Below, in pieces: positions 1 through 55,886 of a DNA stretch of 55,886 nucleotides. A program made the position numbers and the translations under genes. Location of the stretch: the NCBI RefSeq assembly GCF_902809815.1, contig NZ_CADDIL010000003.1, positions 109,887 to 165,772 of the forward strand, read 5' to 3'. Under the pieces are notes generated by a model, which worked only from the letters and a program-made list of their open reading frames with translations, was not told where the DNA came from and made no database searches. This DNA comes from Spiroplasma endosymbiont of Danaus chrysippus. GTDB lineage: Bacteria; Bacillota_I; Bacilli_A; Mycoplasmatales; VBWQ01. Numbering within the stretch: position 1 is the first letter of the stretch; each line of letters starts with the position of its first letter.

Positions 1-1223
1 AATCTTAATAACAATGATCCAATATCAAAAGCAGTAGATTTATTATTAGAAAATACTGAGGATTTAACAACAGTTTTTAAAGAGGGAGGCTTATATAAAG
101 AATTAACTAAACGATTGGTAGAAAAAATGTTGAATTCTGAGATGCAAAATTATTTAGGACACGAAAGAAATCAACGCAGTAATAATGACAATGTTCGTAA
201 TGGTACAACATCAAAAAAATTAATAACTCAACAAGGTAAAATTGAAATTGATGTACCAAGAGATCGCAATAGTAATTTTGAACCAGTAATAATCACAAAA
301 AGACAGAGAAGATTTGATGGTTTTGATCAACAAGTTCTTTCACTATATGCAAAAGGTATGACTTTATCAGATATTAGAATGCAGTTGCAAGAGTTATATG
401 ATGGCGCAGATATTAGCGAAAGCGTAATTAGTCAAATTACTGATGATGTCATTGATGATGTCAAAGCATGGCAAAATCGTCCATTAGATAGTGTTTATCC
501 AATCATTTATTTTGATTGTATCGTAGTTAAAGTACGTCAGGATAAACGTATTATTAACAAATCAGTTTATATAGCTTTAGGAGTTGATTTAGAAGGTAAA
601 AAAGATGTTTTAGGTTTATGAATTAGTGAAAATGAAGGTGCTAAATTCTGATTAAATAATTTTACAGAAATGAAAAATCGAGGCTTAAATGATATTCTTA
701 TTGCTTGTAGTGATAATTTAACAGGCATGTCAGAGGCAATACAATCAGTTTATCCTAAAACTGAACATCAATTATGCATAGTTCATCAAATTAGAAATAG
801 CTTAAAATATGTTTCATACAAACATCGAAAGTCTCTAGTTATCGATTTAAAGCCAATTTATACAGCATGTAGTGAAGAACAAGCAATGCAAGCTTTAGAA
901 TCATTTGAAAGTAAATGAAATAAACAATATCCACAAATTGCTAAATCTTGATATAAAAATTGAGAAAATTTAATGGTTTTTATTAGTTATCCAGCAGAAA
1001 TTAAAAGGGTAATTTATACTACAAATGCTATTGAATCTGTTAATAGCCAATTACGAAAAGTTATTAGAAATAAAAAAGTTTTTCCTAATGATATGGCAGT
1101 TTTTAAAATTTTTTACTTAGCAATTGAAAATATCACAAAAAATGAACATTGCCTATTCAAAATTGAAATACAGCAATTGCTCATTTTATGATAAAATTTG
1201 AAGACAGAATTAATCTGAACTAG
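1..1223 (+). pseudogene. IS256-family transposase, frameshifted
   Basis: A DDE transposase of the IS256/mutator type. It lacks about the first five residues, which lie outside the window. The likely catalytic residues are visible: Asp in YFDCIVV, Asp in ACSDN and Glu in NAIESVNS. The A run near 1135-1142 has six A's here, but seven in the copies at 31298 and 51799. The missing base shifts the frame, so the protein ends early at 1192-1194 with a wrong tail instead of continuing to the TAG at 1221-1223. A sequencing error in the run is the main alternative. Confidence 0.85.
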
Positions 1224-1264
1224 TACTTTGTAAAACAAAGAAACACAGATTACTAAAAAGCCTC
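1..1264 (+). mobile_element. IS256-family element, copy 1 (left end outside the window)
   Basis: Nearly the whole body of an IS256-type element. The right end matches the other copies: the inner part of its terminal inverted repeat reads TTTAGTAATCTGTGT and the outermost bases are GAGGCT (as complement). By comparison with the complete copy at 31298-32672 (1375 bp), about 110 bp of the left end is missing. The element abuts the 3' end of a lipoprotein gene. The transposase in this copy is frameshifted, so it should only move if a transposase is supplied from elsewhere. Confidence 0.9.
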
Positions 1265-2191
1265 TTTTATTCTTATTGTTGTTGTTGACTTTAAAGAAAT
1301 AGTTTCTTGATTTTTTACTAAAGCAATAGAAAGTGTTAGTTCATCTCCGTCTGTTAAATCATTTGGACGAGGGAATTCTCCTCTTCTTTCAAAACTTATA
1401 ACATTAAATTTTGCTTTTCAACCAACTAATTGTTCAAAGTTATTAAATTTAATAGCTTTTTCAGTTCTGCTTTTGCTTATTAATGGTACTTCTGTTTTAT
1501 CTTTTAATCATTTATTAACAGTTTCTTCTAATTTATAACCCGCTTGGAAATGCTCAATAGAACTTCCTTCATAAACAAATTCATTATAACTTAACTTAGC
1601 AGGACTATCACTTGCAAAAATATTAAATAAAGCATCAGTTCCAGTCATTGCTTTTACTGTATATTTATCCCCTAAATTTGTTTTACCATCTTCTTTAAAG
1701 AATTGTAAATTATATGTCCCATCACCAACTACAAGTTTTTCATCATCATTTGGTTCTACAAATTTACTAGTAGAAACTTTTATATTAGATATTTTATTTT
1801 TAATTTTAGCAACTTCCGCTGCATCAAAAGTACCATCTTCAGGTGTTGTTCCTGATGTTAATTTCTGTTGTAAAACAGATTTTAAAAAATAGAAACTGTC
1901 TTTATCTTTAGCTTTGGCTTGACCAGTAGTTGCCTCATTTTCTAATAATTTAGTAACCAAAATATCGGAATTATCAATTCAGAAAAAGGATGTATCTTTT
2001 TCTCAATCAAGTCTAATAGTTTTTAAACCGTTTCCTTCATCATTTGTTAAATTTAAATTTATTGATACTTGATCTAGTAATATTTTTACCTGATCTTCTT
2101 TGTTGTTACCACAAGCTATAACAGTAGTTACTGGTACTGTTGTTATGACACTAGCACCTAATAACTTTAATAATGTTCTCATATTCCTCAT
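1253..2191 (-). CDS. Spiralin-like lipoprotein, 3' end truncated by IS256
   Basis: A 312-residue surface lipoprotein. Residues 1-26 form a signal peptide with a lipobox ending IAC, so Cys27 would be lipidated and anchored in the membrane. The mature part is hydrophilic and rich in Lys, Asp and Thr, and it shares layout and local similarity ([17 protein letters not shown] near the N-terminus) with the lipoprotein at 7001. The start at 2191 is chosen because GAGGAGG lies just upstream; a -10-like TATAAT is at 2291-2296. At the 3' end the reading frame runs into the IS256 end, and the final residues Glu-Ala-Phe and the stop come from IS sequence. The native C-terminus is therefore lost. The assignment to the spiralin family rests on architecture and resemblance. 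Confidence 0.8.
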
Positions 2192-2595
2192 TTTTCTCTT
2201 AACCTCCTCAGTTAAATCTAGAATAGATGTGAGAAATTATCTTCAATAATCTTATGTAAAACATATTATTTTAAATAACTCACTAACACTATTATAATAC
2301 ATAAAAAAATTTTATGGTTTTTTTAAACCTTTAAGAGTGTATTTATAAATTATTAATAGTAAAATTAAATAAAAAACACTTATAATTTTATTTTTTAATA
2401 TAATCAAAATATATTAAAAATATTTAAGATTTTAATTAAAAATTAAAATCATATTAGTATTTATTGTTATAAAGTAATATCTGAAAAAAAATAAAAATAA
2501 TAAAGTATAATATTTCTATAAATAAAAAAATATAAGTTTTTGACCTATTGTTTAAGTTTTAAGCAAGTAGGTTTTTTATTTTGAAAGGGGAAAAT
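2192..2595. other. Intergenic region between divergent genes
   Basis: About 400 bp of very AT-rich sequence between two genes read away from each other. It holds a TATAAT-like -10 for the leftward lipoprotein (2291-2296, minus strand; the -35 is weak) and a hairpin with a T tract at 2543-2576. I see no gene in it. Confidence 0.5.
2543..2576 (+). terminator. Stem-loop with T tract upstream of the 2596 gene
   Basis: ACCTATTGTTTAA pairs, with small interruptions, with TTAAGCAAGTAGGT and is followed by a T run. A very similar hairpin lies just before the gene at 19748. The recurrence before two unrelated short genes suggests a leader or attenuator, or the terminator of a lost upstream gene. Confidence 0.5.
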
Positions 2596-3061
2596 ATGAA
2601 TTTAAAATCTTTACTATCTGAAATAAAAGTTGATTATAAAGAAATTATAGAAAATTTTTAGAAAAATAGAAGCAAAAAAGGAAAATATTAAATCATTATG
2701 AGATGAATTAAGTAAGTATAAACAGCAATTACAGAAAGAAAAAAGTGATGATAATATTAACCAAAAATTATTAATTATTTATAAAGTTTCTGGTTTTGTT
2801 GAAGAAATGTTGTTAAATTCTTGTCAATCAACAGAATATGATCCTCCTACTGGAAAAATAATTAGAGACAGTAAAATGAGTGAAAATTTTGTAAATGATT
2901 GAAATAATATTAATAAAATATTAGAACAAATTTTTTTACCAGAAGATGAAGTTGTAGAAATTTCAGAATTAGCAGATGATCAATTAAGTCTACTAAATAA
3001 TGAACAAACGGAAACAAATCGTGAAAGTGAATGTTTTCCCAAACGATGTTTAATTTTATAA
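2596..3061 (+). pseudogene. Hypothetical protein, frameshifted after 21 codons
   Basis: The start at 2596 has a good ribosome site (GAAAGGGG). The frame stops at 2659-2661 after a run of five T's. With four T's the frame would continue unbroken to the TAA at 3059-3061, giving about 155 residues. The reconstructed product is Lys/Glu-rich with a helical, coiled-coil-like N-terminal half and an acidic C-terminal half. I do not recognise the family. It is followed by a shared terminator with the convergent transporter gene. Confidence 0.6.
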
Positions 3062-3079
3062 AAATGAAATAAAAATTAA

Positions 3080-3109
3080 AAAACTTTTCTCTAATTAGAG
3101 AAAAGTTTT
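3080..3109. terminator. Bidirectional terminator
   Basis: Perfect 13-bp stem (AAAACTTTTCTCT with its complement) around an AATT loop, with A and T tracts on the two sides. It can serve both the rightward 2596 gene and the leftward transporter gene that ends at 3135. Confidence 0.85.
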
Positions 3110-3134
3110 AATTAACATAGTGCTTTAAATTTTA

Positions 3135-4628
3135 CTAAAATATTGATTGAGGTAATAAAGTTCCAATACTTAACATTATTAAGGCAAAGACAGTAATACC
3201 AATAGTATATGGTCAGATTGCTCGATAAAAACTTGTTAGGGGAACTTTAGCAATGGCAAGCCCTGCCATCATTACACCTGCACTTGGTGCAAATAAATTA
3301 ATTCAACCACTAGCCATAACAAAAGTAGTAATCATTCCTGAACCTAATCCTAAAGGAATTACTATTTTTGAAACAATAGGGAAAACAGCTTTTGCAAATC
3401 CTGATGTTGAAGGAATAACAAAGGCAATCAAAAGAAAAGCAAAAAAACCAATAATAACAATAGCAAATCTTGGCAATTTATCAATACTTTGCAATTGACC
3501 AACAACAACATGTTGCATTCCTGAATGTTGTAATGATCAGCCAATTCCACCAGCAACAGCAATTATTAAAGCAACACCTAATAATTCTGAAGAACCACTA
3601 ATAAAATTACGAACATATTGTTCTTCGCCTTTTCAATTAATTGCTGCAATGATAATTGAAACAAAGAAAAATAAGAAAGCTAACATTTCAATATTTCAGT
3701 CACCAAATGCATTAATTTGACTTGTGAAATATGGAAAATATTTAATTAATGTATTGTGAAAATCATCAAAAATAGTTGTTCCTGTAATTTTACCTCATGG
3801 AATAATACAAAGCACCATAATTAAAAATGTTAATCCAAATAGTGCTAAAATAATTTTACGACGTTTAGTAAATTCAGGTATTTCTTCTTTATTAATAAAT
3901 TCTTCATGATGCTCACTATGTAAGTGAAAAACAACTGATTTTTCAGGATTACGTTTAACACGGATTGCATATCACATAACAAAAGCAATAGTACCGATAG
4001 TTGCTAAAAATCAACAAATTAAACGTCAGATGATTCCATCACCCGGATTTAAACCACTAGCTTGTGAAGCTGTGGCAATAGCAAAGGGATTAAGTGTTGA
4101 AAACATAACACCAACACCAGCACCCAATAAAATCATTAATACAGCTGTAACAACATCAAAACCAGCAGCTAACATTGCTGGAATAATAATTAAATAGTAA
4201 GGAATAGTTTCTTCACACATTCCTTCAACTGTTCCACCAATCGATAGGATAGTCATAATTGAAGGAATAATTCAAATTTCTTTTCCGTTTAGACGTTTAA
4301 CTAAACGACCAATTCCTGCATCTAGTGCACCTGATTTCATAACTATGCCAATATATCCACCAATTACTAAAACAAAAACAATAATATCACTGCTACCAAT
4401 GAAACCTTTAATTGGAGCCAAAAATAAGTCCATGATACCTAATGGTCCACCGTCTTGTCAGGGGTTATCAGTGCTTACAGGCTTTGATTCATCTTCTAAT
4501 CATTTACCTGTTGTTCCTGGAATCCAAGAAATAATAATAATTAGAGCAATAATAAAGAATAAGACTGTAATTGCTGTTGGCATTTTAAATGGAAATAAAC
4601 GAAATTTTTTCTTTTTGGTAATTCCCAT
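3135..4628 (-). CDS. YfcC-family membrane transporter
   Basis: A 497-residue integral membrane protein with about a dozen hydrophobic segments. It matches the YfcC/ArcD-like family, which in Mollicutes is usually assigned to amino-acid or peptide-derived substrate exchange across the cell membrane. The motif around GGTVEGMCEETIPYY and the C-terminal run VIPSTSGFAKAVFPIV are typical of the family. The start at 4628 is supported by AAGGAGG ten bases upstream. It is a single gene, ending at a bidirectional terminator and divergent from the permease at 4985. The substrate cannot be read from sequence; arginine/ornithine exchange would fit Spiroplasma metabolism but is inference. Confidence 0.82.
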
Positions 4629-4984
4629 ATATGATTAATACCTCCTTCTTTATTTTTTTAAAAGTATTATTATATAATACACTATTTATCATGTAGAATA
4701 AAAGATGTTTAAGCTTATTTTTTAAAATAACTTATTAAAAAAGTAGTATTTTTATTTAAGTAACATTATTATAATAATAATAGTTTTTAAAAAATGTTAT
4801 TTTTTTATTAGTATTATTTGAAAATTTAATTAAATATTAGTAGTATTTTAAAATAAAATTAGTTATTATAAATTACATATATTTTTTTTAATTTTTTTTA
4901 TTTTTTTTGATTTTATTGACTATTTCATTAATTAATGAAATCACTTTAAAGGTATATAATTATTATAATTGAAAGGAGAATATT
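4629..4984. other. Divergent intergenic region between two transporters
   Basis: About 356 bp of AT-rich DNA that must hold the promoters of both transporter genes. The visible signals are a 20-bp palindrome at 4922-4941 and a TATAAT at 4955-4960 reading towards the permease. I see no gene in it. Confidence 0.5.
4922..4941. promoter_or_regulatory. 20-bp perfect palindrome, possible operator
   Basis: ATTTCATTAATTAATGAAAT is its own reverse complement. A consensus -10 (TATAAT, 4955-4960) follows 13 bases later, so the palindrome covers the place where the -35 of the permease promoter would lie. That geometry suits a repressor site. In such AT-rich DNA a palindrome of this length is uncommon but could still be chance. 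Confidence 0.45.
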
Positions 4985-6745
4985 ATGTTAAAACTTTTTA
5001 AGAAAAAAGAAAGGACAAATCATAAATTAACTTTATCAGAATTAGTCTGGTTTGGTTTTAATTATACTGTTGGAATTACTTTTACTGCTAACTTTGCAAT
5101 TTTAATTAATAAAGATAGTTTAAATTTAGGTTCTCATATGATTTGAATTTTTTTAGTAGAAGGATTAATTGCAGGAACTTGTGCTTGAGCTTTCTCAAGA
5201 CTTTCAAGAGTACATCCGGGTAATAATGGTGCTGCTTATATTTATGTTAGAAGTAGTTATGGTCGCTTCTGAGGTTGATTAATTTCTTTTTTACAGTATG
5301 CTACTTTACCTGTTATAGTTAGTTCACAAATTGTATCAATGATTAGAATTAATTTTACTGATCCATCTTCTTTTTTATATGCTAATTGAGGAGTATGACA
5401 ACATTTAGGATTAGATTTGATTGGAATTCTAATTTATGGTTTAGCTTCTTGTGTATTATTTTTAGGAATGGCTGCATTTAAAAAATTTGTGAATATTTCT
5501 AGTTATTTAAAATGAGGAACAACTTTTTTATTAATCATAGCAACTATTATATTATTTGTGATGGCAGGAACTTCAAATTGAGATATGACTACTTCTCATC
5601 AAGAATTAACTGCCAATAACTTTTCACAAGCTTTTGCCATGTGTTTCTTTTTCTTTTTAGGATTTGAAACCTATTCAACAATTGGTAAAAATGTTAGAAA
5701 TCCTGAAAAAAATATTAGTCGTTCATTAATTATTGTTATGATTTTATCTACTATTTTTTATATGGCAGTAACAATCCTTATGATTGGTGCTGTTGCTGGT
5801 AATTTTTCAGATAATCCCAACTTAAGTATTTTTAAAATTTTAGGTGATAAAGCTCATGCACAATGATTAGGAATAATTGGTATCCTTGTAATGTTAATTT
5901 GTACTATTTCATTAAAGTCTAATGCTGGAATGCAAAATGCTTTATATAGTGGTGCTATTTTAGAACCATTATCTGTTGAGGGGTATATTTCACCTAAATA
6001 TAAAGAATTATCAAAAGATAACATTCCATTTAAAGCTTCTAGATTAAATTTAATTATTACTTTTTCTTCAGCTTTTGTATGATTAATTTTACCTGATATT
6101 ATTGGAGTAATAGTTGATACGTTACATCCTGTTTATAAGGATGGACAATTAGTTTTAAGTTCGATTGTTAATTATGGAACATTAACTGCTGAAGCCGGTA
6201 TTATTATGGTTATTATTTATGTTTTTGTACTTTCCATTGCAATTAAACTGTCTATAGAAAAGAAATTGAAAAAAAATATTTTTGAAATTATTATTTGACT
6301 TGCAGCAACACTTTTCTTAGTTTGACAATTTGAAGAATGATTAAGATCTTTAATCAATGGTTTAATTTCGGGTGCAAGTCTTATTGGTAAAGGTGGAACT
6401 GATACTACAAAAGGAATATCTGATATAACTTCTAATGTTTTACAATTAGTTTATTTAATTGCTAGCATTGCGTTTGCTCTAATTTGATACTTTGCTTATT
6501 ATAAACCAATGCAAAGAAAAAGAATGCTTACAAATCCTAAATTACAAGAAGAATTGGATAGCGAATTTAGAGTGAAAGATGATTGACCTTTTGTTGCAAA
6601 AAATCTACAAAATGAAATTGAAAATTATTTAGTACGTAATGTTTTAATTAATGGTGATGATAAAAACCCTAATTATACGATTGCTAAAAATGTACGTAAA
6701 GAATTATTGATGTCAGAAGGCGAATGGCGTGAAGACGAAGAATAA
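4985..6745 (+). CDS. APC-family amino acid permease
   Basis: A 586-residue membrane protein of the amino acid-polyamine-organocation superfamily. Residues 15-60 carry the first helices with the typical glycine-containing stretch GFNYTVGITF, and about twelve hydrophobic segments follow. FFFLGFETYSTIGKNVRNPEKNI matches the conserved helix 6-7 region (quoted here across two adjacent motifs: FFFLGFETYSTIGK and NVRNPEKNI). A charged cytoplasmic tail of about 80 residues ends the protein. The start follows GAAAGGAGA. It is a stand-alone gene with its own terminator at 6755-6789. The substrate is not predictable from sequence. Confidence 0.85.
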
Positions 6746-6754
6746 AAAAAGTTT

Positions 6755-6789
6755 AAAAATGTATTGGTTATTATAACCAATACATTTTT
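6755..6789 (+). terminator. Rho-independent terminator after the permease
   Basis: A long stem formed by AATGTATTGGTTAT and its complement, followed by a T run, ten bases after the permease stop codon. Confidence 0.88.
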
Positions 6790-7000
6790 AGTATTTATTA
6801 TTTTTGACAAATTTTTATAGTAATATTAAAGGTGTTAATAATGAATATTTTTTATATTATTATAAAGTATATTGATGGTAGAAAGCAAAATATGATGTAT
6901 AATGTTAATTGGATTCATTTCAATATTATGTTTAGAAGCAATTCTAAATTGTGGTTATTGTATTTGTAGTTCAAAAGTCATATTATTGGAGGTACTATAT

Positions 7001-7840
7001 ATGAATATGAAAAATATATTAAGATTAATGGGTGCATTAACATTAACAACAGCGGCTACTACTTCAGTTGTTGCTTGTGGTGATAAAGCTGGTGTAGCCA
7101 TGAACGTAGAAGTATCAAAACAATTAGGGTTAACAGATGATAAAGGAGAAGGGGTACAAACAGTTTCACTTGATACAACTGTCAAGGATAATGTTACTTG
7201 AACTATTGATGCTTTAAAAACACCAATTAAAGTTAGTGCTCTATTAAAAGATGATGGTTCAGCTGCTAATCAAGCATGTGCTGATTTTCTTACTGGTAAA
7301 TTAAAACAAACAGCTACAGATGGAAAATTTAATAAAGAAGAATTAGATAAAATTACTGGTGCAGTTACTGATTTTAAACCAGAATTAGCTAAAATGAATG
7401 ATGGTAAAGATTATGCTATTACTGGTGGTACTTTTAACTTCCAATTTAAAAAAGGTGAAGAGGCACTTGGTGATGTTTATGGCATTAAGTTAAAAGCTGA
7501 TAAAACAAAAGGTGTTATTGCTACTGCTCTTACTGCAATAGCTGCTGAAATTAAAATAACAGATACTGATGTCACTACAAATTCAAAAATTATGTTTGTA
7601 GATGGTACTACAATTCCAGAAACTGCAAAAAAACCAGGAGAACCAATACTAATTAAAGGAGAATCAGATCAAGTAAAACAGTTTACTGCTTTAAATACTC
7701 TAACTGCTTTAAAAATTGGGGCAAATTTAGGAACAATTACTCATGCTGATGAAGTTTGAGCTGCTGGTGATAAATTAGAAATAACTTATAAAACTGGTGA
7801 TGTTACTTTTGAAGCAAAAACTGAATTAACACTTGCATAA
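7001..7840 (+). CDS. Spiralin-like lipoprotein
   Basis: A 279-residue lipoprotein. Residues 1-23 form a signal peptide with a lipobox ending VVAC, so the Cys is the lipidated first residue of the mature protein. The rest is a Lys/Thr/Ala-rich extracellular domain, and the C-terminal segment GDKLEITYKTGDVTFEAK resembles the C-terminal region of spiralin. The start at 7001 is chosen because GGAGG lies nine bases upstream; an in-frame ATG at 6902 lacks such a site and would place a non-signal extension in front. It is a single gene with a strong terminator. A broken paralogue follows at 8053, so the pair is a tandem duplication. Confidence 0.85.
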
Positions 7841-7853
7841 TTTTATAAAATAA

Positions 7854-7894
7854 AAATAAAATACTCCTTTTAAATTAAAAGGAGTATTTTATTT
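7854..7894 (+). terminator. Rho-independent terminator after the lipoprotein
   Basis: Stem ATACTCCTTTTAA with complement TTAAAAGGAGTAT, extended by A/T pairs and followed by a T-rich tail. Confidence 0.88.
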
Positions 7895-8052
7895 TTAAAA
7901 AATGTTTATTTTTCATATTTTTAAACATTATAAACATATAGTATATAATAAATATTCGAGAACTTATTATACGATGTTATATTAAAAAAAGTAACTAAGT
8001 TATTGATTTATAGTTATTATAATAAGTTTAAAGAATATTATTGGAGGTATAT

Positions 8053-8574
8053 GTGAATATGAAAAATATATTAAGATTAATGGGTGCCCTTGCATTAACA
8101 GTAGGAGCAACTCCTTCAGTTGTTGCGTGTGCGGTAATAATGGTTCAAATATCCCTAATAATCCGCAATTAAATGGGAAATATGCAGAATTATTAGGATG
8201 ATATAGTGATGAAAATACAAGTATAATTGATGAAGTAATAAATTTTGATAATCTTGGAACTTGTATTATCACTGCTGACTCTACTAATCTTATTAAAGAT
8301 AATTTGTTTAAAGAAAAGTTATTAGTTGAAGGTTCTACTGATGGTAAATGGAAAGCAAAAGATGCTGATGCTGTAACCTTTTTAAGAGAATTGGGATTTA
8401 CATCTGGTAATCAAGATAATGATTACTCAGAACCCGATGTTGATGCTATTACCAATTTAATTGTGCTACTTGCTACTTAGCCCTTTTAATGATGGTGAAC
8501 CCGCATTTTTACAGTTACATTTTGATAGTGTTATTCTTGCGCAAAAAATGGTTGTTGGAACTCCAGGTAAATAA
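8053..8574 (+). pseudogene. Broken spiralin-like lipoprotein paralogue
   Basis: The first 27 codons copy the signal peptide of the 7001 lipoprotein almost exactly, with the same GGAGG ribosome site. The start is GTG at 8053 or the ATG at 8059. Just after the lipobox Cys, near 8130, the frame shifts; the correct continuation (GNNGSN, then KYAELLGW) is in another frame. Further on, at 8465-8487, a 23-bp piece identical to the IS3 end interrupts the gene. After it the reading frame resumes with NDGEPAFLQLHF, similar to the corresponding part of the 7001 protein, and ends at 8574. Two independent lesions make this a clear pseudogene. Confidence 0.82.
8465..8487 (+). mobile_element. 23-bp IS3-end remnant inside a lipoprotein pseudogene
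   Basis: Two copies of the heptamer GCTACTT followed by AGCCCTTTT. This is the outermost 5' end of the IS3 copies seen at 30402, 12556, 38976 and 52113. The sequence returns to lipoprotein-like coding directly afterwards. It looks like the scar of an excision or an abortive insertion. Confidence 0.7.
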
Positions 8575-8603
8575 TAAATTTTCTAATTAATATAAATTAA
8601 ATT

Positions 8604-8642
8604 TAAATCTATAATAAAATATATTATTTTATTATAGATTTA
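8604..8642 (+). terminator. Rho-independent terminator after the lipoprotein pseudogene
   Basis: A perfect 18-bp stem (TAAATCTATAATAAAATA with its complement) around a 3-base loop, followed by CTTTATTT. Confidence 0.75.
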
Positions 8643-8768
8643 CTTTATTTCTAAATAATTTAGTTGTAAAATTAAATAAGAACTAATACTTGATTTTTTA
8701 ATTTTTTAAATCTCTTTTTATTTATTTAAATTGAAAAAGGATTTATTTTATTTAAAGGTGGTAATCAA

Positions 8769-9233
8769 ATGGCAAACAAATCATATTATGTTAATGATAA
8801 CAATCAATTAAAAAATTATAAAATAGAAAAATATAAAGTTGATAATGATTTTAAAATTTTATATAAAGTAACAACAACTTATAATGATACTGAACACAAA
8901 ATTTTAAAATCAATACCAATTGAAGAGTTGGATAATAATACTGTTGATTCTTTTTTTATGTTGATCAAACAAAAGCAATGTGATAATTTTGCTGTGTATT
9001 ATGAAAATAATTATGATATTAAAAAAATTAATGATTTGATTACTAATCAAGAACTAAATTTTACATTTGAACAATTAGATTTTTTAAAGCAATTTTTTAT
9101 TAGTATTAAAAATGTTACTATTACTATATTTGATATGCGTATTAAGCCAATTATAAATAATACTGTTGATATTACTAGTAGTAATAATGGTATTAGTAAT
9201 ACTTTTCATTCTAAACCACGAATTTTAAATTAA
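8769..9233 (+). CDS. Hypothetical protein, 154 aa
   Basis: A complete open frame with ribosome site AAAGGTGG nine bases before the ATG. The product is Asn/Ile/Lys-rich and soluble, with no signal peptide, membrane segment or Trp. Residues 55-105 look helical with regular hydrophobic spacing. No family is recognised. It lies alone between a lipoprotein pseudogene and a convergent decayed repeat-protein gene. Confidence 0.65.
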   Translation: MANKSYYVNDNNQLKNYKIEKYKVDNDFKILYKVTTTYNDTEHKILKSIPIEELDNNTVDSFFMLIKQKQCDNFAVYYENNYDIKKINDLITNQELNFTFEQLDFLKQFFISIKNVTITIFDMRIKPIINNTVDITSSNNGISNTFHSKPRILN

Positions 9234-9306
9234 TATTTTTTTACAATTTAATTTTAGAAAAAAATATCAAAATAAAAACTAAATATTACTTAATTATAAT
9301 TAGGTT

Positions 9307-10972
9307 TTACTGATTAAATATTCCCATATTATCATTTTTATCTCATGATCCAATTCTATTTGTAATAATTTTTATACCTTGGACTTGTGATAAAGTTTTA
9401 AAAAATTGATTAATTTCTTCAAAATGTTCAATTATTATTGAAATTGCTGTAGTATAATCTGATTCTAAAATACCACCAGCAAACCCAGTCTCATCTTTTT
9501 TAGTAAAATCAATAATAATGTTATAAAATAATTTTTGAAAATTACTTTGATTTTCATCATTATATATTTGTTCCATATTCAAAAAAATATCATAGCTAAT
9601 TTTTATAATTATTCAATCGTGAGCAGCAAAACGATATGTTACTTCAAATTGATTTTCATTATTGAATGTTTGTTTATTACAAATTTCTTTAAAATTCATT
9701 TCATTAACTAAGCATTTATAAGGATAATTTTTTTAGTTAATACATAAATATTATCTTTATCATCAAATTTTACATTTGTAATAGATCTTGCTAATCCTGT
9801 CATTTGTTTAAATTCCATTTCATTAGTTAAACACTTATAGATTCCATTTTTAAATCAATCATAAGTGTTATTATTTTTATCAAATAATAAAGTACACGGC
9901 ATGCCTGGTCATCCTAATATACGTTTAAATTCCATTTCATTAGCTAAACATTTATAAATATGACCATCAATATCTATTAGATAAATATTATTATTTTTAT
10001 CAATTGATATGCTTCTTGGTGTGTAATTATCTTCTATTGTCATTTTTTTAATTTCATTTTGTTGGATAGACATTTATAAACACCATCAGTTTGTACAACA
10101 TAAATATTGTTTTCACTATCAAATACTATATTATTTATCTGAATGTTATTATTATTATTTATTAATAAAATTTCTTTAAATTGAGTTTCATTAGCTAAGC
10201 ATTTATAAAATTTATTATGTAAGTTTAATATATAAATATTATTTTTACTATCAACTCTCAGATCAACGCTACTGTTTATAATATTTTTTGTCGGTAAACC
10301 ATTTAATTCTATAAAACTATTTTTTTCAAATAAATATTTATAAACAATTGTTGTATTATTATTTCAGTTTTTACTTAATACATAAATATTTCCAATATTA
10401 TCAACAGCAAAACGGTATGATTCAATATTATAGTTATTATTTATTTCTGTTTTATAGTCAATTAAAGTAAATTCATTTTCATTAGCTAAAAGTTTATAAA
10501 TTATTTTATTATGATAATCATTATATTCAGTTGTTAAAGCATAAACATTATTTTTTGAAAAAAGTAAATATATTCTAAAATTATCTGCTTGACTTAAATA
10601 GATACCTCATATTTTTTTAAATTCATTTTTATTGACTAGACATTTATAAATGCCATTAGTTTTTAAAGCATAAATATTATCTTTTGCGTCAAGTTTTAAA
10701 CTTATTATTAATTCATTTATGCCTTTCATTTTTATGAATGTATTTTTATCATTAGTATATTTATAAATACCATCATTAGTTATTGAATATATTTCACCTT
10801 TATTATTTTTATATAAATCAGAAAAAATAAAATCATTATTGCTTTGATGAACATTATTTTTTTTAAAACAATCATTTTGTAATGTGATTGTGCTTAAGTT
10901 AAAATTACTAATACAATTTTCGATAGTTATTGTAAATGCTAAGGTAGTTAATATTGTTAATATTTTTTTCAT
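9307..10972 (-). pseudogene. Secreted repeat (propeller-like) protein, frameshifted
   Basis: The gene starts at 10972 with a signal peptide (MKKILTILTTLAFTITIENC). It then carries about nine repeats of roughly 40-50 residues with the consensus D..NIY.L...G.YKCL.NE..FK.I, which suggests a beta-propeller-like fold outside the cell. The frame breaks at least twice: near 10050, after KMKLKK, and near 9730, in a run of seven A's that needs eight. After the second break a different C-terminal domain of about 130 residues begins (NQFEVTYRFAAHDW onward) and stops at 9307-9309. Intact, it would be about 555 residues. The function is unknown; repeats of this kind usually bind ligands. Confidence 0.7.
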
Positions 10973-11169
10973 TAAAAATCTCCTTTTTGTTTTTTTCTAT
11001 AACTTTTATAATAATAGGTTATTTTATATTTTAAAAACGCAAAAAAGAAAATGCAATAAAACTATCTAAAAACTAAAAAATAGTTTAATAGTAATTTTTA
11101 AATCTTGAAAATTATAAAAAAAATATGTAATTAAAATTTTATTATTTATATTAGTTTTTTAATAATTAA

Positions 11170-12306
<1,137 letters not shown>

Positions 12307-12420
12307 TCATAAATGCTTAATAATTGTAACAAATATATAATAAATACCCAAATAAATATTTTTAAATTATTGAATTTAGATATTGATTATTAAGTGATAA
12401 TCGTTTATACTAATGTTAAA

Positions 12421-12490
12421 ACACATAAAAGTAATTTAACAAAATATGGTTTATAACCACTTTTGTAAAGTTTGTTACTAATGTGTTTTT
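12421..12490 (+). terminator. Long nested stem-loop before an interrupted gene
   Basis: Nested complementary blocks ACACAT/ATGTGT, AGTAA/TTACT, CAAAA/TTTTG and TGGTT/AACCA form one interrupted hairpin of about 66 nt, followed by a T run. It lies about 35 bp upstream of the ATG at 12526. It could be an attenuator or a terminator. Confidence 0.5.
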
Positions 12491-12555
12491 TATGTTTTAA
12501 TAAAGAAATAGAGAGAAGAGAAAAAATGCCACAAGAAGAAGAATTATTAATAAAT

Positions 12556-13701
12556 GGTGGTTAGCCCTAAATACTGGACCACTTTTGGATAGACAGTTTT
12601 AAATTTTTATTTGTGAAATTGGTGGTTTTAGAAATTTAGAATGTATTCTTTCGTAATTATAAAACATAATATATTGGTTTACATCATTTATAGCTTCATT
12701 GAGAGAAAAATATTGATTTGAACCTTTAGGTAGTCATTCTTGAGATAAATGAGAAAATCAGTTTTCAGATATTACATTGCCACCAATATCATAAGGTTGT
12801 TTTTTGCTTAAAATTATTTGCTTATCAGCAGCTCAATTTGTGATGTCTTGACAATAAAATTCGTTGGCGTTATCTGAGTGTAAAATAACGTTTTTTACTT
12901 GGTTTCAAGAGAATTGTTGATTTATTTTTTCAAGTGCAGGAAGGATTAAATCTTGATAGGATTTGTTTGAACATGTATTATAGCTTACAATATTATTTGA
13001 ATAAAAATCAATAATTACAAAAAGATATAATCAACCTTCTTTAGTATTTATTTGTTTAGTGTCCATTGATCAAATTTGATTTGAAGAGGTTGTACTTTTA
13101 TAATCTTTGTTTACTTTATCCATTGTAGGTATTCACTTATTTGGATTTTTTTTGTTTTTAGGATAGTTATTTTTAGTTTGTTTTAATCCTTGAAGATTGT
13201 GATCTTTCATAATTTTTCGCATTTGTTTTGTTGATAATTCTAGATTTAAAATAATATGTTTGTATTGTTTTAATCATTCTTTAAATGCTGAAAAAATTCG
13301 TAAATAGCCATAAATTTGTCCTTTTCTTGTAAAATGAAATTCAAGTAAAAGTTGGCATAATTCTTGATATTTATGTGTACAATTACTAATTTGATTTTTT
13401 TCTTTTTTAATAGGGTTTTGTTTGTTTTTTACAAAATAATATGTTGATCGGTTTAGTTGAAGATGTTGGCAAAGATATCTAATTGAATATTGGTTTTTGC
13501 TATCATCAATAATTTGAATTTTTTGTTTGATATTTAACTTGTTAATTACTAATGCTATTTGTTTAATTTTATCCATTATTAAAAATCCTTTCATGTCAAA
13601 ATTAGTGTTAATTGTATAACACAATTGTTTTTCGAATACATTCAAGTTTTTTTTAAATTAATGGTCTAGTAAAAAGGGCTAAGTAGCAAATAGCAAGTAG
13701 C
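12556..13701 (-). mobile_element. IS3-family element, copy A
   Basis: About 1.14 kb, almost identical to copies C and D. The ends are imperfect inverted repeats: GGTGGTTAGCCCTAAATACT at one side and, read inward from the other, GCTACTTAGCCCTTTTTACT. The 5' side carries three heptamers (AAGTAGC, AAATAGC, AAGTAGC). It carries one transposase gene. It interrupts the hypothetical gene at 12526. Confidence 0.88.
12599..13645 (-). CDS. IS3-family transposase (copy A)
   Basis: An OrfB-type integrase with an N-terminal helix-turn-helix part and a DDE domain: Asp in WSMDTKQ, Asp in LHSDNANEF and Glu in ISENWF. It has 348 residues from the first ATG. A better ribosome site (AAAGGAT) precedes the ATG at 13576, giving 325 residues, so that start is preferred. 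There is no separate OrfA, unlike most IS3 elements, which use programmed frameshifting. The frame is open throughout. Confidence 0.85.
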
Positions 13702-14451
13702 ATCTTTGGAAAAATGCTAATAGCAAAAGTTGGATAGATATTGAATTTCGAATCATTTTATGATTACGGCTTCTAGTATGTATTCAGTTGGTTCTTTAAC
13801 TAGTTTAGTTGAATATTTAAGTAAAATTATTTATGCTCCAAATATTTTATCAACAATTATACGAGCAGAAGTTTTATGTTATACTTCTATCTTAATAGAT
13901 AAGGGTATAGAATATTTAACAAAAACACATATGTGGTTTGCTTTCAAAAGATATTTTAATTGTTTAAATAATAATGAAAATGATGAGTTAGAATCATTAC
14001 TTTCTCAACAATCAAAATGTATGAGTTTTTTAAAAAGTGATGGTTATTTAACAGCAATGGTAATTGCAACTATATAATAGATAATGCAATTAAAACTGCA
14101 GCTGTTATGTATACTGCTGATAGATTACCAGAATTTGAATCTACATTTTTTCAAGTTCCAATGTTTGCTATTATGTTTGGTTTAATTATCAATGATACTA
14201 TTGGTAATAAAGTATTAAATAAATATGCTAAAAAACAATGACAGAAATTTTTTAAGTCTACTCCAAATAATGAATTAGAGGAAATAGTAACTAATAGTAA
14301 TTATATGAGTATTAATAGTAGTGATGAACGACAATTAACTAATAACTTTAATGATGAATTGGTAAGTGTTATTAATAGTATTAATGGTCCTGCTTTTGTT
14401 GGTTATTCTAGAACTCCTTCAATTGCATAAAATTTATTTGAATGAAAATAT

Positions 14452-14486
14452 AAAAAGTTAGAATAAACTATTCTAACTTTTTTTTA
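14452..14486. terminator. Bidirectional terminator
   Basis: Stem AAAAAGTTAGAATA with its complement around a short loop, flanked by A and T runs. It overlaps the stop codon of the leftward dipeptidase gene (14484-14486) and follows the rightward pseudogene. Confidence 0.85.
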
Positions 14487-15845
14487 TAATTTACCAATTT
14501 CTAAACTTCCCAGTGTACTAATAGCACGTACATAAATTAACATTGATTTTCATAATTCGTCAACTTTAATACATTCATTATATTGATGTTCAGTTGAGTT
14601 AGTATGATCAAATATAGCACCAAATGCTACACAATTTGGCATTGCTCTAGCATAAGTTCCACCACCAATTGCAATTGGTTTTGCTTTTTTATCATCAGTA
14701 ACTTCTTGATAAATTTCCATTAATTTAATAACAATTGTTGATTCTTGTGACATATATAATGGTTTATCATAATGTTGTTGTTTTATTGTTAAATTATAAG
14801 GTTTTAATATTTTTGTTAATCTATTTAAAATTTCTTGTAAATCAGTTTTAACTGGAATACGGATATTACATCCTAATTTTGAACTTTTGCTATTAATTTC
14901 AACAATGCCAACATTAATAGTAAAACTTCCAGATTCATCATCTAAATCACCAAAATATTTTGTTAAAGCAGTATCTTCTTGTAAAATATCACCAACAAAT
15001 TTAATTAGATTATGTTCAACTTTAAGTTCATTTAAAATTAATAAACTTCTTAATCCTGCATTAATTCCTTCATCTGGTCGTGACCCATGTGCTGGTTTAC
15101 CATGAATGGTAATTTGTTGATTATTATTTTCAATTCGATATTTCTTATTTTTCCCAATTTTAACAAATGATTCAATATCAACACCATTAATATTACTAAT
15201 AGAACAAGTGACATTGTAAGCATCACCTGCATTAATAACAATGGATTTATGACCCGTACCAATAATATCTAAGTTAATAATTCCTTTTTCAGCATATACT
15301 AGCGGAAACATACCATCAGGAGTAAAACCAAAAGTTGGAGTACCTTCTTGCTTCATATATGTGTTAATTGAATCTCATGTTGTTTCTTCAGTTAAACCAA
15401 AGATAACTCTAATTCGACGATTTGGTTGATAGCCATGATCTTTTAAATATTTTAAACAGTATAGAATAATAATTGTTGGACCTTTATCATCTAATACACC
15501 TCGTCCATATAAAATATCATTAATAATTTCTGGCGAAAAAGGTGGAATTTTTCATTCTTCTAAATTACCTGGTGGTACAACATCAAGATGACCTAACATG
15601 GCAAATATTTCTTTACCATCACCATATTCTAAATATCCATACTTATTGTTTTTATCACGATAAGTTTTAAAACCTAATTCTTGTCCTAAATTAATAGCAT
15701 AATCTAATACTTCCTTAACATCAGGCCCATAAGGTGCTGCTGTTGTGGGTGGTTGAGCATATGATTGAATTTTAACAATTTCTTTTATTTTTGTTAGTGC
15801 TTGCGGAAAATATTTTTCTTTTAGCAATTTTTCATTAAATTCCAT
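14484..15845 (-). CDS. pepV: M20-family dipeptidase (PepV-like)
   Basis: A 453-residue cytoplasmic metallopeptidase of the PepV/Sapep group, which splits dipeptides and similar short peptides. Metal and active-site motifs are visible: GHLDVVPPG (about residue 84), GRGVLDDKGP (about 113), LTEETTWDS (about 149) and a C-terminal GGGTYARAMPN. A lid domain is inserted in the middle, as in the family. The start follows AAGGAGTGA. It lies 26 bp downstream of the HemW-like gene on the same strand, so the two are probably cotranscribed. Peptide use fits a wall-less bacterium living on host nutrients. Confidence 0.9.
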
Positions 15846-15871
15846 GTTTATTCACTCCTTGATATATAAAT

Positions 15872-16882
15872 TTAAATAGTAGTATTAGTTATACTATCAA
15901 CTATTAAATCATTTAACAATAATCAGGAACTATTTGTGCAAGATAAATGATTATTTTTTATTTTTATTTGTTTATTTTTTATTAATTTACTAATCAGTGG
16001 CTGCTCTAGAATATTATCATTTTTGTTAAATTTTATTCCCTTTTTTAGTAATAAACCTTGTATTAATTTTTGGATTAAAATTTCATTTGTTGATAAAATA
16101 CTATTTTTTTGATTGTTATTATTAATGTTATTGCTATTAGTAATTATTATTGCTTTATCTTCTGTTTTAATATATGAAACAGCATTTGGACCAATTCCAT
16201 AATAGTTTTCTAATAAACAATATGCAATAATATATTTTGATTGATTATTAGTATTTTTACTATAACTATAGTATTCATAGTTATCATATTTGTGCTTTTT
16301 TAAGAAATTATTAATGTATCTTTTAATAGTAATATTTTGTTTGTGATTATAACTATCATAGCTAATATGAGGTGTTTTTAATTGCATACATATTTGTAAA
16401 TCATTATTAATATCAATTACTGTTTGATGAGGAAGATTATATTTTAAATCAATTGAGAAATTATTAATTTTTAAGTTAATAGCATCATTAATAATTTCTA
16501 TACTTTGTTGATAATTAAATTTGTTATTTAATTGATTTTTAAAACTAATTATTTTTCAAATTAAACGATTAATTTGAAATTTGGAAAATAATTGTAGAGT
16601 TGTGAAATTGGTATTATTAATAGTACATTCAAAGTTGTATTCTTTGATAGTGGTTGTCAATGGTTTAAGTATTATTAATAGTTGTTCTAAAAAAATAATT
16701 GGTAAAACTGACTTATTTTTGTTAGCAAGATAAATTGTTTTTAAGTTTAATTGGTATTTATTTATTATTTTTGTTAATTCTTTTTTAATACTTTCTATAA
16801 AATAAGAATAGTTAGTATTTACTTCATGTTTAAAATTAGGTATTTTTAAATATAAATGTTCAATGGTAGTTTGTGTATTCAT
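15872..16882 (-). CDS. HemW-like (radical SAM-type) protein lacking the Fe-S cysteines
   Basis: A 336-residue protein whose whole length follows the HemW/HemN-like pattern: LYLKIPNF where HemW has YIHIPFC, then TIYLAN..SVLP for TIYIGGGTPS.L, INRLIWKI for the INR.S.GVQ block, FSIDLKYNLPHQT for the DL..GLP.QT block, and HISYDSY for the H.S.Y block. The CxxxCxxC cluster that would hold the 4Fe-4S centre is absent; the place reads NFKHEVNTN. Gly-rich SAM-binding residues are also lost. It therefore cannot work as a classic radical SAM enzyme; a retained binding or scaffold role, or slow decay, are the options. It sits upstream of pepV in an apparent operon. Confidence 0.6.
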
Positions 16883-16931
16883 AAATAAATGATACTATAT
16901 TTAATTTAAATTACTATTAAATATTAAATAT

Positions 16932-16969
16932 AATAAAAAAGATTTATTTTAAAATAAATCTTTTTTATT
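16932..16969. terminator. Terminator after the 16974 gene
   Basis: Stem AAAAAAGATTTATTTT with its complement, A and T runs on both sides. It closes the leftward gene that ends at 16974 and separates it from the HemW-like gene. Confidence 0.85.
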
Positions 16970-16973
16970 ATAT

Positions 16974-18509
16974 TTATGTTCGTGCTTTTCAATGTTGTTC
17001 TTTTGCAATATTTTTATTTCCTTTTGAAGAAATTTTAGTTTTTCAAGAAGGGTAATTTTCACCTTTACTTTTTGCATTAACAATATTCATTGGATCTAAA
17101 TTATATAATTCAGTTGTTCCTTGTTGACTAGTAGGACGATGTAGAACAATAGTTCAAGAGTAAGTTTCTAAGTTATCTGCTGCACTATAATCAGTAGTAA
17201 ATGAATCACGAAACATTCAAGCACCACCATAATCTTTACGATATAATTTATCACTAACAGCATCAATTATTTCCGCTTTTTCTCAAACAGCTTCAATTTG
17301 TTCTAGTGTTCAATGGCGAGTAGCAACTTTTTGCACTTCGATTGTTTCTTTTTTTGTTTTTGTGTTTGTTTTCTCTATTATTGGTTGTGTTTCTTCAACA
17401 GTTATTGTTGTTGCTTGTTCATTAAAATTAGATATTTCAGATTCAGAATAACTATTGTCTTTAACATCAAAACCACCTTGATTTTTTGGTTGGTAATTAG
17501 TTTCGTTATTAATATTACTTTCTGTTGTTGGTGATTTTGAATATATTGTTGTATCTTCTACACTTGTTTTTTCAACTGTTGGTTCTGAATATATTGTTGT
17601 ATTTTCGATATTATCATTTATTTCTTCTTCATTTGTAATAGATTCGGATTTAAGATTAGTAAGAGTACCTGGTGTTGGTGAAACAGTTTCGGCATGATAA
17701 GCACCTTGCGTTGGTGTTTGTGATAGTTCATGATTAGTATAATGGACAGTTGTTGTTGAAGGGTTAGTGATTATTTTTTCTTGTGTTAGATCTTGCTTAA
17801 GAACAGTATTGTTAGTTTCTTGTTGTTCATTATTTTGAGGTACTGGTATTGGTACGACGTTAGGAAGCGTTATCGTATCATCAACTTCTTTTTTTGCTAT
17901 TACTGTTTCTTGTTTTGCTTTTGGTTTAGCAATAGGCATTAATAGTGTATTTGATTTGTATTTAGAGGTAATATTAATAATTAATCAGAGACTGTGGATT
18001 AATAAAAGTATTGCAAATAGTTCAGCCAACATTCATGGTAAAAAAGCTATTAGAAAGTTACCGGTTGTATTTATTATTTCGCCGTCTTTTTTATTAGCTA
18101 AGAAAGAAAAAGTTTTAAATCTAAAAATAAAAAATACAATAAGAAAGATAACAAATATTGCTGAAAAAATAAAACTTATTAAACAAAAAAGTGCTGATAC
18201 ACTATTTTTAGTTTTTAAAAAAATAAAAGGTACGACTACTAATGCTAAAGATAAACCATAGACTATGAAAACAATAATACTTATTATATTGAAACTAATT
18301 TGTAAATTAGAATTAGGTTGTTTTGGATTATTGAATCATTTAATATAGTTATCAACTGCATCTCGACCAATAGTTGTTCATAAACCCCAACCTATCATTA
18401 AACTCGTAGTAATTAGAAGGCCATTAATAAGAATTGTTAATTTGCTATATAGACCAATACGATAAATTTTTGGTTCTTTCATTGAACTAGAATTTATTTC
18501 CTCTATCAT
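16974..18509 (-). CDS. Membrane protein with degenerate HNH-like C-terminal domain
   Basis: A 511-residue protein. Residues 1-190 hold about four membrane segments (LTILINGLLITTSLMIGWG, a second near 55-80, and two more up to 185). Residues 190-395 are a low-complexity Thr/Glu/Asn/Pro linker with repeated blocks (TTIYSEPT, TTIYSKSPT). Residues 400-510 form a compact domain: HWTLEQIEAVWEKA, then YRKDYGGAWMFRD, then NLDPMNIVNAKSKG. This follows the pattern of an HNH-nuclease-like domain found at the end of many bacterial proteins, but the DH pair is replaced by VLHRP, so catalysis is unlikely. Start at 18509 after a weak GGGG site. It is a single gene with its own terminator; the role is unknown. 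Confidence 0.6.
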
Positions 18510-18978
18510 AAAAATACCCCAATCTATTTTTAATATACTTACTCTTTTTATAATTATATCAAATTAAAAATTAAGATAGTGTCGTGTAATTAATTGAACT
18601 GGAAAAATGAACAATATTAATATATTATTCTATTAATATTGGTTTTTTAAATAAAATGAAAGTCTTTTTATTAAGATGATAATATTTACTTACATTTTAT
18701 AATGTTAATAAAATTAGTAACAAGCATATTTATTGATAGATTAAAAAAAATAAACTATAATTTTAATTATTAAATTAAAGTTTTAGAGAAAAGGAAGATA
18801 AAAAGATATGTTAAATAAAACAGTAAAATAAATAAAAATAATAATTTTCGAATAACTATGTTATTTAAATAATGAATTTATTAATAGTTAAAATATTAGG
18901 TATTAATGGAGAACTTGGTCATATACTTGGTCATATAATAAAATTAAATAAGATTATTAATTTGAATGGAGAAAATTT
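18510..18978. other. Intergenic region without a recognisable gene
   Basis: About 470 bp. It contains a terminator-like hairpin at 18612-18648 (AATATTAATA with its complement and a T run) that closes no visible gene, and a 12-bp tandem repeat (ACTTGGTCATAT twice, about 18912-18935). A few codons after the ATG at 18809 stop at once. It may be the remains of a lost gene. Confidence 0.5.
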
Positions 18979-19626
18979 ATGAATAAAGAAAAAAGTCAAA
19001 CAAAGATTAGTCATTTAGATAGATTAAAGTTAAAAACATTACCTAATAAAAAAGCGGCTGCGTTAAAAATACTTTGAGTAGCAGCAACACAACTATTTCG
19101 TAAAGAATTAACAACAGAAATAACTATTTCAAAGCAATTATTAGGATTAGAAAAAGAATGTTTACAATCAGTAGTATTGAACTGTATTAATAAAGATTCT
19201 AAGCAAATAATTTGAACTAAAAATATTTCTTTACCCCTTGATGAACTATGTTTATCATTTGGTATGTATAAATTAAGTGTTACTTTGAAAAATACAAATA
19301 AAGAGGAATCTAATTATTCTGGTTTATTAAATACAAATGATAAATCTGAAGAAACAATAGTATATGAATTATTATTTGATGGAAAATGATTTAAAATAAA
19401 TGATATTGAAAGTTCCAATATGAATTTGGCAGAAAGATTAAAATGCAAAATTAATGAATTAGAAAGTAATTTAGAATGTGATAGTGATTTTGATGACATT
19501 GAAAAAAAAGAAATTAATACAATTGATTTACAAACTCAATCATCAACAGTTAAATCTAAATTAAACTTACCAAACTATTATATGCAAAAAAGATTTCAAT
19601 TGAAATCTTTTTTTCTATATTTGTAA
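18979..19626 (+). CDS. Hypothetical protein, 216 aa
   Basis: An open frame with in-frame TGA codons and a modest ribosome site (GGAGAAAA). The product is basic at the N-terminus (KTLPNKKAAALKILWVAATQLF) and acidic near the end. There is no signal peptide or membrane segment. The reading frame runs through a strong terminator hairpin at 19586-19614, so the last ten residues (RFQLKSFFLYL region) are encoded by terminator sequence. A lost stop codon just upstream is likely. The family is not recognised. Confidence 0.6.
19586..19614 (+). terminator. Terminator inside the 3' end of the 18979 gene
   Basis: AAAAAAGATTTCAA pairs with TTGAAATCTTTTTT and a T run follows. It lies before the stop codon of the gene it closes. 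Confidence 0.8.
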
Positions 19627-19686
19627 AATATTAAAAAGTTTATTGCATAATTTTAAAACTTTAGCAAAAATAAGTGTAAACTAAAT

Positions 19687-19726
19687 AAACCTATTGTTTT
19701 TTATTTTTAAAATAATGGGTTTTTTA
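19687..19726 (+). terminator. Hairpin with T tract before the 19748 gene
   Basis: AAACCTATT pairs with AATGGGTTT (one G-T pair) and is followed by T's. It resembles the hairpin at 2543-2576, which also lies just before a short Lys/Glu-rich gene. Confidence 0.5.
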
Positions 19727-19747
19727 TTTAAATAAGGGGGAATCAAA

Positions 19748-19979
19748 ATGAGTTTACAAACAAAAACTATTATTGAAGAAGAATTAAAAAATGTAGCAGA
19801 TTTAACATGATTTACTAAAAATTAGGGAGCGTACCGATGTTGTCAATAATATTCAAATTTGTCTTAAAATTATAAAATTAGACGAGAATAATTTTGACTT
19901 CAATATGCAATTCTATGTTAATCTTAACACTTGAAAAATATTAGTCAACAATAATACTTACTTTTATAACTTAAAAATT
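19748..19979 (+). pseudogene. Hypothetical protein fragment, frameshifted after 25 codons
   Basis: The ATG at 19748 follows AAGGGGGAA. The frame stops at 19823-19825 after a run of five A's; with four A's it would continue with IRERTDVVNNIQICLKIIK and further coding-like sequence into a hairpin at 19980. The organisation (hairpin, ATG, about 20-25 codons, frameshift in a short run) closely repeats that of the gene at 2596. No family is recognised. Confidence 0.45.
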
Positions 19980-20003
19980 CTTATTAAAGTAAACTTTAAT
20001 AAG
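19980..20003. terminator. Palindromic hairpin between convergent fragments
   Basis: CTTATTAAAGT and its exact complement around a 2-base loop, then TTTTATTTTATTTTT. It can terminate the rightward fragment, and possibly the leftward transposase remnant that stops at 20045. Confidence 0.65.
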
Positions 20004-20044
20004 TTTTATTTTATTTTTGGTTTTTTGAAATCTTTAATTTTAAT

Positions 20045-20600
20045 TTATAATAACTGAATGGCAGTATTTATTTGATAGCATTTAAAATTAACCATTTTTG
20101 TATACATATCAATGTTATAGGTTCTATCACCAATCATATGCTTTAAAATTTGTTTAATATTAGTTTCAGTAAAACAACCAATATTTTCAACTAGTGCTTG
20201 GTTTAATACACCATCTTTTGCATTAATAAAATAACCAACTTTTAATTTTTTATATTGCAAAGTTAATCATTGTAAAAAATCAATTAATTCATAATATTGA
20301 CCTTTTGAAAATAAATTTATTGCATTTTGATAGTGTAACTTAGCAATTTTATTTTTTCTTCTTCCAGCCATTATAGCAAGAAATAAAACATGAAAAGCAT
20401 GAAATTTATCTAAAATAAATTTAGCATTTAAAATTGTAGCAGTTTTTCTAATTCATTTTACACTATCTCCACAAACTATTAAATTTGCTTGGTGAAAATT
20501 TTCAAAAAATAAATTACCATATTTTTCAATTAATTTTGCAGTTTTTTCAGAACCAATTTCTGTTTTTGATACTCTTATTTGACAGGCGGCTCTTTTATTA
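20045..20600 (-). pseudogene. UPF0236/ISLre2-type transposase, C-terminal fragment
   Basis: About 185 residues remain. The part resembles the Mbov_0401/UPF0236 (ISLre2-like) transposases: VCGDSVKWIRKTA, then KFILDKFHAFHVL, and a tail ending INTAIQLL. The N-terminal half is missing; at 20600 the sequence joins the phage leader (20601). The gene at 40681 is a member of the same family that lost the complementary central part. Integration of the prophage into or beside this gene is a simple explanation for the truncation. Confidence 0.65.
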
Positions 20601-20816
20601 AGGGCGCATCACTTTAACTCCTAGTTTCATAAAATAACAAAGAACGATATAACTATCGTTCTTTTTTTGTTAAAAGATTAAAACTTCATAAAACTGTCGT
20701 AGAAGTCTAATAGTGAGTACAAAATGTAAATACTTCTATATCAGAATAAAAGAGCATTTAATGTTAAGCAAGTTAAAATGTTACACTGTATCGCTTAATG
20801 TAATTATAGATTAATT
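20601..20816 (+). repeat. 216-bp inverted repeat, left copy (phage terminator and leader)
   Basis: Identical, base for base as far as I could compare, to the reverse complement of 25480-25695. It consists of the last bases of a capsid gene (GGGCGCATCACTTTAA), a terminator, and the first part of the folded early leader. A diverged third copy begins at 54602. Confidence 0.9.
20639..20668 (+). terminator. Phage terminator (left copy)
   Basis: AAAGAACGATA pairs exactly with TATCGTTCTTT around TAAC, followed by T's. In the late module the same hairpin directly follows the capsid-like gene (25627-25657), which shows its native job. Confidence 0.88.
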
Positions 20817-20874
20817 TGAATAGCCTTATTATGGCTCAGTAAATAACCCATTAATCTATATTAATAATTACATT
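20797..20874 (+). ncRNA. Conserved folded leader of the phage early operon
   Basis: TAATTATAGATTAAT (from about 20801) pairs with ATTAATCTA and AATTACATT (20850-20874), and an inner AGCC/GGCT hairpin lies in the loop. Upstream are two smaller stems, AGAAGT/ACTTCT and TTAAGC/GCTTAA. The same elements recur in the second early region at 54818-54893, with differences only in the internal loop of the 3' arm. It could be a regulatory RNA, a packaging or replication signal, or a promoter region. Confidence 0.55.
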
Positions 20875-20968
20875 TGTATTATTTAAAAAAATAGGGGGTT
20901 TATATATAAATACATACCTCATTAACAATATCATAACACAATAAAAAATTAAAAGGAGAAAAATAAAT

Positions 20969-21178
20969 ATGAAATATATTTACTTATTAAAATATGAAGT
21001 CAATTATACTAATCAAATAAAATTTAAAGCATTTTCAACTGTAGAGCATGCTAATAATTATCATAGAAATTATAAACATCATTTAATTAAAGATGCTTAT
21101 ATTGAAAAATATGAAATATTAGTAATGGAATTAGACATAAATTTAAATAATAAGGAATTAAATAAAAAACTTAATTAA
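20969..21178 (+). CDS. Phage early protein, 69 aa
   Basis: The first gene of the early operon, ATG after AAAGGAGAA. The small protein (MKYIYLLKYEVNY...) is a basic alpha/beta-like product with a YKHHLIKDAYIEKYEILVME block. A paralogue of 64 residues occupies the same position after the second leader at 54976. Function unknown. Its first place in a conserved order suggests a role at the start of infection. Confidence 0.75.
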   Translation: MKYIYLLKYEVNYTNQIKFKAFSTVEHANNYHRNYKHHLIKDAYIEKYEILVMELDINLNNKELNKKLN

Positions 21179-21195
21179 TGAAAGGAAAAATATTT

Positions 21196-21318
21196 ATGGA
21201 ATATAGAGAATATAGAATGAATAGTTCTTGTGATAAATGTAGAAAACAATCTTCTTTTGGTAATAGATTATGTAATAAATGTTTTTGAATATTAATAGGT
21301 AGAAAAAAATATGAGTAA
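21196..21318 (+). CDS. Small zinc-ribbon protein, 40 aa
   Basis: Contains CDKC and CNKC about 16 residues apart, a four-cysteine zinc-binding arrangement. The start at 21196 follows GAAAGGAAA, and the 3' end overlaps the next gene by 8 bases. A near copy sits at 55188. The role is unknown, perhaps nucleic-acid binding. Confidence 0.75.
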
Positions 21319-21952
21319 ATTTATTTTTAAAAAAGAAACTCATCAATATTTTTTAGAAAATAAAGAATTAATATCTGTTTCTAGAATTATTGATAATTAT
21401 TTAGGTTTTGGATATAGTCATATAGCACCAGAAGTATTAAAAAATGCTTCAGTTCGTGGTAAATGAGTTCATAAACTTAATGAATTATATTTACAAAATA
21501 TTAATCAAGAAAATATAATTAATAATTTATTAAAAAAATTAAAACCAGTAACTAATAATATAAATTATTCTTATTGTAAAAAATCACTTATATTTTTACA
21601 AGAAAAATTTAAAGATAAAAATAATTATGAATTTATTATAGAAAAACCTATTAATGATAGTGTAATTGCTGGAACACCAGATTTAGTTTATTGAGATAAA
21701 AAAGAAAATAAATATTATTTAGTAGATTATAAAACTTATGCCTGTATAGATGATGATAAATTAAAAAGAATTAAATTACAATTAACTGCTTATTATTGTA
21801 TGTTACTTGCTAATGGTATATGGCCATCTAATAAAACTTATGTTTATTTAACTAATAAAAATACTCAAAAAGAAATAGAAATTGAAATAACCAATGAATT
21901 AATACTTGAATGAATAAATGCAAAAACAAATTATTTTAAAGGAGAAAAATAA
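21311..21952 (+). CDS. PD-(D/E)XK-family phage nuclease
   Basis: 213 residues. The catalytic core of a RecB/Cas4/lambda-exonuclease-type fold is visible: GTPDLVYWDKKE, then YYLVDYKTY, and a downstream LQLTAYYCML helix with a conserved Gln and Tyr. Such nucleases resect DNA ends for annealing by RecT, which is encoded four genes later, so the two probably form a phage recombination pair. The start overlaps the zinc-ribbon gene by 8 bases, typical of translational coupling. The copy in the second prophage, at 55304, is cut by an IS256. Confidence 0.8.
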
Positions 21953-21955
21953 AAA

Positions 21956-22180
21956 ATGGAATATAAATTGGAATATTGTAAAAATAAAAAATGTAATTTT
22001 AATGAATTATTAGTTAAAAATCTTAATGCTAGAATTGAATTTTTAGAATATCAAATTGAAGAAATTAATTTAAGTCAATTAAATTTATGAGAATTAGATG
22101 TGTTCAGAGGTCAAATTAAAGAATTAAATATTTTAAAAAATAATATTAAAGAATGATTAAGAAGAAATAAAAATGATTAA
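21956..22180 (+). CDS. Phage early protein with coiled-coil character, 74 aa
   Basis: The N-terminus has CKNKKC, followed by a long helical stretch rich in Leu, Ile and Glu. It starts 3 bases after the nuclease gene, behind GGAGAAAA, and overlaps the next gene by 8 bases. The family is not recognised. Confidence 0.65.
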
Positions 22181-22364
22181 TGAAAAAACAATTAAAGAAA
22201 AAAATATTTATTCTTGTAATTCAATTGAATTTGATAAATTACCTAAAAAATTAGATAGTAATTTAAATAATTGAATTGTTATGAATAGTCATTTAATAGT
22301 TAATCCTAGTAAAAATATTGAAGTACATTTAGATAATAGATTTAAAACAATTAAAAAATGATAG
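22173..22364 (+). CDS. Phage early protein, 63 aa
   Basis: A small soluble protein (MINEKTIKEKNIYSC...) with no recognised domain. Its start overlaps the end of the preceding gene, and the next gene follows after 10 bases with its own GGAGAAA. Supported as a gene by this tight packing. Confidence 0.6.
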
Positions 22365-22374
22365 GAGAAAAATT

Positions 22375-22482
22375 ATGGATAATCAAACTTTAATTTTATT
22401 AAAACACTTAGGAAAAATTAATAAAAAATTAGATGAAATTTTAGAATTATTAAATAAAAAAGGAGAAGAAAATAATGAGTAA
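22375..22482 (+). CDS. Phage early micro-protein, 35 aa
   Basis: A single amphipathic helix (LLKHLGKINKKLDEILELL). ATG after TAGGAGAAA, with the stop overlapping the recT start by 8 bases. It could be a leader peptide coupling translation to recT, or a small binding partner. Confidence 0.55.
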   Translation: MDNQTLILLKHLGKINKKLDEILELLNKKGEENNE

Positions 22483-23320
22483 TAATACTAAAAATGAATT
22501 AAAAATTCCTAATTTTATTAAAAGTAATAAAGAAGAATTATTAAAATTTAGAAATTATTATGAAATGATTATAAATTCTAGTAAAGATTTAAAAAATATG
22601 AATACTCAAAGTTTAATTAATGCATTAATTAATTTATATAAGTTAAATCTTTCAATTAATCCTATAAAAAAAGAATTAGCATTAATTCCTTATGGTGATG
22701 AATTACAAGTGCAAATTCAAGAAGATGGTTGATTAACATTATTGCAAAGAACTGGATTAGTTGTTGATTTTCAAAGAGAAAAAATAACAACTGCACATAA
22801 ATTTAATAAAGAAAATAATAAATGAGAAATTAATCCAGCATTAATTTTTGAAAGAAAAACAATTAATACTATTGGTTATTATTGTTATATTTCACTTTTA
22901 GATAAAAATGGTAAAATTAATAATTTTTATAAAGGAATGACTGTTGAAGAAATTAATCAACATAAAGATAAATATGGCAAAACTTATAATAAAAAAAGTC
23001 AAGAATGAAAATTAAATCATATATGAACTTCTGCTTTTGACCAAATGGCTTTAAAAACAGTTGTAAAAGCATTAATTAGAGAAATTAATAAAACACCAAT
23101 TATAGTATTAAATAATCAAGATGATATTAATTTAGCACTTCAATTAGACCAAGGTGTAGTAATTGATGAAGAAACAATTGCTTATAAAGATAATACTGGT
23201 GAAGAAGTTAAAATTATTAATTCAAATAATGAAACTGATAATAATGATTTAAATTCTGCTTTATCTAAATTAGAAGAATTAGAAAAAGAAGAAGAAATAA
23301 TAGAAAGTTTTGAAGTTTAA
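22475..23320 (+). CDS. recT: RecT-family single-strand annealing protein
   Basis: A 281-residue phage recombinase that anneals complementary single strands during replication or recombination. Family signs are the N-terminal block (NTQSLINALINLYKLNLSIN, then PYGDELQVQI) and GWLTLLQRTG. The region WTSAFDQMALKTVVKALI corresponds to the conserved C-terminal core, and an acidic tail follows. The start at 22475 is behind AAGGAGAAG. It pairs with the PD-(D/E)XK nuclease at 21311. Because the host ruvA is broken in this window, phage recombination genes may matter to genome plasticity, but that is inference. Confidence 0.88.
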
Positions 23321-23321
23321 T

Positions 23322-23462
23322 ATGAATAAAGAAAAATTAATTATTTGATTAAATAAACAAATTAATATTTGTTTATGTGACTCTTTAAAAGAAGTAGGTA
23401 AACTTACTGCTTATTATAAAATACTTGAATTTATAGAAAAAGGTGAATTTGATAATGACTAA
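23322..23462 (+). CDS. Phage early micro-protein, 46 aa
   Basis: It begins one base after the recT stop, so it is translated by coupling. The short helical protein contains two cysteines in NICLCDS. Its end overlaps the next gene by 8 bases. The family is not recognised. Confidence 0.55.
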
Positions 23463-23565
23463 ACAAGATATTTTAGAAATAATAGATAAATTAAAAGAAT
23501 TAAAAAACTTAGATGGAATAACTATAAATATAAAAATTGAAGATATTAATATTGAAAATAATTAA
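23455..23565 (+). CDS. Phage early micro-protein, 36 aa
   Basis: A short acidic protein (MTKQDILEIIDKLKEL...), one helix followed by a beta-like tail. Start after AAAGGTGAATT. It is the last gene before the non-coding stretch holding the ribozyme. Confidence 0.55.
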   Translation: MTKQDILEIIDKLKELKNLDGITINIKIEDINIENN

Positions 23566-23573
23566 TATTTAGG

Positions 23574-23642
23574 CATTTGACATATACTGTTCTTAATTTA
23601 ACTCCTATTCCTTATTTTATTTCTCGCTTAAAATATGTCAAT
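23574..23642 (+). ncRNA. Stem-loop upstream of the ribozyme
   Basis: CATTTGACATAT pairs with ATATGTCAATG (one bulge) across a 45-base loop without coding content. It lies between the 23455 gene and the hammerhead ribozyme, so it could be part of the same RNA element or a terminator-like buffer. Confidence 0.4.
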
Positions 23643-23659
23643 GTAAGTCCTAAATTTTA

Positions 23660-23755
23660 TTTTATACAGAACGAAACTATAGAATTATTAAAAATTTGGA
23701 TAACATTATAATTCTATAGTCCACCGTTTATTACGGTGCTGATGAGTTCATAAAA
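23660..23755 (+). ncRNA. Type II hammerhead self-cleaving ribozyme
   Basis: All core elements are present in circularly permuted type II order. Stem II 5' strand is TTTTAT-aca-GAAC (23660-23672), then GAA of the core (23673-23675). Stem III is 13 bp (23676-23688 with 23708-23720). The cleavage nucleotide is C23721 (GTC). Stem I is CACCGT/ACGGTG with a TTATT loop (23722-23738), then CTGATGA (23739-23745), and the stem II 3' strand GTTC-ATAAAA (23746-23755). Cleavage would fall between 23721 and 23722 and split the early mRNA between the recT group and the 23768 gene. Hammerheads are known in some phages; activity here is inferred from the intact core. Confidence 0.9.
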
Positions 23756-23767
23756 GGATGTGAAATA

Positions 23768-24025
23768 ATGAGAAACATTAGAACTGAATGATTTTATAAT
23801 GAAAAAAGTCCTAAAGAAATAAAATGTCGAACAGTAGAATTATTAAAAAATAAAGAAGATGCTTTATGTTATTTATTAGCATTAAATTTATATCCAAAAT
23901 TATATCCACAAGATATTTTTTATTCATGAATTTTAGAAAATAATCAAACTGGATATTTAATTATAGTTGGTAATAATAGAGATACTATTGGACATATGAA
24001 ATTTAAATTTATAAAAGGAGAATAG
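23768..24025 (+). CDS. Phage protein downstream of the ribozyme, 85 aa
   Basis: The first gene after the hammerhead. The ribosome site AAAAGGATG (23752-23760) partly overlaps the 3' strand of ribozyme stem II, so cleavage could change its accessibility. A soluble protein with no recognised domain (YLLALNLYPKLYPQDIFYSW is its most hydrophobic part). It is followed three bases later by the next gene. Confidence 0.65.
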
Positions 24026-24028
24026 AAA

Positions 24029-24817
24029 ATGCCAAATACAGAAAATTCACAATCAAATTATACTTTATTAAAATTAATAAGAATGGGAATAAGTCCATTA
24101 TCAGCAATGATAGGCACTTCTGCCTACTATGGTCAGTTAATAGGAAATCCAGTATTAGGTTCAATAAATGCTTTGTTATTTAGTAAAAAATTAGGAATTG
24201 ATATTTGAAATTTAAATCAAAGACCAAATACTAAAACTAAATTATTAAATAGTTCTAAAAAAATTATTTTAGGTTTAGGAACAATTGGATTGGTAAATTA
24301 TGCTAAATTTACTAATGCAGATATTAATCCTAATCCAACTGAAAGTCCAATAACTACTACTATTGACCCATTCCCACCAGATTTATTATTAAGTACTACT
24401 AATAATAATGATAATCATTTAATGGATTGAGATACATTTATTAGTCTTAATTCATATGGTATTGCTAATTTAATTGCTGGAATTACTGAATTAATACCAA
24501 GTAAATTTGAAACTATACGTAAAATAGCAAATATGGCTACTGGTGGTTGCTTAATATCAAGTGGGGTTGCTATGGGTATTAATAATGATTTTATGAATGC
24601 TTATGCAGTACCAACAATAGTTGCTGGTGCATCTGAAATTATTCATAATCTATTGCCTATGGAAACTACAAATAATGTAGCAGAAATGCAAGAAACAACA
24701 TTTACAAATGAAGCAAGAAGATTAATTAATAGCGATGCTATTAGTAATGGTAGTGGAACTAGTGACGTTTTATTTGAGCAACCAATATATAGACCAACTA
24801 CATACGATAGTTTATAA
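24029..24817 (+). CDS. Phage hydrophobic protein, 262 aa
   Basis: Start after AAAGGAGAATAG. Hydrophobic segments are seen near residues 15-50 (PLSAMIGTSAYYGQLIG), 80-95 (IILGLGTIGLVNYA) and 145-215 (LIAGITELI, GGCLISSGVAMGI, YAVPTIVAGASEI), with a polar tail. The glycine/alanine-rich helices suggest a membrane-associated or virion-membrane protein. The pseudogene at 12526-14430 has a similar layout. Family not recognised. Confidence 0.65.
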
Positions 24818-24873
24818 TTATGGTATTATTATTCTGTATTAATATCAAATAATATAACAAATAAGGGGTAATT

Positions 24874-24981
24874 ATGAAAAATAATTGTAAGTGTATATCT
24901 AATGATTATTGTTATGATTGTAATGAATGATATTGTTGTGACTGCAATGATGGTCATAAAAATAATTGTGAATGCAATTAA
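24874..24981 (+). CDS. Cysteine-rich micro-protein, 35 aa
   Basis: Ten of 35 residues are cysteine, arranged as CKC, CYDC, CCDC and CEC with a His, a likely double zinc site. ATG after AAGGGG. It is the last rightward gene before a bidirectional terminator. The family is not recognised. Confidence 0.6.
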
Positions 24982-25007
24982 AAAAACACCTAATTGGTGT
25001 TTTTTTA
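24981..25007. terminator. Bidirectional terminator at the prophage convergence point
   Basis: AAAAAACACC pairs with GGTGTTTTTT around TAATT. The early operon ends on one side and the leftward small membrane genes on the other. Confidence 0.9.
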
Positions 25008-25010
25008 TTA

Positions 25011-25217
25011 TTAATAAATACTTTTAACTTCTGTTTGTTTATTAATAGAATTTAATTTAGTTTGTAATTTATTAATTTTATTTTGTTTTTTAAGTTCTTT
25101 TTTATTAGGGTCTGTTAAAGATTTACCAAATGCAACTAATGCTTTTCCTAATTTAATTAAAACATAACCCCCATTAATACATAAATTAGCAACTATAATA
25201 ATTGTTGTAGTATCCAT
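25011..25217 (-). CDS. Small membrane protein with basic tail (holin-like size), 68 aa
   Basis: One membrane segment (TTIIIVANLCINGGYVLIKLG) followed by a basic, Lys/Gln-rich helical tail. The start at 25217 follows AAAGGTGG; upstream in-frame GTG codons are inside that site and are rejected. Size and shape fit phage holins or virion membrane proteins, but nothing more specific can be said. Confidence 0.6.
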   Translation of the reverse strand: MDTTTIIIVANLCINGGYVLIKLGKALVAFGKSLTDPNKKELKKQNKINKLQTKLNSINKQTEVKSIY

Positions 25218-25233
25218 ATTAATCACCACCTTT

Positions 25234-25356
25234 CTAAAAAATTTGATTAATTTTTAATACAATTTTTACAATAATGAATATAATTAAACCAGCAACCGCA
25301 GAAGATAATAAAACTCCTATTAAACCTAAAATAATCTTTATAATTTTAAAAAACAT
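25234..25356 (-). CDS. Single-pass membrane micro-protein, 40 aa
   Basis: Almost entirely hydrophobic (IILGLIGVLLSSAVAGLIIF) with basic ends. It lies between the truncated 25361 gene and the 25011 gene on the same strand, with 4-17 bp gaps. It resembles small phage coat or holin-type proteins in size only. Confidence 0.5.
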   Translation of the reverse strand: MFFKIIKIILGLIGVLLSSAVAGLIIFIIVKIVLKINQIF

Positions 25357-25360
25357 AATA

Positions 25361-25479
25361 TTATTCCTGTAATTCTTCTAATTTTAAAAGTTGGCCAAAT
25401 CTTGTAGGGTCACTAACGATAGCAATGGTATCATTTTGCATTTGTAAAGAAATTATTATTCTATCATTAACTTTATCTC
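25361..25479 (-). pseudogene. Phage gene 3' remnant, cut by the leader repeat
   Basis: Only the last 39 codons remain (WDKVNDRIIISLQ... to LKLEELQE). The 5' part is replaced by the phage leader at 25480. The two small membrane genes follow directly downstream, so this was the upstream member of that cluster. The junction marks a deletion or recombination within the prophage. Confidence 0.6.
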
Positions 25480-25695
25480 AATTAATCTATAATTACATTA
25501 AGCGATACAGTGTAACATTTTAACTTGCTTAACATTAAATGCTCTTTTATTCTGATATAGAAGTATTTACATTTTGTACTCACTATTAGACTTCTACGAC
25601 AGTTTTATGAAGTTTTAATCTTTTAACAAAAAAAGAACGATAGTTATATCGTTCTTTGTTATTTTATGAAACTAGGAGTTAAAGTGATGCGCCCT
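25480..25695 (-). repeat. 216-bp inverted repeat, right copy
   Basis: Reverse complement of 20601-20816. Here its native context is visible: it starts inside the last codons of the capsid-like gene and runs through the terminator into the early leader, then is cut off at 25480. Confidence 0.9.
25627..25657 (-). terminator. Terminator after the capsid-like gene
   Basis: AAAGAACGATA/TATCGTTCTTT hairpin with T run on the minus strand, about 22 bases after the capsid-like stop codon. Confidence 0.9.
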
Positions 25696-26740
25696 CAGCA
25701 GTTGGAGTTGCTCCAACCATAGTAATAGCACCTAAATTAGTAAATTCAATTGCTGTAGCAATATCAATACTTGAAGTAACTGTAAATCCTTTAACTAAAT
25801 CTGGTCTTAATGCTTTACCTTCTGAAACTAAAAACTTATGAAAATTCTTAACATTACCATTACTTTGTAAAACAAAAGTATTATCTTGACGACGATTAAA
25901 TGGAAATGCTAATGCTTCTTTATGTACTAATACAGCATCACATCCTAAAAAATTAAATGATTCTTGTTTATCAATAACTCCAGCTGGATAATTTCTTCCT
26001 AATCATGGACATTCTATAATTTTAATACCACCAATTTCTACAATTTTACCATCTTTTAATGCTTGACTTGCACTATCACTACCTAAAGTTGTAGTTGATA
26101 ATAATACTAAAGGTTTAAAGAAACTAGATACTCATAATACATAATCTTCTTCATCTGTACCAATATATTCATCATTAATACGTGCTTTTAATGTTGCTAA
26201 TGTATTTGATATTTTTAATCATAAAAGCATACGATAATCATCTATTTTTGGATTACTTGGTAATGCAATATTAATAATGCCATTATCTTTGGCTGTTTTA
26301 ACTGCTAATGATAATAATTTAGCAACTAAATATATTTCTACTGATTTTGCTTTTCCATCAATTCAACTTGATGCTAAACTATCTGATACAAGAACATTAC
26401 CATCTTCATATTTAGCACCTAATAACTTTAAATCTAATGTTTCTTCTTCAAAATTAATTTCTTTCTTTTTATTTAAAAGAATTTGTATTGTATCTGCTGT
26501 TGTTAAATTATTTGCACCAGCACCAGCAGTATAATCTTCAGTAGGATTTCTTTTTGTAATATTATAAATAGCAGTACCAGCATCTAATTGTTCTCTATTT
26601 TCTACTGTAGCATTAATTAATGCAACTCTTTTTGATAATAAAACTTTTAAATTTTTAATATATTTTACTGATAAATCTAATTTACCCGTTGGATTACTTG
26701 GGTCATTAATTGTTGTTAATTGTGTTGTAATAATTGCCAT
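25679..26740 (-). CDS. Putative phage major capsid protein
   Basis: 353 residues. It starts at 26740, two bases after the stop of the scaffold-like gene, and ends with TAA at 25679-25681 inside the inverted repeat. The N-terminal part (LDLSVKYIKNLKVLLSKRVALINATV) and middle (SFFKPLVLLSTTTLG, GRNYPAGVIDKQESFNFLGCDAVLVHKEA) have the composition and secondary pattern of HK97-type capsid proteins. The order portal-like, scaffold-like, capsid-like and terminator supports the call. Sequence identity to a named family cannot be claimed by eye. Confidence 0.6.
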
Positions 26741-26744
26741 ATTT

Positions 26745-27197
26745 TTAACCTACCATTCCTATTTTTCTAGTATCTACTTCATCTTCTTTTTCTTCTTTAA
26801 ATTTATCTTTTACATCTAAAGAATTACTAATATTTGTATCTTTATTTTTATTAAATAAATGTGGAAAATCTTTATTTAATAATGATAATTCTTCTTCAAT
26901 ATCTTCTTTATCTCCAAGATATCTTTTTAATAAATTAATATTTTCTTGTGATAAATCATATTTTTTATAACTTTCTGAATGTCTAATTTCTCTATCTTTA
27001 TCAGTTTTTTCTTTATATAAAGCATTATATTTTTCTTCTAATTCTTTATATTTTTCTTCTAAAGTTGGTTCTTTAGATTCTTCAGTTTCATTGTCTTTTG
27101 ATTCACTTTCTGTTGAATTTGATTCAGTTTCTTCTTGTTCATCTTTTTCTTTTTCTTCCATAGTATTACCTTCTTTCATTTCATTTTCATTTAACAT
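26745..27197 (-). CDS. Putative phage scaffold protein
   Basis: 150 residues, extremely Glu/Lys/Ser-rich. Residues 10-50 are an acidic, disordered-looking part, 50-80 a coiled coil (LEEKYKELEEKYNALYKEKTD). The position immediately before the capsid-like gene and the composition fit scaffolding proteins of tailed phages. The start at 27197 follows AAAGGTGG; earlier in-frame GTG codons overlap that site. Confidence 0.6.
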   Translation of the reverse strand: MLNENEMKEGNTMEEKEKDEQEETESNSTESESKDNETEESKEPTLEEKYKELEEKYNALYKEKTDKDREIRHSESYKKYDLSQENINLLKRYLGDKEDIEEELSLLNKDFPHLFNKNKDTNISNSLDVKDKFKEEKEDEVDTRKIGMVG

Positions 27198-27213
27198 AAT
27201 TACCACCACCTTT

Positions 27214-30033
27214 CTAAGTTGAACTTTTTGGATTTATTACCAATGATGTAGTTTGAAGATTTCAATCTGCTTTTGCTACAAATATGCTTCCAAGATAACT
27301 TCAACTTGTAAGGGTTGAAATAAATTGATATCTTAATACTATATATTTATTAAAACTAGTATAAGCCACTATTTTAAATCAAACGCTTCCTAATGAATCT
27401 ATACCAGTTGTAGTTGGTAAATCATTAGTTCATAATAAATCATTAATATAAGTATTAGAAATACTATCATTAGGAGTTAAAGTTGCTATTTGTTTATCTT
27501 TACCTTCATTAATACTATTATTTATATTAAATGTTCAATTATTTGTAGCATCATTATGATTTCCAGAATTATTATCATAATAATTAACATTTGATTCAAA
27601 TTGTGGATTTTTTTCATTAATATCTTTTAAATCATTTAAATTAATTTTTATAGGTGTAAATCATGATTTTTTATTACCAGTTGTTGATGTTCCTTTCAAT
27701 GGAAATGAACCACTCATATTAAAATTAAAATTAAATGTCATACTTTCATAATCTTCTTTAAATTTATCAAAACTATCATAACCATAATCTTTAAATGAAA
27801 ATAATATTGCTCTACCATAACCACTTAATTCTTCATTTACAGAAGGTCTCATTTGATAACTTTTATTTTCTGGTGTGGTACTAATAATACTATTTGTAAT
27901 CCCATATTGATTTTGATTACTTAAATCAATAAATATAGGTTGCGCTCTTTCTATTAATGGTGGTGGTTGTATTGCTTGAGGATAATTAAATGGTTGGTCA
28001 AATTTAAAAGTATTATTTGCTAAAATAAATGTATTTTGAATTAATCTACTATTATTACTTGCTTTACCAACTGTTTGATATGTTCCTGCTCAAATACTAA
28101 AATTATCATTAACAGCACCACTTCTATTATCTGGCATACTATAAAATGTTATTTTAAAATTACTTTTACCAACAACTTTTATGTCAATCATATCAATTGC
28201 TCATTTAACAATATTTGTATTAGTAAAAGCTGGTGATTGTAATAATGAATTTGTAGAATCATCTTTTGGTAATAATATTGATTTATTAGGAAATATTTGA
28301 CCTAAATTTTCAGTAGTATAATTATGTTCACCATCACTATTTCCATTATTAATATCAAATATTTCTAAATTCATAACATCCGTTAAATTAAATGTAAATG
28401 ATGTCATATGACTTGCTGTTCCAGCAACTGCTTGTATAGCATCTGGTGTATCATTTCTAAATACATCTAATGGAATTAATGCTGGATTAGTACTTTGTGA
28501 ACTATATAATAATGTTGTATAAAAATTATATAATTCAGCAGATATTAAACCATTTATATAAGGAAATTGTGGTATTAATAAATTACTTGATAATTTAGCA
28601 CCAATATCTAAACCACCAACAAAAGCATTCATAAATGACCCAAATATTGGTATAGTATTAAGATTAATTTTAATAGTTTCTCTAACTGTTAAAGGTATTT
28701 CACTAATAGGATTATAAATAAAATAATGTAAAGCATTTATAGTATTTAATTGCTTAAATTTATTATTATTCATATTATAATGAGTATTACCAATAAATTT
28801 TTTATTATTTTTATTATAATATTGAAAATATGGATTACCAGCAATTGCATAATTATAATCTTCTATTTCAGCACCATTTAAAAAATTATTATCTCAATAA
28901 TTTACTAATCTATTTGATACATCAACTTTATTAGTATTTTTAGTTTTTTCAACATTAGTTCTTAAATGACCTTCATAATGTTTTGTTGCACCATCATCAT
29001 AATTTGGTGCAATTACTTTTTGTCAATCTTGATAACTATCCATTGTACTTTCACCAGGTACAGTTAAAACATAATTTGTTTCTGGTAATGCTTGAAAACT
29101 TACTGGGTCATAAGTTGAACATTGATATTGTCATGGAAATAATAATTTACTTGGATATTGTCTATATTTATGTTGTTTAGTATTAATAGGATTATTATCA
29201 ATATCTCTACCTCATAATGCTATTGAAATAGGCTTTACTGAACCATAAAAAGATATCTGACAATGAGTAACTGGTAATGGAGTTAAATAATTATCATCTA
29301 AAACAATATTATTATTTTCATCTAATGCTGGTAATGCAACTGGGTCACCAGGCGCCCCTAATTGTACATATTGATTAATTGCTAATCCACTATGTGCTAA
29401 TTTATCATTTAAACTACTAAAAGTACATTGAATATAAGCCAATTTTTTATTTTCATTATTATAAGTTTTACTAGCAACTTCAAGAATATATCATTGTCTA
29501 TCAACTTTAATTGATTTATCAGTATTTATAACTTTATTAACTTCTGGAATCATATATAACTTATATAAATTAGAAACAATATTGTTAATAAAATTAAAAT
29601 TCTTTTTTTCATTTGGAATATTAATAACTACATTTTTAATTGCTTGTTCTTGAATAAAAGCATTATTTGCTGGTGTAGCACTATAAGTGATACCTAATTG
29701 GTCACTTAAAATATTTCCATAAAATACATCACCAATTTGTAATTGTTTATATGCTTCATCTGGATTATCTTTATTTTGAATAGGATAATAAGAATGGTCT
29801 CAAACTGCCTGTATTGCTTCTCTTCTAGTAAAGATTTTACTAAAACTAGTATAATCATTAGGAATACTAGTTGGTGGTTTATACCCCGTTTCTGTTGAAT
29901 TTATAGCACCTAAAATAATAGTAAAAGGACATACACGAAATTGTAAATCTTTATTTTGTGTAAAATCTTTTTCAATTTCACCAGTTGATTTTCAAACTGT
30001 TTTAATTAATTGATGATTTATTTTCGGTATCAT
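27214..30033 (-). CDS. Large phage structural protein, 939 aa
   Basis: A single open frame with many TGA tryptophans. It is Asn-rich, without signal peptide or clear membrane segments apart from a Gly/Ala-rich stretch near residues 455-475 (GSFMNAFVGGLDIGA). The protein is probably a tail, collar or fibre component because it lies between the portal-like gene (overlapping its 3' end by 32 bases) and the scaffold-like gene. The start at 30033 has AGGAGAAAC just upstream. A spike or tail-knob role is possible; no named domain is recognised. Confidence 0.6.
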
Positions 30034-30401
30034 TTTTAGTTTCTCCTAAAAAAGTATTATTAAATTCAATTTCTTCTTTTCTCATTTTTCTATTTTCTTT
30101 AAAAATGTTCATTGCTTCTTCTTCACTAACGCCATATCTTTTAACAATAATACGTTTTCTGTTAGTTAAATCTAATGCTAATTCTGCTTCATCAATTTCA
30201 AGTGATTTTAATCTATCTGTAATAGTATTTTCTTTAATTTCAAATGTTCATTTAGATTTATCACCATCTAATCCCATTAATATAAAACATCTTTGAAATA
30301 TTTCATTTCAATCACTTTGATTTAAAGTTCTTTTAATTCTTGTAGTTTCCATATCACGAGAATTAGTAATTAATACTTCTGCTTCAGTTTTTTGACTTGT
30401 A
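30002..30401 (-). pseudogene. Portal-like phage protein, C-terminal fragment
   Basis: About 130 codons remain (TEAEVLITNSRDMETTRIKR onward). The segment FEIKENTITDRLKSLEIDEAE, then a charged tail, is of the sort seen at the C-terminus of phage portal proteins, and the gene stands first in the late cluster. The upstream part is cut off by IS3 copy B at 30402. The 3' end overlaps the next gene by 32 bases. Confidence 0.5.
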
Positions 30402-31267
30402 GCTACTTGCTACTTGCTACTTAGCCCTTTTTACTAGACCATTAATTTAAAAAAAACTTGAATGTATTCGAAAAACAATTGTGTTATACAATTAACACTA
30501 ATTTTGACATGAAAGGATTTTTAATAATGGATAAAATTAAACAAATAGCATTAGTAATTAACAAGTTAAATATCAAACAAAAAATTCAAATTATTGATGA
30601 TAGCAAAAACCAATATTCAATTAGATATCTTTGCCAACATCTTCAACTAAACCGATCAACATATTATTTTGTAAAAAACAAACAAAACCCTATTAAAAAA
30701 GAAAAAAATCAAATTAGTAATTGTACACATAAATATCAAGAATTATGCCAACTTTTACTTGAATTTCATTTTACAAGAAAAGGACAAATTTATGGCTATT
30801 TACGAATTTTTTCAGCATTTAAAGAATGATTAAAACAATACAAACATATTATTTTAAATCTAGAATTATCAACAAAACAAATGCGAAAAATTATGAAAGA
30901 TCACAATCTTCAAGGATTAAAACAAACTAAAAATAACTATCCTAAAAACAAAAAAAATCCAAATAAGTGAATACCTACAATGGATAAAGTAAACAAAGAT
31001 TATAAAAGTACAACCTCTTCAAATCAAATTTGATCAATGGACACTAAACAAATAAATACTAAAGAAGGTTGATTATATCTTTTTGTAATTATTGATTTTT
31101 ATTCAAATAATATTGTAAGCTATAATACATGTTCAAACAAATCCTATCAAGATTTAATCCTTCCTGCACTTGAAAAAATAAATCAACAATTCTCTTGAAA
31201 CCAAGTAAAAAACGTTATTTTACACTCAGATAACGCCAACGAATTTTATTGTCAAGACATCACAAAT

Positions 31268-31297
31268 TGAGCTGCTGATAAGCAAATAATTTTAAGC
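31268..31297 (+). repeat. 30-bp target-site duplication, left copy
   Basis: Thirty bases (from TGAGCTGCTG to TTTTAAGC) that occur once in intact IS3 copies occur here and again at 32673-32702, on either side of the IS256 element. Confidence 0.85.
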
Positions 31298-32672
31298 GAG
31301 GCTTTTTAGTAATCTGTGTTTCTTTGTTTTACAAAGTACTAGTTCAGATTAATTCTGTCTTCAAATTTTATCATAAAATGAGCAATTGCTGTATTTCAAT
31401 TTTGAATAGGCAATGTTCATTTTTTTGTGATATTTTCAATTGCTAAGTAAAAAATTTTAAAAACTGCCATATCATTAGGAAAAACTTTTTTATTTCTAAT
31501 AACTTTTCGTAATTGGCTATTAACAGATTCAATAGCATTTGTAGTATAAATTACCCTTTTAATTTCTGCTGGATAACTAATAAAAACCATTAAATTTTCT
31601 CAATTTTTATATCAAGATTTAGCAATTTGTGGATATTGTTTATTTCATTTACTTTCAAATGATTCTAAAGCTTGCATTGCTTGTTCTTCACTACATGCTG
31701 TATAAATTGGCTTTAAATCGATAACTAGAGACTTTCGATGTTTGTATGAAACATATTTTAAGCTATTTCTAATTTGATGAACTATGCATAATTGATGTTC
31801 AGTTTTAGGATAAACTGATTGTATTGCCTCTGACATGCCTGTTAAATTATCACTACAAGCAATAAGAATATCATTTAAGCCTCGATTTTTCATTTCTGTA
31901 AAATTATTTAATCAGAATTTAGCACCTTCATTTTCACTAATTCATAAACCTAAAACATCTTTTTTACCTTCTAAATCAACTCCTAAAGCTATATAAACTG
32001 ATTTGTTAATAATACGTTTATCCTGACGTACTTTAACTACGATACAATCAAAATAAATGATTGGATAAACACTATCTAATGGACGATTTTGCCATGCTTT
32101 GACATCATCAATGACATCATCAGTAATTTGACTAATTACGCTTTCGCTAATATCTGCGCCATCATATAACTCTTGCAACTGCATTCTAATATCTGATAAA
32201 GTCATACCTTTTGCATATAGTGAAAGAACTTGTTGATCAAAACCATCAAATCTTCTCTGTCTTTTTGTGATTATTACTGGTTCAAAATTACTATTGCGAT
32301 CTCTTGGTACATCAATTTCAATTTTACCTTGTTGAGTTATTAATTTTTTTGATGTTGTACCATTACGAACATTGTCATTATTACTGCGTTGATTTCTTTC
32401 GTGTCCTAAATAATTTTGCATCTCAGAATTCAACATTTTTTCTACCAATCGTTTAGTTAATTCTTTATATAAGCCTCCCTCTTTAAAAACTGTTGTTAAA
32501 TCCTCAGTATTTTCTAATAATAAATCTACTGCTTTTGATATTGGATCATTGTTATTAAGATTATCTTTTTTAGCCATCTGTAACTCACTCTTTCTAGATA
32601 TATAAATTATATTTACTAGAATTAATTAAACATAGTTATTTTTGTAAGTCACACAGATTACTAAACATTCCC
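31298..32672 (-). mobile_element. IS256-family element, copy 2 (complete, 1375 bp)
   Basis: Terminal inverted repeats of about 22 bp with a shared inner TTTAGTAATCTGTGT; outer bases GGGAATG on the transposase 5' side and GAGGCTT on the other. It contains one intact transposase. The ends were set by comparing copies at 1, 32953, 51799 and 55356. Confidence 0.92.
31339..32577 (-). CDS. IS256-family transposase, intact
   Basis: 412 residues, typical IS256 length. DDE residues are in [17 protein letters not shown] and [11 protein letters not shown]. The N-terminal region ([18 protein letters not shown]) matches the conserved DNA-binding part. The A run that is short in copy 1 has seven A's here, and the frame runs to the C-terminus [12 protein letters not shown]. 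Start at 32577 behind GAAAGAGTGAG. This is the only fully visible intact copy in the window and could mobilise the broken ones. Confidence 0.93.
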
Positions 32673-32702
32673 TGAGCTGCTGATAAGCAAATAATTTTAA
32701 GC
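32673..32702 (+). repeat. 30-bp target-site duplication, right copy
   Basis: Exact repeat of 31268-31297, after which the IS3 copy B sequence continues normally. Confidence 0.85.
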
Positions 32703-32952
32703 AAAAAACAACCTTATGATATTGGTGGCAATGTAATATCTGAAAACTGATTTTCTCATTTATCTCAAGAATGACTACCTAAAGGTTCAAATCAATATTT
32801 TTCTCTCAATGAAGCTATAAATGATGTAAACCAATATATTATGTTTTATAATTACGAAAGAATACATTCTAAATTTCTAAAACCACCAATTTCACAAATA
32901 AAAATTTAAAACTGTCTATCCAAAAGTGGTCCAGTATTTAGGGCTAACCACC

Positions 32953-33016
32953 ATATTTACTAGAATTAATTAAACATAGTTATTTTTGTAAGTCACACAG
33001 ATTACTAAACATTCCC
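32953..33016 (-). mobile_element. IS256 scrap (transposase-side end, 64 bp)
   Basis: Matches the first 64 bp of the IS256 leader, ending at the GGGAATG terminus (minus strand). IS3 copy B ends exactly where the scrap begins. The rest of that IS256 is missing. Confidence 0.85.
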
Positions 33017-33160
33017 TTTATTTGCTTTAATATTTTTTCTTAACAATAGATTATTTTAAAAAAATTATTTATATAGTTAACTTTTTTATAATAAAATTTG
33101 AATATGTAATTAATTTGTATCAATAAATATATAAGAAAAGGTTATATATTTAAGTGTTTT

Positions 33161-34202
33161 TTAATTTAAAGGTACACATTCAAGTACAAAGTCTCTAATT
33201 TTTTTATTAATATCCTTAGTGTTTTTTAATTCTTTTTCTAGTTTTTCTACAGTGTTTTTACAATCTTGTATTATTTTTTTTTAGTTCTTCAATGTTTTCT
33301 TTTGTAAGTTTTAATTGTTTTTCTAATTTTTCTTTATCATATTGAGATTGTTTTAGTTCTTTTTCTAATTTTTGGTTTTTATTTATATAATCTTTAATTC
33401 TTTTTCTAATTGTGTTTTACTTTCTGTATTTTCTTGTATTATTTTTTGTAAATATCTAATATTTTTTTCTGTTTCTTTTAATTGTTGTTCTAATTTTTCT
33501 TTAATACCTTTAGATTCTCTTAATTCTGCTGCTTGTTTTGCTATAGTATATCTAGATTTTCTTAATTCTTCTTCTAAATTTTCATTATTATTTTTATAAT
33601 CTTTAAGTTCTGTTTCTAGTTTTTCTTTATCATTTTCTACTTCTTTTAATTTTGTTTCCAGTTTTATATTATTATCTTGAATTTCTTTTAGTTCTTCTTC
33701 TAGTTTTTCTTTATTATCCATGTAATCTTGGATTATTTGTTGTAAATGTACAATACTTTCTGTTGCTTCTTTTAAGTTTGTTTCTAATTTTGTATTTTTA
33801 TCTTCAATTTCTTTTAGTTCTTCTTCTAATCTTTCTTTACTATTTCTAGAATTTTTAAGTTCTGTTTCTAGTTTTTCTTTACTGTCTTGAAATTGTTTTA
33901 ATTGTGCTTCTAATTCTTTTTTTATTGTTTTTTGAATCATTTAATTCTGTTTCTAATTTTGTATTATTATCTTGAATTTTTTTTAATTCTTCTTTTAGTT
34001 CTTTAACTTTATATTCAAAATTTTTGTTTTCTTTTACTGATTTTGTATAAAGATTGCTTATTTCGTCTAATTTATTACATGTTTCTTGTAATTTTTTATT
34101 TAATTTCTCAATTTTTTTATCACATTTATTGCTAGTGGTAATACCTCATCAACTATCAACATCAGATTTTTTTACTATATTTTTATCTTTATCATTTATC
34201 AT
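33161..34202 (-). pseudogene. Long coiled-coil protein, frameshifted three times
   Basis: The gene starts at 34202 after AAAAAGGGGTA. The product would be about 345 residues of nearly continuous heptad-like Leu/Glu/Lys repeats (for example KEKLEEELKEIQDNN), starting with a short polar head (VDSWWGITTSNKC). The frame shifts near 33935, 33385 and 33280, each within or next to a run of A's. No signal peptide or membrane anchor. Coiled-coil proteins of this type in Spiroplasma may be cytoskeletal or surface factors, but nothing here decides that. Phase variation by slippage is an alternative to decay. Confidence 0.65.
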
Positions 34203-34779
34203 TTTTAAAGTACCCCTTTTTAAATATAAATATTTATTTTTAATAATTGAGATTTATTAAAATATTTTTAATTAAATTTTCATTTATTTTTTCTTATAAA
34301 TTAAAAAAATAAATATATTTAAACTAATATTATTAATGTTTTAATTTAAATAAAAGTAGTTGACTAATAAGTCAGTAATAAATTTTATTTTTTTAAATTA
34401 CTTTAAATAAATCTCAAATAAAGTTTATATGTGAAAAAATCAATATACAATATATTTTTTCAAAGATAAAATTAAATAAAAAAAACTATTGATTTGATTT
34501 TAATCAAATTAATAAAAACATCTATAAGTTTTATTTTAATATATAATTTTTCATATATGAAAATAACTTAAATGATATTTAACATTAAAAAAAACATTTT
34601 TTTAATTTTCATAAAGCAAAAATAGTTTACAAAAAATATTAACTAGATATAGTAAATTATTATTTTTTTAACAATAATATCTGTATACTAAAATTATATG
34701 AAAAATAAAATAGTATTTTACACAAAAATGTTAACACTATATAATAAGAGTTTTTATTAATATAAAAAAGGAGTAAGAA
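34203..34779. other. AT-rich intergenic region before obgE
   Basis: About 575 bp, over 85% A/T by eye, without a frame of credible length on either strand. It should contain promoters for obgE and for the divergent coiled-coil gene. No distinct hairpin or repeat stands out. Confidence 0.5.
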
Positions 34780-36066
34780 ATGCGTTTTATAGATGTAACA
34801 AAATTAAAAGTTACTGCCGGCAAAGGCGGTGATGGTGTTGTTGCTTTTCGTCGTGAACTTTATGTAGCCAAAGGTGGTCCATCTGGTGGAGATGGAGGAA
34901 GAGGCGGTAATATTATCTTTATTGGTGATTCAGGTATGAATACTCTATTAGACTTACGTAAAAATAAAGAGATAACTGCTGAAGATGGTAAAAATGGTGC
35001 ACCCAAAAATATGCATGGACGTAAAGGAACCAATACTTATGTAAAAGTTCCATTAGGTACTATTATTAGAGATAACAAAACTCAAAATATTCTTGGTGAT
35101 ATTATTAAAGATAAACAAGAAGTAATAATTGCTGCCGGTGGTCTTGGTGGACGAGGAAATGCTCGTTTTGCTTCGGCAATAAATCGAGTACCTAAAATAT
35201 GTGAAAAAGGAATGCCTGGACAACATTTTGAAATAATTTGTGAGTTGAAATTATTGGCCAATGCCGGATTAGTTGGGTTGCCTAACGCCGGTAAATCAAC
35301 ATTATTAGGAGCTATTTCTGCTTCAACTCCAACAGTTGCTGATTATCCTTTTACTACTCTTAATCCACATTTAGGTGTTGTTAGAGTTGATAAAAATAAT
35401 AATTTTGTTATGGCGGATTTGCCTGGATTAATAGCAGGAGCTAGTTTAGGAAAAGGACTAGGTTTACAGTTTTTGCGTCATATTGAACGTTGTCAAGTTT
35501 TAGTACATATGATTGATATTAGTGATAAAACTCAAGATCATTTTTTAAATTATCAATTAATTATGAGTGAATTAGAAAGTTATAATAAAGATTTGACAAA
35601 AAAACCGCATTTAATTGTTGCAAATAAAATTGATTTACCAGATGCACAAACTAATTTAGAGAAATTAAAAGAACAAATTAAATTACCAATAATTGCAATT
35701 TCTGCTATGAAACATATTAGTTTGGATATATTAATTAAAGATATTGCTAAAGCTGTTGAAAAAGAACAACTGCATCAAGTTAATAATAATGAAAATAATG
35801 AAGAACATATCCTTTATGAATATATTAATAAAGAAGAAGTTCCACAAGTTATTATTACTAAATTTGCAAATAATCAATGAACTATTTCTGGTAAAACCGT
35901 TGAAGTAATATATCAAAAAAATCCTTTAAATAATTATCATAATATTTTATTATTTAAAATTAAATTACAAGATTTAGGAATTTATGATGAATTAAGAAAG
36001 CAAGGAATAAAAAAAGGTGATCATGTTAAGATTTTTAATTATGATATGATTTGAGAAGAAGAATAA
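34780..36066 (+). CDS. obgE: GTPase ObgE/CgtA
   Basis: 428 residues. The N-terminal Obg domain (1-158) has the glycine-rich strands (KGGDGVVAFRRE, GGPSGGDGGRGG). The G domain follows with G1 GLPNAGKST, G3 DLPGLIAGA and G4 NKID. The C-terminal OCT domain is from about 345. The protein helps large ribosomal subunit assembly and stress control. The start follows AAAAAGGAGTAAG. It is the first gene of the run obgE-rmuC-nadE-yebC-ruvA, with short gaps, so the genes are probably cotranscribed. Confidence 0.96.
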
Positions 36067-36090
36067 AAAAAGGGCAAAGGAAAATAGGAA

Positions 36091-37182
36091 ATGGAAATAG
36101 TAATTAGTTTATTGGTAGTTATTTTAATTATTAGTAGTATTGGTGGCTTAATAATTTATATGCAAATTAAAAAAAGTCAGAAGGTTACTAGCGACCCAAT
36201 TGCACAAGACTTTTTAAAAATGCAAGTAGAAACTTTAAAAGAACAATTAAATGATTTTAAAACATCATGAAATGGTTCAGATCGTGATAAAACCGAAAAA
36301 TTAATTAATTTAATGAGTAATATTGATAATTTTCAAAAAAATTTAGATAAAAAAGAAGATGATTATAAACGCAATGCTGATGTCATTCAAAGACAAGTAG
36401 TAGATGTTATTAAAAATTTAGCAAAGTTACAAGAATCATCAACTGTTTTAGGAAAAATTAATGATAATATTCAAAGTTTACAAGAAGTTTTTATTAATAC
36501 TAAAAAACGTGGTAATGTTGGTGAATTTGTTTTAGAAAAAATTTTGACTAATATGTTGGGTTCAAATCAAAAATTATGAGAACGACAATATACAACAATT
36601 GATGGCAAAGTTGTTGATGCCTATGTAAAAACAGATTCTGAAAAAGAGGGAATTGCTATTGATTCAAAGTTTTCAATTGATAACTATCAAAGGTATTTAG
36701 TAAGTGAAGATATTAAAGTTAAACAAAATTATTTAAAAGATTTTCGTAATGATATTCGTAAACGAATTGATGAAGTTGGAAAATATATTAATATTAAAAA
36801 TAAGATTTCTAGCGCAGTAATGTTTATTCCTTCTGAAGAAATATTTGCTTTTATTTACGCACAATTTGCTGATGATATTGTTGAATATGCTTTTAAGAAA
36901 CGTGTTTGAATTACCTCTCCTACTACTTTATCTGCTGTTTTATTTACAGTTGATAAAAATCGTAAAGACATTGATTTTAATAAAAATTTAGAAAAAATGG
37001 CAAAAAAATTACGTTTATTCAAAGATGATTTTGATCGTTGGGTTGATAGATGAGAAAAAGTTAAGGCTGGTTTTGATACAACTAATAAAGCCATTGAAAC
37101 TTTAGATAAAACCCATAATAAAATTGCTGGACATTATAACAATATTTTTGAAATGTCTGAAGAAATAAAAGAGAGTGAATAA
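36091..37182 (+). CDS. rmuC: DNA recombination protein RmuC
   Basis: 363 residues. One N-terminal membrane segment (1-25), a helical coiled region (40-135), then the nuclease-like RmuC domain: KKRGNVGEFVLEKILTNML, IDSKFSIDNYQRY, and MFIPSEEIFAFIY. RmuC proteins limit inversions or rearrangements between short inverted repeats in E. coli. It starts 24 bp after obgE behind AAAGGAAAA, and ends 2 bp before nadE. Confidence 0.9.
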
Positions 37183-37184
37183 TT

Positions 37185-37931
37185 ATGAATTTAGAACAAT
37201 ATTTAGATGAAATTATTAAATTTTTACAAAGTGAAGTAAAAAAAGCAAATGCCAAAGGTTTAATTGTTGGTTTAAGTGGTGGTGTTGACTCAGCAGTAGT
37301 AGCATTATTGATTAAAAAAGCTTTTCCTAATAATCATTTAGCATTAATTATGCCTTGTTTTTCACCAGATATTGATTTAGAATATGCAAATAATTTAGTT
37401 AATATTCATAAATTAAATGCCAAAGTAGTTAATTTAAATAATGTTTTTTTAAGTTTTAAAAAAACATTAGAAACTGAAATTAATATAGAAAAATTAAAGT
37501 TAATTTTAGGCAATTTAAAAGCTAGATTAAGAATGAATACTCTTTATGCATATGCACAAAATCATAATTATTTAGTTGTAGGAACAGATAATAGTGATGA
37601 ATGACACATTGGTTATTTTACTAAATATGGTGATGGTGGTGTTGATTTATTACCAATTATTCATTTGTTAAAAAAAGATGTTTTTGCTGCAGCAAAGATA
37701 TTAAAAGTTAGTGAAGAGATCATTATTCGTAAGCCAACTGCTGGTTTATGAGATGGACAAACTGATGAAATGGAAATGCAATTTAAGTATGAACAATTAG
37801 ATCAATATTTACTAGGAAATAAATCATTAATACCATCATCAGTAATTAATAAAATTGAATTTATGCATCAGAATAGTGCACACAAAAGAATACCTGTACC
37901 GCAAGCTCCGAAATGAACAAGAAAAAAATAA
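37185..37931 (+). CDS. nadE: NH3-dependent NAD+ synthetase
   Basis: 248 residues. It makes NAD from nicotinate adenine dinucleotide, ammonia and ATP. The PP-loop is [10 protein letters not shown] (residues 28-37). The NAD-substrate part has [20 protein letters not shown] and the C-terminal loop [15 protein letters not shown]. No glutaminase domain, so it uses free ammonia as in most Mollicutes. It follows rmuC by 2 bp (RBS within the rmuC 3' end). Confidence 0.95.
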
Positions 37932-37943
37932 AGGAATGAGAAT

Positions 37944-38666
37944 ATGGCTGGACATTCACAATATGCAAATATTAAACATCGTAAAGATGCCCAAGATAAC
38001 AAACGTGGTAAAATTTTTCAAAAATTATCAAGAGAAATTTATGTTGCTGTTAAATTAGGTGGTGCAAATGTTGAAAATAATCCGCGATTGAAATTAATGT
38101 TAGAAAAAGCACTACGTATAAATATGCCAAAGGATAATATTAATCGTGCTATTAATAAAGCTAGTAATAAAAATGAAACAACTAATTATGAAGCAGTCAC
38201 TTATGAAGGATATGGACCAAGTAATATTGCCATAATTATTCATTGTTTAACTGATAATAAAAATCGAACTGCAAGTAATATTCGAAGTTATTTTAATAAA
38301 TTGGGTGGTCATTTAGCTGCTACTAATTCTGTTCAATATTTATTTCAAACAACTGGGGTAATTCAATTTTCAAGTTTATTATCAGTTGAAGAAATTTTGG
38401 AGTTAATAATTGATTTTGAAATTTTTAATATTGAAAAAAATGAAGATATCATTGATATTGAAGTTAATCCTAAACAGTTAAATGCTGTAATTAATTTATT
38501 AGAAAAAAATAATATTAATGATTTTATTACTAATGAAATTGTTAATATTCCCCATGAATTGATTACCATTACTGATCAACAACAAATTAAATTAATTGAT
38601 ATATTGTTAGAAACAATTGAAAATGATGATGATGTTCTTTCAATTGAACATAATTTTAAAAAATAA
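37944..38666 (+). CDS. yebC: YebC/PmpR-family protein
   Basis: 240 residues, typical for the family. The conserved N-terminus MAGHSQYANIKHRKDAQD and the block YEGYGPSNIAIIIHCLTDNKNRT are present. YebC proteins act as transcription regulators or, as recently shown for some members, as ribosome-associated factors that relieve stalling at proline runs. The start follows GGAATGAGA. It is placed before ruvA, an arrangement common in bacteria (yebC-ruvC-ruvA-ruvB). Confidence 0.94.
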   Translation: MAGHSQYANIKHRKDAQDNKRGKIFQKLSREIYVAVKLGGANVENNPRLKLMLEKALRINMPKDNINRAINKASNKNETTNYEAVTYEGYGPSNIAIIIHCLTDNKNRTASNIRSYFNKLGGHLAATNSVQYLFQTTGVIQFSSLLSVEEILELIIDFEIFNIEKNEDIIDIEVNPKQLNAVINLLEKNNINDFITNEIVNIPHELITITDQQQIKLIDILLETIENDDDVLSIEHNFKK

Positions 38667-38675
38667 AAAGGTTTA

Positions 38676-38690
38676 TTTTTTTTTTTTTTT
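38676..38690 (+). repeat. T15 homopolymer between yebC and ruvA
   Basis: Fifteen T's in a row, ten bases after the yebC stop. It lies upstream of the broken ruvA. Long runs like this vary in length and could alter transcription read-through. Confidence 0.8.
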
Positions 38691-38730
38691 CATCTAATTA
38701 ATAGTAAGAATAGAAAAGGAGGAATAAGTC

Positions 38731-38975
38731 ATGGATGAATATTTTTAGGTATTATTAAAGAATTTTATGAAAATAAAATTATTTTTGAATGTAATGATCA
38801 TGGATATATTATTGAAGGTGTTAATTTACAAACATTACCATTAAATATTAAAGTGAAAATTTATGTTTATTTTCATCAAAAACCAACTTATGAACAATTT
38901 TTTGGGTTTGTATCAAAACCAATAAAAACCTTTTTTATTCACTTACTTAATATTAGTAATATTGGACCAAAAACT
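38731..38975 (+). pseudogene. ruvA: ruvA, frameshifted and cut by IS3
   Basis: The start is behind AAAGGAGGA. After MDEYF the frame stops at a run of five T's; with six T's it would continue LGIIKEFYENKIIFECNDHGYIIEG (in two parts: LGIIKEFYENK and HGYIIEG), VKIYVYFHQKPTYEQFFGF and ISNIGPKT, which is the RuvA N-terminal OB-fold and first helix-hairpin-helix. The gene is then cut by IS3 copy C after about 80 codons. The missing part includes the second HhH and the RuvB-binding domain. No ruvB is seen beyond the insertion, so RuvAB branch migration may be lost in this strain. Confidence 0.85.
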
Positions 38976-40115
38976 GGTGGTTAGCCCTAAATACTGGACC
39001 ACTTTTGGATAGACAGTTTTAAATTTTTATTTGTGAAATTGGTGGTTTTAGAAATTTAGAATGTATTCTTTCGTAATTATAAAACATAATATATTGGTTT
39101 ACATCATTTATAGCTTCATTGAGAGAAAAATATTGATTTGAACCTTTAGGTAGTCATTCTTGAGATAAATGAGAAAATCAGTTTTCAGATATTACATTGC
39201 CACCAATATCATAAGGTTGTTTTTTGCTTAAAATTATTTGCTTATCAGCAGCTCAATTTGTGATGTCTTGACAATAAAATTCGTTGGCGTTATCTGAGTG
39301 TAAAATAACGTTTTTTACTTGGTTTCAAGAGAATTGTTGATTTATTTTTTCAAGTGCAGGAAGGATTAAATCTTGATAGGATTTGTTTGAACATGTATTA
39401 TAGCTTACAATATTATTTGAATAAAAATCAATAATTACAAAAAGATATAATCAACCTTCTTTAGTATTTATTTGTTTAGTGTCCATTGATCAAATTTGAT
39501 TTGAAGAGGTTGTACTTTTATAATCTTTGTTTACTTTATCCATTGTAGGTATTCACTTATTTGGATTTTTTTTGTTTTTAGGATAGTTATTTTTAGTTTG
39601 TTTTAATCCTTGAAGATTGTGATCTTTCATAATTTTTCGCATTTGTTTTGTTGATAATTCTAGATTTAAAATAATATGTTTGTATTGTTTTAATCATTCT
39701 TTAAATGCTGAAAAAATTCGTAAATAGCCATAAATTTGTCCTTTTCTTGTAAAATGAAATTCAAGTAAAAGTTGGCATAATTCTTGATATTTATGTGTAC
39801 AATTACTAATTTGATTTTTTTCTTTTTTAATAGGGTTTTGTTTGTTTTTTACAAAATAATATGTTGATCGGTTTAGTTGAAGATGTTGGCAAAGATATCT
39901 AATTGAATATTGGTTTTTGCTATCATCAATAATTTGAATTTTTTGTTTGATATTTAACTTGTTAATTACTAATGCTATTTGTTTAATTTTATCCATTATT
40001 AAAAATCCTTTCATGTCAAAATTAGTGTTAATTGTATAACACAATTGTTTTTCGAATACATTCAAGTTTTTTTTTAAATTAATGGTCTAGTAAAAAGGGC
40101 TAAGTAGCAAGTAGC
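38976..40115 (-). mobile_element. IS3-family element, copy C
   Basis: About 1.14 kb, nearly identical to copy A. GGTGGTTAGCCC at the left end and two AAGTAGC heptamers at the right end. Left flank is ruvA; right flank is an unrelated membrane-protein remnant, so the two flanks do not rejoin into one gene. Confidence 0.9.
39019..40065 (-). CDS. IS3-family transposase (copy C)
   Basis: 348 residues from the first ATG, or 325 from the better-supplied ATG at 39996. Same DDE residues and open frame as copy A. Confidence 0.87.
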
Positions 40116-40466
40116 CATATTAATATTATTATCAGAGCAATATTTTTTTAATTGACAATAAGAATTTTTATCAATAAATAATTTTAATTTAATTTTTTTA
40201 AATTTAATTTTTTTATTTTTTCTTTTAATTTTTAATTTGTTTTTTATACTGTTTCAAAATCTAAATTCTGGATGTTGATTTTTATATATAATCATACATC
40301 CTATAAAAGTTCCAATAATAGGTAATGAAATAGTTAATAAAAAAATACCAAAAACTTTATTTTTTTACATAAAACTATTCCTTGCATAATTGGTACAAAT
40401 AAAACAATACCACCAAATATTAAAACTGCTAATGATATAATTGCTCAGTTGGCATATATTTATAAT
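40116..40466 (-). pseudogene. Small membrane protein remnant, frameshifted
   Basis: Two hydrophobic helices (AIISLAVLIFGGIVLFV and GIFLLTISLPIIGTFIG) are followed by a very basic tail containing NQHPEFRFWNSIKNK. The start region near 40460 and the junction between the helices (near 40370, a run of T's) are shifted in frame. The 3' end is cut by IS3 copy C. Helix-plus-basic-tail proteins of this kind are common in Spiroplasma filamentous phages, but no specific match can be claimed. It shares a 73-bp segment with the transposase pseudogene at 40681. Confidence 0.5.
40212..40284 (-). repeat. 73-bp inverted duplicate (copy 1)
   Basis: Exact reverse complement of 41174-41246. It encodes the same peptide in both places (NQHPEFRFWNSIKNKLK), once in the basic tail of the membrane-protein remnant and once in the transposase remnant. 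Confidence 0.85.
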
Positions 40467-40518
40467 TCCTTTTCTATTTATATTTTTCTTTATTGTACAT
40501 TATTTTATTAAAAAAAGA

Positions 40519-40544
40519 AAAGATAACTAATAAAAGTTATCTTT
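40519..40544. terminator. Hairpin between two pseudogenes
   Basis: AAAGATAACT pairs with AGTTATCTTT around a 6-base loop. Flanking T and A runs are short. The remaining sequence between 40467 and 40680 shows no gene. Confidence 0.55.
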
Positions 40545-40680
40545 AAACGTTGCAATAGATTTGCTAGTTATTTCAATTGTTCTTTAACATTATACTCTAA
40601 AACCAAACATTTTTCAAGAATATTTTAACAAATTTGTTAGAATAGTTAGGATAAAAAAATAAATAGAAAGGTGTTAAAAA

Positions 40681-41561
40681 ATGTTTAATTATAAAAATAA
40701 TCTTGAATATGAAATGAATATGAAATTAATAGAATTATAACAAATCATGTTAATAAAATCCATGCTTTTGATGAATATTTTTTTCAAAATAAAGATAAAG
40801 ATAGATATAAAGTTGCTAAAAAATCTAATCGTAGTATTATTTTTGAATTTGGTAAAATGATTTTTAATCAAAGAGTTTATTGAGATAAATTAAAGAAAAA
40901 ATATTATTATCCAGTTTATGAAGAGTTTAATATTGAAAAAAGAGCAAAAATTATTAGTTGATTAAAAGAAGAAATAATATCATATATTGGAAGAAAGAAA
41001 CATTATCAAGATATACAAGATATTTTAAAATTTACTTATGTTTCAAAAGTAACAATTAGTAAAATTCATAAAAATGCAAAAGTTCAAGAAAAATTACCAG
41101 AACAAAAATTTAAAGTTAAAAATAGTGAATTTATTTATATTAATGCTGATGATTGTTATTTTCCTGTTTGAAATAAAAATCAACATCCAGAATTTAGATT
41201 TTGAAACAGTATAAAAAACAAATTAAAAATTAAAAGAAAAAATAAAGTTAATCCAGAAAATTTAAAAAACTTTTTAAAGGCTTGAAAATATTTTTGTAAT
41301 GGTCAATATGATGAATTAATAGCATTTTTAATTGAAACGAAAGTAAATAAAGATACTTTAAAGATTTTTGTAAATAATAAAGAAGGTATTATAAATCAAC
41401 CTGCTATTTGAAATATTGGTTGCAGTGCAGAAAGTGATATTCAACATTTAGTTAAATCTCAAACTAAAGGTGCAAAAATATATGCTTATCCAACATTAAT
41501 TAATATGTTAATGGCTACAGCTAATTATTTAAATAGTAAAAATTATATTAATAGTGCTTAA
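40681..41561 (+). pseudogene. UPF0236/ISLre2-type transposase, chimeric and frameshifted
   Basis: Starts at 40681 behind GAAAGGTG. After MFNYKNNLEYEMN the frame shifts and continues INRIITNHVNKIHAFDEYF and onward. INADDCYFPVW is the hallmark of the Mbov_0401/UPF0236 group. The central part that should hold GD..KWI and DKFH..H (as at 20045-20600) is missing. In its place lies the 73-bp segment shared with 40212-40284, in frame, after which homology resumes (KNFLKAWKYFCNGQYDELIAFL) to the stop at 41559. The result is a transposase without its core. Confidence 0.7.
41174..41246 (+). repeat. 73-bp inverted duplicate (copy 2)
   Basis: Same 73 bp as 40212-40284 in the other orientation, 889 bp away, forming an exact inverted repeat. 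Confidence 0.85.
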
Positions 41562-41667
41562 TAAGTTAAAACTTAATATTTTTAAAAACTAATTTTAAGA
41601 TTAGGATTTTTGTGTTATTTAAATGTAATTTTGTAATTATATTTTTTAATATTTTAAAAATTTATGG

Positions 41668-41673
41668 TATAAT
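41668..41673 (+). promoter_or_regulatory. Extended -10 promoter upstream of infC
   Basis: TATGGTATAAT contains TATAAT preceded by TGG (extended -10). The -35 is weak, as often with extended -10 promoters. It would give a leader of about 270 nt before infC. Confidence 0.55.
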
Positions 41674-41679
41674 TTAATT

Positions 41680-41946
41680 AAGAAATATTTAGATTTGCTA
41701 GTTTTATTGTTTGAAGTTAGAAAATCTATCCGTTATATTAATTCGTCCACATATTAAAAAAATCTTGTAATTTATTAAAAATCTAATATAATAATACTTG
41801 ACATAAAGAAAGTAGTTTTTACGCTCACCTGATAGCTAAGTTGTTATAGGTTCAATGCTTTAAATTTTTATTTTTAAAATAAAGTTTTGTAGTGGTGAGT
41901 GTGCGTTTTAGCACAATTTTATTTATGCAAATTAAAGGAGGTATGT
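41680..41946 (+). promoter_or_regulatory. Long leader of infC-rpmI-rplT, probable L20-type autoregulation
   Basis: Non-coding. CTCACC (about 41824) can pair with GGTGAG (about 41895), and GTGC/GCAC with a following T-rich tract (about 41900-41925) forms a terminator-like hairpin before the Shine-Dalgarno AAAGGAGG. In low-GC bacteria this operon is controlled by L20 binding to its leader. The match here is by position and general shape; no L20-site consensus is proven. Confidence 0.5.
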
Positions 41947-42489
41947 ATGGCTTTTAAAAATAATGATAATTTATGAAATAGTAATATTCCCTTTTATGAA
42001 TTTTTATTAATTGGTAATGATGGTACTAATTATGGTTTAATGAAAAAAAATGATGCTTTAAAAAAAGCAGAAGATTTAGGATATGACCTATTATGTATAT
42101 CACCAAATGCTAAACCACCTGTTTGTAAAATGTTTAAATTTGATACATATCGTTTTGAACAACAAAAAAAGGAAAAAGAAGTTAAAAAAGCACAAAAATT
42201 AACAATTGTTGAAGAAAAAGAAATTCGACTAAGTGTTGTTATTGATAACAATGACATTAAAACAAAGGCAAATAAGGCTCGTAAATTTCTAAGTAATGGT
42301 AACAAAGTAAAAGTTACATTAAAATATCGTGGTCGTGAATTACATAATCCTGAAGCAGGATTTGAAGTAATTACAAAATTTTATAAAGAATTAGAAGATA
42401 TTTGTATTTATGATAAAAACTTTGATAAAAAAGAAAAAAATATACAAACTATTTATCTTTTTCCAAAAAAGAAAAATCAAGAAAATTAA
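41947..42489 (+). CDS. infC: Translation initiation factor IF-3
   Basis: 180 residues. N-terminal domain with IGNDGTNYGLMKKNDALKKAEDLGYDLLCISPNAKPPVCK, given here in parts: GLMKKNDALKKAEDLGYDL and ISPNAKPPVCKMFKFD. The C-terminal domain has RLSVVIDNNDIKTKANKA and VKVTLKYRGRE. It keeps ribosomal subunits apart and proofreads the start codon. It starts with ATG rather than the rare AUU/AUC that limits infC in many bacteria, after AAAGGAGG. First gene of infC-rpmI-rplT. Confidence 0.96.
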
Positions 42490-42505
42490 CAATAGGAGGT
42501 AAAAT

Positions 42506-42694
42506 ATGCCAAAAATGAAAACAAAAAAAGCTTTAAAAAAAAGAATTAAAGTAACAGGAAGTGGTAAATGAATGCGTAGTGGTGCTTTTGTTTCTCACTT
42601 AGCTCAAAATAAAACAACAAAACAAAAACGTCAATTACGTGGGTGAAGTGAAGTATCTGCTTCTGACTATAAGCGTTTAAAAGATTTAATTTAG
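42506..42694 (+). CDS. rpmI: Ribosomal protein bL35
   Basis: 62 residues, basic, with the family N-terminus MPKMKTKKALKKRIKVTGSG. It follows infC by 16 bp behind AGGAGG. Structural protein of the 50S subunit. Confidence 0.96.
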
Positions 42695-42710
42695 GAAGGT
42701 GACAAAATAA

Positions 42711-43070
42711 ATGGCTAGAGTTAAAGGTGGTTATACAACTAATCATCGTCGTAAAAAAATACTAAAAGCAGCAAAAGGATATTATGGAGCAAAACATAGT
42801 TTATATCGTACAGCAAATGAACAAGTAATGAACTCATTAGCATATGCTTATCGTGATCGTAAAAATTGTAAACGTGAGTTTCGCAAGTTATGAATTCAAA
42901 GAATTAATGCAGCTGTTCGTAATTATGATTTATCATATTCACGTTTTATTGATGGCTTAAATAAAGCTAATATTAATCTTAATCGTAAAATATTGTCTGA
43001 GTTATCAATTAATCAACCAGAAGAATTTGAAAAATTAGTTTTGGCATCAAAATCTGTTTTAACAAAATAA
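42711..43070 (+). CDS. rplT: Ribosomal protein bL20
   Basis: 119 residues. It begins [19 protein letters not shown] and carries the conserved RINAAVR motif. Needed for early 50S assembly and probably the repressor of this operon through the leader. Start 16 bp after rpmI behind GGAAGGTG. Confidence 0.97.
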
Positions 43071-43247
43071 TTAATTGTAAATTTTATATAAATTATGATA
43101 AGTTTTAGAAATGTATTTAATATAAATTTCAAAGAATATTTTTTTATCACAAACTTTGTTTTATAATATATTTAATGGTAAAATTAAAAAATAAATTCGC
43201 TTCTTAGTATAAAAATAAGAAAGAAATTTAAAAAAGAGGGGGCCATT

Positions 43248-44120
43248 ATGCAATTTACTTTTCTTGGATTTTTTGATGGTAATCCACAAGCAGTTATTAA
43301 TCCTTTATTTGGTATGTATTATTGAATTGGCTTATCTATATCATTATTCTTGATAATTAGTTTATTTATTTTTAAAAGGTTTTATGCTAATTTAAGTAAG
43401 TGTTATAGTTTTAAATGTAGTTTAGGTATTTTTCAAATACTTTTATATATTAGTTTTTATATTGTTCATGGATTGAATGGTGAAAATAATCATACCATTG
43501 ATAATTTTCCTTTTCAATTATGTTCGGTATTAAATATTACTAGTGGTATACTATTAATTATTCCTAATAAAAGTTTATTTAATATTACTTTTCCTTTAAT
43601 TGGTCCTGTTATTTTGGCATTTTTATTACCAGATAAAACAAAATGAGTTTTTGGTCCACAGCATTTTCTTTATTGAAATTATTATTTTATTCATATTATT
43701 ATTCTTTTTTCTTATTTACTTTTATATTTATATGGTCATATTGAATATGACAAAATATATATCAAAAAAAGTATATTATATTTAACTTTATTTGGTAGTG
43801 GTGTTTTTATTTTTAATACTTCTTTTGATACTAATTACTTATTTATTGGTAATGCTGGTTATACAGCAAGTTTTGGTAAAAAAATATTAGACACTTCAGT
43901 GTGGTTACCAATTTTACGTTTTACATTTATGTCTGTTGTTGGTATTTCATTACTAGTTTTAACATATATTTTTATTATACAAACTTTATCTCCTTTTTAT
44001 TTAGAAAAAGGAATAAAAATTAATCCTATTTACAAAGATAAAAAATCATTAATTACAAAATTTTATAAAAAATTAAATTTAAAAGATAAAAAAAATAATG
44101 AAATCTTAATTAATAATTAA
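43248..44120 (+). CDS. YwaF-like integral membrane protein (TIGR02206 type)
   Basis: 290 residues with about seven membrane segments. The HTIDNFPFQLCSVLNI block and the later HFLYWNYYFIH resemble the conserved His-containing motifs of the YwaF/TIGR02206 family, whose function is not known. A basic C-terminal tail follows. The start at 43248 is behind GAGGGGG. It lies between the ribosomal operon and dUTPase. Confidence 0.72.
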
Positions 44121-44140
44121 AAAAAGAAAGTGAGTTAATT

Positions 44141-44644
44141 ATGTTAAATTCAAAACAATTTTCAACAATTATCCAACTTCAAAATGAGTTAGATAAAAAA
44201 ATAATTATTAATCGTGGTGTTAGCGATATTAAAACATTAAATTCTAGATTTTTAGCACTTTTAGTTGAATTAGGTGAATTTGCAAATGAACAAAGATGTT
44301 TTAAATATTGAAGTTCAAAACCAAGTAGTGAAAAATCAGTAATGCTTGAAGAATATATTGATAGTCTTCATTTTATTCTTAGTATTGGTAATAGCCTTAA
44401 TATTGATTTTAAAAATTTTAGTTTTTCAGAAAAAACAAATTATCAAGATCTTAATCTTACATTCATTGATTTATTTGCTTTTGTTACAACTCTTTTTAAA
44501 TCAAAATCAAGTAATGATTTTTTTGAATTATTAAATATTTATTTTACAATTGGTAAAAAATGTAATTTTAATAGTGAAGACATTATTTCTTGTTATATTT
44601 ATAAAAATGAAATAAATCATTTACGACAATCACAAAATTATTAA
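44141..44644 (+). CDS. Dimeric dUTPase (all-alpha NTP pyrophosphatase fold)
   Basis: 167 residues. The metal-binding motif of the dUTPase_2 family is seen: LLVELGEFANEQRCFKYWSS and, one helix later, EEYIDSLHFILSIG. It removes dUTP and supplies dUMP. The start follows AAAGTGAG, 20 bp after the YwaF-like gene. Confidence 0.85.
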
Positions 44645-44679
44645 TGGAAATAAGTGATCGTTTTATTTAGGAGATTAAA

Positions 44680-45387
44680 ATGACTAATGTTAAAATTTTC
44701 AATTATAATAATACAAAATGAGAGTACATTATTACATATAAACAACAAAAACATATGTATTTAAAAGTGCGCAACGATCAAATTATTATTAGTGCTCCAT
44801 TTTTTATGCAAGAAAAATTAATTGAAGATTTCATTTTAAAAAGTTTACCTAAAATTTTAAAAAAGAAAATTATATTAAAACCTAATATTGTTATTAATAA
44901 TAATGATAGTTATATTTATTTTTTAAGTAAAAAATATCAATTAATTACTAAGTATCATTCAAAAAAAACCATTATTTATTTTGAATTTAATAATTTGGTA
45001 GTATGCACAAATATTCAAGATGATAAGCAAATATTAATTAAAATTCAAAAATTTTTAAAAGAAGAGTCAAAAAATATTTTTATGAGTCGCTTGCAATATT
45101 GATCAGAAATTATGAATATTGAGTTTTCAGTACTAAAAATTCGTTCGATGTTAAATAAATGAGGTGTTTGTCAACCAAATACTAAAATCATTACACTTAA
45201 TTATAAATTAATTCATTTTGATTATACTGTAATTGATTATGTTATAATTCATGAGTTAACGCATATAATTCATGCTCATCATAAAAAAACATTTTGAAAT
45301 TTTGTTGCTCAATATTGTCCAGATTTTCAAGATTGTCAAAAAATATTAAAACAAGGAGTTATGGATGAAACAAATAACCTCACTTAA
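44680..45387 (+). CDS. YgjP-like zinc metallopeptidase (DUF45)
   Basis: 235 residues. The C-terminal part carries the zinc motif IHELTHIIHAHHKKTFW together with the upstream WGVCQPNTKIITLNYKLI, both standard for the YgjP/DUF45 family. Start behind TAGGAGATT. Its last 23 bases overlap the start of the methyltransferase gene, which implies coupled translation. Confidence 0.85.
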
Positions 45388-46144
45388 AAATCCGATAATT
45401 CAAGAATTAGTTTTATTACATGAAAGAAAACATCGCAATGTTAAAAAAATGTTTTTAATTGAAGGAGAACATTTAATTAGTATTGCATTATTAAAAAAAA
45501 GATTACTTGCAGTATATGTTGATGAGAAGTATTTAGACAAATATGCAAATTTATTAAAAGCTTGTAATAATATTGAAGTTATTGTTGTAAATAGTATGAT
45601 TATTAAAAAAATTTCACAACAAAAAACACCACAACCAATAATTGGCGTTTGTAATATTGTTAAACCTTTAAATTATTTTTATTCTTCTCATATTATTCTA
45701 ATTGATACAATTCAAGATCCAGGTAATTTAGGAAATATTTTACGCAGTGTTACTGCTTTTAATATTTCTGAAGTATATTTATCAAATGAAAGCGTTGATT
45801 TATATAATCACAAAGTAATTAGTGCAAGTCAAGGAGCTATTTTTTATACTAATGTGTATTATGAAAATTTTGATCAATTTTTATTAAAAGTAAAAAATGC
45901 AAATTATATGATTTATGGTACATTTCTACATGAAGATAATAGTACTAATTTATCTGAAATTACCTTTAAGCAAAAGAATGCTTTTTTATTTGGCAATGAA
46001 GGACAAGGTATTAATAAAAAGTATAAAGATAAAATTAATAGTAATATTTTTATTCCAACTTCTTTTAATGTTGAATCATTAAATTTAGCAACAAGTGTAG
46101 CAATAGTAACGTATTGCTTATTTATTACTAATATATTAAAATAA
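45365..46144 (+). CDS. TrmH/SpoU-family RNA 2'-O-methyltransferase
   Basis: 259 residues. The N-terminal substrate-binding domain (1-95) precedes the SPOUT knot with motif 1 around DTIQDPGNLGNILRSV, motif 2 FLFGNEGQGI and motif 3 VESLNLATSVAI. It methylates a ribose in rRNA or tRNA; the exact target is not clear. The start lies within the end of the preceding gene, with AAGGAG upstream. Confidence 0.9.
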   Translation: MKQITSLKNPIIQELVLLHERKHRNVKKMFLIEGEHLISIALLKKRLLAVYVDEKYLDKYANLLKACNNIEVIVVNSMIIKKISQQKTPQPIIGVCNIVKPLNYFYSSHIILIDTIQDPGNLGNILRSVTAFNISEVYLSNESVDLYNHKVISASQGAIFYTNVYYENFDQFLLKVKNANYMIYGTFLHEDNSTNLSEITFKQKNAFLFGNEGQGINKKYKDKINSNIFIPTSFNVESLNLATSVAIVTYCLFITNILK

Positions 46145-46208
46145 ATTATACTTATTTTGAATTATAAAAATTTAATTATACATATTAATAAATTAATGGA
46201 GGAATAGA

Positions 46209-47273
46209 ATGTTAGCGGTTAACGATTTAAAAAAAAGATTAGAAATTATTAGACAGCAAGCATTTAATAATATTGATGAAGTTGCTGATTTACATAAATT
46301 GCAAGTTTTAAAATCACAATATTTAGGTAAAAATTCGAATATTAATAATATATTAAAATCTTTAGAAAAGTTTCCTCATAATTTTAGAATTGAAATTGGT
46401 CAAGCAGCTAATAAATTAAAAAAAGAAATTAATGAATATATAATAAAAAAATTTAATGAAATTGAGAAAGATAACATTAATGAGCGTCTTAAATCTTCAG
46501 AAATTGATTTAACACTACCGGGTATTGATTTTAATATTGGTCACATCAATCCTCTATTAAAAACTGTTACCGAAATATCTGAAATTTTTAAAAATTTGGG
46601 TTATCAAATCATTAGTGGTAATGAAGTAGAAAATGAAGAATATAATTTTAATCGATTAAATTTACCATTTGATCATCCAGCAAGAAATATGCAAGATACT
46701 TTTTATCTTGAAAATAATAATGACAAACTTAATCGTTGATTATTAAGAACACACGCTACAAATATGACTGCACGCATTCTTAGTGAGCAAGATAAAAATT
46801 CAAAAGAAACCACGGCTATTATTAGTTTAGGAAATGTTTATCGAAAAGATGATGATGATGTTACTCATTCTCATCAATTTATGCAAGTTGATGGGTTTTT
46901 AGTTGGATCTAATATTACTTTTGCAAATTTAAAATGAACATTAAATTATTTTTGTCAGCAATTTTTTGGTATGGAAACTAAAACAAGATTACGTCCTAGT
47001 TATTTCCCATTTACGGAGCCTTCAGTTGAAGTAGATGTAAGTTGCCCAAAATGTAATACAGAAGGTTGTTCATTATGTAAGTATACTGGTTGAATTGAAG
47101 TTTTAGGTGCTGGTATGATTCATCCAAATGTTTTTATTGCTGCCGGTTTAGATGAAACAACAGCAAGTTTTGCCTTTGGTGTAGGCATTGAAAGAATTAC
47201 TATGATTAAATATGGCATTGACGATATCAGATTATTTTATAATAATGATTTTCGATTCTTAAAACAATTTTAA
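46209..47273 (+). CDS. pheS: Phenylalanyl-tRNA synthetase alpha subunit
   Basis: 354 residues. N-terminal coiled coil (1-90), then class II motifs: [31 protein letters not shown] and [30 protein letters not shown] is also typical. A CPKC...CSLC set suggests a zinc site. It charges tRNA-Phe together with PheT, 25 bp downstream. Start behind ATGGAGGAATAG. Confidence 0.96.
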
Positions 47274-47297
47274 AAATTAAAAGGAGTATAAAATAAA

Positions 47298-49703
47298 ATG
47301 ATAATTTCACGTAAAATCATTTCGCAGTGATTGAATATTAATAGCATTAAAGATTATGAAATCGTTGATGCTTTAAATACTTTAGGTTTTGAGGTTGATC
47401 AAGTAAAAAATTTAATGTTCAGTAATACAAACTTAGTTGTTGGTCAAATTACTAAAATTACTAAACATCCTAAATCAAATAAATTAAATATTTGTGAAGT
47501 AACAGTAGGCACTGAAATGTTAACTATAGTTTGTGGTGCAGCAAATGTAGTTATTGGTATTAAAGTTGTTGTAGCAAGGATAGGAAGTAATTTAGGTAAT
47601 GGTCTTACTATTGTTGAAAGAACAATTCAAGACGTTGTTTCTTCAGGAATGCTTTGTTCATTAACAGAATTAGGATTAAGCGGTATTGTTCAGAATAAAG
47701 AAGAATTAAGTGGTATTATTCATTTACCAGATGATGCAATGGTTGGTAATATTAATCCATTACAATATTTAAATTTAGATGATACAATTTTTTTTATTGA
47801 TTTAACAGTAAATCGTAGTGATTGTTTGGGGATTTATAGTATTGCTAGAGAATTAAGCGGTTATTTTAAAATTCCTTTAAAAAACATGGAAGTTAGTAGT
47901 ATAGGAAAATTTGATAATAAAAGTCAAGTTAGTGTTCTTAATGGTAAAATTCAAGCTTTAGCAACATTAAAGATTGAATTTGATGATAAATCTGTAATAA
48001 CACCAATTTGAATTAGAAGAACACTACAACTTGCAAATATTGTACCCAAAACTTTATCAGAAGATATTATTCATTTAGTAATGTTAGAATTGGGTCAACC
48101 CTTAATTACTTTTAGTGCCGATGTTTTAAAAAAACCATCTTTAAATATTTCACCTAAATCATACCCAGAAGGTAATTTGCAAATTAAAGAGGGTGATATT
48201 TTATTACACGATAAATATTTGGCTTTTAGTGTTTTAGGAGTTAGTCATAATATTGAATATGAAGTTAAACCAAGTTCCAAAGAAGTTTTTATATTTTCAA
48301 TTAATCCTGATGTTACCTTAATGAGCAAACAAGCAAAGCGACATGGTGCTCTTATTAATACATTATTAGAACGTTTAACAAGACCAGTTGTTCCTGATTA
48401 TTATTTAATTGCTTTACAACGTTATTTGTTTATTTTAGGACAATTACAAGTTAAATATGAAATTACTGGTTTTAGTAATGATGTTCCTTATCAAGTTAAA
48501 ACAAAAGTGATCAATTTTAATTTTAATTTTATTAATAAAATTTTAGGTACAAATTTTGGGGTTAATGAAATAATTAATTATTTGACTATTATTGGTTCTC
48601 AAATTGAAATTGATGCAAAAAATCAAGAAATTTTAAAAGTAACAGTTCCTAATCATCGTAGTGATTTAAATAATGCTAATGATTTTAGTGAAGAAGTTGC
48701 CAGAGTATTTGGATATGATAAATTACCAGTTATTAAACCACAATTTAATGTATCATTTAAGTCACCAACGGCAATGGAAAATTTAATGATGAAGTGAAGA
48801 CAACATTTAACAAGTTATGGTTTTAATCAAGTAAAAACATATAGTTTAACAAGTATGCAGAGATTAAATGATTTTAATTTTTTTAAATATAAAATACCGG
48901 TAAAATTAGAAGCACCGTTGACATTAACAAGAGAAGTTATGCGTTTTAGTTTGACAGATAGTTTATTAAGAATTTGTCAATATAATTATGCACGTAAAGA
49001 AACACAATTAAAAATTTTTACTGATGAAACTATTTATACAGGTGATGAAACTGATGATAATCATCATTTAGCTTTTATGATTATGGATAATTTTTGACCA
49101 AAAATTAATACTAATAAAATTACTAATAGTACGTATTATTTTATTAAAGGTTTTTTAGATGGTTTTTTAGCAAAAGTTATGCCAAATTTATTTAACTCTA
49201 TTGTTTATAAAACAAATAATAATTCTTTAATGCATCCGTATTTAAGCGCAGATATTTTTTATGAGCAAGAACATATTGCTACTATTGGCGCACTGCATCC
49301 ACAAACTGAAAAAATAATGAATGTTGAAAAAATATTCTTAGCAGAAATTAATTGTAGTAAGTTAGTTAAAATCATAGAAGAACAACAAAAAGTAGTTTCT
49401 AAATTTAAGCTTTGATCAAAATTTAATGCTTTAAGTCGTGATATATCAATTATTGTTAATAGCGATATTCAATTTTCTGATGTAAAAAATGCTATAATAT
49501 TTGCAAATATTGATTTTTTAGAACAAATATCTTTGGTAGATTTTTATAATGATGAAAAATTAAAATCACAACATCAACACTCATTAACTTTTAATTTGAA
49601 ATTTAATAGTCAAGAAGAACAATTAGATGAAACAAAAGTAAGTGGACAAATAAGTATTATTCAAGAAATATTAAAGAAAAAATTTCAAGCAATTATTCGT
49701 TAA
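47298..49703 (+). CDS. pheT: Phenylalanyl-tRNA synthetase beta subunit
   Basis: 801 residues, usual length. Domains in order: N-terminal part with the tRNA-binding OB fold (about 40-150, VGQITKITKHPKSNKLNIC), B3/B4 (about 205-380), B5 (about 395-475, VPNHRSDLNNANDFSEEVARV), the catalytic-like core and the C-terminal anticodon-binding FDX-ACB domain (about 700-800, FNALSRDISIIVN). In the B3/B4 editing region the usual HAFD and GVMGG stretches are replaced (LITFSADVL, LGVSHNIE), suggesting lost editing. Start behind AAAAGGAGTA. Confidence 0.95.
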
Positions 49704-49779
49704 AAATATAACAAAATATTAAATAATAAAATTAATATATTTTTTTATTATATTAAATTTTTAAATTGGGTGAGATAAT

Positions 49780-51201
49780 ATGAAAACATTGAACAAAGAT
49801 AATTTAAACTTTTATAAAATGGCATTATTATTTATGATTCCAATTTGTGCACAATCTTTAATTGAAACATTAATAAACTTAATGAATAATTTTGTGGCTG
49901 GTCAATTTGGAAATGATGATGCTATTGCTGGAGTTGCATCATCAAGTAATATTTATGATATGGTTTGATATATCTTTTTTGCTATCGTTGCTACCGGTAA
50001 TATTTTTAATGCTCAATATTTAGGTATTAAAGATAAGAAAAAAATTCAAGAAACTACTAATATAAAATTATTTTATACTTTAATTTTTTCAATATTTTTT
50101 GTTGTAATATTAGAATTATTTAGTAAACAAATTATGGGAGTAATTCTTGGTGCTGAAGATAATTCTCATCAAAATGCTATTGGTATTGCTGAAGAATATA
50201 GTAAATTAATTGCTTGAAATTACCCATTGTTAGGTTTTGCTTTTATTATGTCAATTACTATGAATACATGTGGTAATGTTAAAACACCATTGATAACTTC
50301 TATTTGCTCATTACTCTTAAATACATTTTTAGTTTGTATTTTATCATTACCATATAGTGGGGGACCACAATTAGGTATTGAAGGATTAGCAATAAGTTTA
50401 ATTATTTCAAGAGCAGTAGAATGTTTTATATTGTTAGGTTATTTAATTTATAAAAAACCAATTTATGCTCCTAATTGAAATATTTTTAAATTTACAAAAG
50501 ATTTACATAAAAAATATATTATTACTTTTATTCCTTTATTTGCTAGTCAAGTATTATTTGGTGTTTCAGTAGTAATGTTAACAGCTTTATATTCTCATTT
50601 TGGTGATACTGAAGTTGTTGCCGCTGTGCAAATTGTTGGTAGCGTTGTTGCTATTTTTTATTCTACTTTTAGGGGATATAATGCTTTAGTTGGATATGCT
50701 GTTGGTAGCAAGTTAGGTTCAGGAGAACTAGTACTGGCTAAAGAAAATGCTAAGAAGATATTAAAATTGAGTTTTGCTATTTCAACTGTTATTGCTTTAA
50801 TTATTTTGGGTAGTGCTTTTTGAGTTCCAAAAGTATTATTTCCAAATTTATCTAATAATGCTATGAAACTTGCAGTTTGATATATGGCTTTTTCAGCAGT
50901 AACTTATTTTTTCATTAATATGATGCAACCATTATTTAGTTTTCTTTATGCTGGTGGCTATACTTTAATTATTAGTATTGCTGATCTATTTTTAATTTGA
51001 TTTATTGATATTTTTATTACCTTTGCTTTATTGCAGTGAACTGACTTAAGTATTAAAATGGTAATTATGATTTCGTGTTTAAGTAAATCAGCTGATTTTA
51101 TTTGTTCTTATGTATTTTATAAGGTGATTCCTTGAAATAAAAATATCATTAATTCTAAAGTAGAAAATCTACCTCATCCGACATTTGAACCACATGGATA
51201 A
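49780..51201 (+). CDS. MATE-family efflux transporter
   Basis: 473 residues with twelve predicted membrane segments. N-terminal MALLFMIPICAQSLIETLIN and the mid-region FIPLFASQVLFGVSVVM match the pseudo-repeat ends of MATE proteins (DinF/NorM type). It exports cationic drugs or metabolites in exchange for Na+ or H+. The start follows GGGTGAGA. It stands alone; no terminator hairpin is obvious. Confidence 0.87.
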
Positions 51202-51659
51202 TATAAAAATCCCTTTTTAATAATAGATTTTATTTTAATAAATTTTGTTTAAAAAATGTTAAAAAAATTCTATTATATTTTAGCAAATAAATTCATATTT
51301 ATCGTTTTATTTTTATTGTATTTAATATACAATTATTATAGTTACTGGTGTGATTTTAGAGGATGGTAGAAGTAATGATTTTTTTATTTTTAGTTATAAT
51401 TAAACTTTTATAATAATTAAATTTTAAATAACTAAATAAATACGGACATTAAAAATTTTGACATACCTTTATTATAAGAAATTTTTATTTGTTGAAAGAA
51501 TTTTAAAAATAAGTTTAAGTAAATATATAAAAATAGTAATAACACCAGAACTAATAAAATCATTTTGGAATTAAAAAAGAAATTAAGAAATAATAAAAAA
51601 ATAAAAAGAGCATGATTGTTTTAAAATTTTTTTATTTTTTTATAAGAAGGAAAAAGAAA
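51202..51659. other. Intergenic region after the MATE gene
   Basis: About 460 bp, very AT-rich, no credible gene and no strong repeat. It must hold the promoter of the 51660 gene. Confidence 0.5.
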
Positions 51660-51798
51660 ATGTTAAAGTTTATAAGAAAATTTTATAATAAGTATCTTAA
51701 AAAGTACTTTAAAAAAAATAAAGAATTACAAAAATTAAGAAAAGAAATTCTTGATATAGAAAAAGAGATGAAAAAACTAAAAGAAGACAATATTTTTT
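51660..51798 (+). pseudogene. Small basic protein, 3' end cut by IS256
   Basis: ATG at 51660 after AGAAGGAAAAAG. 46 native codons remain (MLKFIRKFYNKYLKKYFKKN and a Leu/Glu/Lys helix) before the IS256 end at 51799. The frame then continues into IS sequence. Family not recognised. Confidence 0.5.
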
Positions 51799-52112
51799 GA
51801 GGCTTTTTAGTAATCTGTGTTTCTTTGTTTTACAAAGTACTAGTTCAGATTAATTCTGTCTTCAAATTTTATCATAAAATGAGCAATTGCTGTATTTCAA
51901 TTTTGAATAGGCAATGTTCATTTTTTTGTGATATTTTCAATTGCTAAGTAAAAAATTTTAAAAACTGCCATATCATTAGGAAAAAATTTTTTATTTCTAA
52001 TAACTTTTCGTAATTGGCTATTAACAGATTCAATAGCATTTGTAGTATAAATTACCCTTTTAATTTCTGCTGGATAACTAATAAAAACCATTAAATTTTC
52101 TCAATTTTTATA
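51799..52112 (-). mobile_element. IS256 fragment (314 bp, transposase 3' side)
   Basis: Matches 31298-31611 nearly exactly, including the GAGGCTTTTTAG terminus and the seven-A version of the run. It ends where IS3 copy D begins, and the rest of the element is absent beyond copy D. Confidence 0.88.
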
Positions 52113-53258
52113 GGTGGTTAGCCCTAAATACTGGACCACTTTTGGATAGACAGTTTTAAATTTTTATTTGTGAAATTGGTGGTTTTAGAAATTTAGAATG
52201 TATTCTTTCGTAATTATAAAACATAATATATTGGTTTACATCATTTATAGCTTCATTGAGAGAAAAATATTGATTTGAACCTTTAGGTAGTCATTCTTGA
52301 GATAAATGAGAAAATCAGTTTTCAGATATTACATTGCCACCAATATCATAAGGTTGTTTTTTGCTTAAAATTATTTGCTTATCAGCAGCTCAATTTGTGA
52401 TGTCTTGACAATAAAATTCGTTGGCGTTATCTGAGTGTAAAATAACGTTTTTTACTTGGTTTCAAGAGAATTGTTGATTTATTTTTTCAAGTGCAGGAAG
52501 GATTAAATCTTGATAGGATTTGTTTGAACATGTATTATAGCTTACAATATTATTTGAATAAAAATCAATAATTACAAAAAGATATAATCAACCTTCTTTA
52601 GTATTTATTTGTTTAGTGTCCATTGATCAAATTTGATTTGAAGAGGTTGTACTTTTATAATCTTTGTTTACTTTATCCATTGTAGGTATTCACTTATTTG
52701 GATTTTTTTTGTTTTTAGGATAGTTATTTTTAGTTTGTTTTAATCCTTGAAGATTGTGATCTTTCATAATTTTTCGCATTTGTTTTGTTGATAATTCTAG
52801 ATTTAAAATAATATGTTTGTATTGTTTTAATCATTCTTTAAATGCTGAAAAAATTCGTAAATAGCCATAAATTTGTCCTTTTCTTGTAAAATGAAATTCA
52901 AGTAAAAGTTGGCATAATTCTTGATATTTATGTGTACAATTACTAATTTGATTTTTTTCTTTTTTAATAGGGTTTTGTTTGTTTTTTACAAAATAATATG
53001 TTGATCGGTTTAGTTGAAGATGTTGGCAAAGATATCTAATTGAATATTGGTTTTTGCTATCATCAATAATTTGAATTTTTTGTTTGATATTTAACTTGTT
53101 AATTACTAATGCTATTTGTTTAATTTTATCCATTATTAAAAATCCTTTCATGTCAAAATTAGTGTTAATTGTATAACACAATTGTTTTTCGAATACATTC
53201 AAGTTTTTTTTAAATTAATGGTCTAGTAAAAAGGGCTAAGTAGCAAGTAGCAAGTAGC
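52113..53258 (-). mobile_element. IS3-family element, copy D
   Basis: Same ends as the others, with three AAGTAGC heptamers at the right. Left flank IS256 fragment; right flank a secreted-protein gene, so the flanks do not belong to one another. Confidence 0.9.
52156..53202 (-). CDS. IS3-family transposase (copy D)
   Basis: Open frame like copies A and C, with all DDE residues. The preferred start is the ATG at 53133 behind AAAGGAT. Confidence 0.87.
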
Positions 53259-53435
53259 ATCATCACTTAAGTAACCATATTGATTATTAAATAATGAAGT
53301 TGAAATATTATTTATTGATGATTTGTTTGTTAATCTACTGCTAATAACAGTATTATCATTAATACTATTATTAATAGTATTACTTGTTAAAGTTAATGTT
53401 GTTAATGTACTTAAAGTTATTAATAATTGTTTCAT
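53259..53435 (-). pseudogene. Secreted protein, 5' remnant cut by IS3 copy D
   Basis: Starts at 53435 with a signal peptide (MKQLLITLSTLTTLTLTS) behind AAAGAGAAT. About 58 native codons remain (ends NNQYGYLSDD). No lipobox cysteine. It lies directly downstream of the 53456 gene on the same strand. Confidence 0.6.
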
Positions 53436-53455
53436 TTTATATTCTCTTTTCTTTA

Positions 53456-54601
53456 TTAACTCATTAATTGGAAATTAAAATTAAAATCAGGGAATGTTAA
53501 AGTAGCGCGTTCACTAACAGTTTCACCTTTAAATCTGTCTGATAAATCAAAAATATAAAGTGTATTATCTTTGGTTGGTTGTATTTCATCATTAGTAAAT
53601 ATCAATTTTACATTATTTAAATCTCAATCTGAACTTACTGAAACATCAGTTTCTAAAAAAATACTTTTTGTTTTAGTAATTAAATCTCAAAAATTAGTTA
53701 CCTTATCGCTAGTAATATCTTTACTAATATCAGTTGTCATACTACCTTTATTTTTGCCATCTAATATATAATTAATAATAAAGTTTCCACCAAAACTATC
53801 AGCAATTGGATAATAAGAATTATTAACAATTGTATTTAATAAACTATCTTTATTAGAAATTCATTTATCTAATAATTTGTTTTGTTCATAAAAATGTTGA
53901 CCTTCCTGTAAAACGTTTGTATCTTTACCATCTTTTAACCAAATACCATCTAAATCAAAAGGTGTTCTTGAAAAATTACCAGCAATACTTTTTTTATTAT
54001 GACCATGAATAGTAACGTTAATATTATCTAAACTATTTTTTAATTTATAAGTAGAACCGTTATCTTTAATGCTAATTGTAAAATCTTTACCTAATTTATT
54101 ATTAAAAATATTATCACCCACCGCTAAAGTAGTTGCTACATCATAATCTGTTTCATCAATAATAAGTTCAGTATCATGAGTTTTAAAATAATTTTGAACA
54201 ATAACTTTAATAGTAGTACTAATATTAGTATTAATTAAATCTAAAGTAGTTTGTGTTAATTTAGTGTCAACATTTTTATTATCAATAGTATTATCAACAT
54301 CAACATTTAATCATTTAGATTTATCATTTTGATGATAGTAAGCATTTTCAATAATATTTTTTAAATCTGTTTCATTACTTAAATCAACACACTTATTAAT
54401 TACACTAACTTGTCCTTGATAAGTACCTGCAAAATTTAATTGATTAACATTTTTTCAAGAACTAGTTATTTTGTAATCAATATTTACTGCGTTAGTAAAA
54501 TCTTGATTTTCTTTATTATCTTTAATAAAAATATTGTAATATTTATCATTAATGTCTTCTGAATTAATTTTTAATTGTTGACTTAATTTTTGTTTAAATT
54601 C
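53456..54601 (-). pseudogene. Large extracellular-type protein, 5' end replaced by phage leader
   Basis: An open frame of about 380 codons with no start of its own. It contains Asn/Asp/Lys/Thr-rich stretches such as SWKNVNQLNFAGTYQGQVSV and ITSDKVTNFWDLITKTKSIF, of the kind seen in Spiroplasma surface proteins. The frame is open from the phage junction at 54602 to the stop at 53456. The missing N-terminus would have carried the signal peptide. The second prophage apparently integrated here. Confidence 0.6.
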
Positions 54602-54820
54602 GGGCGCATAACTTTAATGGATAGATTAATAAAATAATGGATAACAAAGAACGATATAACTATCGTTCTTTTTTTTGTTAAAGATTAAAACTTCATAAAA
54701 CTGTCATAGAAGTCTAATAGTGAGTACTTTATGTAAATACTTCTATATGAGTATAAAAGAGCATTTAACGTTAAGCAAGTTAAAATGTTACACTGTATCG
54801 CTTAATGTAATTATAGATTA
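54602..54820 (+). repeat. Third copy of the phage terminator/leader region
   Basis: Starts with the same octamer GGGCGCAT as the 20602 copy. The next 40 bases differ (TAACTTTAATGGATAG...), and then the terminator (54646-54676), AGAAGT and TTAAGC stems are conserved with scattered changes. It introduces a second early operon. Confidence 0.85.
54646..54676 (+). terminator. Phage terminator (third copy)
   Basis: AAAGAACGATA/TATCGTTCTTT with a T run, as at 20639 and 25627. Confidence 0.85.
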
Positions 54821-54893
54821 ATTTGAATAGCCTTATTATGGCTCAGTAAATAACCCATTAATCTAATGAATAATTACATTTGTATTATTTAAG
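54818..54893 (+). ncRNA. Folded leader, second prophage
   Basis: Same long stem (TAATTATAGATTAAT with ATTAATCTA and AATTACATT) and inner AGCC/GGCT hairpin as at 20797-20874; only the internal loop differs. Confidence 0.55.
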
Positions 54894-54975
54894 AAAATAG
54901 GGGCTTTTATATATAAATACATACCTCATTAACAATATCATAACACAATAAATAAAATAAAGGAGAAAAATAAAT

Positions 54976-55170
54976 ATGGCATACGTTTATTTAATAAAAT
55001 ATAAAGTTAATTATACATTTGAAACGAAATATAAAGCCTTTTGCACTTTTGTAGAGGCTACTAATTTTCATAAAAATTATAAACATCATTTATTAGAAGA
55101 TGCATATATTATACATTATGAAATATTAGTATTAGAAGTTGATATGCATTGTACAGAAGAAAAACATTAA
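54976..55170 (+). CDS. Phage early protein, 64 aa (paralogue of 20969)
   Basis: MAYVYLIKYKVNYTFETKYK aligns with the 20969 product throughout, including the YKHHLLEDAYI block. ATG after AAAGGAGAA. Divergence shows it is not a recent copy. Confidence 0.75.
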   Translation: MAYVYLIKYKVNYTFETKYKAFCTFVEATNFHKNYKHHLLEDAYIIHYEILVLEVDMHCTEEKH

Positions 55171-55187
55171 TGAAAGGATTAATAATT

Positions 55188-55316
55188 ATGGAATATAGAG
55201 AATATAGAATGGTTGGTTCTTGTGATAGATGTAGAAAACAATCTTCAATTGGTAATAGATTATGTAATAAATGTTTTTGAATATTAATAGGTAGAAAAAA
55301 AATATGAGTAAATTAA
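55188..55316 (+). CDS. Small zinc-ribbon protein, 42 aa (paralogue of 21196)
   Basis: CDRC and CNKC spaced as in the 21196 protein. The run of A's near the end is one base longer, which changes the last residues to KIWVN and lengthens the overlap with the nuclease gene. Confidence 0.72.
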
Positions 55317-55355
55317 TTTTTAAAAAAGAAACACATCAGTATTTTATTGATAATC
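55304..55355 (+). pseudogene. PD-(D/E)XK nuclease, 5' remnant cut by IS256
   Basis: MSKLIFKKETHQYFIDN aligns with the start of the 21311 nuclease. IS256 copy 4 begins at 55356, after 17 codons. The rest of the gene, if present, lies outside the window. Confidence 0.75.
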
Positions 55356-55886
55356 GGGAATGTTTAGTAATCTGTGTGACTTACAAAAATAACTATGTTT
55401 AATTAATTCTAGTAAATATAATTTATATATCTAGAAAGAGTGAGTTACAGATGGCTAAAAAAGATAATCTTAATAACAATGATCCAATATCAAAAGCAGT
55501 AGATTTATTATTAGAAAATACTGAGGATTTAACAACAGTTTTTAAAGAGGGAGGCTTATATAAAGAATTAACTAAACGATTGGTAGAAAAAATGTTGAAT
55601 TCTGAGATGCAAAATTATTTAGGACACGAAAGAAATCAACGCAGTAATAATGACAATGTTCGTAATGGTACAACATCAAAAAAATTAATAACTCAACAAG
55701 GTAAAATTGAAATTGATGTACCAAGAGATCGTAATAGTAATTTTGAACCAGTAATAATCACAAAAAGACAGAGAAGATTTGATGGTTTTGATCAACAAGT
55801 TCTTTCACTATATGCAAAAGGTATGACTTTATCAGATATTAGAATGCAGTTGCAAGAGTTATATGATGGCGCAGATATTAGCGAAA
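55356..55886 (+). mobile_element. IS256-family element, copy 4 (cut by the window end)
   Basis: Begins with GGGAATGTTTAGTAATC. Positions 55466-55886 repeat positions 1-421 of the window; the only difference I noticed is C267 versus T55732. Confidence 0.9.
55451..55886 (+). CDS. IS256-family transposase, 5' part
   Basis: The first 145 codons of the same transposase as at 31339-32577, open to the window edge. Start behind GAAAGAGTGAG. It cannot be judged whether the rest is intact. Confidence 0.88.
   Translation, partial: MAKKDNLNNNDPISKAVDLLLENTEDLTTVFKEGGLYKELTKRLVEKMLNSEMQNYLGHERNQRSNNDNVRNGTTSKKLITQQGKIEIDVPRDRNSNFEPVIITKRQRRFDGFDQQVLSLYAKGMTLSDIRMQLQELYDGADISE

Follow-up and report, generated by a model that had tools for sequence, protein, structure and literature searches.

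Inverted copying of 48 bp from a neighbouring gene as the probable origin of a chimeric prophage transposase pseudogene in a Spiroplasma endosymbiont of Danaus chrysippus

In the genome of the Spiroplasma endosymbiont of Danaus chrysippus two neighbouring pseudogenes of opposite orientation share a segment which is identical both in its letters and in its reading frame, and this raises the question of how a piece of one gene could come to lie inside the other. The locus belongs to a stretch of 55,886 nucleotides of contig NZ_CADDIL010000003.1, which was analysed at its full length and is called the window; all positions refer to it. The repeat search of the window places the arms of this inverted repeat at 40,212–40,285 and 41,173–41,246; they are 74 nt long, 100% complementary, and separated by 887 nt, and both encode KNQHPEFRFWNSIKNKLKIKRKNK in the same phase (UGA read as Trp). 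A 32-base piece of the repeat, sought with up to 3 mismatches, gave 2 matches in the window and 0 in 100 shuffles, and the DNA fold of the region consists chiefly of the expected long stem between the arms. The initial annotation described this as an in-frame inverted repeat of 73 bp; its orientation and the common frame are confirmed, while the length proved to be 74 bp and the transferred part only 48 bp. The reading that we prefer, with a probability of roughly four in five, is a non-reciprocal copying, in which a prophage transposase gene lost 327 bp and received 48 bp of its inverted neighbour instead.

The recipient is a pseudogene of an Mbov_0401/UPF0236-family transposase (40,681–41,561, plus strand), recognised by profile matches and by comparison with intact siblings. 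Its open frame at 40,857–41,561 (234 codons with UGA as Trp) spans the chimeric tract, while the upstream frame is disrupted by a separate lesion, an 11-bp tandem duplication at 40,705–40,726 (plus strand) found by comparison with the sibling L091. The product of this ORF reaches 129.5 bits with the NF046004 profile (Mbov_0401 ICE-type transposase), which is under the cut-off of 162 bits, and the intact siblings L091 and L092 exceed the cut-off with 268 and 259.9 bits, respectively; with PF06782 the window protein is again under the cut-off and the same two siblings are over it. The transposases of L091 and L092, the two copies to which profile scanning was applied, also match UPF0236, and they match the ISLre2 family under its cut-off. 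Judged by these sequence comparisons, the window transposase is a decayed relative of the Mbov_0401 family. The 327-bp segment that is missing from it encodes in L091 a VVSGDGAGW stretch, which we take to hold the second catalytic Asp of DDE enzymes, and if this stretch is part of that centre, the window transposase lacks a complete DDE catalytic centre. The family resembles Mbov_0401 ICE-type transposases in the NF046004 scores of its intact members but differs in its setting, since here the gene adjoins prophage terminase-type genes and does not belong to an ICE; in the window it is also broken. ISLre2 and the mycoplasma ICEs are assigned to the Mutator-like DDE transposases in passages of PMC3942029, which name neither Mbov_0401 nor UPF0236.

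The other partner is the remnant of a 105-codon prophage membrane-protein gene (40,130–40,500, minus strand), delimited by open-frame comparison and serving as the source of the copied sequence. In L089 and L092 this gene is a 105-codon open frame next to a terminase-like ORF, in L096 it has 106 codons with one ORF in between, and the neighbours in L092 match GP3_package (small terminase) and Terminase_3. Against its own genome the query region gave at least 73 matches, many of them weak, and at least 5 copies besides the window (L002, L007, L010, L011, and L012) are continuous across the membrane gene and the transposase. The two genes are divergent neighbours of one prophage, which recurs in this genome and in relatives, and in view of these copies across genomes the description of them as unrelated pseudogenes in the initial annotation has to be abandoned.

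The prophages L089, L091, L092, and L096 carry terminase-type genes beside an Mbov_0401/ISLre2-like DDE transposase (the families being scanned in L091 and L092), and this transposase may be their integration enzyme. For the 105-aa membrane protein no match was obtained in phages, 7 stretches of viral_contigs fit the membrane-protein pattern with none of them confirmed as a relative, and the DNA of the region has weak matches in 1 phage record and 8 plasmid records, at about 70–74% over 8–10% of the query; on these grounds an origin of the membrane gene from a known phage or plasmid record was rejected. The prophage homology ends on the right at approximately 41,748, the infC-side flank common to the relatives starting at 41,722–41,756 depending on the relative, and from 41,722 to the query end at 42,900 this flank is 99% identical to genome G002. 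On the left the prophage remnant adjoins a transposase with an rve domain (39,019–40,065, minus strand; domain search), which we read as IS3-type. The sequences on the yebC-like and infC sides of the region 37,900–42,900 are separated by about 0.7 Mb in G002 and by about 0.4 Mb in G005, which places the prophage remnant and the adjoining rve-type transposase on a rearrangement breakpoint.

Comparison with the intact siblings permits the native state to be defined and both breakpoints to be placed. The left junction contains the 10-bp word ATAAAAATCA at 41,173–41,182, the copied core of 48 bp occupies 41,183–41,230, where the native transposase gene has 327 bp of its own, and the right junction contains the 16-bp word TAAAAGAAAAAATAAA at 41,231–41,246 (all on the plus strand). 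When a pattern with both words was sought, 5 of the 6 sibling loci matched, namely, L089 and L094 from this genome and L091, L092, and L093 from G002; the native length between the words is 327 bp in L089, L091, L092, and L094 and 326 bp in L093, in comparison with 48 bp in the window. The sixth locus, L096, failed the strict pattern, and its copy is split at the same site by BLAST. The net change is −279 bp, or 93 codons, and 109 codons were exchanged for 16.

The same breakpoints were obtained by BLAST of 41,120–41,300 against six genomes of the genus, where at least 6 intact copies (two in this genome, G000, three in G002, and one in G004) are split at query positions 61–63 and 112; that is, the alignments stop at 41,180–41,182 and restart at 41,231. 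The one uninterrupted match among the matches listed is the window itself. Exact breakpoints from intact family members had been proposed in the initial annotation as a check, and they are provided by the two words which bound the native segment of 327 or 326 bp; the search of other strains for the chimera, suggested there too, returned it from one of the six genomes and from none elsewhere among the matches listed. A 26-mer of the chimera gave 0 matches in genome_contigs and viral_contigs, and the control 26-mer of the intact form also gave 0 in genome_contigs, so that the scan of genome_contigs carries no information on other strains.

The donor arm (40,212–40,285, minus strand, 74 bp) is the tail of the prophage membrane gene, for which a homologous tail is present in the sibling prophages, and sequence related to the tract forms the natural end of membrane-gene homologues both in this genome and in others. 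Within it the copied core lies at 40,228–40,275, flanked by the donor copy of ATAAAAATCA at 40,276–40,285 (identified by comparison with sibling transposases) and by the donor copy of TAAAAGAAAAAATAAA at 40,212–40,227 (both minus strand), the latter being the longest word common to the donor and the intact transposases of L091 and L089 in this orientation. Because the intact transposases and the donor alike contain the 10 and 16 bp at the outer ends, these words existed before the event, and therefore only 48 bp were required to move; the full 74-bp tract is now an exact inverted copy of the sequence lying 887 nt away. Collinearity of the donor region with its closest paralogue, L028 (96.8%), extends through the whole of the arm, which indicates that the donor was left unaltered and the change was non-reciprocal. 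Reciprocal exchange and simple inversion are ruled out by the same collinearity.

It is less certain whether the tract was taken from this very neighbour or in trans from another prophage copy, such as one on a sister chromosome or a paralogue lost since then. The prophage is multicopy, as the own-genome matches of the region attest, and L028 demonstrates that a close paralogue of the donor region exists. However, among the loci compared the exact 48-bp core is found only in the two arms of the window, and L028 shows 3 differences from it over the 48 positions, although the weight of these differences is limited, as some of them may have arisen in the lineage of L028 and other homologues have the letter of the window at some of these sites. 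On balance a donor in trans is unlikely, if still to be reckoned with, and from the sequences compared the local membrane-gene copy appears to be the best donor.

The microhomologies at the two junctions are not of equal value. Under random placement of the junctions an overlap of at least 10 bp is expected with P = 4.8e-4 for L091 and 4.0e-4 for L089, and an overlap of at least 16 bp with P = 3.8e-5 and 3.7e-5, respectively. In simulated pairs of similar composition a common 10-bp word occurred in 300 of 300 for each of the two siblings (L091 and L089), whereas a common 16-bp word occurred in 5 and 7 of 300. Hence the left junction would by itself be weak evidence, and it is the right junction that bears the weight. 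Microhomology is nevertheless found at both junctions between the donor and the native recipient, 10 bp at one and 16 bp at the other, in agreement with the BLAST breakpoints.

According to these data the native state, the donor, both breakpoints, and the microhomologies are established at the level of sequence comparison, and their best reading is microhomology-primed template switching or fold-back copying. A break or a stalled fork within the transposase gene would leave a 3′ end at one microhomology, which would fold back over about 900 nt and pair with its inverted counterpart in the membrane gene; synthesis primed there would run over the 48 bp and the second microhomology, after which the extended end would be released and annealed across the gap, 327 bp further along. 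Either side may have served for priming, and the 16-bp side would offer the more stable primer. The frame was retained because the codon phase of the two microhomologies, which encode KN and KRKNK, is common to the donor and the recipient gene. With this shared phase and with the upstream frame broken by the separate lesion, no selection for the frame is required, and such selection was set aside as unnecessary.

Annealing and synthesis were probably independent of RecA, as recA is now a remnant in this genome. This remnant (G000:C1:159201-159371; L103) matches positions 2–58 of 262 and has an open frame of 79 codons. Among the relatives, G004 and G005 have near full-length recA matches without stops, G003 has one match with 6 internal TAG, G002 has three broken pieces, and G001 has no match; in S. 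citri LB 319, recA and related genes are described as absent or truncated in passages of PMC8140453. The RecO_C domain (24.8 bits at a cut-off of 22.1) and the DNA_pol_A domain were found in the genome, and Ku gave no match in it, in a search where the control matched 1 of 14 named genomes. Help with the annealing might have come from RecO or from a RecT-like protein of the prophage. The domain search also identified in the window a prophage PD-(D/E)XK exonuclease (21,311–21,952, plus strand) and a prophage RecT-like annealing protein (22,475–23,320, plus strand), and it may be guessed that these two possibly formed the annealing machinery for the event.

The absence of any difference between the arms fits a recent event, but it fits equally an artefact of the laboratory or the assembly, in which template switching by a polymerase in vitro, for instance in multiple displacement amplification or through fold-back reads, could produce the same inverted junctions with microhomology. 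Chimeric reads from amplification are well known, and the chimera was seen in one genome of six among the matches listed. Against this, two separate junctions, the second of which returns to the same gene 327 bp further on, would need to prevail in the consensus; also, the infC-side flank with its identity to G002 indicates that the neighbourhood is not scrambled, although a flank is no test of the junctions themselves. An artefact is accordingly considered improbable.

The templated replacement between close inverted sequences that was proposed in the initial annotation agrees with the inverted and non-reciprocal character of the change, with the local donor as the best match, and with the microhomology at both junctions. 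Of the two mechanisms named there, template switching fits, while classical gene conversion, which depends on RecA and acts between inverted homologous sequences, fits poorly. The transfer is non-reciprocal with the donor retained, and the arms are perfectly identical, as gene conversion would also produce. However, substantial homology flanking the converted tract was not found, since by the intact siblings only 10 and 16 bp are common at the tract ends, the tract substitutes 327 bp of unlike sequence, and recA is truncated in the present-day genome, so that gene conversion has only a very small chance of being the correct explanation. Natural variation of this transposase family receives practically no credit and was ruled out, as the six copies seen to have both flanks are split at this site, the window protein stays under the NF046004 and PF06782 cut-offs which the two scanned intact copies exceed, and the tract, whose natural occurrence in intact UPF0236 transposases would have spoken for it, was not seen in the intact siblings.

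Copying of this kind, primed by microhomology, is already known in E. coli and yeast, and the window adds one clear natural example. The quasipalindrome-associated template-switch mutation of E. coli, described in passages of PMC7202029, is the same kind of process: the arms are inverted, the opposite arm is copied, and a perfect inverted repeat results. In E. coli, however, the substrates are near-palindromes which form hairpins, whereas here 887 nt separate the arms, which were formerly unlike, and 327 bp were lost as well; in the siblings no hairpin-forming imperfect palindrome was found at this place but only scattered short words, the longest of 16 bp, spaced by about 900 nt. At yeast breaks, according to passages of PMC11724301, fold-back templated inverted insertions of 10 to >150 bp arise at imperfect 10-bp inverted microhomology, so that there too local sequence is inserted in inverted orientation; but the loop in yeast was 41 nt and the far end was joined by NHEJ with 0–5 bp of microhomology, in contrast to about 900 nt, 16 bp, and no Ku found here. 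Homogenisation of inverted-repeat arms in yeast coding genes (passages of PMC8604942) is another case in which template switching alters protein sequence, although it concerns up to 5 neighbouring residues and short pre-existing inverted repeats, as compared with the 109 codons replaced by 16 here. In Salmonella the confirmed spontaneous rearrangements end in short direct or inverted repeats, as passages of PMC3411829 report. In a literature search of partial coverage the papers on microhomology, template switching, and gene conversion among the matches listed made no mention of Spiroplasma; in the same coverage no paper joined UPF0236 with Spiroplasma, and for bacterial templated inverted events only a methods guide was returned.

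The value of the locus lies in the fact that a natural templated inverted replacement can be seen here together with its donor, its native state, and its two microhomologies, and that the recA of the bacterium is a remnant. The locus indicates that pseudogene chimeras can form without long homology, and it suggests a contrast of the relatives with full-length recA (G004 and G005) against the genomes without it (G000, G001, and G002). By itself it is a single mutational fossil in a dead gene from which no function is expected, and the support consists of one event only.

A wider idea is that in RecA-less spiroplasmas microhomology-primed inverted copying, perhaps driven by RecT and the exonuclease, recurrently remodels multicopy prophage genes and sometimes fuses them in frame; this we regard as a long shot. 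If it were true, a further product would be the copy at 25,480–25,695, which forms with 20,601–20,816 a perfect inverted repeat (216 of 216 identical). The 25,480 copy sits where the sibling L146 has 2,607 bp (2,606 bp in L140) between the flanks, with overlaps of 3 bp and 1 bp, and it terminates the ORF at 25,679–26,740 at 353 codons (396 in L089); five further copies in this comparison match at 95–99%. One of its ends, however, coincides with the usual start of many copies of that sequence (query position about 591–603), which makes one-ended transposition or a later deletion an equally good explanation, and the 216-bp pair was not counted as a second template-switch event. Perfect inverted matches of at least 24 bp within 5 kb were also scanned in the window and in ten stretches (L089–L098). 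In the window the matches listed were the 74-bp pair, the 20,601/25,480 pair, and a 26-bp hairpin at 16,925–16,976, and L089 had one inverted match of 834 bp, apparently formed by oppositely oriented copies of the rve-type transposase. The other nine stretches contained no inverted match of at least 24 bp within 5 kb, and since L089–L098 yielded no similar short inverted copy, frequent recurrence is disfavoured.

The transposase remnant itself is not uniform in its relationships. Its 3′ part past about 41,340 (41,340–41,700) differs by 7–8% from the siblings, which differ by 2–4% among themselves, these right-flank figures leaving out L091, because the homology to that copy stops early; the 5′ part differs from the siblings by 1–2.5%. 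By its divergence pattern the remnant looks like a mosaic of prophage lineages, and other exchanges appear to have occurred in the element.

Short direct repeats, TAGATTTGCTAGTT, were noticed by eye at 40,556–40,569 and 41,690–41,703, one on each side of the transposase gene. Both of these flanks, again by eye, are altered and yet mutually alike in L009 and L010, as if they were co-converted or left by insertion.
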